Positions 1 to 38,754 of a stretch of 38,754 bases of DNA are shown one piece after another (within the stretch, counting starts at the first letter, position 1; the number at the start of each line of letters is the position of its first letter). The notes under the pieces are model-generated. The model was not told where the DNA came from and searched no databases. It worked only from the letters and a program-made list of their open reading frames with translations. The stretch is from an uncultured Clostridia bacterium (lineage in GTDB: Bacteria > Bacillota > Clostridia > Christensenellales > Borkfalkiaceae): assembly GCA_944341075.1 (NCBI GenBank), contig CALVLV010000019.1, positions 1 to 38,754 of the forward strand, read 5' to 3'. The position numbers were made by a program, and so were the translations under genes.

Positions 1-136
1 CGGGCTTGAGCGAGCCGCTTGCGGCAAGCCCTTCGGCAAGGCGGGTCGTTTCAAGCTGCTTATATAAAGTTTTTCCGTCCGCCATTACCATCAGGCGAAC
101 GGAATTTGAACCAACGTCTATTGCAGAAATTTTCAT
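1..136 (-). CDS. Ppx/GppA phosphatase family protein, 5' end only
   Basis: Only the first 45 codons lie in the window; the rest runs off the left edge. The N-terminus reads MKISAIDVGSNSVRLMV, the phosphate-1 motif of the ASKHA-fold exopolyphosphatase / pppGpp phosphohydrolase family. Such enzymes hydrolyse polyphosphate or convert pppGpp to ppGpp in the cytoplasm. The ATG at 136 has an AAAGGAA Shine-Dalgarno sequence just upstream. It is the last visible gene in the yabP-yabQ-divIC direction, 207 bp downstream of the divIC-like gene, with a repeat in the gap. Which of the two activities it has cannot be told from the N-terminus. Confidence 0.88.
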   Translation of the reverse strand, partial: MKISAIDVGSNSVRLMVMADGKTLYKQLETTRLAEGLAASGSLKP

Positions 137-203
137 TTTGTTCCTTTTTTTGCGCACAGAACCGCATGGCGATAAGCCGCGAAGTGCTTTTGGCTGTTTG
201 TTT

Positions 204-274
204 GAGATCTCTCCGCGCGGGCTCCGCCCTTGGTCGAGATAACATTTATAAGCTCCGCCCTTGGTCGGGATGAC
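204..274. repeat. R2-type repeat fragment between divIC-like gene and ppx/gppA
   Basis: It carries the R2 hallmarks GAGATCTCTCC, then GCGGGCTCCGCCCTTGGTCGAGAT. The second half (GCTCCGCCCTTGGTCGGGATGAC) repeats the first, so the right end looks tandemly duplicated. The same family recurs at 6247, 11196, 16384, 28161, 32273 and 36388. Nothing else is seen in the 207-bp gap. Confidence 0.6.
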
Positions 275-343
275 GATTGCATTTGCTTACGCCCGCTGCC
301 GTTCGGTAAAATCAATCGGAGAACAGCAAAAGTGAGGGCACAA

Positions 344-598
344 TCAGCCGCCGAGTATGCCGAGCTCTATCGCCAGATCCTTTAGTTTATCAAGGTTTTC
401 GTAATATTCTATTGAATTTTCAGCGTCTTCTATCTGCTCGGAGTAGTAGCGGTACTGCTCTTCAAGATCCTCCCTCTTTTGCTTCAGCTGAACTATCACC
501 ACAAGCTGATATATGAGGATGGCGACGAGAATGACGAGCAGGAGCACCGTTGCCACCGTGCCGGCAGCTATAAGGCGGTTGCGCTTCTGTGTATTCAT
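344..598 (-). CDS. divIC: Septum formation initiator, DivIC/FtsB family
   Basis: An 84-residue bitopic membrane protein. It has a short basic cytoplasmic tail (MNTQKRNR), one transmembrane segment at about residues 10-32 (rich in V, L and I), and a coiled coil at about 35-75 with heptad-like E, L and Y residues. In this family the coiled coil joins the divisome subcomplex with FtsL and DivIB/FtsQ outside the membrane. The ATG at 598 was chosen over an in-frame ATG at 616 because AAGAGG lies 6 nt before it, while 616 has no ribosome-binding site. Its place directly after yabP-yabQ matches the B. subtilis order and supports DivIC over a generic FtsB. Confidence 0.85.
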   Translation of the reverse strand: MNTQKRNRLIAAGTVATVLLLVILVAILIYQLVVIVQLKQKREDLEEQYRYYSEQIEDAENSIEYYENLDKLKDLAIELGILGG

Positions 599-634
599 TT
601 TATACCTCTTGTCCATAGGGAAAAGGGACAGATT

Positions 635-991
635 TTATTGCTTTGACCCCTTTTTTACCCTTTTGGTACTTCTATTATACAATTTATTGAGCAAAAAATC
701 AACCATTACATGCAAACTTTTGATATAAAGCCCTGCGCCCAGCAAAACGGCGGCTATCATGTACAGCCGCACATCGGGGAAACACAGCCACACCGAGCAC
801 GCCACGAACAGCGCGGAAAGCGCTGCGCAGTAAATTATATCGCACACCGCGGTGACGGCGAACACGCACCGCCTTTTGGGCTTTGCGGCGAGAAAGACCA
901 GGCGGCGGAGCATGTACAGCAGGTCGTATACCACGCCGCTTGCAACGCCGCAGGCAAGGCAGACAACGAAAATTTCAACAGGCGAAAGCAT
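635..991 (-). CDS. yabQ: Spore cortex biosynthesis protein YabQ
   Basis: A 118-residue integral membrane protein with about three to four hydrophobic segments (roughly residues 5-25, 43-70 and 74-95) and a basic C-terminal tail. Length, hydrophobic pattern and position between yabP and divIC match YabQ, a membrane protein needed for spore cortex formation in Bacillus. A GGGGAA ribosome-binding site lies 6 nt before the ATG. The stop is 36 bp before the divIC-like start, so the two are probably co-transcribed. The family assignment leans on gene order as well as sequence. Confidence 0.85.
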   Translation of the reverse strand: MLSPVEIFVVCLACGVASGVVYDLLYMLRRLVFLAAKPKRRCVFAVTAVCDIIYCAALSALFVACSVWLCFPDVRLYMIAAVLLGAGLYIKSLHVMVDFLLNKLYNRSTKRVKKGSKQ

Positions 992-1049
992 TATTATTCC
1001 CCAAAAGCCGCGCCGCGCAGACGTTTATACCGCGCCGCGGCGGAAAGCG

Positions 1050-1304
1050 CTACCTGAATATCCTTTTTGCAAGCTTTACGCCCTTGGGCAGGTACTTTAC
1101 GCCCGTAACCGTGCCGGTGGCCACAAAGGCGCCGCTCTGCTTTGAAAATGCGGCAATCTTAAGTCCGCTGCCCGCAACGGTAATGCGCCCGCCCGCGTAG
1201 GTTAAAAGTATCTGCGAGGCGGAAAAGCCGTCTACGCTCTCAATGCCGGTGGCGGAAAATTTTTTGCAGTCCTCCACCTCTATGCTGTGAATCACGCCTT
1301 CCAT
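1050..1304 (-). CDS. yabP: Sporulation protein YabP
   Basis: 84 residues and no membrane segment; predicted beta-rich, in keeping with the YabP/YqfC family. In Bacillus yabP belongs to the mother-cell program that builds the spore. The ATG at 1304 is preceded by a near-perfect AGGAGGTG site. The upstream in-frame start at 1364 would add a low-complexity extension translated across a terminator hairpin, so it is rejected. yabP leads the yabP-yabQ-divIC run. No clear sigma-A or sigma-E promoter could be picked out between the terminator at 1352 and the gene. Confidence 0.88.
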   Translation of the reverse strand: MEGVIHSIEVEDCKKFSATGIESVDGFSASQILLTYAGGRITVAGSGLKIAAFSKQSGAFVATGTVTGVKYLPKGVKLAKRIFR

Positions 1305-1344
1305 ACCCGCACCTCCTGCCGCCCGCCATTTCGGCGCCCCCGGC

Positions 1345-1378
1345 ATAAAAAAATACCGCCGCACTAAGCGACAGTATT
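1345..1378 (-). terminator. Intrinsic terminator upstream of yabP
   Basis: An 11-bp stem (AATACTGTCGC with GCGGCGGTATT on the minus strand, two G-U pairs) is followed by seven T residues. It would stop transcripts entering from the typA side about 40 nt before yabP, isolating the sporulation cluster. Confidence 0.7.
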
Positions 1379-1468
1379 TATATATGCATTGCGCATTGAA
1401 TTTATGAAGATGTACACGGAAGCAAAACGCAAAAAACGCGGTGCAAAAACTTTAGAGATACGAGCCAA

Positions 1469-1570
1469 TCCCCCCTGGCTTGCCTTTGGCAAGCCTTCCC
1501 CCCTTTGGCAAGGGAGGCAAGAAGAGCCGACGGAATGTTGCGAAGGAGTGTACATAGAGGCAAAACACAA
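1469..1570 (+). repeat. R3-type dispersed repeat, left part
   Basis: It contains the run CCCCCCTGGCTTGCC, then GGCAAGGGAGGCAAG, followed by CGGAATGTTGCGAAGGAG. The same modules in the same order occur at 16470-16650 and 28430-28685. The continuation found in the other copies (a tail ending TTGCGCCGCTTATA) appears here only at 1786-1840, after an inverted R1 element, so this copy looks split. Confidence 0.65.
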
Positions 1571-1670
1571 AAAATTCAGAGAAGCAAGCTTTTTAAAATA
1601 CTTTATGGGCGCAAGCAGGGTTTCCCTGCGTTAGCGCGACACAATTTGTCGCGTAAGCGAGCTCACCGGT

Positions 1671-1776
1671 GTGAATTGCCGCAATTATATAATATGAGAG
1701 CCCTTAAAATCGCGGCAAGAGCGGCTGGCCGCTCAAATCACGAAGATTTTACGGCGGCACCAGCCGCAAAATCTGT
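1671..1776 (-). repeat. R1 multi-hairpin element, copy A (inverted)
   Basis: Read on the minus strand it has the R1 plan. Hairpin 1 (1744-1774) has arms AGATTTTGCGGCTG and CGCCGTAAAATCT. Then come the linker TCGTGATTTGA, hairpin 2 (1719-1734, GAGCGGC/GCCGCTC) and hairpin 3 (1676-1718, TTGCCGC/GCGGCAA, with a TATTATATAATT side), ending in TTCAC. The stem bases differ from other copies while complementarity is kept. Confidence 0.75.
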
Positions 1777-1785
1777 GAGCAAAAA

Positions 1786-1840
1786 AGTACACGACCAAGG
1801 CAAAACGCAAGTTCGACACAGTATTGCGCCGCTTATATGA
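1786..1840 (+). repeat. R3-type repeat tail abutting the typA stop codon
   Basis: It ends CAGTATTGCGCCGCTTATA four bases before the typA stop (on the opposite strand). Matching tails end next to the stop codons of relA (about 16650) and queA (about 28682). Confidence 0.6.
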
Positions 1841-1844
1841 ATTT

Positions 1845-3677
1845 TTATGCAAGGCCCTTGCGGATCTTAGCCGCAGCCTTAGCCCTCAGCTCGCTGTCCA
1901 AAATGCGCTTGCGTATGCGGATGTTTTTGGGAGTTATTTCCAGAAGTTCGTCGTCGGCGATAAATTCAAGGCACTCTTCAAGGCTCATGCGCTTGGGGGT
2001 TATAAGCCTTAAGGCGTCGTCCGACGAGGACGAGCGGGTGTTTGTGAGGTGCTTCTGCTTGCAGACGTTTACGTTTATATCTTCGTTTTTGGGGCTTTCG
2101 CCTATAACCATGCCCTCGTATACCTGCGTGCCCGGGCCGATGAACAGCGTGCCGCGCCCCTGGGCGTTATACAGGCCGTAAGTAACGGCCTCGCCCGTTT
2201 CAAACGCAACCAGCGAACCGGTGCTGCGCCTGGAGAATTCGCCCTTGTAGGGCTGATATTCGAAGAACACCGAGGAGAACACGCCCTCGCCCTTGGTGGA
2301 AGTTAAAAACTCGCTCTTGTAGCCGAACAGCCCGCGCGAAGGAATCAAAAATTCCAGCCTTGTGCGGCTGCCCACTGCGCTCATGTGCAGCAGTTCGCCC
2401 TTTCTTTCGCCCATGCTCTGGAATACGGCGCCCGTGAATTCGTCGGGGACGTCCACTATCAGCCTTTCGACAGGCTCGCACTTAACGCCGTCTATCTCCT
2501 TGAACAGCACGCGGGGCGTGGAGACCTGGAACTCGTAGCCCTCGCGGCGCATGTTTTCTATGAGTATGGAGAGGTGCATTTCGCCCCTGCCGCACACGCG
2601 GTAGCTGTCTGCCGACTCGGTCTCCTCCACGCGGAGTGAGACGTCCTTTAAAAGTTCGCGGAAGAGCCTGTCGCGCAGGTGGCGGGTGGTGACCCACTTG
2701 CCCTCTTTACCCGCGAAGGGAGAATCGTTTACAGAGAAGGTCATCTCTACCGTGGGCTCGGAGATCTTTACAAACTTGTGCGGCTCCACGCAGTCGGGCG
2801 AGCAGACGGTGTCGCCTATGTTTATCTTTTCAAGCCCAGAAAAGCACACTATGTCGCCAGCAATAGCCTTTTCGCAGGGGACGCGGTTGAGGCCCTCTAT
2901 CTGGTAGAGGTTGGCTATCTTTCCGGCAAGCTTCATCTGCTGGTTGTTGTAGTTGGTTACCACCACAGACTGCCCCTGCACTATCTCGCCGCGCTCTATG
3001 CGGCCTATGCCTATGCGGCCGACGTAGTCGTTGTAGTCTATGGAAGACACCAGCAGCTGGGCGCCGCCCTTTTCGTCCACCTCCATGGGGGGTATGTGAT
3101 TTAAAATTGTTTCAAACAGCGGCGAAAGGTCTTTGCCGGGGGTGTTTATGTCCAGCGTGGCAGTGCCGTTGCGGCCGGAGCACCACACCACGGGGCTCAT
3201 GAGCTGGTCGTCGGTGGCGTCGAGCTCCATCAAAAGCTCCAAAATTTCGTCCTGCACCTCTGAAAGGCGGGCGTCGGGGCGGTCTATCTTGTTTACCACG
3301 ATTATCAATCTGTGGCCCATTTCAAGCGCCTTCTGCACAACAAAGCGCGTCTGGGGCATGGGGCCTTCGGCGGCGTCCACCAGCACGAGCACGCCGTTTA
3401 CCATCATCATGACCCTCTCTACCTCGCCCGAAAAGTCGGCATGGCCGGGGGTGTCCACTATGTTGATCTTTACGCCGTTGTAGTGAACGGAAGTGTTTTT
3501 TGCAAGAATGGTTATGCCGCGCTCGCGTTCGATGGCGTTGGAGTCCATCACCCTCTCCTCCACCGCCTGATTTTCCCTGAAGGCGTGGCTCTGCTTTAAC
3601 ATGGCGTCTACAAGGGTGGTCTTGCCGTGGTCTACGTGCGCGATTATTGCTACGTTTCTTAAATCGTTTCTTACCAT
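1845..3677 (-). CDS. typA: Ribosome-associated translational GTPase TypA/BipA
   Basis: 610 residues, the normal family length. GTPase motifs are clear: G1 AHVDHGKTT near residue 14, G3 DTPGHADF near 76 and G4 NKIDR near 130. Elongation-factor domains II and III and the BipA-specific C-terminal domain follow. TypA binds the 70S ribosome at the EF-G site and assists 50S assembly and stress or cold adaptation. The ATG at 3677 has AAAGGAC upstream. It appears monocistronic, with its own promoter at 3838-3866 and a leader containing an intrinsic-terminator hairpin. An R3 repeat tail lies immediately past its stop. Confidence 0.97.
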   Translation of the reverse strand: MVRNDLRNVAIIAHVDHGKTTLVDAMLKQSHAFRENQAVEERVMDSNAIERERGITILAKNTSVHYNGVKINIVDTPGHADFSGEVERVMMMVNGVLVLVDAAEGPMPQTRFVVQKALEMGHRLIIVVNKIDRPDARLSEVQDEILELLMELDATDDQLMSPVVWCSGRNGTATLDINTPGKDLSPLFETILNHIPPMEVDEKGGAQLLVSSIDYNDYVGRIGIGRIERGEIVQGQSVVVTNYNNQQMKLAGKIANLYQIEGLNRVPCEKAIAGDIVCFSGLEKINIGDTVCSPDCVEPHKFVKISEPTVEMTFSVNDSPFAGKEGKWVTTRHLRDRLFRELLKDVSLRVEETESADSYRVCGRGEMHLSILIENMRREGYEFQVSTPRVLFKEIDGVKCEPVERLIVDVPDEFTGAVFQSMGERKGELLHMSAVGSRTRLEFLIPSRGLFGYKSEFLTSTKGEGVFSSVFFEYQPYKGEFSRRSTGSLVAFETGEAVTYGLYNAQGRGTLFIGPGTQVYEGMVIGESPKNEDINVNVCKQKHLTNTRSSSSDDALRLITPKRMSLEECLEFIADDELLEITPKNIRIRKRILDSELRAKAAAKIRKGLA

Positions 3678-3722
3678 AAAAGTCCTTTGTTGTACAAAAT
3701 TTTTCTATTATATTTTAAAACG

Positions 3723-3783
3723 TAAATAAAAAATTTGCAACCTGTTTATATGCGGCTGCAAATTCTTTACTTTTTTTGTAAAG
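3723..3783 (-). terminator. Terminator-like hairpin inside the typA leader
   Basis: On the minus strand an 11-bp stem (AATTTGCAGCC with GGTTGCAAATT; 3754-3764 and 3732-3742) is followed by TTTTATTT. A smaller hairpin, CTTTAC/GTAAAG (3765-3783), directly precedes it. Both lie between the TTGATA/TATAAT promoter at 3838-3866 and the typA start, so this looks like an attenuator rather than an end-of-gene terminator. Confidence 0.65.
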
Positions 3784-3837
3784 CAATAAAGTTTTTTTAT
3801 AATTGTTTGCATTGCGGCGGCTGCCCGTTGCGGTTAC

Positions 3838-3866
3838 ATTATATCACCGCAGTGCCGCCATATCAA
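3838..3866 (-). promoter_or_regulatory. Sigma-A type promoter of typA
   Basis: TTGATA (3866-3861) and TATAAT (3843-3838) are separated by exactly 17 bp on the minus strand, just after the gpsA terminator and about 160 bp upstream of typA. A second TATAAT at 3712-3707 lacks a well-spaced -35 box. Confidence 0.75.
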
Positions 3867-3906
3867 TAAAAACAAACGGTATTTATGCAAAACGCACAAA
3901 TACCGT
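3864..3906 (-). terminator. Intrinsic terminator after gpsA
   Basis: The stem ACGGTATTT/AAATACCGT (3898-3906 with 3876-3884) is followed by TTGTTTTTATT on the minus strand. It ends the mrnC-to-gpsA operon. Confidence 0.85.
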
Positions 3907-3915
3907 ACATACGCT

Positions 3916-4911
3916 TTAAAAGGAAAATTCGCTTTTTGTGGCGCGGTCGAAGAGCTTTAAGATTATGTTCATGCACTCCTTTGCGCCGTCGCCGCTTTCA
4001 AAGGCGCGCGATAAAAAGCAGGCTTCGTACACCGCCTCGGTTATGGGCAGTTCAACGCCGTGCTCCTCGCCCATCTTCTTCATGGCCTTGGCTGTCATTA
4101 CGCCTTCGGCGAGTTTGTCGAACTTCTGCCCCTTTGCCATCATTTCGCCGTAGCGGCGGTTGTGGGAATATTCGGAAAAGAGGGTGGTTTCGTAGTCGCC
4201 GAGGTGGGCAAGGCCGTACGCCGACATGAACTTGCCGCCCATTGCCTGTATAAGCATGCCTACCTCGTGCGCGCCGCGCGCCATCAGGGGGCCTTTTAAG
4301 CTTACGTATCCGCTGCCGTCGAGTACGCCTGCGGCTATGCCGAGCACATTTTTTGCCGCGGCGCCTATCTCTGTGCCGATGAGGTCGTTGCCGTAGTAAA
4401 AGCGGATGAGGTTGCTTTTGAAATTATCGGCAAGGTAGCGCTTTAAGCCGTCGTTTTCAGAATCAATGACCATGCAGTTGGGTATGCCCTGCACAAACGC
4501 CTGAATGTGGCCGGGGCCCACCCATACTGCAATTTTATCGGGGGAGATGCCGCTGTCTGTGAGCACTTGCGAAAGGCGCTTGCCCGTGCTCTCCTCTATG
4601 CCCTTCATGCAGAGCACAAAAATTTTGTCCTGCACGGGGTACTTTATTATGCGCTGCATAAAGCCGCGCAGCCCCTGCGAGCTGATGGAGATGATTATTA
4701 TGTCGCTCGCCTTCAGGGCATATTCAAGGTCGCAGGTGAGCGTTATGTTTTTATCGAGTTCGACATATTCATTGCGGCCCGTGTTCTTTAAAACTTCGTA
4801 AGAGGGTTCGCCCTCAGGCCCCCAGCTTATCACCTCGTTGCCCTTTACGGCCGACTGGTACCACGCTATGAACGAGCCCCACCTGCCGCATCCGAGAACG
4901 GAAATTTTCAT
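3916..4911 (-). CDS. gpsA: NAD(P)-dependent glycerol-3-phosphate dehydrogenase
   Basis: 331 residues, the usual size. It converts dihydroxyacetone phosphate to sn-glycerol 3-phosphate for phospholipid synthesis in the cytosol. The N-terminal Rossmann motif is GCGRWG (residues 7-12). Conserved lysines sit at K103 (CMKGIE) and K187 (AAAKNVLG, the catalytic position in the family). The usual GPSxAxE segment is replaced by GPGHIQAF near 132, so it is a somewhat divergent member. The start is 16 bp after the recR stop, so it is probably the last gene of the mrnC-rlmB-sigH-dnaX-ybaB-recR-gpsA run, followed by a good terminator. Confidence 0.93.
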   Translation of the reverse strand: MKISVLGCGRWGSFIAWYQSAVKGNEVISWGPEGEPSYEVLKNTGRNEYVELDKNITLTCDLEYALKASDIIIISISSQGLRGFMQRIIKYPVQDKIFVLCMKGIEESTGKRLSQVLTDSGISPDKIAVWVGPGHIQAFVQGIPNCMVIDSENDGLKRYLADNFKSNLIRFYYGNDLIGTEIGAAAKNVLGIAAGVLDGSGYVSLKGPLMARGAHEVGMLIQAMGGKFMSAYGLAHLGDYETTLFSEYSHNRRYGEMMAKGQKFDKLAEGVMTAKAMKKMGEEHGVELPITEAVYEACFLSRAFESGDGAKECMNIILKLFDRATKSEFSF

Positions 4912-4927
4912 ATATACTCCCTGCGCG

Positions 4928-5521
4928 TCAGATAGACTTTCTTTCAGAAAGCGCGCGCGATAACGTTACTTCGTCTGTATATTCAAGCTCGCCGCCGATG
5001 GGTATGCCGTGCGCCAGGCGCGTTACGTTTACGCCCAGCGGCTTTAAAAGGCGCGCCACATACATGGCGGTTGCCTCGCCCTCCACGTCGGGGTTGGTGG
5101 CCATTATCACCTCTTTTACTCCCCCTTCGTTTACGCGGGCCAAAAGCTCCTTTATGCGTATGTCGTTGGGGCCGATGCCCTCCATGGGGCTGATAACGCC
5201 GTGCAGAACGTGGTACACGCCCTTGTATTCGTGCAGTTTTTCAAGCGCGATTACGTCCTTCGGCTCCTTTACGACGCAGATGACCGACTTATCGCGCGTG
5301 CGGCAGATGTCGCACACATCGCCCTCGGTGAAGTTGCCGCATACGCTGCAGTAGCGCACCTTTTGCTTGGCCTCCAGAATGGCGTTTGCAAAGCCTGCCG
5401 CTTCCTCCGCGCTCATATTGATTATTTTATAGGCATACCGCTGCGCCGTCTTTTTGCCGACGCCGGGGAGCTTGGTAAATTCGTTGATAAGCCTTCCGAT
5501 AGGCTCGATAAAAATATCCAT
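4928..5521 (-). CDS. recR: Recombination mediator RecR
   Basis: 197 residues, normal length. It has an N-terminal helix-hairpin-helix ([11 protein letters not shown], residues 18-28), a zinc finger with Cys58, Cys61, Cys70 and Cys73, and then a Toprim domain (about 79-175). RecR works with RecO/RecF to load RecA on gapped DNA. ybaB and dnaX lie upstream as in most bacteria, but here a 1-kb block of repeats separates ybaB from recR. An R1 element (copy B) begins 12 bp before the start codon. The ribosome-binding site is modest (AAGGTC). Confidence 0.97.
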
Positions 5522-5532
5522 ATGACCTTATG

Positions 5533-5645
5533 TTCACAATTTTTTCGTGCTGGCCGAGCCCGAAAAAATTCGTGAGTTTGGGAGAGCCAGCTCTCCCTTG
5601 CCCCGATTTTTTAAGGGCCCCCGATAATATAATCGGGGCAATTCC
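5533..5645 (+). repeat. R1 multi-hairpin element, copy B
   Basis: TTCAC (5533-5537); hairpin 1 AATTTTTTCG/CGAAAAAATT (5538-5547 with 5561-5570) around a GGCCG loop; linker CGTGAGTTTG; hairpin 2 GGAGAG/CTCTCC (5581-5596); hairpin 3 TTGCCCCGATT/AATCGGGGCAA (5598-5608 with 5631-5641) with ATAATATAAT on the right side. It is followed by GC-rich hairpins up to about 5720 and a TTATTATTTAA run leading into copy C. Confidence 0.8.
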
Positions 5646-5777
5646 CTCTTTGGTGCGCGAGGGCTTTGCCCGCTGCCCTGCCGAGGGTTCCCTTCGGGAA
5701 ACGGCAGAACGTGCTGACCGCAGCAAATAGGGTCTTTCTGCGCAAGGAAACCTTGCTTGAAACGTTTATTATTTAAG

Positions 5778-5890
5778 TTCACAAAAATGTCGTGCGGGCC
5801 GCGCGCGACAATTTTCGTGAGATTGAGGGGTTCTGCCCCTCTTGCCGCGACTTTAAAAGCCCACAAATTATATAGTCGCGGCAATTCACC
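5778..5890 (+). repeat. R1 multi-hairpin element, copy C
   Basis: TTCAC (5778-5782); hairpin 1 with a GGGCC loop and GTCG/CGAC arms; linker CGTGAGATTGA; hairpin 2 AGGGG/CCCCT (5826-5840); hairpin 3 TTGCCGCGACT/AGTCGCGGCAA (5842-5852 with 5874-5884); closing TTCACC. Downstream are GTGCAGGTATGCAC and the GCACAACGG-ACAC-CCGTTGTGC hairpin (5955-5976), also seen in copy E with changed stem bases. Confidence 0.8.
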
Positions 5891-5937
5891 CCGCTCAGGT
5901 GCAGGTATGCACAAATTGTGTCCTGCTGCGGCGGGAC

Positions 5938-6072
5938 GAACGAGCCATTTCATAGCACAACGGACACCCGTTGTGCGTGGCGAAGTGAGATGAGCAAACG
6001 CATATGATTTGCGTTTGCGGTGACCGAGCCGCCATGTTTTACCTTGATGGCGGCGAGACCCCGCCTTGCGAC
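5938..6072 (+). repeat. R1 accessory hairpin module (copy C unit)
   Basis: Hairpin GCACAACGG/CCGTTGTGC with an ACAC loop (5955-5976), enclosed by GCCA/TGGC. A stem GCAAACGC/GCGTTTGC follows, then GGTGACCGA and the end module CCCGCCTTGCGAC. A counterpart is at 31036-31180 and an inverted partial one at 36585-36670. Confidence 0.65.
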
Positions 6073-6085
6073 GTTATTGTTTATG

Positions 6086-6160
6086 TTCACAATTTTTTCG
6101 TGCTGGCCGCGCGCGACAATTTTCGTGAGTTTGAGAAACCAAGTTTCTCTGGCGGCATTC
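6086..6160 (+). repeat. R1 element, copy D (partial, mixed arms)
   Basis: TTCAC (6086-6090); a left arm AATTTTTTCG like copy B but a right arm CGACAATT like copy C, so hairpin 1 pairs poorly; linker CGTGAGTTTGA; hairpin 2 GAGAAA/TTTCTC. Hairpin 3 is missing, although ATTCAC is present just downstream (6157). It looks like a recombinant between copies. Confidence 0.65.
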
Positions 6161-6246
6161 ACTTCCAGTGAGCCGGCTTGCGTGACAAATTGTGTCGCGC
6201 TTAACGGCGAACCAAATTCGCCTTGCGCACGTTGATTATTTTAATA

Positions 6247-6390
6247 TGTCATTGACGCTATTGCGCCTACGGCGAACAATAGCTATTCCGTCGCTTCGCT
6301 CCTTACGACCGAGCGACAGCGAGCGGAGAAATCTCGTTTATTATACTTCTTTTGTTGCTTTGAGATTTATCGACTACGCTCGAAATGACA
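6247..6390. repeat. R2-type composite repeat upstream of recR, after ybaB
   Basis: It begins TGTCATTGACG, has AACAATAGCTATTCCGTCG and GGAGAAATCTCG in the middle, and ends CGAAATGACA. Blocks are shared with 11196-11408, 28161-28293 and 32161-32262. In the rest of this gap (6391-6539) I see only a short perfect hairpin GTTTGCCC/GGGCAAAC (6506-6525) and no gene. Confidence 0.65.
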
Positions 6391-6539
6391 AGCGGAGCAT
6401 CGCTCAACCATAATGCACCATAGGCGACTTGGGTAGCCGTTGTTCGCCGCAGACGCAATACAGTCAATAATGTATGGCCGGCAAAGGCCGCTCGTCACTC
6501 ATCGCGTTTGCCCGACAGGGCAAACTAATAACTGATAAC

Positions 6540-6905
6540 TTATATAAGTCCGGGGAGGCTGGCGCCGCCGAACTTGCCCATCTTTTCTTCGTAAAGGGCG
6601 TCGGCCTTTTTGTAACCGTCGTTGATGGCGGCGAGAATGAGGTCTTCAAGCATTTCAACGTCCTCTTCGTCGGTGAGGTCTATCATCTGGCCTATCTTGC
6701 TGCCGAACTCTACGCCGTTTATCACCTTTTTGCCGTTCATGTAGATGACGACCGTTTCGTCGCCCTCTTCGCCGCCGCCCGAAAGGCCGACTACTTCAAG
6801 CTCTTCAAGCTCCTTTTCGGCCTCCTGCATCTGTTCCTGTATTTTCTGAGCCTGCTTGACGAGGTTGTTCATGCCCCCGCCCATGCCGCCGCGGAATCCT
6901 GCCAT
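6540..6905 (-). CDS. ybaB: YbaB/EbfC family nucleoid-associated protein
   Basis: 121 residues, slightly longer than the usual 100-110. It has a Gly/Met-rich start (MAGFRGGMGGGMNNL), a long amphipathic helix with coiled-coil character (about 14-38), then a short beta sheet and the family segment DLTDEEDVEMLEDLI near 83-97. These small dimeric proteins bind DNA without strong sequence preference. It sits 35 bp after dnaX with an AAAGGAGT-type site before the ATG. dnaX-ybaB-recR is a conserved order. The C-terminal tail (KMGKFGGASLPGLI) is typical. Confidence 0.93.
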   Translation of the reverse strand: MAGFRGGMGGGMNNLVKQAQKIQEQMQEAEKELEELEVVGLSGGGEEGDETVVIYMNGKKVINGVEFGSKIGQMIDLTDEEDVEMLEDLILAAINDGYKKADALYEEKMGKFGGASLPGLI

Positions 6906-6940
6906 GTTTACTACTCCTTTATTTTACGTATTTTTTGCGT

Positions 6941-8701
6941 TTATTTTATATCTATATCGGCGCCGCCGAAGTTTGACTTCAACGTATCGAGCGCCTTTTT
7001 AAGGCCGTCGTCCTTTTTTGCAAGGCGCACCTCGTAGTCGGTTACCCCCGCCTCCGCAAGCACGTCTGCAAGAGTGCGGGCGTTATCCTGGCGGGTTATT
7101 GCGCGGTATACGGTGTCGCTTTCGGTATTGAACACAAACTTTGCGCCCTCCTGCACGCAGGTGAGGTCGGCGCACAGCGTGAACAGCACGGCGTTGCGGT
7201 GGGTGGTGCGCAGCGCTTTTAAAAGCGCGGCGTGAACGCCCTTGCCCGTGAGTGCGCCCGAACTTGCCGCGGGCTTTGCCTGTTGCGTTGCCGCCGAATT
7301 TGCCGCTTTGCCGACCGGGGCGAACACGTCGCTGTCTTCGCTCTCTTTAAGCGAAGGCTTTGAGGGCTTGGGCGCATAGAACGGTTCGGCCTTGGCCTGC
7401 CTTGAAGAGAACATGTCGCCCTGCACTTCAATTGCAGGCTGCGCGGCTTTGAACGCGGGCGCGGCCGCTTTTTCGGGAATATCGGCAGGCCTTGCGGGCT
7501 TTTCTGCCTGAGCCGCGGGCGCGGCAGCAGAGGGCTGTACTGTGACAAAATTGCCCGAATTAATTTTATTTTCAAGCGCGTTTACGCGCGCGATAAGGCT
7601 GTCTATATTGTAGTCGGCCTGCGGCAAGGTGCAGCGCAGAATGGCCGTTTCAAGCACCACGCGGGCGTCGGCGGCATAGCGCATGTCGCCTTCGGCCTTT
7701 ACGAAAATTTCGGTGGCGCGCAGTATTTTGTGGCCGTCGGCGCGGGCTATTTCCTGCACGGCAGAGAACATCTCCTGCGGAAGGTTTAGTATCTGCCCTG
7801 CATTTTTGCACATTTTTGCCACTGCCACGTTGTTTAAAAACGCAAGTATATCCTTTACGAACACGCCTGCAGATTTGCCGCCCGAAAAAACTTCTTCCGC
7901 GGCGGAGAGCGCTCCGCCCGAATTATCCGTAAGCAGCATTTTCACCACTTCGGCTATCTTGTAGAAGTCGGCGCTGCCGAGCACGGCGTTTACGTCTTCA
8001 TAAGTGAGCTTGCCGGCGGAGTACGAAACGCACATATCTGCAATGGAGAGCGTATCGCGCGCGCTGCCTGCGCCCGCGCGGGCTATGGCGGCGACGGCCT
8101 CCTCCTCATACTCCTTGCCTATCTTGTTTAAAATGTCCTTTAAAAGCCCCTCCAGGTCGTGCTGGGGAATGAGCTTGAAGTCGAAGCGCATGCAGCGCGA
8201 AAGTATGGTTGCGGGGATCTTTTGCGGTTCGGTGGTGGCGAGTATGAACACGGCGTGAGCGGGGGGCTCTTCCAGCGTTTTGAGCACGGCGTTGAACGCC
8301 GACGCGGTGAGCATGTGCACTTCGTCTATGATGTACACCTTATACCTGCCCGCCACGGGCGGATACTGCACCTTTTCGCGCAGGTCGCGCATTTCGTCTA
8401 CGCCGTTGTTGGAGGCGGCGTCAATTTCGGAAATATCAAGGTTGGCGCCGTTTTTAAGCGCAAGGCAGGTTGCGCACTTGCCGCAGGGCGAGCCGTTTAC
8501 GGGGTGCTCGCAGTTGATGGCGCGCGCAAAAATTTTGGCTACGGACGTTTTGCCCGTGCCGCGCGGGCCGCAGAACAGGTACGCATGGCCTATTTTGCCG
8601 CTTTCTATCTGGTTTTTGAGTATTTTGATTATGTGTTCCTGGCGGACTACCTTATCCAAAGTGTCCGGGCGGAACATTCTGTAAAACGCAAGGTATGCCA
8701 T
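6941..8701 (-). CDS. dnaX: DNA polymerase III subunit gamma/tau
   Basis: 586 residues. It forms the clamp-loader ATPase that puts the beta clamp on DNA. Visible features: family start MAYLAFYRMFRP, Walker A GPRGTGKT (45-52), zinc cysteines C64, C73, C76 and C79, Walker B IDEVH (126-130), and sensor 1 TTEPQKIPATILSRC. A Pro/Ala-rich linker (about 390-470) precedes the tau-type C-terminal domain. The ATG at 8701 was preferred to the in-frame GTG at 8713 because it matches the family start and has AGGGTG 8 nt upstream. It lies 24 bp after sigH in the same operon. Confidence 0.97.
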   Translation of the reverse strand: MAYLAFYRMFRPDTLDKVVRQEHIIKILKNQIESGKIGHAYLFCGPRGTGKTSVAKIFARAINCEHPVNGSPCGKCATCLALKNGANLDISEIDAASNNGVDEMRDLREKVQYPPVAGRYKVYIIDEVHMLTASAFNAVLKTLEEPPAHAVFILATTEPQKIPATILSRCMRFDFKLIPQHDLEGLLKDILNKIGKEYEEEAVAAIARAGAGSARDTLSIADMCVSYSAGKLTYEDVNAVLGSADFYKIAEVVKMLLTDNSGGALSAAEEVFSGGKSAGVFVKDILAFLNNVAVAKMCKNAGQILNLPQEMFSAVQEIARADGHKILRATEIFVKAEGDMRYAADARVVLETAILRCTLPQADYNIDSLIARVNALENKINSGNFVTVQPSAAAPAAQAEKPARPADIPEKAAAPAFKAAQPAIEVQGDMFSSRQAKAEPFYAPKPSKPSLKESEDSDVFAPVGKAANSAATQQAKPAASSGALTGKGVHAALLKALRTTHRNAVLFTLCADLTCVQEGAKFVFNTESDTVYRAITRQDNARTLADVLAEAGVTDYEVRLAKKDDGLKKALDTLKSNFGGADIDIK

Positions 8702-8725
8702 ATACCCATTCACCCTACCTTGCCC

Positions 8726-9289
8726 TTACAGCAGGGCGGAAAGCTTGCGCTTTGCGCGCTGAAGGGCGTTATCTATGCTCTTGGGGGGCTTGCCCGTGGA
8801 GGAGGAAATTTCTGCCATGGTCAGCCCGTCCATATACATTACCGTAACTTTAAATTCAAAAGACGAAAGGTTTTTGCTTATCTTCTGCAAAAATTCCCGC
8901 CTGTTTTCGCGGCGGATGAGCTCGTCTTCGGGGTTTTCCTGCGAGGGGTACAGCTCTTCGCCGACCTCAACTATGGGCAGGAAGTTGTTGAGCGCCGAAT
9001 ATTTTGCCGCGCGGGTGGCCTTTACCGCGTCGATTATGCGGTTGCGTATGCAGCGCACGGCGTACGGCGAGAATGACGATTTGCCGCCCGAAAAACTTTC
9101 TATCGCCGAATACAGCCCGCACATGCCCTCCTGCAGAAGGTCTTCCGTTTCGCCGCCCGACAAAAAGAACCTGCGCGCTATTGAAAGAACTACGTTTTTA
9201 TACCGCTTTAACAGCTGTTCGGTGGCGGTTTTGTCGCCCGACTGCGAAAGCGCCGCCAGCTGTTCGTCGCTCAATTTTTCAGTCTGCAT
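8726..9289 (-). CDS. sigH: RNA polymerase sigma-H factor
   Basis: 187 residues. Sigma region 2 is clear (KNVVLSIARRFFLSGGETEDLLQEGMCGLYSAI, broken here by position: residues about 30-62), and region 4 ends with a helix-turn-helix and PKSIDNALQRAKRKL, a near match to the end of Bacillus SigH. SigH drives early stationary-phase and sporulation genes, including spoIIA. The upstream rlmB and mrnC are the same neighbours as in B. subtilis, which supports SigH over other sigma-70 members. The ATG at 9289 overlaps the rlmB stop by 19 nt with GTGGTGAG before it; longer in-frame starts lack family similarity. Confidence 0.93.
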   Translation of the reverse strand: MQTEKLSDEQLAALSQSGDKTATEQLLKRYKNVVLSIARRFFLSGGETEDLLQEGMCGLYSAIESFSGGKSSFSPYAVRCIRNRIIDAVKATRAAKYSALNNFLPIVEVGEELYPSQENPEDELIRRENRREFLQKISKNLSSFEFKVTVMYMDGLTMAEISSSTGKPPKSIDNALQRAKRKLSALL

Positions 9290-9990
9290 CTCACCACTTC
9301 GTATGCGGCTATGCCGAGCGCGACGGACGCGTTGAGCGAATTTACCTTGCCCAGAAGGGGCAGCGACAGCACCCCGTCGCACCGCTCGCGCGTAAGCCTT
9401 TTTACGCCGCTGTCCTCCCCGCCGATGGCCAGGGCGACGCTTCCGGAGAGGTCGGCGGAATATATGCTGTTGCCGTCGGCTTCAAGGGCGTACACCCAAT
9501 AATTTTCCTTTTTGAGCCTTTCTATTGCGGCGTTGAGCGAAGGCACCTTTGCCACCTTTATGTGGTTGGCGGCGCCCGCCGATATGCGTATGACCGCCTC
9601 TGTCACCGAGGCCGACTTCTGCGCGGGAATGACCACGCCGTCGGCGCCCGCACACTCGGCCACCCTGATTACAGAGCCCAAATTATGCACGTCCTCTATG
9701 CCGTCGCACAGAATGATAAACCCGCCCTTTTCGCCCCTTTCGGCAATTATGTCGTCGAGGTCGGAATACTCGTATTCGGCGGCAAAGGCTATAACGCCTT
9801 GGTGGTGGCCTGTGGCGCTCAGCCTGTCGAGCGCCTTCATGTCGGCAAACTGCACGCGTATGCCCGCCTTGCGGGCTTCGGCGAATATTTTGCCCAGCGA
9901 GCCCTGCGCGCCCTTTTCCATTACTATCTTTTCAATAGGTTTGCCGCTCTTTATAAGCTCTGAAACGGCGTTTCTGCCCTCAGTTTTCAT
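9271..9990 (-). CDS. rlmB: 23S rRNA (guanosine-2'-O)-methyltransferase RlmB
   Basis: 239 residues of the SPOUT/TrmH family. An N-terminal substrate-binding domain (EGRNAVSELI) is followed by the trefoil-knot SAM domain. The knot motifs are LCDGIEDVHNLGSVIR, GGEDSGVKR and VNSLNASVALGIAAYE. Family members methylate G2251 in the peptidyl-transferase loop of 23S rRNA. It overlaps mrnC by 11 nt upstream and sigH by 19 nt downstream, so the three are translationally coupled. Confidence 0.95.
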   Translation of the reverse strand: MKTEGRNAVSELIKSGKPIEKIVMEKGAQGSLGKIFAEARKAGIRVQFADMKALDRLSATGHHQGVIAFAAEYEYSDLDDIIAERGEKGGFIILCDGIEDVHNLGSVIRVAECAGADGVVIPAQKSASVTEAVIRISAGAANHIKVAKVPSLNAAIERLKKENYWVYALEADGNSIYSADLSGSVALAIGGEDSGVKRLTRERCDGVLSLPLLGKVNSLNASVALGIAAYEVVRCRLKN

Positions 9991-10378
9991 CTTCTTCCTT
10001 TAAAAGACTGTCTATCCTTTGGTACTGCCCGGTAAGGTACAAATAGCCTATTACCGCCTCCAGCCCCGTGGAGCGGTTATATTCGCCCACCGCGGCGTTT
10101 TTTGCGCGCGTCGGCTTTTTGGCGTTGCGGCCGCGGCGGAATATGTCTGCCTCCTCCTCGGTAAAAAGCGGCAGAAGCTTTTCGCACAGGGCGCTCTGCC
10201 CGCGCGCCGAAACGCTTGCCGAGGCAAGTTTTTGCAGCGTGCCCGTCTTATAGTCGCCCTTTAAAACCAGCCGTTCGCGCACATACAGCGAATATACGGC
10301 GTCGCCCACGAACGCGAGCGTTACAGGGTTGAGTTGGCGCGCCCGCTCGGGCGGCATGAATTCATCCTTAGCGAACAT
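9980..10378 (-). CDS. mrnC: Mini-ribonuclease III
   Basis: 132 residues: an RNase III catalytic domain without the double-stranded RNA-binding domain. The active-site segment FVGDAVYSLYVRE (D26) and E107 in GLEAVIGYLY are in place. MrnC trims the ends of 23S rRNA precursor in Gram-positive bacteria. It is the first gene of the mrnC-rlmB-sigH-dnaX-ybaB-recR-gpsA run, with a good sigma-A promoter at 10405-10433. Confidence 0.93.
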   Translation of the reverse strand: MFAKDEFMPPERARQLNPVTLAFVGDAVYSLYVRERLVLKGDYKTGTLQKLASASVSARGQSALCEKLLPLFTEEEADIFRRGRNAKKPTRAKNAAVGEYNRSTGLEAVIGYLYLTGQYQRIDSLLKEEDEN

Positions 10379-10404
10379 AATACCCCAGTTTGAATATTTA
10401 GTTA

Positions 10405-10433
10405 ATTATACCACCAAGTCATAAAAAAATCAA
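10405..10433 (-). promoter_or_regulatory. Sigma-A type promoter of the mrnC-rlmB-sigH operon
   Basis: TTGATT (10433-10428) and TATAAT (10410-10405) with 17-bp spacing on the minus strand, 27 bp before the mrnC ATG. Confidence 0.8.
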
Positions 10434-10452
10434 ATAATCAGTAGTATATAGC

Positions 10453-11145
10453 GTGAAATTGTTTACCGTAAAGCGGGGCGCGCTTGCCGTTGCCGCCGCA
10501 ATAATTGCGTTTTCTTCGGCGGCGGGACTTGCCTGCGGCGCGGCCGCCGCAAACACCGCATATTCCCCCGTTGTGGTGGTGATAGACGCCGGGCACGGCG
10601 GCATTGACGCGGGCGTGCGCGGAAAGAACAGCGGCGTTAAGGAGAGCGACATAAACCTTGCCGTCGCGCGCGAGCTTGCAGGCTGCTTCAAGGCGGCGGG
10701 GTTTTCCGCCGTGATGACAAGAAAGAGCCAGGCCGGGCTGTACGGGCTGCCGACAAAGGGGTTCAAACTGCGCGATATGAAAAGGCGCCGCGAAATAATT
10801 GAAGAGTGCGGCGCCGATATGGTTATTTCCGTACACCAGAATTTTTATTCGGACAGCGCGCGGCGGGGCGCCCAGGTGTTCTTCCGCAAGGGCAGCGAGG
10901 GCGGAAAGCAGCTTGCCGTGAGCGTGCAGAACAGTCTGAACGGCATGGAAGGCATGCGCAGGGCAGACCCGCTTGTGGGCGACTATTTTATGCTGGAGTG
11001 CACCCAAAGCCCTTCGGTTATAGTTGAGTGCGGGTTTTTATCTAACGCGCAGGACGAGGAGCTGCTGCTTGACGGCGAATACCGCCACCAACTTGCATAC
11101 GCCATATTCTGCGGCGCGGTTGAATACCTGTCTTCGGAAGGGTGA
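10453..11145 (+). CDS. cwlD: N-acetylmuramoyl-L-alanine amidase CwlD
   Basis: 230 residues with a signal peptide or anchor (about 8-33) and an Amidase_3 domain. Zinc and catalytic residues are H48 (IDAGHGG), E64 (KESDINL), H128 (SVHQN) and E192 (VECGFLSN). CwlD removes stem peptides from spore peptidoglycan so that muramic delta-lactam can form, which lytic enzymes recognise at germination. Length and the single catalytic domain fit CwlD better than vegetative amidases. The only available start is GTG at 10453, because an in-frame stop lies at 10435, and no Shine-Dalgarno sequence precedes it. It diverges from mrnC. Confidence 0.88.
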   Translation: MKLFTVKRGALAVAAAIIAFSSAAGLACGAAAANTAYSPVVVVIDAGHGGIDAGVRGKNSGVKESDINLAVARELAGCFKAAGFSAVMTRKSQAGLYGLPTKGFKLRDMKRRREIIEECGADMVISVHQNFYSDSARRGAQVFFRKGSEGGKQLAVSVQNSLNGMEGMRRADPLVGDYFMLECTQSPSVIVECGFLSNAQDEELLLDGEYRHQLAYAIFCGAVEYLSSEG

Positions 11146-11195
11146 ATGGCAATGCTTGTCCCGTAAGTAAAGGGGGACTTGACCGCTTTGCCACA

Positions 11196-11356
11196 TGTCA
11201 TTTCGACCGGAACGAACAAAGTGAGTGCAGCGGAGAAATCTCAAAAATCCCACCGTCATATTCTCGCTTGCTCGAATATGCCACCTCCCCTATCAGAGGA
11301 GGCTGCATTGCGGAAAAGATTTCTCCACGCGGGCTTTGCCCTTGGTTGAAATGACA
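11196..11356. repeat. R2 palindromic element downstream of cwlD
   Basis: The left end is TGTCATTTCGACC (11196-11208) and the right end GGTTGAAATGACA (11344-11356), near-perfect inverted repeats. The internal GGAGAAATCTC and AGATTTCTCC are also inverted. The centre holds a hairpin-rich insert (CCTCCCC-TATCAGAGGAGG). Confidence 0.75.
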
Positions 11357-11364
11357 GAAAGTAC

Positions 11365-11408
11365 GGAATAGCTATTGCTGCGCGTTATCGCCAATAGCGT
11401 CAATGACA
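11365..11408. repeat. R2-associated tail repeat
   Basis: CGGAATAGCTATTGCTGCG, then CGCCAATAGCGTCAATGACA. Near copies are at 28213-28293 and, inverted, at 6247-6290. Confidence 0.6.
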
Positions 11409-11437
11409 GTAAATGGGCGGCGCCCGACCGAAAGGGC

Positions 11438-11486
11438 AAAATAAAAAACAGCTCCCTGCAAACAAGCGGGGAGCTGCATTTTTATA
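11438..11486. terminator. Bidirectional terminator between cwlD and pnp
   Basis: The stem CAGCTCCC/GGGGAGCTG (11449-11456 with 11468-11476) is flanked by CATTTTTAT on the plus side and TTTTTTATTTT on the minus side, so it can stop both convergent genes. It ends pnp most convincingly. Confidence 0.85.
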
Positions 11487-11555
11487 AGATTTATAAGGTT
11501 TTTGACTTTATAAGACTTAAAAATCAGTTCTATAAGCCCTAAAACCCTTTGCTTT

Positions 11556-13655
11556 TTAAGAAAGTTTTTCAAGCAGCTTGAGGTCGATGCCCTTTTCGCC
11601 GATCTTGATTATTTCTACCTTTACCACGTCGCCGATGTTTACTACGTCTTCAACCTTGTCTACGCGCTTGTCCGAAAGCTTGGAGATGTGGATCATGCCG
11701 TCCTTTCCGGGAGCGAACTCTACAAACGCGCCGAAGTTGAGTATGCGCACTACCGTGCCCACGAACATGTCGCCCACTTCGGGATCGTGTGCGATGGAAA
11801 GAATGATGGCCTTTGCCTTTTCGGCATTTTCGATGGGGCCTGTGGTGGAGATGTAGCCGCGGCCGCTGTCGTCGTCGTTGAAGTCGATATCCGTGCCAGT
11901 CTCTTCCATTATCTTCTTTATCACGCATCCCTGCTTGCCGATGACGTCGCCGATCTTTTCGGGGTCAATCTCAAAGCTGATGATCTTGGGAGCGTATACC
12001 GAGAGCGCGGGAGCAACTTCGGGAACGCACTCGAGCATCTTTGAAAGGATGAAAGTCCTGCCCTCGTTGGCCTGTTCTATGGCGGTGTGCATTATCTCTT
12101 CGGATATGCCCTTTATCTTTATATCCATCTGGATGGCGGTTATGCCCTTGGTGGTGCCGGCTACCTTGAAGTCCATGTCGCCGAGGAAGTCCTCAAGGCC
12201 CTGGATATCGGTGAGAACCTTGAATTCGCCCGTCTCCTGGTTTTTGATGAGGCCCATTGCAACGCCTGCAACGGGTGCCTTGATGGGAACGCCCGCGTCC
12301 ATGAGCGCCATGGTGGAGCCGCATACGGACGCCATTGAGGACGAGCCGTTGGACGACATTATGTCGTTTACCACCCTTATGGCATAGGGGAACTCCTCCT
12401 CGGAGGGGAGTACGGGAATAAGGGCGCGTTCTGCAAGTGCGCCGTGGCCTATCTCGCGCCTGCCGGGGCTGCGGAGCGCCTTGGCTTCGCCCGTGCAGTA
12501 GCCGGGGAAGTTGTACTGGTGCATATAGCGCTTGTAAGTTTCGTCGTCGAGGCCTTCAAGCTTCTGAGCTTCGGAGAGCATTGCAAGCGTGCAGGTGGTG
12601 AGCGTCTGGGTCTGTCCGCGGGTGAACACTGCCGAGCCGTGAACGCGGGGAAGAACGTGGCGCTCGCACCAGATGGGACGAACGTCCTTAAGGCCGCGGC
12701 CGTCGGGGCGGATGCCCTTATCGAATATCTTGGCGCGCACCTTTTCCTTGGTGAGGTAATATAAGCTGTCCTTTATTTCGCGGGTGTTTTCGGGATAGAT
12801 ATCGGCGAAGTGCTCAAGCACTTCCTTTTCGGCCTGGGCCTGGCGCTCCTCCCTCTCCTGCCTGTCGAACGTGTCGATAGCCCAGTCGATCTTTTCGGAG
12901 GCGTATTCGCGCACGGCCTTGTCGAGCTCTTCGGGAATGTGATAGAGTTCCATCTCCTTCTTGGGCTTGCCGACTGCGGGAACTATTTCGTCGTCTATGA
13001 AGGCGCAGATCTTTTTGATCTCTTCATGGCCGAACATGATGGCGCCGACCATCTCTTCGTTGGAAACTTCGTCTGCGCCCGCCTCTATCATGAGTATGGC
13101 GTCCTTAGTGCCTGCAAGGTTGAGGTGAATGGTGCTTGCCTTGCGCTGGGCAAGGTCGGGGTTGATGACGTACTTGCCGTCTACAAGGCCGACCACTACC
13201 GAGCCCGTGGGGCCTGCCCAGGGGATATCGGAGATGGAGAGCGCAACGGACGAACCTATCATTGCAAGGGGTTCGGGAGCCACGTCGGGCTCAACGGAGA
13301 GCGCCTGGGCAACAACGGTCACGTCGTTGTAAAGTCCCTTGGGGAAGAGCGGGCGAAGGGGCCTGTCTATAAGCCTTGCGGTGAGAATGGCCTTGTCGCT
13401 TGCCCTGCCTTCACGCTTTTTGAAGCCGCCGGGGATCTTGCCGACGGAATACATCTTTTCGTCGTAGTCTACCTGAAGAGGGAAAAAGTCCATGCCCTCT
13501 CTGGGAGAGGGGGACATGCACACCGTTACCAGAACGGCGGTATCGCCGCAGCGGACAACGCACGCACCGTTGGCCTGTTCGGCGTACTTGCCCGTCTCTA
13601 TAACGACCTCCCTGCCCCCTATCATTGTTTTGAACTGTCTGAATTGGGTTTTCAT
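11556..13655 (-). CDS. pnp: Polyribonucleotide nucleotidyltransferase (PNPase)
   Basis: 699 residues, standard length. Two RNase PH-like domains (about 10-225 and 310-545) flank an all-helical region, followed by a KH domain (IGKQGCVIKKI, about 558-568) and an S1 domain (VGTVVRILNFGAFVEF, about 620-690). It degrades RNA 3' to 5' by phosphorolysis in the degradosome. The ATG at 13655 is preceded by AAGGAGTG. It lies downstream of rpsO, the usual order, but a strong terminator sits between them, so read-through or an unseen promoter must supply it. Confidence 0.98.
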   Translation of the reverse strand: MKTQFRQFKTMIGGREVVIETGKYAEQANGACVVRCGDTAVLVTVCMSPSPREGMDFFPLQVDYDEKMYSVGKIPGGFKKREGRASDKAILTARLIDRPLRPLFPKGLYNDVTVVAQALSVEPDVAPEPLAMIGSSVALSISDIPWAGPTGSVVVGLVDGKYVINPDLAQRKASTIHLNLAGTKDAILMIEAGADEVSNEEMVGAIMFGHEEIKKICAFIDDEIVPAVGKPKKEMELYHIPEELDKAVREYASEKIDWAIDTFDRQEREERQAQAEKEVLEHFADIYPENTREIKDSLYYLTKEKVRAKIFDKGIRPDGRGLKDVRPIWCERHVLPRVHGSAVFTRGQTQTLTTCTLAMLSEAQKLEGLDDETYKRYMHQYNFPGYCTGEAKALRSPGRREIGHGALAERALIPVLPSEEEFPYAIRVVNDIMSSNGSSSMASVCGSTMALMDAGVPIKAPVAGVAMGLIKNQETGEFKVLTDIQGLEDFLGDMDFKVAGTTKGITAIQMDIKIKGISEEIMHTAIEQANEGRTFILSKMLECVPEVAPALSVYAPKIISFEIDPEKIGDVIGKQGCVIKKIMEETGTDIDFNDDDSGRGYISTTGPIENAEKAKAIILSIAHDPEVGDMFVGTVVRILNFGAFVEFAPGKDGMIHISKLSDKRVDKVEDVVNIGDVVKVEIIKIGEKGIDLKLLEKLS

Positions 13656-13710
13656 TTAAACACTCCTTGTCTGTTCTTGCGCCTGCGGCGACCCCGCCGC
13701 AGACAAAATT

Positions 13711-13750
13711 TATGAAAAAAAGAGCGACAGAAAACAGACGCTCTTTTTTG
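13711..13750 (-). terminator. Intrinsic terminator of rpsO
   Basis: The stem AAAAAGAGCG/CGCTCTTTTTT (13739-13749 with 13717-13726) around a 12-base loop, with a T-rich 3' arm on the minus strand. Confidence 0.85.
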
Positions 13751-13762
13751 TACGTTGAAAAA

Positions 13763-14017
13763 TTACTTTCTTAAGTTAAGAGCAGCGACGATGGCGCGGT
13801 ACCTTTCTATATCCTTGGATTTAAGGTAGTCGAGAAGACCGCGGCGGCGACCTACCATCTTAAGAAGACCCCTGCGGGAATGATTGTCGTGAATGTGGAT
13901 CTTGAGGTGCTCGTTGAGGTGATTGATGCGCTCGGTGAGAAGGGCTATCTGAACCTCGGGAGAACCTGTATCGCCTTCCTTTGTGGCGAATTTAGCTATG
14001 ATTTCCTGCTTTTCCAT
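13763..14017 (-). CDS. rpsO: 30S ribosomal protein S15
   Basis: 84 residues, about five shorter at the N-terminus than most S15 proteins. The core [19 protein letters not shown] and [20 protein letters not shown] are the helices that bind the 16S rRNA central-domain junction. The ATG at 14017 has AGGAGGATAATT upstream. It has its own promoter at 14109-14137 and a leader of about 85 nt with pairing potential that could serve S15 autoregulation. Confidence 0.97.
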
Positions 14018-14108
14018 TTTTAATTATCCTCCTGTAATGGAACAAAATTTGCGGGCAACAAAGTCGGGCGTGGAGTATTCGCACCGCTTTGTAGCCGTAA
14101 CAGAGATT

Positions 14109-14137
14109 ATTTTAGCATAAGAATTATATAAAAGCAA
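14109..14137 (-). promoter_or_regulatory. Extended -10 promoter of rpsO
   Basis: TTGCTT (14137-14132), a 17-bp spacer ending TATGC, then TAAAAT (14114-14109) on the minus strand. The TG one base before the -10 box makes it an extended -10 type. Confidence 0.75.
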
Positions 14138-14232
14138 GTAAAATAGCGCGGCGTGCAGAAAATTGCCGCCGCATGTTAACGGCTAACAGTAAAATCTGTT
14201 ATTGTGAAAACAGGGCGGCGCGGCAGGCAGAG

Positions 14233-15603
14233 TTATTTTGAAAACAGGGCGGCGCGATCGGCTATAAGTTTGCCGCACTTGCTTATGTAGGTGGGGATAT
14301 CTTTGGGGGCGGCGGCACGCTCTATGCGCGCCCCTCCGCCGAAGACACGCTTTGAAATGGCGCCCGCGCCCACGGCTATGTTGGAGCAGATCTCCTCCAT
14401 GGTGCCTATGTTGTAGGCGCACTGCTTGCCCGGCATGCACCAGCCGATATTTTCGTTGGCGCCCGCCTGGTACTTCTGGCGGTACAGGTAGTAGGGCTGA
14501 TACCCCGCCGAGGTGAGCTCCTCGCGCGAAAAGGCTATCATTTCGTCTATTTCGCCGCTCTCTATGCGCGAGGTATGCTCCTTTAAACGGGAGCCGGACT
14601 TTAAACACAGCGAATGTACCGTTATGTTTGCCGGCTGCAGCCGCGCGGCGCGGCTAACTGAATCTTTGAAGTCGGGCAGCTTTTCACCCGGCAGCCCTGC
14701 TATGAGGTCGATGTTTATGTCGAAGCCGTATTTTTCCGCCATGTGGTATGCCGCATAAGTCTGTTCGGCGGTGTGCCTGCGGCCTATGCGCGCAAGCGTT
14801 TGGTCTGAAAAGGTCTGCGGATTGACGCATATGCGCGTAACGCCCGCCTTTTTGCAGGCGGCAAGCTTTTCTTCGGTGAACGTATCCGGCCTGCCCGCCT
14901 CTACGGTGAACTCCGCGCCGCCCGTGCCGAGGGCGTTGATTGCGGCATATATGCGGGTCAATTGTTCGTTTTCAAGGCAGAACGGCGTGCCGCCGCCTAT
15001 GTATACCGAATTTACGCGCGTTATTATATTGCCCAGCGAATATATCTCTTCTATCAGCTTTTCAACGTACTCATCGGCGTACTTTTTTACAGCCGCATAG
15101 GGCGCGGTGATAAAGGAACAGTATTCGCACTTGGTGGGGCAGAACGGTATGCCTACGAATATATCCTCCCCCACTCCGCGGTTGCGCGAATATATGGCGC
15201 GCTGGCTTTGTATTACGCGGCGGACGATATCAATATTGTCTTCCGATACGCAGAATTTTTTGAAGAGCGGGGCAAAGTCGCGCCCGCCGTCCAGCTCGGC
15301 GTAGGCCATCTTTGTGGGGCGGATGCCCGTGAGCGCGCCCCACGGTAGGTCGGGGCCGTCTTTGCGGAGAAAAAGATAGAGGGCGAGCTTTGCCGAACGC
15401 TTTGCGCACCGCTTGAAGTCCAGCTCGCCCTCCGCCTTCCAGGTATCGGTAAAAGTGCGGCTGTGGGAGCCGCACTGTATGGTGTTTATGTAGTTGTCGC
15501 CGTCGTGCGTGAACGTGTGGACAAAGTCGTCCCCCTCCGCCCCGAACAGGCGGATGACGTCCATTATTTCGGCGGCGAGAAAACCGCAGTTTGTAGTAAG
15601 CAT
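14233..15603 (-). CDS. hemZ: HemZ/HemN-like radical SAM protein (coproporphyrinogen dehydrogenase family)
   Basis: 456 residues. An N-terminal extension of about 140 residues, typical of HemZ, precedes a radical SAM domain with CPTKCEYC (C155, C159, C162) and GGGTPFCLE near 203. A HemN-type C-terminal segment follows. Related enzymes oxidatively decarboxylate coproporphyrinogen III, but HemW-like relatives are heme chaperones, so activity is not certain. It starts one base after the MBL hydrolase stop, forming a tight pair. No other heme genes are in the window. Confidence 0.88.
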   Translation of the reverse strand: MLTTNCGFLAAEIMDVIRLFGAEGDDFVHTFTHDGDNYINTIQCGSHSRTFTDTWKAEGELDFKRCAKRSAKLALYLFLRKDGPDLPWGALTGIRPTKMAYAELDGGRDFAPLFKKFCVSEDNIDIVRRVIQSQRAIYSRNRGVGEDIFVGIPFCPTKCEYCSFITAPYAAVKKYADEYVEKLIEEIYSLGNIITRVNSVYIGGGTPFCLENEQLTRIYAAINALGTGGAEFTVEAGRPDTFTEEKLAACKKAGVTRICVNPQTFSDQTLARIGRRHTAEQTYAAYHMAEKYGFDINIDLIAGLPGEKLPDFKDSVSRAARLQPANITVHSLCLKSGSRLKEHTSRIESGEIDEMIAFSREELTSAGYQPYYLYRQKYQAGANENIGWCMPGKQCAYNIGTMEEICSNIAVGAGAISKRVFGGGARIERAAAPKDIPTYISKCGKLIADRAALFSK

Positions 15604-15604
15604 T

Positions 15605-16204
15605 TTATGACCTTATGAAGGCGTTGTTTTCGCGCTCGTGCGAGAGGGTGGTATCTTCCTCGTGCCCGCAGTATACCTTGTAGTCGCCCGGAAGGGCGTA
15701 CAGTTTTTTAACGCTGGTGACCAGCTGCGAACCGCTGCCAGTGGGCAGGTCGGTGCGGCCGACGCTTTCGCAAAAGAGGGTGTCGCCCGTGAACAGACAG
15801 TCCTCCGCAAGGTAACATACCCCGCCCGAAGTGTGCCCGGGCGTAGATATCACGTTGAAATCTATGCCGGCGACAGTCACCGTCTGCCCGCCGCCTATGG
15901 TGTTTACGGGGAAGCTTTCCACGGGGTAGCCGAGCGAGGTATAGGGCGGAGTAAACATGTTGGCCGCCTCTTCCGCGCTTGCGTATACGGGCACGCCCTC
16001 GCGCGAGAAGCGCGCACAGCCGCCGATATGGTCGTAATGCCCGTGCGTTAAAAGCACGCCCGCGGGCTTTAAACCGAGCTTGGCGCACATATCCCACACC
16101 CCAGGCTGGGCGCAGTCTACCACCACCGCCGTCTTTCCGTCCTTAGTGACGATATAGGAATTGGAAGCAAACCCCTGCGGGTAAATTTTGAATACTTTGA
16201 GCAT
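15605..16204 (-). CDS. MBL-fold metallohydrolase (glyoxalase II-like)
   Basis: 199 residues. Metal ligands of a dinuclear metallo-beta-lactamase fold are visible: HGHYDH (H54, H56, D58, H59), H124 in TPGHTSGG, D141 in FTGDTLF and H181 in YCGHEE. The fold matches hydroxyacylglutathione hydrolase-like thioesterases, but substrate cannot be inferred. The relA-MBL-hemZ order is common in Clostridia. It has an AGGTAAAT site and follows a repeat-filled gap after relA. Confidence 0.9.
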   Translation of the reverse strand: MLKVFKIYPQGFASNSYIVTKDGKTAVVVDCAQPGVWDMCAKLGLKPAGVLLTHGHYDHIGGCARFSREGVPVYASAEEAANMFTPPYTSLGYPVESFPVNTIGGGQTVTVAGIDFNVISTPGHTSGGVCYLAEDCLFTGDTLFCESVGRTDLPTGSGSQLVTSVKKLYALPGDYKVYCGHEEDTTLSHERENNAFIRS

Positions 16205-16250
16205 ATATTTACCTGCTTTATATTACTTTGAATAAATAAAAATCCTTCCG

Positions 16251-16421
16251 TCACGCTATCGCGTGCCGCCTCTCTTTGGCAAGGGAGGCACGATTAAGAA
16301 AAGATTCTTCTGCGCGTAACCAAACCCCTTCGTCACGCTCCGCGTGCCACCTCCCCTTAGACAGGGGAGGCACGATTAAGGAATAGATTTCTCCACTCGC
16401 TACCGCTCGGTCGAAATGACA
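16251..16421. repeat. Tandem GC-hairpin repeats plus R2 fragment
   Basis: Two related units (CTCTCTTTGGCAAGGGAGGCACGATTAAG and a variant with CTCCCCTTAGACAGGGGAGG, each shown here by position at 16270-16300 and 16350-16380) form short hairpins. An R2 fragment, AGATTTCTCC to GGTCGAAATGACA, follows at 16384-16421. Confidence 0.55.
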
Positions 16422-16469
16422 ATTATTTTTTAATAATAAATGTTTCAAGCAAGGTTTCATTATATTTTA

Positions 16470-16652
16470 ACGCGGGGCAAAAACGTTGGAGATGCGAGCA
16501 AAAATCCCCCCTTCGCTCGCAATGCTCGCTCTTCCCCCCCTTTGGCAAGGGAGGCAAGAAGGAGCGTGCGGAATGTTGCGAAGGAGCTTACTTAGAGGTA
16601 AGTGACTGAGCAAACCCGTAAACGCGACAAAGTATTGCGACGCATATACAAA
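16470..16652 (+). repeat. R3 dispersed repeat next to the relA stop codon
   Basis: Order of modules: CGCGGGGCA, GTTGGAGATGCGAGCA, the CCCCCCTTTGGCAAGGGAGG hairpin, GGAGCGTGCGGAATGTTGCG, the hairpin CTTACTTAGAGGTAAG, and a tail ending TATTGCGACGCATATAC five bases before the relA stop. It matches 28540-28685 almost base for base in the second half. Confidence 0.75.
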
Positions 16653-16656
16653 GTTT

Positions 16657-18786
16657 TTAGTTTGATGTGCGGTAGACGTCGATTATCCTCTTATCCTTCT
16701 TTATATGGTTGATGAGAAGGTCGAGGTCGGAGCGCTTGTTCAGGCGCACGTTGATATCTACTACCGTCTGCTTGTTTTTATCGAGCCTGCCCACTATCTG
16801 CTGGAGCGAAAGGTGCATGGCGGCTATTTCTGAAGTGACGAAGGCGACTATGCCGTCGCAGTTATCTGCCACGACGCGCAGGCCGACCATGAATTCAGAG
16901 CCGGTGTCTTCAGACCACTGGGCTGGCTGTATGCGGTCGGGGTCGTAGTCCTTTAAATTGGGGCAGTCTTTACGGTGCACTATAACGCCCCTGCCGCGCG
17001 AAACAAAGCCGACGATGTCGTCGCCGGGAACGGGGCTGCAGCAGCGCGCAAAGCGCACCATAAGGCCGCTCATTCCGCGCACTATAACGCTGGAGGCGTG
17101 TACATGGCCGCTTTTATCGGGCAATACCGGCGCCTTGGGAACTACCTTTTTATAGTAGTCGATGAGTTTGTAGATTATCTGGTTTACGCTGACCGCGCCG
17201 TAGCCCACGGAGGCGAACATTTCGTCCACCGAGGAATACACGAGCTTTTGCGAGAGCTTTTCAAACGATTCATCGGTGAGTATCTCGCTGAGCGTGTAAC
17301 CCTTGCGCTTGGCCTCGGCCTCCAACATGGCCTTGCCTGTGCGGGCATTTTCCTCCTTCATTTCGCGCTTGAAGAACTGCCTTATTTTTGCGCGCGCCGA
17401 GCCGGATTTTACAAACTTGAGCCAGTCCCACGAGGGGCCTTTGCTGCTTGCCGAGGTGAGTATTTCCACCACGTCGCCTGTGTGCAGCACGGAGTTGAGC
17501 GGGACTATTTTGGAATTTACCTTTGCGCCCACGCACTTGTTGCCCACCTCTGAATGGATGGCGTAGGCAAAGTCTATGGGCGTGGCCTCAAGCGGGAGGG
17601 AAATTACTTTGCCGTGAGGGGTGAACACGAGCAGTTCGTTGGTATAAAGGTCGGTCTTTAAGCTTTCAACAAACTCCTTGGCGCTGCCCGTGCTGCCCTC
17701 CCAGTCCATTACGTCGCGTATCCACGCGAGGCGCGCGTCGAAGTTGTTATCCTGCCCGTTCTTCTGCTCTTTATAGCGCCAGTGCGCCGCGATACCGTAT
17801 TCGGCCATGCGGTGCATTTCGAAAGTTCTTATCTGTATTTCAAATATCTGGCCGAAATCTGTTACCACCGTTGTGTGCAGCGACTGGTACATGTTGCGCT
17901 TGGGCATGGCGATGTAGTCCTTGATGCGGCCGGGAACGGGCTTCCACTTTTTGTGTATTTTGCCGAGCACCTCGTAGCACTCTTCGGTGGTGTTAACAAT
18001 GACGCGCACCGCCGAGAGGTCGTATATCTGGTCGAGCGTTTTGCCCGTGTTTTTCATTTTTTTGTATATGGAATAGAAGTGCTTGGGCCTGCCGAACACG
18101 TCGCCCTTTATGCCGCTCTCTTCCAGAAGTTCTTTCAGCTCTGCCACGCACGCATCAATGAACGAGCGGCGCTCTTCCAACTTCTGGTGAATGTTGGTGA
18201 CAAGGTATTCGTATGCCTTGGGGTCGAGGTACTTAAGGCACAGGTCTTCAAGCTCGCACTTCATCTGCGAAATGCCCAGCCTGCCCGCTAGCGGAGTATA
18301 AATTTCAAGCGTCTCCTTTGCTATGCGCTGCTGGCGCTCGTCGGAGAGAAAGTTGAGCGAACGCATGTTATGCAGCCTGTCGGCAAGCTTTATGATTATT
18401 ACGCGCACGTCGTTGGCCATTGCCACAAATATCTTGCGGAAATTTTCGATATCCTCCTCTTCGTGCGTCTGGTAGTGGATCTTGTCGAGCTTGGTGACCC
18501 CGTCCACAAGGGTATAGATCTCCTCGCCGAAGCGGCTGATTATGTCCTCCTTGGTGGCGGGCGTATCCTCTATTACGTCGTGAAGAAACGCCGCGGCAAC
18601 GGTGGGCGCGTCGAGCCCCAAATCTATCAATATTTCAGCCACGGCGCAGGGATGGGTGAAGTACGGTTCACCCGAGGCACGCTTCTGGTTGGCGTGCATC
18701 TGCTCTGCATAGCTGTACGCCGAAAGGAGCAGTTTGCGCTCCTCTTCGGGGTAGTTTTCATAAATCTTGTCTAAAACGTTTTTCAT
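16657..18786 (-). CDS. relA: Bifunctional (p)ppGpp synthetase/hydrolase RelA/SpoT
   Basis: 709 residues. The HD hydrolase domain has FLHDVIED (H69, D70) and RLHNMRSL. The synthetase domain has YQSLHTTV. TGS (about 385-445) and ACT (about 635-705) regulatory domains follow. Long Rel proteins make and degrade (p)ppGpp in response to stalled ribosomes. Conserved HD residues suggest hydrolase activity is intact. It follows recJ by 58 bp and has a weak ribosome-binding site (AAAGAAAT). Confidence 0.97.
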   Translation of the reverse strand: MKNVLDKIYENYPEEERKLLLSAYSYAEQMHANQKRASGEPYFTHPCAVAEILIDLGLDAPTVAAAFLHDVIEDTPATKEDIISRFGEEIYTLVDGVTKLDKIHYQTHEEEDIENFRKIFVAMANDVRVIIIKLADRLHNMRSLNFLSDERQQRIAKETLEIYTPLAGRLGISQMKCELEDLCLKYLDPKAYEYLVTNIHQKLEERRSFIDACVAELKELLEESGIKGDVFGRPKHFYSIYKKMKNTGKTLDQIYDLSAVRVIVNTTEECYEVLGKIHKKWKPVPGRIKDYIAMPKRNMYQSLHTTVVTDFGQIFEIQIRTFEMHRMAEYGIAAHWRYKEQKNGQDNNFDARLAWIRDVMDWEGSTGSAKEFVESLKTDLYTNELLVFTPHGKVISLPLEATPIDFAYAIHSEVGNKCVGAKVNSKIVPLNSVLHTGDVVEILTSASSKGPSWDWLKFVKSGSARAKIRQFFKREMKEENARTGKAMLEAEAKRKGYTLSEILTDESFEKLSQKLVYSSVDEMFASVGYGAVSVNQIIYKLIDYYKKVVPKAPVLPDKSGHVHASSVIVRGMSGLMVRFARCCSPVPGDDIVGFVSRGRGVIVHRKDCPNLKDYDPDRIQPAQWSEDTGSEFMVGLRVVADNCDGIVAFVTSEIAAMHLSLQQIVGRLDKNKQTVVDINVRLNKRSDLDLLINHIKKDKRIIDVYRTSN

Positions 18787-18844
18787 ATTTCTTTATTATT
18801 TTATACGACGCCGGGCATTATTTTAAACATGCCCGCAGGCGCGA

Positions 18845-21166
18845 TTATTGTTTTGCGTGCGCCCTGAGCCCCTCTACCGCGCGGTACAGCGCCGAATTTT
18901 TAAGGTCGGTCTTTATTCCCCTGTACACGACAAGGCGGGAATCGAACGAAACCAGCCCCAGCTCTTCGAACACCTTGAGCGCGAACAGAAGCTGGCACTT
19001 TTTATAGGGCGAATGTGCCGAGAAAGCCACCTCTTCGGCCGAGGCCCCCTCTGCCGAGCCTGCGTTTGCCGATATGAAGGAGAATATTTTAAGCAGCCCT
19101 TCGCGCGAGCTGTCCAGCCCTTCGAGCGGGGCGGTGCCCGATATATCGCCGCAGACATACACCTGCTTGCCGGCTATGGTGGGGTTGGTAATTTTAAGCG
19201 GCCTGTCCAGCCACACTATGCGCCTGTAGCCCGAAAAATCACAGTCGGGGCGGGGCGCCACAAGCACCGTATCTGCAAGGTTGCGCGCCGAAAGGTTGAA
19301 TATATCGGCAAAATAGCGCCCTGCATTTTTGTATTTTGAAAGCGTTGAATAGTCTTCGGCTATGTACAGAGTGCCGTAGCCGCCGTCGTCCTCGGCCATC
19401 ATGCCGTCTATCTCGGCGGAGGCGAGCACCTTTGGCGAAGGGACTGTTACCTCACCGCAGGCGCGCAGCACCGCGTTGGCGGCAATGTATTCGGCGGCAT
19501 ATGCGCCGCAGTCTGCCCTGTATATCACGTCGCGCACAAAGCCGCGGATATATTCCCTGCCGCGGAAGCGGGACACGTTGTATTCAAATACCAGCTTTTT
19601 GGGCGCGGGACAGCGCAGAAGTTCGGTATGCTTTGCCCCGCCGAAATACATAAGCTCAAGCCCGCCCGACTTGATGACAAGGTGCGGCGAAAGCTGTTTG
19701 AGCGGCCTGGGGGTGCAGTCGGCAACGTCGGCAACGAACAGCGGCCGCTTGTTGCCCACCCCGTAGGGTTCAAACGTTTCAAGCTCACGGGCAAGGCGCG
19801 ATACATTTTCGCCCTGCAGGTTGCCGCTGACATAGATGGTGGGAATGAAGTCTTCGGCGGTGTAAGTGCGCTCCATATAGTCGTTGAGCGCACCTTCAAG
19901 CAGGGCAAAATTTTCTTCCGTTACGTTTACGCCCGCCGCCTGCGAGTGGCCGCCGAATTCGCTTATAAAATCCGAGCACGCCTTTAACGCCTCGAAGATA
20001 TTTACGCCGTCTATGCTGCGCGCCGAGCCCTTGAGCATGCCGTTGTTGTTTACGAACAGTATTACCGGCCTGCCGTATTCCTCGGCAAGGCGGGCGGCGA
20101 CTATGCCCACGAAGCCCGAATTCCAGCTTTCGTCCCACAGCATTATTATTCTGCCGTAGGCGCCGCGCTGAGAAAGTTTGGCCTTTGCCTGAAGGTACAG
20201 CTCGTCGCAGCGCTGCTGGCGCTCCTGGTTGTATGAAGTCAGCCGCGCCGAAAGGTCGAACACCGCCTTTTCGTCCGTTTCGGAAAACAGTGCAAGGGCA
20301 GAGGCGGCGTCGCCCATTCTGCCTGCGGCGTTTATTTTGGGCGCTATGGTGAACGCAAGGGTGTGCGCGTCGGCGCTCTCCTGCGATTTTGTGAGAAAGT
20401 TGGAAAAGCACCTGCGCGGCGCTGTGTTTATAAGTTTAAGCCCCTCGGCAACTATGTCGCGGTTTTCACCCATCAGGGGGACGCTGTCTGCCACGGTGGC
20501 AAGGGCGGCGAAGTCGAGGTACTTATACGCCTTGTCGCCCAGCAGCGCGCACGCCACTTTGAACGCCACGCCCGCGCCGCAGAGATTATCGTACGGGTAC
20601 CCGTCGGCAAACTTGGGGTTTATGCAGATGCAGTCGGGGATATTTTCGGGCAGTTCGTGGTGGTCGGTGACTATCACCTCGCACCCGCTCTCCTTGAGGT
20701 ACTCCACCTCTTCTGCGTTGCTTATGCCGCAGTCGACCGTGATGACCAGCTGGGGGAAGTAATCTTCGAATATCTCTTCCAGCGCAGATACCGTAACGCC
20801 GTAGCCGTTGCGGCGTTCGGGCACGAATACGCGCGCGTCTATGCCGTAGTCCCTGAGCGCGCCGCCCATTATGGTTGCGGCGCACACGCCGTCGGCGTCG
20901 TAGTCGCCGTACACCAGCACGTCCCACTCCTCGTCGCGGGCGCGCTTTATAAGCGCGGCGGCCTCGGTCATGCCTCTCATTTTGAAGGGTGAAATGAAGT
21001 GCTCCCTGCCGGGATGGGAAAATGCCTGAACCTTTTGGGGGGTGTCTATACCCCTGCCGTAGAGTATCGCCGCCGAAGTGCGGGTGAGCGAGCAACTTTC
21101 GGCGAGCCGTTCTATCTCCGCCGTCTGTTCGGCAGAAAACTCAAACTCTGGTAAAATTCTCTTCAT
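18845..21166 (-). CDS. recJ: Single-stranded-DNA-specific exonuclease RecJ
   Basis: 773 residues, similar to the long Bacillus form and longer than the roughly 577-residue E. coli form. The DHH phosphoesterase motifs are present: YGDYDADGVC (D88, D90, D92), ITVDCGIS and VTDHHELPE. The DHHA1 and OB-like domains follow, with an extra C-terminal domain of about 200 residues. RecJ digests single-stranded DNA 5' to 3' in recombination and mismatch repair. It has its own promoter after the secF terminator and probably also transcribes relA. Confidence 0.96.
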   Translation of the reverse strand: MKRILPEFEFSAEQTAEIERLAESCSLTRTSAAILYGRGIDTPQKVQAFSHPGREHFISPFKMRGMTEAAALIKRARDEEWDVLVYGDYDADGVCAATIMGGALRDYGIDARVFVPERRNGYGVTVSALEEIFEDYFPQLVITVDCGISNAEEVEYLKESGCEVIVTDHHELPENIPDCICINPKFADGYPYDNLCGAGVAFKVACALLGDKAYKYLDFAALATVADSVPLMGENRDIVAEGLKLINTAPRRCFSNFLTKSQESADAHTLAFTIAPKINAAGRMGDAASALALFSETDEKAVFDLSARLTSYNQERQQRCDELYLQAKAKLSQRGAYGRIIMLWDESWNSGFVGIVAARLAEEYGRPVILFVNNNGMLKGSARSIDGVNIFEALKACSDFISEFGGHSQAAGVNVTEENFALLEGALNDYMERTYTAEDFIPTIYVSGNLQGENVSRLARELETFEPYGVGNKRPLFVADVADCTPRPLKQLSPHLVIKSGGLELMYFGGAKHTELLRCPAPKKLVFEYNVSRFRGREYIRGFVRDVIYRADCGAYAAEYIAANAVLRACGEVTVPSPKVLASAEIDGMMAEDDGGYGTLYIAEDYSTLSKYKNAGRYFADIFNLSARNLADTVLVAPRPDCDFSGYRRIVWLDRPLKITNPTIAGKQVYVCGDISGTAPLEGLDSSREGLLKIFSFISANAGSAEGASAEEVAFSAHSPYKKCQLLFALKVFEELGLVSFDSRLVVYRGIKTDLKNSALYRAVEGLRAHAKQ

Positions 21167-21229
21167 TGATGTATTAAAATGCCGCCTGACCGCTTGCGGC
21201 GCGGCAAAAAAGAAATGTATTCACCATAT

Positions 21230-21258
21230 ATTATACAGCATATGAAAGAAAAACACAA
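21230..21258 (-). promoter_or_regulatory. Promoter of recJ (and probably relA)
   Basis: TTGTGT (21258-21253) and TATAAT (21235-21230) with 17-bp spacing on the minus strand, about 64 bp before the recJ ATG and immediately after the secF terminator. Confidence 0.7.
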
Positions 21259-21289
21259 ATAAATAAAGGCGGGGACAAGCCCCGCCTTT
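21256..21289 (-). terminator. Intrinsic terminator of secD-secF
   Basis: A 10-bp GC-rich stem AAAGGCGGGG/CCCCGCCTTT (21265-21274 with 21280-21289), followed on the minus strand by ATTTATTTG. Confidence 0.8.
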
Positions 21290-21304
21290 TACAGGAAAGT
21301 TGTA

Positions 21305-22309
21305 TTATTCAGCATTTTTTACCGCTTTTTTTGCTCCGACATATTTTACGGACTTTGAAGCGGCGTATTTATCGCTGCGCTGTTTAAGGCGCGAATATAC
21401 CGAAGGCGTGAAGAACGCAACGCCGTACCAGCAGGAAACCACTGCTATGAGCGCGCACAGGCAGGGCATGAACAGGCCGAAGGCCGTTCCGCCCGCTATC
21501 GCCGTAACGGCGAGCGCGAGAAGTATTGCCACGAACAGGCCGCCGCAAATGACGCTTACAGCGGGGAATGCCGCCTGAGCGGAAAGATCGGACTGTTCAA
21601 ACGAGGGCATCGCCTTGTATTCGTCGGTGCGGAAGTTCTTGCGCATCCTGTCGAACATTACCGCGCAGCAGATCATGGTTATGACTACGGTTATTGCCGA
21701 GAGGGCGATCACCGAAGAAGATACCATGGTGCGCGTGATGGCAAGCAGCGCGTAGAATATTGCAAGGTTGTGCACGTCGGCGATGAACGCCGCAACGGCC
21801 ATGGTGAACTTGTACCTTATAAGGAAGTAGAGGAACTGGAACACCACTGCCGCAGCCACGGCTATGCCGGCATACATTATATCCCTGTTGCTGTTGAAGT
21901 GTGCGGTGAGGTTGTTGTAGGCGGTGGCAAAGCCGGTGTTGTCGCTTGCCATGCCCACCTCTTCGTTTATGGCGGCCGCAGCCCTTGTTAACGCTTCGGG
22001 ATCGTTTGAAGCGGTGAACCTGAACTCTACGCGGCTCTCGGTAGAGGCGCCGGAAGTTACGTAAGTGAAGTAACTTACGCCGTTTTCTTCAAACGCGGCG
22101 TCGCTTGCCTCCATTACCTCTTCGGCGGTTATCTCATGTACGGAGTACTGAACTTCCACCGTGCGGTAAGAGGCGTAGTCGCCGCCCCAGTTGAAGAAGG
22201 AACCGGACGTGAAGTGGAACACCAGGCCCATTATAAGGCCGACTGCCACCACTGCGACGGAAATTATTATAAAGAGGTGCATCTTAGAGGAGAATCTTAA
22301 CTTATTCAT
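21305..22309 (-). CDS. secF: Protein-export membrane protein SecF
   Basis: 334 residues with six hydrophobic segments: one near residues 15-33, a large extracellular loop, then five at about 145-300. The cytoplasmic DRMRKNF segment matches the SecF/RND signature. SecDF uses the proton or ion gradient to help pull proteins out through SecYEG. The ATG at 22309 overlaps the secD stop (22302-22304) and has GGGAGG about 12 nt upstream. The longer start at 22363 would overlap secD by 60 bp without similarity. A charged Lys-rich C-terminus is seen. Confidence 0.93.
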   Translation of the reverse strand: MNKLRFSSKMHLFIIISVAVVAVGLIMGLVFHFTSGSFFNWGGDYASYRTVEVQYSVHEITAEEVMEASDAAFEENGVSYFTYVTSGASTESRVEFRFTASNDPEALTRAAAAINEEVGMASDNTGFATAYNNLTAHFNSNRDIMYAGIAVAAAVVFQFLYFLIRYKFTMAVAAFIADVHNLAIFYALLAITRTMVSSSVIALSAITVVITMICCAVMFDRMRKNFRTDEYKAMPSFEQSDLSAQAAFPAVSVICGGLFVAILLALAVTAIAGGTAFGLFMPCLCALIAVVSCWYGVAFFTPSVYSRLKQRSDKYAASKSVKYVGAKKAVKNAE

Positions 22310-23879
22310 CTTCGTCAAAAGCCTCCCTGCTGAATCCGCAGAATTTATATTTGTCGCGTGCAAGCGACATAGTTACATACCAGCTGAACCTTGTGAACCA
22401 GTGAAGCAGATAAGAAGCCAGCGTGCCGATGAGCATTATCATGCCGCATGCGGCAAGTTCGCCGCCGCATATCAGTGTGAGAAGAACGGACACGACAAGC
22501 AGCACGATGTGCATATCGAGGATGCCCGTAAACGTCTTCTTGTAACCGGTTTTAACTGCCGCCTGAATAGTTCTGCCCGCGTCGCTCTCCCTTCTGATCT
22601 GTTCGAACGACCAGAAGTTGCAGCCCGCAAACAGCATGTAGCACATTGCCGCCATGAACACGCCCATGGTGGTGAGCGTTACGCCCACGAGGTAGACGAT
22701 TGCTATCATGGCGCCTGCAAACAGCAGCGACATGAGCGCGAACGTTGCGCCGAGGCCGCGGTAACGCACGACAGCCGCAACAATTATAACAGCAAGCACC
22801 GCAAGCGCGGCTATTGCAAGGAACATTGCCGTGTTTTCGCCGCCGGGGGTGGTCTGGTATACTATATCATTATATTCGTAGACATATTCGAGCGAATTAC
22901 CCGTTGCCGCCGAATTGAGAAGGGCCGCGTAGTCGCGAGCAAGATCTTCGGTGCTGCACTGTATATAGAAAGTTCTGCCCGTTATCTGCGACTCGCACGT
23001 GAGGTCTATTACGCTGGTTTCGCCCACGTAGAACCTTATGGTCTGGTCGCTGGTGGTAGAGGTATCGGCAATGTATGCAGACACGCGCGAAATTTCTTCG
23101 GCGCCCTGTTCGGTAAGGTTGATCCTTACGGCATATGTGCCGCCCATTGCGTAGTAGGTTACGCTCTGGAATATATCTTCTACCCTGAGCGTTGCGCCGA
23201 GTATGTTGCGCGTTTCGGTGGTGCCTGCAGCGTTCTGCGCGGCGGATACCCTGTCCCTTACGCCGTATTCGTTGTTTCTGAGCGTGAGCTCGCCGCCGAG
23301 CGAAAGATGGCTTATGGTGGTGCCTGCAGTGGTTATATACTCAGAGCGGGCGCCCGTATCGTTGCCGGAATATGCCGCATACGAGAAGTTGGTGGGAACG
23401 GCAACACGGAGAGCATATCCGCCGAGAACGCCCACGCTGTACGAGGTGAGGTTCCTGCCGCTCAGTCTTGCGGCAACTATGTCGGCATCGGCTGCGATCT
23501 TTTGGGAAAGCTCTTCGAATGCCAGGGCGCGCTCATCCGCGGTATCGGCGGTGCCGTCTGAGGCAAAGCTGTTGAGCAGAGTGTTTTCAACATAGAACGA
23601 GCCGCCGGGAGCCTGAGTGTATGACTGCTTCATATCATCGGCCTCTTCGCCCTCTTCAGCCACGGTGAAGTCGTATTCTTCGGCGCTTATAACGCCTTCG
23701 GGAAGAAGCACGGAATAGGCGTCGCCCGAGAGTTCGGCGCCGAGATTTATGCTTGCAAGTATTGAATTATACCTGTTCACCCCGCCGGGAAGCGCGCACG
23801 AGATAACACCGAACAGAAATAGTGCCAGTGTAGCAAGCGCGATTATGGCGGTGATTATGGCAGATTTGATCTTGCCCAT
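22302..23879 (-). CDS. secD: Protein-export membrane protein SecD
   Basis: 525 residues. An N-terminal membrane segment (about 6-27) is followed by a large extracytoplasmic P1 domain, then five transmembrane segments in the C-terminal half (about 350-515). The FEQIRRESDAGRTIQAAV to FTGILDMH region is the SecD/RND signature (positions about 430-465). It partners with SecF, whose start overlaps its stop, and with YajC encoded nearby. AAGGAGAACGCAG precedes the ATG. A strong promoter lies at 23973-24001. Confidence 0.95.
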   Translation of the reverse strand: MGKIKSAIITAIIALATLALFLFGVISCALPGGVNRYNSILASINLGAELSGDAYSVLLPEGVISAEEYDFTVAEEGEEADDMKQSYTQAPGGSFYVENTLLNSFASDGTADTADERALAFEELSQKIAADADIVAARLSGRNLTSYSVGVLGGYALRVAVPTNFSYAAYSGNDTGARSEYITTAGTTISHLSLGGELTLRNNEYGVRDRVSAAQNAAGTTETRNILGATLRVEDIFQSVTYYAMGGTYAVRINLTEQGAEEISRVSAYIADTSTTSDQTIRFYVGETSVIDLTCESQITGRTFYIQCSTEDLARDYAALLNSAATGNSLEYVYEYNDIVYQTTPGGENTAMFLAIAALAVLAVIIVAAVVRYRGLGATFALMSLLFAGAMIAIVYLVGVTLTTMGVFMAAMCYMLFAGCNFWSFEQIRRESDAGRTIQAAVKTGYKKTFTGILDMHIVLLVVSVLLTLICGGELAACGMIMLIGTLASYLLHWFTRFSWYVTMSLARDKYKFCGFSREAFDEDE

Positions 23880-23934
23880 CTGCGTTCTCCTTATCGTTTA
23901 AAAAGGCCGTTTTGCACTGCCTTTTGCATAAACG

Positions 23935-23968
23935 AAAATCAACTTATAAGGTTTAGTAAAATCAACTT
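23935..23968 (-). promoter_or_regulatory. Paired 11-bp direct repeat in the secD leader
   Basis: AAGTTGATTTT occurs twice on the minus strand (23968-23958 and 23945-23935), 23 bp apart start to start, just downstream of the -10 box. It could be an operator, but no regulator is identifiable. Confidence 0.35.
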
Positions 23969-23972
23969 CTTC

Positions 23973-24001
23973 ATTATATTAAAAAATCAGCCCGCCGTCA
24001 A
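23973..24001 (-). promoter_or_regulatory. Strong promoter of secD-secF
   Basis: TTGACG (24001-23996) and TATAAT (23978-23973) with 17-bp spacing on the minus strand. The remaining gap back to scfB holds no gene. Confidence 0.85.
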
Positions 24002-24085
24002 TCAATTACCCAATCGTTACGGCAAAAAATAAGCTAATTTTATGCAAATTTCACTTTGGCGGCGGCTTTATGCCGTCCGCGCGCC

Positions 24086-25411
24086 TCACTTGCCCGAAGA
24101 CAACCTCTTCTTTTCGGCAAGTATGTGCATGGCGCACTCTATGCGCTTTTTCATCATGGCGCACGTAATTTCGTAGGGCTGCTCTATATCGCCGGTGAAA
24201 TTGTAGTTGTTGGCGCTGCACCCGCCGCTGCATATGAACTTGGCAAAGCAGCCGCTGCACTTTTTGCGCGTGAACAGGCAGGACGTGGCAAAGCGCGAGC
24301 GGATATCCGCGTTGAGCCTGCCTTCGTACACGTTGCCCATATAAAAATCTTTGTTGCCGGCAAACTGGTGGCAGGGATAGATGTCGCCATTGGGCACCAC
24401 CGAAAAATATTCGTTGCCCGCGCCACAGGCAGATACGCGCTTTGAAAGGCAGGGGCCGCCCTCTAAGTCTATATTGAAGTGGAAAAAGTTGAAGCCCCTG
24501 CCCTTTTTGTAGGCGTCGAGGTACTTTTCGCACAATACCTCGTACTCCTCGCAGATGCGGGGCATGTGCTCCGCCCTTATCTGCAGGTCGGGGATATCGG
24601 TGACGACGGGCTCCATGGAGATGGAGTCGAACCCGCTTTCGGCAAGGAACATTACGTCGTTGGAGAAGTCGAGGTTCTTTGCGGTGAACGTGCCGCGCAC
24701 ATAATAACTCTTATCGCCGCGGCTTTCAACAAACTTTTTTATGTTTTTAAAGCAGATATCAAAGCTGCCCCTGCCGTTCACCGTTTTGCGTATAGCGTCG
24801 TGCACCTCGGGGCGGCCGTCCAGCGAGAGGACTACGTTCTCCATTTCGCGGTTGAAAAAGTCGGCAGCGTCGTCGTTTAACAGCACGCCGTTGGTGGTTG
24901 TGGTGAACAGGAACCTTTTGCCGTATTTTTCGCCCTGTTCGCGCGCGTAAGCCACCACGTTTTTGATGGTATCAAGGCACATCAAAGGCTCGCCGCCGAA
25001 GAAGTCGGCTTCAAGCACCTTGCGGCTGCCGCTGTTTTTTATAAGGAAGTCTATGGCCTGCTTTGCAGTCTGCTCGCTCATAAATTCGCGCGCGGAGTGG
25101 TATGCGCCCTCGTCGGCAAAGCAATAGCGGCAGCGCAGGTTACAGTCGTGGCAGATATGAATGCACAGCGCCTTTACCTCGTTGGACTTTACAGGATAGG
25201 CCTCGGGTTCGGGCGCGTTTAAAAGCCCCTCCCCTTCAAGCGTTTCCACGTCTGCGCGGACGGCGTTTATATCTTCCTGCGAAAGGGCGGGAACGGTGCC
25301 CTCTTCAAGCGCCTTTAAGTAAGTTGCAGTGTTTTTATCACACTCGTGCAGGCTGGCGCTGCCCGTATCGTATATATAATAATGCGTTTTATAGTTGAAT
25401 ACGTGGATCAT
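24086..25411 (-). CDS. scfB: SCIFF peptide maturase, radical SAM/SPASM
   Basis: 441 residues. An N-terminal peptide-recognition region (about 1-78) precedes the radical SAM cluster CNLRCRYC (C90, C94, C97). A SPASM-type C-terminus carries many cysteines (CLSKRVSACG, DIYPCHQF, CLFTRKKCSGC, CSGGCSANN), the ligands for auxiliary Fe-S clusters. Such enzymes install thioether links from Cys sulfur to a partner residue in the SCIFF precursor (ranthipeptides). The precursor scfA lies 116 bp upstream on the same strand. No clear Shine-Dalgarno sequence precedes the ATG at 25411. secDF lies downstream, the usual clostridial context. Confidence 0.95.
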   Translation of the reverse strand: MIHVFNYKTHYYIYDTGSASLHECDKNTATYLKALEEGTVPALSQEDINAVRADVETLEGEGLLNAPEPEAYPVKSNEVKALCIHICHDCNLRCRYCFADEGAYHSAREFMSEQTAKQAIDFLIKNSGSRKVLEADFFGGEPLMCLDTIKNVVAYAREQGEKYGKRFLFTTTTNGVLLNDDAADFFNREMENVVLSLDGRPEVHDAIRKTVNGRGSFDICFKNIKKFVESRGDKSYYVRGTFTAKNLDFSNDVMFLAESGFDSISMEPVVTDIPDLQIRAEHMPRICEEYEVLCEKYLDAYKKGRGFNFFHFNIDLEGGPCLSKRVSACGAGNEYFSVVPNGDIYPCHQFAGNKDFYMGNVYEGRLNADIRSRFATSCLFTRKKCSGCFAKFICSGGCSANNYNFTGDIEQPYEITCAMMKKRIECAMHILAEKKRLSSGK

Positions 25412-25436
25412 AATTTAAACAAATGAATATAACGCA

Positions 25437-25465
25437 GAAAAATTCAGTGCATGCGCGCTGAATTT
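25437..25465 (-). terminator. Weak terminator-like hairpin before scfB
   Basis: AAATTCAG/CTGAATTT (25458-25465 with 25440-25447) followed by a short T run on the minus strand. It could end part of the scfA transcripts and lower scfB expression relative to precursor. Confidence 0.45.
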
Positions 25466-25475
25466 CCTATGACAT

Positions 25476-25511
25476 TTTTTAAGGAGCAGAGAAACTTCTG
25501 CTCCTTAAAAA
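25476..25511 (-). promoter_or_regulatory. Perfect 15-bp hairpin between scfA and scfB
   Basis: On the minus strand TTTTTAAGGAGCAGA pairs fully with TCTGCTCCTTAAAAA around a 6-base loop. The T run is in the 5' arm, so it is not a normal intrinsic terminator. It may protect the 3' end of scfA mRNA or mark a processing site. Confidence 0.5.
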
Positions 25512-25527
25512 TTTCCGATATGAAAAT

Positions 25528-25686
25528 TTACTTGGTTTCTTTGTCCGGTCTTTCTTCTCTTGTTATCCTTTCGCAGCTCTGGTTGCCCACAGTGCAGCTG
25601 GTTTTGCATGCCGACTGGCAGGTGCTTCTGCATTCGCCGCAGCCGGTCACCTTTCTTTCAGAGGGTTTTGCTATAGTCTTTATCAT
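25528..25686 (-). CDS. scfA: SCIFF ranthipeptide precursor (six cysteines in forty-five residues)
   Basis: A 52-residue peptide, too short for many gene callers. It starts MIKTIAKPSERKVTGCGEC and has six cysteines at 16, 19, 23, 27, 31 and 38 with Ser/Thr spaced between them, then a charged tail ending ERPDKETK. This is the SCIFF pattern found across Clostridia. ScfB links the cysteines by thioethers to nearby residues. The ATG at 25686 has AAAGGAG 8 nt before it. It sits between a TIGR04086-like membrane protein and scfB, as in other Clostridia. The function of the mature peptide is unknown. Confidence 0.95.
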   Translation of the reverse strand: MIKTIAKPSERKVTGCGECRSTCQSACKTSCTVGNQSCERITREERPDKETK

Positions 25687-25764
25687 GGCGTTGAACTCCT
25701 TTGCAAGTCATTTTTTTATATTATAGAATAAGGCAAAAGAAAAATCAAGCGATTTTTAAAGATT

Positions 25765-26133
25765 TCAGTTTCTGCCCTTTATATTTACGCCTATGATGCC
25801 GCTGACCGCGCCCGAAACGGCGCCGATGAGCACTTCAAGCGCAAAAAAGCCGGTAACGGAAAAGTCGCCCGACATGGCCGAAAACAGCACATACGTTGCC
25901 AGCACCGCCACGGCGCCGTACACCGCGCCCTTTACAATGCCGCCGCTGCCGCGGATGAACAGTATGCCGCCCGCCGCTATGCACAGCGTTTTGAGCACCT
26001 GGTTGACGGGCTTTATTACCGCCGACGACAGCGAGAACAGCTGGACGAACAGCGAAAAGACGAGCACGCAAGCAAGAGAGAATATTATTGCCGCCAGAGT
26101 GGCTTTGACTACCTGAAGTATATGTTCGCGCAT
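25765..26133 (-). CDS. TIGR04086 family membrane protein
   Basis: 122 residues with four hydrophobic segments (about 10-35, 46-62, 66-86 and 92-118). Size, topology and its place between yajC and scfA match the TIGR04086 family, which has no known function. The family is a regular neighbour of scfA/scfB. Its Shine-Dalgarno sequence GGAGG (7 nt before the ATG) forms part of the 3' arm of the yajC terminator, so translation start and termination are physically linked. Confidence 0.82.
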   Translation of the reverse strand: MREHILQVVKATLAAIIFSLACVLVFSLFVQLFSLSSAVIKPVNQVLKTLCIAAGGILFIRGSGGIVKGAVYGAVAVLATYVLFSAMSGDFSVTGFFALEVLIGAVSGAVSGIIGVNIKGRN

Positions 26134-26168
26134 AAAAAAACCTCCGCACAGTTTAAAACTATGCGGAG
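26134..26168 (-). terminator. yajC terminator whose 3' arm holds the next gene's ribosome-binding site
   Basis: The minus-strand stem CTCCGCATAGTTT/AAACTGTGCGGAG (26168-26142, one mismatch) is followed by GTTTTTTT and then the ATG at 26133. GGAGG of the 3' arm is the only ribosome-binding site of the downstream gene. Confidence 0.8.
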
Positions 26169-26186
26169 ATATATGCGTTTATGACT

Positions 26187-26678
26187 TTATTCAGACTTTT
26201 CTTCGGCCTTTTCCTCTGCCTTTTCCTCAGTCTTTTCTTCGGGCTGAGCGGCAGTTTCTTCGGCGGGGGAAGCTTCTTCGAAGGGCTCTTCAGCCTTATC
26301 TTCGGCCTCGTCCTTCTTGTCTTCCTTCTTGTCGTCGGAAGATTCTACTACGGCGTCGGTCTGGTAGATGGCCTGCTTATCGAACTTCATGTAGCACTTG
26401 CCGGTAGTTTCGGAGCCGGTTTCGAGCACGAAGGTGTTTTCGTCGGGGTCTACCTCGACCACTATTCCGCACACGCCGCCAATGGTTTTTACTTTGTTGC
26501 CCGGCTTTACGGCGTTCATGATCTGCTCTGTCTCTTCCTGCTTTTTCTTGTTCCTGCGGGATGAGATGACGAAGAACACTACTATTATAACGATGAATAC
26601 GGCAAGGATGACCCACGTTACCCAGCCGCTGCCGGCGTTGTTGGCGGCATCGCCCTCTGCCAAAAGTGAACTAAGCAT
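26187..26678 (-). CDS. yajC: Preprotein translocase subunit YajC with long acidic tail
   Basis: 163 residues, against about 85-115 in most YajC proteins. A short lumenal N-terminus is followed by one transmembrane helix (about 19-40), then a cytoplasmic domain with the family core AVKPGNKVKTIGGVCG and VLETGS. From about residue 110 the tail is almost all E, K, A and D (repeats of EEKAEEK), low-complexity and likely disordered. YajC associates with SecDF. AAGGAGCAG precedes the ATG. Its promoter is at 26740-26768. Confidence 0.93.
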   Translation of the reverse strand: MLSSLLAEGDAANNAGSGWVTWVILAVFIVIIVVFFVISSRRNKKKQEETEQIMNAVKPGNKVKTIGGVCGIVVEVDPDENTFVLETGSETTGKCYMKFDKQAIYQTDAVVESSDDKKEDKKDEAEDKAEEPFEEASPAEETAAQPEEKTEEKAEEKAEEKSE

Positions 26679-26739
26679 AAATTTTTCTGCTCCTTGATTT
26701 TTAGATAATTTTTACTTGTTTTTTTAATTAGGTATAAAT

Positions 26740-26768
26740 AATATACAATTTTTTATGCATTTTTGCAA
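26740..26768 (-). promoter_or_regulatory. Promoter of yajC
   Basis: TTGCAA (26768-26763) and TATATT (26745-26740) with 17-bp spacing on the minus strand, in an AT-rich gap after tgt. Confidence 0.7.
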
Positions 26769-26887
26769 GCAATTTGCGCTTGAAATATGCGCCTTGCCAA
26801 ACTTTCACATCGTTTTCAGAAAATTTTCGCCAAATTGCGCAAAAGGCGCCGACGAAGGACGGGCGCAACGCGCATGACGGCAGCGGC

Positions 26888-28021
<1,134 letters not shown>

Positions 28022-28074
28022 TTAATTATACGGTGACTTAACAGAACAAAGTGAAATTAAGTCGGCGGGATTAC

Positions 28075-28155
28075 AATCCCCCTTTAATTCCCCCTTTACA
28101 CAAGGGGGACAAGGTGTATGGCAATTCCCTCTTTACACAAGGGGGACAAGGTGCA
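28075..28155 (+). repeat. Short tandem repeat, upstream of tgt
   Basis: Two direct copies of a roughly 40-bp unit, each with AATTCCC, CTTTACACAAGGGGGACAAG and GTGTATGG or GTGCATGG. They lead straight into the R2 element at 28161. Confidence 0.7.
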
Positions 28156-28160
28156 TGGCA

Positions 28161-28293
28161 GAGATTTCTCCATGCGGGCTTTGCCCGGTCATAAGGAGCA
28201 AAGCGACGGAATAGCGTAAGGAACGGAATAGCGATTGTTGCGCATAACGCCAATCGCGTCTTGCTGCGCACAGCGCCAATCGCGTCAATGACA
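28161..28293. repeat. R2 composite repeat in the queA-tgt gap
   Basis: GAGATTTCTCCATGCGGGC at the left, AAGGAGCAAAGCGACGGAATAG in the middle (by position 28193-28216), a doubled CGCCAATCGCGTC segment, and CAATGACA at the right end. It shares blocks with 11196-11408 and 32161-32262. Confidence 0.6.
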
Positions 28294-28382
28294 TATTGAA
28301 ACGCTGAGCATGTTTGGCTCAGAACCGGGCAAGACGAGGCGCGCGAGGAAAACCTGAAGAGAATTTTATCTAAAGATAATAA

Positions 28383-28685
28383 ACGTCGCAAGGCGGGTTT
28401 CCCGCCGCATGTTTACGCGGAGCATGATGTTGGAGAAGCAAGTAAAATCCCCCCTGGCTTGCCTGTGGCAAGCCCTCCCCCCTTAATAAGGGAGGCAAGG
28501 GGAGCGTGCGGAACGCCGCGAAAAAGTTTACGCGGGGCATGTTTGGCTTAGAACCGAGCAAACTACGCGGAGCATGATGTTGGAGAAGCAAGCAGGTCAA
28601 GGAGCGTGCGGAATGCTGCGAAGGAGCTTACTTATAGGTAAGTGACTGAGCGGAACCGCAAGCGCGACACAGAGATGCGCCGCTT
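28383..28685 (+). repeat. R3 repeat, two copies ending at the queA stop codon
   Basis: A first unit (about 28410-28540) carries TGTTGGAGAAGCAAG, the CCCCCCTGGCTTGCC to GGGAGGCAAGG hairpin and GGAGCGTGCGGAACG. A second unit (about 28540-28685) carries the same start, GGAGCGTGCGGAATGCTGCG, the CTTACTTATAGGTAAG hairpin and the tail GATGCGCCGCTTATAC. The tail ends at the queA stop. No gene is seen in the 680-bp gap 28004-28683. Confidence 0.75.
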
Positions 28686-29814
28686 ATACAATCATCATTG
28701 CATCGCCGAAGGAGAAAAAGCGATACCTGTTCTCCACCGCCAGCCTATACAGCTCCAGCGTCTTTTCACGCCCGACGAGGGCGGATACAAGCATTATCAG
28801 AGTGCTTTCGGGCAGGTGGAAGTTGGTTATAAGGCAGTCCACACATTTGAACTTATAGGGCGGATATATAAATATTGAGGTATTGCCGTGACAGGGAGAA
28901 ATGGTGCCGTCTGCATTGGCGGCGCTCTCCAGCGTGCGCACCGAGGTGGTGCCCACGGCGATCACCCTTCGGCCTTCGCGCTTGGCTTTGGATATCATTT
29001 CCGCCGCCTCCTCGCCTACCTCGTAATACTCGCTGTGCATCTTGTGGGCGGTTATGGCGTCCTCCTTTACGGGGCGGAAGGTGCCCAGCCCCACGTGCAG
29101 GAGTATCTGCGCTACCTGCACGCCCATGCCCTTTATCTCTTCCAGAAGCTGCGGGGTGAAGTGCAGGCCTGCGGTGGGCGCGGCGGCAGAGCCGTCTGTG
29201 CGGGCGTATACCGTCTGGTATCGGTTCTGATCTTTGAGTTTTTGGTGGATATACGGCGGCAGCGGCATGGTTCCCACGCGAGCGAGCGCCTCTTCAAACA
29301 CGCCGTCGCACTCGAAATCGACTATGCGTTCGCCGCTCTCCGTTACGCAATTTACCGTGAGCGAAAGCCCCTCGTCCACCACAAGCCGAGTGCCGGGGCG
29401 GCACTTTTTACCGGGCTTTACAAGCACCTCCCACCTTAAAGAGGAAATGCGCTTTAATAAGAGCACCTCTACCTTTCCGCCGTGTTCGGTATGGGCGTAC
29501 AGCCTTGCGGGCAACACCTTGGTATTGTTTATAACCAGCACGTCGCCAGGGCGAAGGTACTGCTTTATGTCGCGGAAGATCTTATGTTCCACCCTGTCCT
29601 CCGCCCTGTTATACACAAGCATGCGCGAGGAATCGCGCGGCTCGACGGGGGTCTGGGCGATGAGCTCTTCGGGCAGGTCGTAGTAAAAATCGCTCTTTTT
29701 AAGGTCTGTGGGCGCGCCGCTTGCGAACACGTCGCGCTCTTCGCCCGCAGTGTTTTCGGTATTATTTATATTGTCTGCGTTTTCGGGCAGGCTGCCCGAG
29801 TTAGTTTCCGTCAT
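28684..29814 (-). CDS. queA: S-adenosylmethionine:tRNA ribosyltransferase-isomerase QueA
   Basis: 376 residues. From about residue 39 it follows the family from its usual start ([18 protein letters not shown]) to the end. It transfers and rearranges the ribose of SAM onto preQ1-tRNA to give epoxyqueuosine. The first 38 residues are an extra acidic, Asn/Glu-rich extension with no internal Met. The ATG at 29814 has AAGGACG before it and overlaps the ruvB stop by 14 nt, so the long form seems real unless a non-ATG start is used. It ends the ruvC-ruvA-ruvB-queA run. Confidence 0.95.
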
Positions 29815-30880
29815 TTTCGTCCTTGTTGAAAAGCGAGAGCTGCGCCGCCTGCCTTTCAGATACCTTATATCCTAAATGTTCATATCCGCCGCGCAATATC
29901 ATTCTGCCGCGCGGGGTGCGCGCAATAAAGCCGAGCTGGAGAAGGTACGGTTCGTACACGTCCTCTATGGTGTTGGCGTCCTCGTTTACCGTGGCGGCAA
30001 GCGTTTCAAGCCCCACGGGGCGGCCGTCGAACTTTTCCACCATGGCACGCAAAATGGCGCGGTCGGTTTCGTCCAGCCCGAGTTCGTCTATCTCCATTCT
30101 GCCGAGGGCAAAGCGTGCGGCGCTGAGCGAGATGACGCCCTCGCCGCCTATCTCTGAAAAGTCGCGCACGCGCTTTAAAAGCCTGTTGGCTATCCTGGGC
30201 GTGCCGCGGGAACGCTTGGAAATTTCCTCAGCGGCGGCGTCCTCTATTTTAACGCCGAGTTTTACCGCGCTTTTGAGCACTATCTCTTTAAGCTCTGCGG
30301 GGGTATACATCTCCAGCCTGCAGATTATGCCGAAGCGGTTCCTTAAGGGGGTGGCTATCATGCCCGCCCTGGTGGTGGCGCCTATAAGCGTGAATTTTTT
30401 AAGCGAAAAACGTATATTGCGCGCGCTGGGGCCCTTGCCGACGATTATGTCGAGGGCGTAGTCCTCCATGGCGGAATAGAGTATCTCCTCCACGCTGTGG
30501 TTGAGGCGGTGTATTTCGTCGATGAACAGCACGTCGCCGTCGTTGAGGTTGGTGAGAATGGCGGCAAGGTCGCCGCTGCGCTCTATGGCGGGGGCGGAAG
30601 TAAGCTTCAGCGTGCCGCCCATTTCGTTTGCAATGATATGCGCGAGCGTGGTTTTGCCAAGGCCGGGCGCGCCGTAAAGGAGGACGTGCTCTAACGCCTC
30701 CCCCCTCTTTTTTGCGGCAGCCATATATACGTTTAAATTTTCCTTTACCTTGACCTGACCTACATAGTCGGCAAGCGTTTTGGGACGGAGAACGTTTTCC
30801 TCGGCGTCGTATTCGCCCTTGGTGCTCTTTACAAGCCTGTCCTCTTCCTCCGTTCCGAACTCTTCGTCGTCAAAAAACAT
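29801..30880 (-). CDS. ruvB: Holliday junction branch migration helicase RuvB
   Basis: 359 residues. AAA+ motor motifs: Walker [13 protein letters not shown] (about 70), Walker [11 protein letters not shown] (about 118), sensor 1 IGATTRAG and arginine-finger region; a winged helix follows at the C-terminus. RuvB hexamers drive branch migration with RuvA. The ATG at 30880 was preferred to the one at 30895 because AAGAGG lies 6 nt upstream and the longer form adds MKRFF outside family similarity. R1 copy E begins 11 bp before the start codon, separating ruvB from ruvA by 379 bp. Confidence 0.97.
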
Positions 30881-30890
30881 AAAAAACCTC

Positions 30891-31000
30891 TTCACGGAAT
30901 TGTCGCGCAGGCCGTGCGCGACAATTCCCGTGACCTGAGGGGCGCCGCCCCTCTTTGCGCAATCTTAAATGCCCTCGATTATATAATTGCGCAAATTCAC
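30891..31000 (+). repeat. R1 multi-hairpin element, copy E, at the ruvB start
   Basis: TTCAC (30891-30895); hairpin 1 is a perfect 13-bp stem GGAATTGTCGCGC/GCGCGACAATTCC (30896-30908 with 30916-30928) around AGGCCGT; linker CGTGACCTGA; hairpin 2 AGGGGC/GCCCCT (30938-30952); hairpin 3 TTGCGCAAT/ATTGCGCAA (30955-30963 with 30986-30994); closing TTCAC. Confidence 0.85.
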
Positions 31001-31002
31001 CC

Positions 31003-31195
31003 TGCTCAGGCGCAGGTATGCGCAAATTGAGACGAGCGGCACGTTCCGTAGAACAGCGGACACCCGCTGTTCGTGTGCCGCGGAGAGACCGCAACATGCC
31101 GAGCGTTAGCGTGAGGCGTTGCGGAGCCGACCAACGAGGCACGAGGCGAACCTGCTGCGGCGGGAAACCCGCCTTGCGACATGATTATTATTTAA
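31003..31195 (+). repeat. R1 accessory module of copy E
   Basis: GCGCAGGTATGCGC, then the stem GAACAGCGG/CCGCTGTTC with ACAC loop (31051-31072) enclosed by GCGGCAC/GTGCCGC, then CCGCAAC/GTTGCGG, and finally the end module GGCGGGAAACCCGCC with TTGCGAC and ATTATTATTTAA leading into copy F. Confidence 0.7.
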
Positions 31196-31259
31196 TTCAC
31201 GAATTTTGACGGCGGGCCGCGCCGTTAAAATTCCGTGAGTTTGAAGGGGCTAACCTCAA
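31196..31259 (+). repeat. R1 element, copy F (partial), at the ruvA end
   Basis: TTCAC (31196-31200); hairpin 1 GAATTTTGACGGC/GCCGTTAAAATTC, 13 pairs with one G-U, around GGGCCGC; linker CGTGAGTTTGA; then it fades into the ruvA stop codon. The stem sequence differs strongly from copy E but still pairs. Confidence 0.75.
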
Positions 31260-31850
31260 TCACATGCTGCGGAGGGCGGCGCGGATGACGTCTTCAAGCG
31301 ACACGGCGCCTTCGGCATGCGCCCTTTCTATGGCGCGGGCGCTCTCTGCGCGGGTGAAGCCGAGCGACATGAGCGCAACAACGGCGTCTTCGTCGCCGTC
31401 TTCCACAAACACGGGTGCGGGCGCGCCCTTTGCAGGCGCCGCGGCAGCCGTGCCAGAAACTTTTTCGCGCAGCTCTAAAATTATGCGCTCCGCCGTCTTT
31501 TTGCCGAGGCCCTTTACCGTGCTGAGCTTTTTAACGTCGGACGAGGCGATGGCTACCGCCAGCGAATTTATATCCATGCCCGAAAGCACAGCTATGCCCA
31601 TTTTGGGGCCTACGCCCGAAACGGATACAAGCTTTAAAAACATATTCTTTTCTGCAGGAGAAGAGAAGCCGAACAGGCTGATGCCGTCTTCGCGCACCTG
31701 AAGGTAGGTATATACCTCGCCATCGGTTTTGCCGCTTAAAGAGGCAAGCGCGGAGGCCGAGCAAAGAACTTCGTAACCGACGCCGCCCGTTTCGATGAGC
31801 GCCGTATCTTCGCTGAGCGATAAAATTTTACCTTTGAGATAACCGATCAT
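31260..31850 (-). CDS. ruvA: Holliday junction branch migration complex subunit RuvA
   Basis: 196 residues. An N-terminal OB fold (MIGYLKGKILSLSEDTALIE) is followed by two helix-hairpin-helix motifs (VSGVGPKMGIAVLS and VKGLGKKTAERIILEL) and a small C-terminal domain (about 150-196) that contacts RuvB. RuvA tetramers hold the four-way junction. The ATG at 31850 has AAAGGTC upstream. The longer in-frame start at 31934 runs through R1 copy G and is rejected. Confidence 0.96.
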   Translation of the reverse strand: MIGYLKGKILSLSEDTALIETGGVGYEVLCSASALASLSGKTDGEVYTYLQVREDGISLFGFSSPAEKNMFLKLVSVSGVGPKMGIAVLSGMDINSLAVAIASSDVKKLSTVKGLGKKTAERIILELREKVSGTAAAAPAKGAPAPVFVEDGDEDAVVALMSLGFTRAESARAIERAHAEGAVSLEDVIRAALRSM

Positions 31851-31862
31851 AGTAAGACCTTT

Positions 31863-31972
31863 TTCACGAAATTTTCGCGCAGGCCGTGCGCGAAAATTTC
31901 CGTGACCTAAGGGGCGCTGCCCCTCTTTGCGCAATTCTGAGTGCTCTCGATTATATAATTGCGCAAATTCAC
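31863..31972 (+). repeat. R1 multi-hairpin element, copy G, at the ruvA start
   Basis: TTCAC (31863-31867); perfect 13-bp hairpin 1 GAAATTTTCGCGC/GCGCGAAAATTTC (31868-31880 with 31888-31900) around AGGCCGT; linker CGTGACCTAA; hairpin 2 GGGGC/GCCCC (31911-31923); hairpin 3 TTGCGCAATT/AATTGCGCAA; closing TTCAC. Against copy E, stem 1 has two fully compensated base-pair changes and an identical loop. The unit goes on to the GGCGGG-AAA-CCCGCC end module at about 32069-32083. Confidence 0.85.
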
Positions 31973-32105
31973 CCTGCTGCGCGAGGGCTTTGCCCGCTGC
32001 CCTGCCGAAGGACTTCCGCTTGCGGAAAACGGCAGATGCGCAGGTATGCGCAAATTGGGGCCTGCTGCGGCGGGAAACCCGCCTTGCGACGTTTATTTAT
32101 AACTT

Positions 32106-32170
32106 ACTTACAATTTTTTCGCGCAGGCCGCGCGTGACAATTTCCGTGATTTTGAGAAACGAGATTTCTC
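32106..32170 (+). repeat. R1 element, copy H (partial) fused to R2
   Basis: CTTAC, then AATTTTTTCGCGC with loop AGGCCG and a poorly matching right arm, CGTGATTTTGA, and a GAGAAA/TTTCTC hairpin that doubles as the start of the R2 element running to 32262. Confidence 0.55.
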
Positions 32171-32262
32171 CATGCGTTCGCCTACGTCTCACTTAGTTGT
32201 AAGGAGCAAAGCGACTTTAGTAACATATCGTTTGCCCGCAGGGCTCGATTACGTCAATGACA
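32161..32262. repeat. R2-type repeat downstream of ruvC
   Basis: GAGATTTCTCCATGCG, AAGGAGCAAAGCGAC and an end TACGTCAATGACA, the same blocks as 28161-28293 in shortened form. Confidence 0.55.
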
Positions 32263-32272
32263 TGCATTTTTA

Positions 32273-32352
32273 TGTCATCTCGACCAAGGGCATAAGCCCG
32301 CGCGGAGAGATCTCTTTGCGACTCGGCCAGTCGTAAAATTTCGTGAACTTAT
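32273..32352. repeat. R2 half-element fused to inverted R1 fragment (copy I)
   Basis: TGTCATCTCGACC to GAGAGATCTC (32273-32315), followed by a minus-strand R1 start (TTCACGAAATTTTACGACT, GGCC loop, AGTCG) that ends about 15 bp after the ruvC stop. Confidence 0.55.
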
Positions 32353-32361
32353 TGCGTGAAC

Positions 32362-32859
32362 TTATTTTATGCCGAACAATTTGCCGAAGCGGGAGGTGTG
32401 CGCATGGCACAGACCCACGGCCAAGGCGTCTGCAGCGTCGTCCGGGCGGGGGATCTTTGAAAGGCGGAGCATTGCCGTTACCACGTGCATCATCTGCACC
32501 TTGTCTGCCCTGCCGTAGCCGGTGAGCGCCTGCTTTATCTGCATGGGGGTGTATTCGTACAGCCTGCCGCAGTACTTTACGCACGTTAAAAGTATTACGC
32601 CGCGCGCGTGCGCAACAGGTATGCCTGTGGTGATGTTCTTTGCAAAGAACAGTTCCTCCACCGCTACCTCTGCGGGCTTATATTTATTGAGGAGCTTGTT
32701 CACGCCCTCCTCCAGCATGGCGAGGCGCACGGGCAGGCTCTCTTCTTTGGGGGTGAGCACCACGCCGTAGTCCACGGCCGCGCAGCTGTCGTCTGCCCTC
32801 TTTTCAATTACGCCGTAGCCCATTGTGGCAAGCCCGGGGTCTATGCCCAGAATTATCAT
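32362..32859 (-). CDS. ruvC: Crossover junction endodeoxyribonuclease RuvC
   Basis: 165 residues, usual length. The RNase H-like catalytic acids are D7 (GIDPGLATMGYG), E68/E69 (VAVEELFFAKN) and D141/D144 (RPDDAADALAVGLCH). RuvC nicks Holliday junctions symmetrically. It is the first gene of a ruvC-ruvA-ruvB-queA run, although 511 bp of repeats separate it from ruvA. Its promoter (32931-32959) faces that of argH. The ribosome-binding site is weak (ACGGAAGC). Confidence 0.97.
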   Translation of the reverse strand: MIILGIDPGLATMGYGVIEKRADDSCAAVDYGVVLTPKEESLPVRLAMLEEGVNKLLNKYKPAEVAVEELFFAKNITTGIPVAHARGVILLTCVKYCGRLYEYTPMQIKQALTGYGRADKVQMMHVVTAMLRLSKIPRPDDAADALAVGLCHAHTSRFGKLFGIK

Positions 32860-32884
32860 AAAATTGCTTCCGTAAAAAATACGC

Positions 32885-32913
32885 TTGATTTATGGCGATT
32901 TTTAAGTTATAAT
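32885..32913 (+). promoter_or_regulatory. Promoter of argH
   Basis: TTGATT (32885-32890) and TATAAT (32908-32913) with 17-bp spacing on the plus strand, about 66 bp before the argH ATG. Confidence 0.78.
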
Positions 32914-32930
32914 TTTTATATACTCTATAT

Positions 32931-32959
32931 ATTTTAGTTTAATTTAACGAATAAGTCAA
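32931..32959 (-). promoter_or_regulatory. Promoter of ruvC
   Basis: TTGACT (32959-32954) and TAAAAT (32936-32931) with 17-bp spacing on the minus strand. Its predicted start point falls within a few bases of that of the argH promoter. Confidence 0.75.
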
Positions 32960-32978
32960 TTTAATTGCGAGGTATAAG

Positions 32979-34358
32979 ATGAAACTGTGGCAGGGAAGGT
33001 TTGAAGAACCCACGGCCAAGGACGCCGACGACTTTAACGATTCGCTCCCCTTTGACAAAAAGTTGTGGAGGGAAGACATAACGGCGTCTGTTGCGCACGC
33101 GCGCATGCTTGGCAAGTGCGGAATAATCAGCGCGGAAGAGAGCGACGGGATATGCGGCGGGCTGGAGGCCATTTACGCCGACATAGAGGCGGGCAACATA
33201 GAGATAAAGGACGCCGAGGACATACATTCCTTTGTAGAAAACGAGCTGGTGGCGCGCATAGGCGATACCGGCAAAAAGCTGCACACGGCGCGTTCGCGCA
33301 ACGACCAGGTGGCGACGGACTTCAGAATGTACGTACGCCGCTCGAACGACGACGTTATGGCGGCGCTGAAAGAGATTATTACAAGCCTTACCGACAAGGC
33401 CGAAAGCGGGCTTAAATACGTTATGCCCGGCTACACCCACCTGAGAAAGGCGCAGCCCATGTGCGCGGGGCACTTTTTCAACGCTTATGCAGAGATGTTC
33501 ATGCGCGACCTTGACAGGTTTGCCGCCGCGAGAAAGCGCATGAACGTGATGCCGCTTGGCAGCGGCGCGCTGGCGGGCACTTCTTACCCCATAGACAGGA
33601 ACATGACCGCCACCCTGCTTGACTTTGACAGGCCGTGCGAAAATTCGCTTGACGGCGTTTCTGACCGCGATTTTGTGGCCGAGTACGCCTTTAACGCCTC
33701 TATGGCGATGATGCACCTTTCGCGCCTGTGCGAAGATATAATACTGTACTCCGCGGAGGAGTTCGGCTATTTTGAGATACCCGACGCGTACTCCACCGGC
33801 TCCTCCATAATGCCGCAGAAGAAGAACCCCGACATACCCGAGCTTATGCGCGGCAAGACGGGCAGGGTCTACGGCCACCTGATGGCCATACTGACCACAT
33901 TAAAGGGCATACCGCTTGCATACGACAAAGACCTGCAGGAAGACAAAGAGGGATTCTTTGACGCCGAAAAGCAGATCATAAGCTGCCTTAAGATAATGGC
34001 AGAACTCATAGACAACATGCAGCTGCGCGGCAACAGAATGAAGAAGGCAGCCGAAGGCGACTTTGCCTGCGCCACCGACGTTGCCGACTACCTTGCAAAG
34101 AAGGGCGTGCCCTTCCGCACCGCGCACGAGGTGACGGGCAGGATAGTGCGCTGGTGCATAGCAGAAAACCGCACTCTGCAGAACATGGCAATCGAGGAGT
34201 TCCAGAGCTTTGACGAGCACTTCGACATAGACATATGCGAGACGGTGCGCGCAAAGAACTGCGCCGAGGCGCGCACATCTTACGGCGGAGCCTCGCCAAA
34301 GAGCGTAAAGGAGAACATACGCTCATTAAAAAAGAGGCTGGCAAGATACGACGACTGA
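32979..34358 (+). CDS. argH: Argininosuccinate lyase
   Basis: 459 residues, standard length. It splits argininosuccinate to arginine and fumarate, the last step of arginine synthesis. The fumarase/aspartase superfamily signature GSSIMPQKKNPD (about 273-284) holds the catalytic Ser loop. TARSRNDQVATD (about 107-118) and the family start KLWQGRF are also clear. GAGGTATAAG precedes the ATG. argG is not adjacent, so argH stands alone here between ruvC and an XRE gene, with its own promoter and terminator. Confidence 0.97.
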   Translation: MKLWQGRFEEPTAKDADDFNDSLPFDKKLWREDITASVAHARMLGKCGIISAEESDGICGGLEAIYADIEAGNIEIKDAEDIHSFVENELVARIGDTGKKLHTARSRNDQVATDFRMYVRRSNDDVMAALKEIITSLTDKAESGLKYVMPGYTHLRKAQPMCAGHFFNAYAEMFMRDLDRFAAARKRMNVMPLGSGALAGTSYPIDRNMTATLLDFDRPCENSLDGVSDRDFVAEYAFNASMAMMHLSRLCEDIILYSAEEFGYFEIPDAYSTGSSIMPQKKNPDIPELMRGKTGRVYGHLMAILTTLKGIPLAYDKDLQEDKEGFFDAEKQIISCLKIMAELIDNMQLRGNRMKKAAEGDFACATDVADYLAKKGVPFRTAHEVTGRIVRWCIAENRTLQNMAIEEFQSFDEHFDIDICETVRAKNCAEARTSYGGASPKSVKENIRSLKKRLARYDD

Positions 34359-34379
34359 AGAAGAATTGCCCGAAAAAGT

Positions 34380-34455
34380 AAAGGCGCCGCGACAGGCGGC
34401 GCACCGAATATGACATACAAGCAAAAAGCGCCGCGTTATGCGGCGCTTTTTGCTT
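34380..34455 (+). terminator. argH terminator
   Basis: A strong hairpin GCAAAAAGCGCCGC/GCGGCGCTTTTTGC (34421-34434 with 34440-34453) with a T-rich 3' arm. A smaller GGCGCCGC/GCGGCGC hairpin (34383-34402) lies before it. Confidence 0.85.
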
Positions 34456-34670
34456 GAATTTTGCATGAATATTGCATTCCGGCAGACAGGCACGCTGAGT
34501 TGCATGCCGCTGACTGCTTCAGCAATTGGATCTTGTGGCGCAAAGGCAAAAACTGCCGCAGATGCCGCGCAGAATATACGCGGGATCCAACCTCTCCTTT
34601 AGCGGCGGTTTTGCGGCGCGACGCGCCGTGTTTTACGCATGACGGCCCGGGCTAAAGAAAAGCAAAGCTA
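34456..34670. other. Gap between argH and the XRE gene, no gene seen
   Basis: 215 bp with an open frame of 64 codons on the plus strand that has no ribosome-binding site, no family resemblance and unusual composition. GC-rich inverted segments (GCGGCG and GCGCGACGCGC) are present, but no repeat of the R1-R3 families. Confidence 0.4.
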
Positions 34671-34886
34671 TCAATAGCCGTCGTAGCCGAGCAGGTAGTC
34701 GCATGAACAGCCCAATGCTTCGGCAAGCCGCACGATGGCGGACGCCGTAGGTTCACATACCTCCTTTTCCCAGAGAACTATCATGGGCTGACTGCACCCC
34801 ACCATCTTGGCAAGCTGCGCCTGCGTAAAGTGGTTCTCAAGTCTTAGTTCACGTATTCGTTGTGCAATAATCATTACGTCAAACAT
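34671..34886 (-). CDS. Small XRE-family DNA-binding protein
   Basis: About 71 residues. It is nearly all one Cro/CI-type helix-turn-helix domain: RIRELRLENHFTQAQLAKMVGCSQPMIVLWE, seen by position at about 10-40, then EPTASAIVRLAEALGCSCDYLLGY. Such proteins are usually repressors, here of unknown target. The start is uncertain: ATGs at 34886 and 34874 and a TTG at 34940 are in frame, and none has a good Shine-Dalgarno sequence. No phage or toxin partner is adjacent, so it is an orphan regulator. Confidence 0.82.
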   Translation of the reverse strand: MFDVMIIAQRIRELRLENHFTQAQLAKMVGCSQPMIVLWEKEVCEPTASAIVRLAEALGCSCDYLLGYDGY

Positions 34887-35031
34887 ACCACAATAATTGC
34901 GGTCATTCTTGAAAAAATCAGTAAACTTATTTAATATCAAAAAAGCTTATACCGATAGGGCGGGCCGTTTACCTGCCCGCGGTGCCATCAAGAATTATGT
35001 AATTTTTTATGTTTGATGTTGCTTTGCAGAC

Positions 35032-36222
35032 TTATTTGCCCGACATATAATGCGCGGCAAGGGCCGAAAAGGCGGGCAGCGAGCGCTCTATCATGCCGGG
35101 AGAGACGCAGTAAGCGAGGCGGACATATCCGCGGCAGCCGAAGCCGTCGCCGGGGACGAGCAGCAGTCCCAGCTGCTTTGCCCTTTGGGAAAATTCTTCG
35201 GCGTCGCCGCCCGGGCACTGCATGAAGATATAGAACGCGCCCCGAGGCTGTATTACCTTAAAGCCCATAGAGGTGAGCGCGGTGCACAGCCTTTGGCGGT
35301 TGCGGGCGTATACGGAGATATCCGATGTTTTGCCCAGCAGCTTTGCAACGGCGTACTGCAGCATCGAGGGGGCGCATACATATCCGAGCGCCCTGCCCGC
35401 GCCGCACACCGCGGCATAGACGTCCTCCCGCCCCTCCGCCTCCCTGTTCAGGGCGATATACCCGATTCGCTCGCCGGGCAGAGAGAGGCTCTTTGAAAAT
35501 GAGTAGCAGACGATACTGCTTTTGTAGAGGTTCATCACATACGGCACCCGTTCGCCGCCGAATACAAGTTCGCGGTATGGCTCGTCTGAGAGCAGCCACA
35601 CCGTGCTGCCCGTACTTGCAGAGTGCTGCCTCAGAATATCGCATACTGCCCTGAGCTTTTCTTCCCCGTACACCACGCCCGTGGGGTTGTTGGGCGAGTT
35701 GACTATTAGCACGCGCGTTTTATTTGTGAGGGCGGCGCGCAGCGCCTCTGCATCTATATCAAAATTTTCGTCCGTGGGAACGGGCACGAGCTTTGCGCCC
35801 GCCGTGGCGGCGAATACCGAATATTCCGGGAAATAGGGCGAGAACGACAGCACCTCGTCCCCCTCTTCGCACAGCGCGCACAGCGAGATGGTGAGCGCGG
35901 CGGCCGCCCCGCACGTCATGTATATGTCGTCTGCGGTGACGTGGTCGCCGAAATTGCCGTTTATATAGTCGGCGACAGCCTTGCGCACGGGCAACGCGCC
36001 CTGGGCCGAGGTATATCCGTGCAGGGCGACGGGGTCGGAGTTTTCTATCAGGTCTTTGAGCACGGCGTTGAACTCTTCGGGAGGGGGAACGCTGGGGTTG
36101 CCGAGGGAGAAATCGTACACCTTGTCGTCCCCGCGCTCTGCCCTGAGCCTGTTGCCGTATTCAAACAGTTCCCTTATCACCGAGCGAACCTTGCCCAGCT
36201 GCACATACCTTTTGTTTGCCAT
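35032..36222 (-). CDS. Pyridoxal phosphate-dependent aminotransferase, class I/II
   Basis: 396 residues of the fold-type I AspC/AspB group. The PLP lysine is K244 (SFSKSLSLPGERIGY). N179 (NSPNNPTG), D213 (LSDEPYR) and the C-terminal substrate-carboxylate Arg region (GYVRLAYCVS) are in place. The sequence resembles aspartate- or alanine-type aminotransferases, but the substrate cannot be fixed and no pathway gene is adjacent. AGAGG lies about 9 nt before the ATG. A promoter lies at 36275-36303. Confidence 0.92.
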   Translation of the reverse strand: MANKRYVQLGKVRSVIRELFEYGNRLRAERGDDKVYDFSLGNPSVPPPEEFNAVLKDLIENSDPVALHGYTSAQGALPVRKAVADYINGNFGDHVTADDIYMTCGAAAALTISLCALCEEGDEVLSFSPYFPEYSVFAATAGAKLVPVPTDENFDIDAEALRAALTNKTRVLIVNSPNNPTGVVYGEEKLRAVCDILRQHSASTGSTVWLLSDEPYRELVFGGERVPYVMNLYKSSIVCYSFSKSLSLPGERIGYIALNREAEGREDVYAAVCGAGRALGYVCAPSMLQYAVAKLLGKTSDISVYARNRQRLCTALTSMGFKVIQPRGAFYIFMQCPGGDAEEFSQRAKQLGLLLVPGDGFGCRGYVRLAYCVSPGMIERSLPAFSALAAHYMSGK

Positions 36223-36274
36223 AATAAAGTACCTCTGTACATTTTATTCTTTGGTATTATAGCACCTTTTTAGT

Positions 36275-36303
36275 ATTATAACACCGCCGCGCACAATTTG
36301 CAA
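36275..36303 (-). promoter_or_regulatory. Promoter of the aminotransferase gene
   Basis: TTGCAA (36303-36298) and TATAAT (36280-36275), 17-bp spacing, minus strand. A second TATAAT (36261-36256) lies in a 19-bp tandem copy (GGTGYTATAATACYAAA) immediately downstream. Confidence 0.75.
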
Positions 36304-36387
36304 GGGGATGTTTACGGCAAGACCGAAGGGTGTGTTTATATCTATTATCCTGAAATGTTCCAAAAAGCGTGTTTATAGCTACCACTC

Positions 36388-36499
36388 TGTCATCTCGACC
36401 GAAGCCCACGAATGTGTGCGAAGTGGAGAGATCTCTCTTTATAATATCTTTTTAGAGATTTCTCCACGCGTTCGCTTTGCTCACTTGGTCGAAATGACA
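36388..36499. repeat. R2 element, complete palindromic copy
   Basis: 112 bp. Outer inverted repeats are TGTCATCTCGACC (36388-36400) and GGTCGAAATGACA (36487-36499). Inner inverted repeats are GGAGAGATCTCT (36425-36436) and AGAGATTTCTCC (36454-36465) around an AT-rich centre. It is the cleanest copy in the window and shows the family's nested palindrome. No open reading frame of note lies inside. Confidence 0.8.
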
Positions 36500-36584
36500 G
36501 ATATGGTTTAATTTTGCGCCGCGCCACCCATACCCTTCCTTTAAGTCTCAAACGGCGTAAAGACAACGCCGTTTTCGGTCACCG

Positions 36585-36670
36585 CTCGCACCTTACACTT
36601 TGTGCTCGCTCATCTCACTTCGGCACGCACAACGGGTGTCCGTTGTGCTATGAAACGCCTCGTTCATCCT
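36585..36670 (-). repeat. R1 accessory module alone (inverted)
   Basis: On the minus strand it repeats the copy-C unit: TTTCATA, the GCACAACGG/CCGTTGTGC stem with ACAC loop (36627-36648), GAAGTGAGATGAGC, a stem GCGAGCAC/GGTGCGAGC that differs from copy C, and GGTGACCGA. The R1 core itself is absent here. Confidence 0.6.
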
Positions 36671-36738
36671 TAGGCAGGGGAGGCTTGACCGTGTAGAGTT
36701 GCCCTCGGCGGTGGAATTACACTCCCCCATGCCTTATA

Positions 36739-37464
36739 TCATACGGTGAGTTGCTTTCTGAAGGTGCCAAGTATGCGGCTCTCTATCCTGGATACCTGCA
36801 CCTGCGACACGCCGAGAAAGGCGGCCACTTCGCTCTGGGTCATGTCGCGGAAGTAGCGCAGCATTATCACCTTGCGGTCGCGCTCGTCCAGCCCCTCTAT
36901 CGCCGTTTTAAGCTGAAGAACGTCTATCATGTCCTCCTGCCTGTCCTCAGAGGGAAGGCGGTCGACCAGCTCGCCCGTCTTTTCGTCCTTATACTCGCCC
37001 TGGGCGGAGAGCGAGAGCGGCATGCATGAAGAGCCCATTGTGAAAACCACCTGGCTTTCGGGCATGCAAAAGCGCTCGGCAATGGCCTTTACCGAGGGTG
37101 CGCTGCCGTTGGCCGCGGCATACTCTTCTATAAATTTGTTTATGGCCTTGGCTTCGGCCTTTATTGCGCGCGACACCTTTATACTGCCGTCGTCGCGCAT
37201 GAAGCGCTTTATTTCGCCGGCTATCATGGGCACGGCGTATGTGGAAAAGCGCACGCCGTAACTTTCGTTAAAGCCGTTTATCGCCTTTAAAAGCCCCATG
37301 CTTGCCAGCTGATACAAATCGTCGTACTCCACCCCCTTGTTGAGGTAGCGGCGCACTATCGACTTTATCAGGTTGGAATTTTCGGCAAGCAACTTTTCCT
37401 TGGCGGCATTGTCGCCCGACTTTGCGCGCGAAATCAGCAGGTTGGTCTCTTTGACATCAAGCAT
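36739..37464 (-). CDS. sigF: RNA polymerase sigma-F factor (forespore)
   Basis: 241 residues. Sigma region 2 (NLIKSIVRRYLNKGVEYDDL and LYQLASMGLLKAINGF), region 3 and a region 4 helix-turn-helix (MTQSEVAAFLGVSQVQVSRIE) are clear. SigF is the first forespore-specific sigma factor, held inactive by SpoIIAB. The ATG at 37464 with GGAAG upstream is chosen over a TTG two codons earlier. It overlaps the spoIIAB stop, which with spoIIAA completes the standard spoIIA operon. Confidence 0.96.
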   Translation of the reverse strand: MLDVKETNLLISRAKSGDNAAKEKLLAENSNLIKSIVRRYLNKGVEYDDLYQLASMGLLKAINGFNESYGVRFSTYAVPMIAGEIKRFMRDDGSIKVSRAIKAEAKAINKFIEEYAAANGSAPSVKAIAERFCMPESQVVFTMGSSCMPLSLSAQGEYKDEKTGELVDRLPSEDRQEDMIDVLQLKTAIEGLDERDRKVIMLRYFRDMTQSEVAAFLGVSQVQVSRIESRILGTFRKQLTV

Positions 37465-37894
37465 TCTCAACTTCCGGATCGAAATGTTTTGACATACTCA
37501 CCAGCGTGCCCGCGCCCTTTTCGGAGCGGACGGAAAATTCGTCCATGAACGTCTGCATGATGGTAAAGCCCATGCCCGAGCGCTCGTCGGAAGGGAGCGT
37601 GGTGAAAAAGGGCTGCACGGCCGCCTCAACGTCGGCTATGCCCACGCCCTTGTCGCCGATAGTGATATGTAGGCAGTTGCCGTCGGTGGTGCATTCCACC
37701 GTAACTATGCCGGGCGCCTCTCTGTAGGCGTGCACGGTGCAGTTTGTTACGGCCTCCGAGACGGCGGTCTTTACGTCGGAAAGCTGCGAAAGCGTGGGGT
37801 TGAGCGGCAGGCAGAAGGCCGCCACCGCGTCGCGCGCGAAGGCCTGATTTTCCGGCAGGGACAAAAATTCAAGTTTAAGGTAGTTGTTTTTCAT
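37457..37894 (-). CDS. spoIIAB: Anti-sigma-F factor and serine kinase SpoIIAB
   Basis: 145 residues with a GHKL ATPase fold. The N-box AVSEAVTNCTVHAY holds E47 and N51, the G1 box is GDKGVGI, and the G2 region is SGMGFTIMQTFMDE. SpoIIAB binds SigF and also phosphorylates SpoIIAA. The ATG at 37894 has AGGATAGG before it. A start five codons upstream (37909) overlaps the spoIIAA stop but lacks a ribosome-binding site. Confidence 0.96.
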   Translation of the reverse strand: MKNNYLKLEFLSLPENQAFARDAVAAFCLPLNPTLSQLSDVKTAVSEAVTNCTVHAYREAPGIVTVECTTDGNCLHITIGDKGVGIADVEAAVQPFFTTLPSDERSGMGFTIMQTFMDEFSVRSEKGAGTLVSMSKHFDPEVENA

Positions 37895-37905
37895 TGACCT
37901 ATCCT

Positions 37906-38217
37906 TCATTCTGTTTTTGGTATCAGCGAGTATATCCCGCTTATGTTAAGTATTTTATCGGCGGCAAAATCCGGCTTTTCGATAAGTACCGGTATGTTTA
38001 AGCGGCGCGCCTTTTTGTAGCGGCCTATAAGAAAGCCTATGCCGGTGGAGTCCATGAACCTGACCCCCTCTAAATTGATGACTATGCGGTCGGCCTGCAC
38101 GTTGACGTCGATTAGGTTATCGCACTCCCTGCGCGCCTTGGCGGCGCTGCATTCGTCAAGCTCGCCCGAAAGGTACAGCCGCAGCGTGCCGTTGCGGAGA
38201 AGTCCGTGTACTTCCAT
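37906..38217 (-). CDS. spoIIAA: Anti-anti-sigma factor SpoIIAA
   Basis: 103 residues, a single STAS domain. The phosphorylated serine is S57 in VRFMDSTGIGF. When unphosphorylated, SpoIIAA binds SpoIIAB and frees SigF in the forespore. The ATG at 38217 has GGAG 7 nt upstream and gives the family-typical length; the longer in-frame start at 38265 adds an unrelated leader. It is the first gene of the operon. I looked for a sigma-H promoter (GAAT-type -10) upstream and found no convincing one. Confidence 0.96.
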   Translation of the reverse strand: MEVHGLLRNGTLRLYLSGELDECSAAKARRECDNLIDVNVQADRIVINLEGVRFMDSTGIGFLIGRYKKARRLNIPVLIEKPDFAADKILNISGIYSLIPKTE

Positions 38218-38610
38218 GATCTCGCTCCAGAGTTCAATTAATATAGCGCAAGGGCCTTGGCGCAAGCCTGCGCCCCGGCCTTACAGTATGCCATGATACC
38301 GCCGCGGCGGGCGCGCAATTTATATATATTTGCCGAACTATGTATATTTTTGTAGAATGGCGGCGCGCCGACACTGAATACAGCTATGCGCTGCAGGCGG
38401 AACGAGCAACGACACAGGCGCAACACCCGAAGATATCCGGCAAGGCGCAGACAGCGTATAAAGATAAGTTGTTTTTGCGTTTACGGGCCGCAATAAAAGC
38501 GCTTTATGCATGTATCTGCGGGGCTTTTGCGGCATTGGCGCACAACATGCCGCCGCATGAAAAAAGTTAAAAAATTTTTAATATTCATCGAAGAAATCGC
38601 AAAAAATTGC
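38218..38610. other. Gap between spoIIAA and the tRNA gene, no gene seen
   Basis: About 390 bp. Short open frames on both strands lack ribosome-binding sites and family resemblance. A GC-rich inverted region (GCCGCCGCGGCGG on the minus strand, near 38300) and a palindromic TGCGGC...GCCGCA pair near 38530-38563 are visible. The R1-R3 families are absent. Confidence 0.4.
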
Positions 38611-38639
38611 TTGACAAAAGGTTGTGGTTATATTATTAT
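38611..38639 (+). promoter_or_regulatory. Promoter of the tRNA gene
   Basis: Consensus TTGACA (38611-38616), a 17-bp spacer, and TATTAT (38634-38639), about 45 bp before the tRNA 5' end. The short leader can form a CGGGT/ACCCG hairpin. Confidence 0.88.
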
Positions 38640-38683
38640 ATACGAGCGTGTTCGGGTAATACACCCGCGCCGCAAAACAATGG

Positions 38684-38754
38684 GGGCCTTTAGCTCAGTT
38701 GGTTAGAGCTACCGGCTCATAACCGGTTGGTCCGCGGTTCGAGTCCGTGAAGGC
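38684..38754 (+). tRNA. tRNA with CAU anticodon, 3' end cut by the window; Ile2 (lysidine) or Met
   Basis: The cloverleaf is clear: acceptor GGGCCTT pairing with AAGGC (last bases outside the window), D-arm GCTCAGTTGGTTAGAGC, anticodon stem ACCGG/CCGGT with loop CTCATAA, T-arm CGCGG-TTCGAGT-CCGTG. The anticodon is CAU. Acceptor pairs C4-G69 and C5-G68 are features linked in E. coli to TilS recognition of tRNA-Ile2, so this may read AUA rather than AUG. Further tRNAs may follow outside the window. Confidence 0.92.

Follow-up and report, generated by a model that had tools for sequence, protein, structure and literature searches.

Hairpin repeats inside a ruv operon

The window, meaning the whole 38,754-nucleotide stretch analysed here, comes from a genome of 1.87 Mb in 44 contigs that is 94.7% complete (G000). 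Translations and Pfam matches identify a ruvC–ruvA–ruvB operon, all on the minus strand, with ruvB at 29801–30880, ruvA at 31260–31850 and ruvC at 32362–32859. Two main copies of the hairpin repeat R1 lie inside this operon and run on the plus strand, opposite to the ruv genes. A first-pass annotation had named several copies of such a repeat; all of them are present in the window, and the arms and partner arms that it quoted read as it gave them. Five are complete through hairpins H1–H2–H3 (30891–31001, 31863–31973, 5533–5647 and 5778–5890 on the plus strand, 1670–1779 on the minus strand), while those at 6086–6163 and 31196–31252 proved to be only partial, comprising H1 and a piece of H2. 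An alignment of 18 G000 copies (A2; 113 positions and 33 pairs, with the pairing structure written down from one copy) underlies the covariance model R1, to which the bit scores below refer.

31863–31973, plus strand: R1 copy, H1-H2-H3-terminal, between ruvA and ruvC (122.2 bits; single-stranded DNA fold z −7.9)
31864–31905, plus strand: H1 of the 31863 copy, with TCAC, 14-bp variable stem, GGCCG loop, unpaired C and GTGA (sequence, alignment)
31909–31925, plus strand: H2 of the 31863 copy; its 5' foot AAGGGGC covaries with the terminal site
31926–31967, plus strand: H3 of the 31863 copy, with 11-bp variable stem and TATATAAT side (alignment)
31968–31973, plus strand: terminal site TTCACC of the 31863 copy, third member of the H2 foot/terminal covariation
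32038–32051, plus strand: H4 of the 31863 copy, GCGCA-GGTA-TGCGC, then AAATTG (sequence)
32061–32102, plus strand: H5 and AT-rich tail, 3' end of the 31863 unit (sequence; exact end putative)
30891–31001, plus strand: R1 copy, H1-H2-H3-terminal, between ruvB and ruvA (123.1 bits)
31010–31023, plus strand: H4 of the 30891 copy (sequence)
31030–31150, plus strand: accessory module (ACAC-loop hairpin) in the H4-to-H5 interval of the 30891 copy
31151–31195, plus strand: H5 and AT-rich tail of the 30891 copy
31196–31252, plus strand: partial R1 copy, H1 and H2 left arm, near the ruvA stop (49.3 bits)
32107–32182, plus strand: degenerate partial R1 copy, H1 region (35.9 bits)
5533–5647, plus strand: R1 copy, H2 GGGAGAG, terminal TTCCCT (108.6 bits)
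5778–5890, plus strand: R1 copy (115.7 bits)
6086–6163, plus strand: partial R1 copy (59.6 bits)
1670–1779, minus strand: R1 copy, H2 GAGCGGC, terminal TTCACA (88.4 bits)

A five-hairpin unit

The R1 unit spans about 200 nt and consists of five hairpins (H1–H5) and an AT-rich tail, with accessory modules in some copies between the terminal site and H5, on the plan TTCAC-H1-GTGA-TTT-H2-H3-TTC(A/C)CN-H4-AAATTG-H5-ACRTTTATTATTT. The shared plan of the first-pass annotation stands, but the unit reaches about 90 nt further to the 3' side, through H4, H5 and the tail, and the hairpin that had been set apart as accessory (GCGCAGGTATGCGC / GTGCAGGTATGCAC) is present as H4 of the unit itself. H1 is built of TCAC, 14 variable pairs, a loop, an unpaired C and GTGA; its commonest loop, GGCCG, occurs in 66 of 176 distinct copies. 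The unpaired C before GTGA (at 31901, for example) is conserved in H1, and a subfamily with a GTG-type H1 loop carries a two-base bulge in its place. Read by eye, 29 of 30 copies continue after TTC(A/C)CN with H4, AAAT, H5 and an AT-rich tail, the exception being L154. H4 varies but stays paired, with eight fully paired arm sequences (87/123 copies with a perfect H4 found by script), and H5 is two-tiered and also variable. The putative site, TTC(A/C)CN, is internal, with about 90 nt of the unit still to follow on its 3' side.

A TTC(A/C/G)C site lies upstream of 159 of 174 H4 instances. We considered solo H4–H5 units and rejected them: 64 H4 hairpins had no H1 that was recognised, and the ones read proved for the most part to belong to composite or degenerate copies or to copies with a different spelling, so H4–H5 is counted as part of one unit. 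A subfamily common to several species carries R2, a hairpin module some 130 nt long, within H2, with the outer H2 foot kept; such copies lie at L009 1773–2003 and L024 1553–1789, and further ones in L019, L020, L026, L114, L116, L124, L133, L137, L139 and L252.

Other repeats share the window. Another interspersed family with mosaic copies, CCCCCTTTGGCAAGGGAGGCAAGAAG ... GCGGAATGTTGCGAAGGAG ... GACACAGTATTGCGCCGCTTATA, occupies 1470–1837, 16274–16651 and 28449–28691; a tandem pair of 37-nt copies of AATTCCCCCTTTACACAAGGGGGACAAGGTGTATGGC, 95% alike, lies at 28086–28159; and repeats around GGAGAAATCTC, CATTTCGA and CGTCGCTTCGCTCCTTACGACC are found at 6239–6400, 11294–11377, 28157–28332 and 32140–32320, some of them 3' of R1 units. 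R1 tails seem to gather other repeats.

Distribution and positions between genes

Searching the host genome and its relatives with the model returned many more copies and delineated a family specific to one genus of gut bacteria, Candidatus Coproplasma. G000 holds 85 matches at E ≤ 0.01 and 75 at E ≤ 3e-5; the ten weakest (E 0.002–0.009) include antisense matches over other copies, and composite copies are counted twice. A 261-base R1 query matched 60 places in the same genome. Across the genus, 80 of 93 genomes matched at E ≤ 1e-6, and copy numbers per genome, counted under stricter filters, reach at least 40 at the top end. In a set of 41 genomes (the host's own, 24 others of the genus and 16 from other genera of the order) 22 matched, all within the genus. 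A draw of 151 genomes from the order, under stricter filters, gave three matches, again all within the genus, and no match in any genome outside it, the negatives including six same-family genomes of other genera. A pattern scan found at least 116 stretches, in Clostridia, Clostridiales, Eubacteriales and four Candidatus Coproplasma species. Phages and plasmids yielded no match to one 261-base R1 query, and viral contigs none to one short exact R1 pattern.

The ruvA–ruvB gap is filled by an R1 unit in five genomes (G000, G002, G107, G071 and G077) and lacks R1 in two others, where it measures 15 nt (G015) and 14 nt (G042). This survey covered 30 genomes, three of them unreadable; the remaining gaps varied in length and content, with no R1 recognised. 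By eye, G019 has an oppositely oriented R1 copy immediately ahead of ruvB (L088). The gap in G044 (L326) is 669 nt long and, by eye, contains an apparent small open reading frame flanked by two alike stretches; it seems to be another kind of insertion at the same spot. One search returned 76 R1 matches in G000 vs two in G015, which is one of its nearer relatives (ruvB 85% identical) and 83% complete. Copies within a genome are up to 97% identical over at least 150 nt (G000, G002), and a partner at 95% identity or more exists for 6 of 54 copies in G000, 7 of 36 in G002 and 0 of 26 in G014. We count the filled and empty ruvA–ruvB positions, the 76 vs two matches and the 97% identical copies in favour of a mobile element, and R1 does look like the hairpin-based mobile element that the first-pass annotation had offered as one possibility.

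R1 copies often lie close to a gene end or a gene start. Where a same-strand gene ends within 60 nt, 75 of 88 copies start at most 10 nt from the stop codon; where a divergent gene starts within 60 nt, 46 of 88 lie 9–16 nt from the start codon; and 69 of 245 copies have neither type of neighbour within 60 nt (simple ORF calls). Among 159 parsed copies, 5–9 nt repeats indicative of target duplication stayed within the range of shuffled pairings, the 3' end being known only approximately. A MITE derived from a DDE transposon was rejected, since the 5' TTCAC-H1 and the 3' AT-rich tail are by eye not inverted copies of each other and there is no excess of target duplication.

Covariation of the stems

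The stems differ from copy to copy yet stay paired, as had been claimed from the few copies in the window; covariation is strong in A2 and was seen again in many more copies. Both partners change in 24 of the 33 A2 pairs. Two-sided changes fill 97 of 592 cells, against a shuffled mean of 31.6 (sd 4.5) with none of 500 shuffles as high, and the covariation score is 0.472 against 0.173 when shuffled. Sliding the partner by one to three columns lowers the share of paired cells from 94.3% to 33–48%; helix by helix this share is 93.5% for H1, 94.4% for H2 and 95.7% for H3. Folded as single-stranded DNA, 31863–31978 gave z = −7.9 on the plus strand and −8.5 on the minus strand, and with such similar values the fold alone does not separate the strands.

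A parallel code between the H2 foot and the terminal site

Scanning the alignment for mutual information between variable positions of different modules revealed a second layer of covariation. The scan does not assume any pairing between H2 and the terminal site, and the H2 register was chosen through its own right arm. In the first scan (106 of 134 rows, 96 distinct copies) two contacts between H2 (p) and the terminal site (t), p4–t6 and p2–t4, ranked first and second of 473 position pairs, at 0.87 and 0.84 of the maximum against a median of 0.07. The larger set began with 339 aligned matches, of which 254 were parsed, 239 lay within pairing limits and 225 were distinct in all modules; 31 were dropped for length, 22 for lacking TTC near the end and nine for lacking GTGA, the rest being identical repeats. 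Because parsing required TTC, t3 is fixed as C by construction, and t4 onward is free. Here the top four of 750 comparisons (0.70–0.75) were p4–t6 and p2–t4 through either H2 arm, the next standing at 0.51. With flanks and H5 added (183 copies) the two contacts led 1069 comparisons, the third scoring 0.41, and with loops added they ranked second and fourth of 3235, first rank falling inside H3 and third to the H1 loop with bulge type. A further contact, p5–t7, fell from 0.65 in the 96 distinct copies to 0.29 in the 225.

The rules are as follows: at p4, G goes to C, A to T and C to A; at p2, A goes to A, G to C and T to A. The p4–t6 rule is obeyed by 207 of 225 copies and p2–t4 by 215, whereas 2000 shuffles, which ignore kinship, never gave more than 127 and 162 respectively. 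By genome, the p4 and p2 rules hold in 44 and 47 of 48 copies in G000, 27 and 27 of 27 in G002, and 24 and 23 of 24 in G014; for p2 in G002 the shuffles equal the observed value, so that this genome alone does not show the p2 rule. The first copies supplied the rules, and they are themselves included in the 225-copy set used for scoring. Among distinct copies fetched after the rules were made, 82 of 93 obey at p4 and 87 of 93 at p2; the informative ones obey in 21 of 29 cases where p4 is not G, with eight failing, and in 16 of 19 where p2 is not A. Of the seven composite copies that were readable, two (L137 and L252) depart from the p4 rule, and L124 conforms only if the register is shifted. 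As to which H2 arm partners the site, the six copies in which an H2 pair is broken favour the right arm in four cases and the left arm in two.

The H2 foot and TTC(A/C)CN run parallel, which excludes an ordinary antiparallel helix. Two physical readings fit. The terminal stretch may lie along the H2 stem in a triple helix, because H3 joins H2 without a spacer. The code may instead reflect a guide/site contact as in IS608. Written as triplets, position 4 takes G-C to C, A-T to T and C-G to A, and position 2 takes A-T to A and G-C to C; neither reading is canonical in all states. The 1069-comparison scan (183 copies) found no guide/target code between the element and the upstream flank or H5 foot, and the lack of a code in the flank leaves target choice by base pairing unsupported.

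Whole-hairpin differences at shared positions

We compared 24 pairs of R1 copies at the same position in different genomes and the same orientation (flank identity 74–91%); by our count these represent 13 positions, with ten pairs from the ruvA–ruvB site. For H1, 197 base pairs were unchanged, 114 changed on both sides and 25 on one side; for H3 the numbers were 179, 68 and 17. In two pairs with flanks about 91% identical, 6 of 14 H1 base pairs carried two-sided changes and 2 of 14 one-sided changes. A few same-position pairs kept all or nearly all stem bases, and in several the H2 foot and the terminal site changed jointly. Because whole hairpins often differ at shared positions, the stems seem to travel as cassettes. 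These data fit the exchange of whole hairpins among copies, or insertion more than once at the same spot, better than slow compensation. The compensated change reported in the first-pass annotation is real in that two-sided changes occur; step-by-step compensation is often not what is seen, whole hairpins differing at shared gene-adjacent positions.

RNA or DNA

Compensated stems are by themselves no proof of RNA function. The two readings are separated by counting G-U against A-C, on the premise that an RNA fold under selection makes G-U more frequent than A-C among imperfect pairs. The G-U/A-C counts were 20/24 for H1 (114 distinct arm pairs with at least 11 of 14 paired), 5/18 for H2 (69, at least 4 of 6) and 16/11 for H3 (88, at least 8 of 11), beside 7/3 in a small control of 10 tRNAs. 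Registers of H1 and H3 were chosen for the most Watson–Crick pairs, which inflates the paired share and not G-U relative to A-C. There is no G-U excess over A-C across H1–H3, and DNA is therefore favoured over RNA. Pyrimidine–pyrimidine vs purine–purine mismatches numbered 87 vs 11 in H1, 34 vs 2 in H2 and 8 vs 9 in H3; the excess in H1 and H2 is a strand asymmetry without firm interpretation. Relative to the neighbouring genes, 48 copies were same-same, 41 anti-anti and 32 plus 21 mixed (n = 142). The joint change of paired hairpin arms and of the three-strand contact suggests that folded single-stranded DNA, rather than RNA, is what is preserved in R1.

Comparison with Rfam agrees with the impression that no named family was at hand, as nothing in the window exceeded its gathering score except a tRNA; at E ≤ 1 the best match within 30880–32200 was MIR7510, at chance level (20.4 bits against a cut-off of 93). 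Near the two ruv copies we found two promoter-like matches (shuffles 1.0, sd 1.0) and one terminator-like match (shuffles 2.8), both within the shuffle range. A promoter or terminator role was rejected, the matches around the ruv copies being no different from shuffles.

Candidate mobilisers

Three protein families were searched, Y1_Tnp (PF01797), Y2_Tnp and RVT_1, and none of them matched in G000, a genome that is 94.7% complete. In the genus, Y1 occurs in 28 of 93 genomes. Neither Y1 nor RT presence was associated with high R1 copy number across the 93 genomes: Y1 was found in 6 of 19 genomes with at least 20 R1 matches vs 22 of 74 others (Fisher p 1.0), and RT in 3 of 19 vs 27 of 74 (Fisher p 0.10). 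The R1 model gave no match at E ≤ 1 on 10 Y1 loci (among the 41 Y1 matches listed). Y2 gave two weak matches across the 93 genomes, neither of them in G000. A Y1 transposase was rejected as mobiliser on its absence from G000, the lack of association with copy number and Y1-gene flanks that are unrelated by eye; a Y2 (IS91/Helitron-type) enzyme or a reverse transcriptase was rejected for want of a match in G000.

Weighing the alternatives

A structured RNA, be it regulatory, antisense or an RNA-mobilised retroelement, would have its fold selected on one strand. R1 has the conserved loops, variable paired stems and tertiary-type covariation that structured RNAs show, its parallel H2/terminal contact would suit a major-groove RNA triple helix, and H3 alone is slightly richer in G-U than in A-C. 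The new structured RNA that the first-pass annotation had also proposed is nevertheless not supported, as G-U does not exceed A-C over H1–H3 and R1 copies occur in either orientation to their neighbours. The missing Rfam family, the lack of an RVT_1 match in G000 and the shuffle-like promoter and terminator counts point the same way, and we consider an RNA of this kind distinctly improbable. Slightly less improbable, though still unlikely, is that stem pairing is kept by a mutational process and not by selection on the fold, through template switching that corrects imperfect palindromes and through gene conversion between copies. The preponderance of two-sided over one-sided changes at the same sites, the arrival of changes as whole hairpins and the absence of a G-U excess, as expected of DNA-level copying, all accord with it; the parallel code, which is not palindromic, is left unexplained, as are the conserved loops, unpaired C and joints.

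The reading we think least probable, already weakened, derives R1 by decay or miniaturisation from an IS200/IS605 or REP/RAYT system of the genus. Hairpins with an unpaired base, the absence of a visible target duplication, covariation between a hairpin foot and a short site and the Y1 genes of the genus all recall such systems. Against it, Y1 is absent from G000 and unrelated to R1 copy number, the ten Y1 loci lack R1 and have different flanks by eye, and GTAG stands directly 5' of the unit in just 6 of 235 copies.

Our own proposal, to which we give about even chances, is that R1 is a genus-specific, non-autonomous mobile element maintained at the DNA level as a folded strand, with cassette-swapped stems and a three-strand contact between H2 and the terminal site. 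R1 would spread into short intergenic gaps and persist there; its 5' end often abuts a stop codon or lies immediately ahead of a ribosome-binding site. Its sequence would be held at the DNA level, one strand folding into hairpins. A protein may read the loops, the joints and the unpaired C, leaving stem sequence free provided that pairing is kept, and the stems would change mainly by exchange of whole-hairpin cassettes between copies. The H2 foot and TTC(A/C)CN would form the three-strand contact in parallel register. Since this contact is comparable to the triplets between foot and cleavage site in IS200/IS605, TTC(A/C)CN may be where a strand is cleaved or joined. More tentatively, and on balance we doubt it, the three-strand code would specify where an enzyme cuts or joins, stem and site changing together so that copies diversify into separate specificities within one genome. 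Against mobility, which we infer, stand the lack of Y1, Y2 and RVT_1 matches in G000, the internal position of the site and gene orientation without clear bias.

Comparison with known systems

BOX, ERIC, bcr1 and other modular intergenic repeats are intergenic, present in many copies and presumed non-autonomous. R1 resembles BOX, ERIC and bcr1 in its modular build, the sequence comparison having been made through Rfam only, and we know of no stem/site code of the R1 kind in them. Many short intergenic palindromes also characterise REP, BIME and REPIN elements; these are single short palindromes with a GTAG foot, whereas R1 is about 200 nt long, has no such tag and resides in a genome without a Y1 match. 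For TnpAREP of E. coli, the stem bulge and the foot matter (PMC8266576).

The closest parallels are with IS200/IS605. Base triplets join the guide, the 3' hairpin foot and the target in IS608 (PMC5934647), and site choice there follows linear and cross complementarity (PMC8266576). R1 shares with IS608 hairpins folded from one strand, an unpaired stem base and, putatively, a short site tied to a hairpin foot; as in IS200/IS605, no target duplication was seen (159 copies; 3' end approximate). Unlike IS200/IS605, R1 has five hairpins, an internal site and a covarying foot inside the H2 stem, G000 has no tnpA match, and R1 is absent from ten Y1 loci of the genus. The IS200/IS605 guide sits at the foot of a hairpin, whereas the R1 code between H2 foot and terminal site is parallel and inside a stem, its cleavage site putative. 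IS608 and ISDra2 target the lagging-strand template (PMC6006769), whereas for R1 gene orientation, a proxy, is 48 same, 41 anti and 53 mixed (n = 142).

ITxF and TM-ECO are repeats of bacterial genomes that combine a hairpin with a third stretch matching the hairpin stem (PMC4666352), and R1 is likewise a repeated hairpin with a third stretch matched to the stem. The ITxF search uses loops of 1–6 nt, whereas in R1 the roughly 40 nt of H3 separate H2 from the third stretch, and TM-ECO is a purine motif, whereas two of the R1 rules, C-G to A and A-T to A, fall outside the canonical triplets. Mitochondrial RHE are interspersed hairpin repeats, single to triple and of unknown function; in sponges their stems are conserved and their loops variable, the reverse of R1 (PMC2800124). 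The interspersed hairpin repeat is a known kind, while neither the R1 family nor a comparable code was found described in the open-licence literature searched. R1 is real and larger than first described, a genus-wide five-hairpin family for which a DNA-level, non-autonomous mobile repeat is the best reading.

Interspersed hairpin repeats are common, and the forces that keep their folds and move them are seldom testable. In R1, one genus supplies numerous copies whose stems are swapped, together with a non-antiparallel rule from which a specific three-strand contact is predicted. This makes the reading of such repeats as folded single-stranded DNA directly testable, with the H2 foot and TTC(A/C)CN as a clear target for finding the protein involved.
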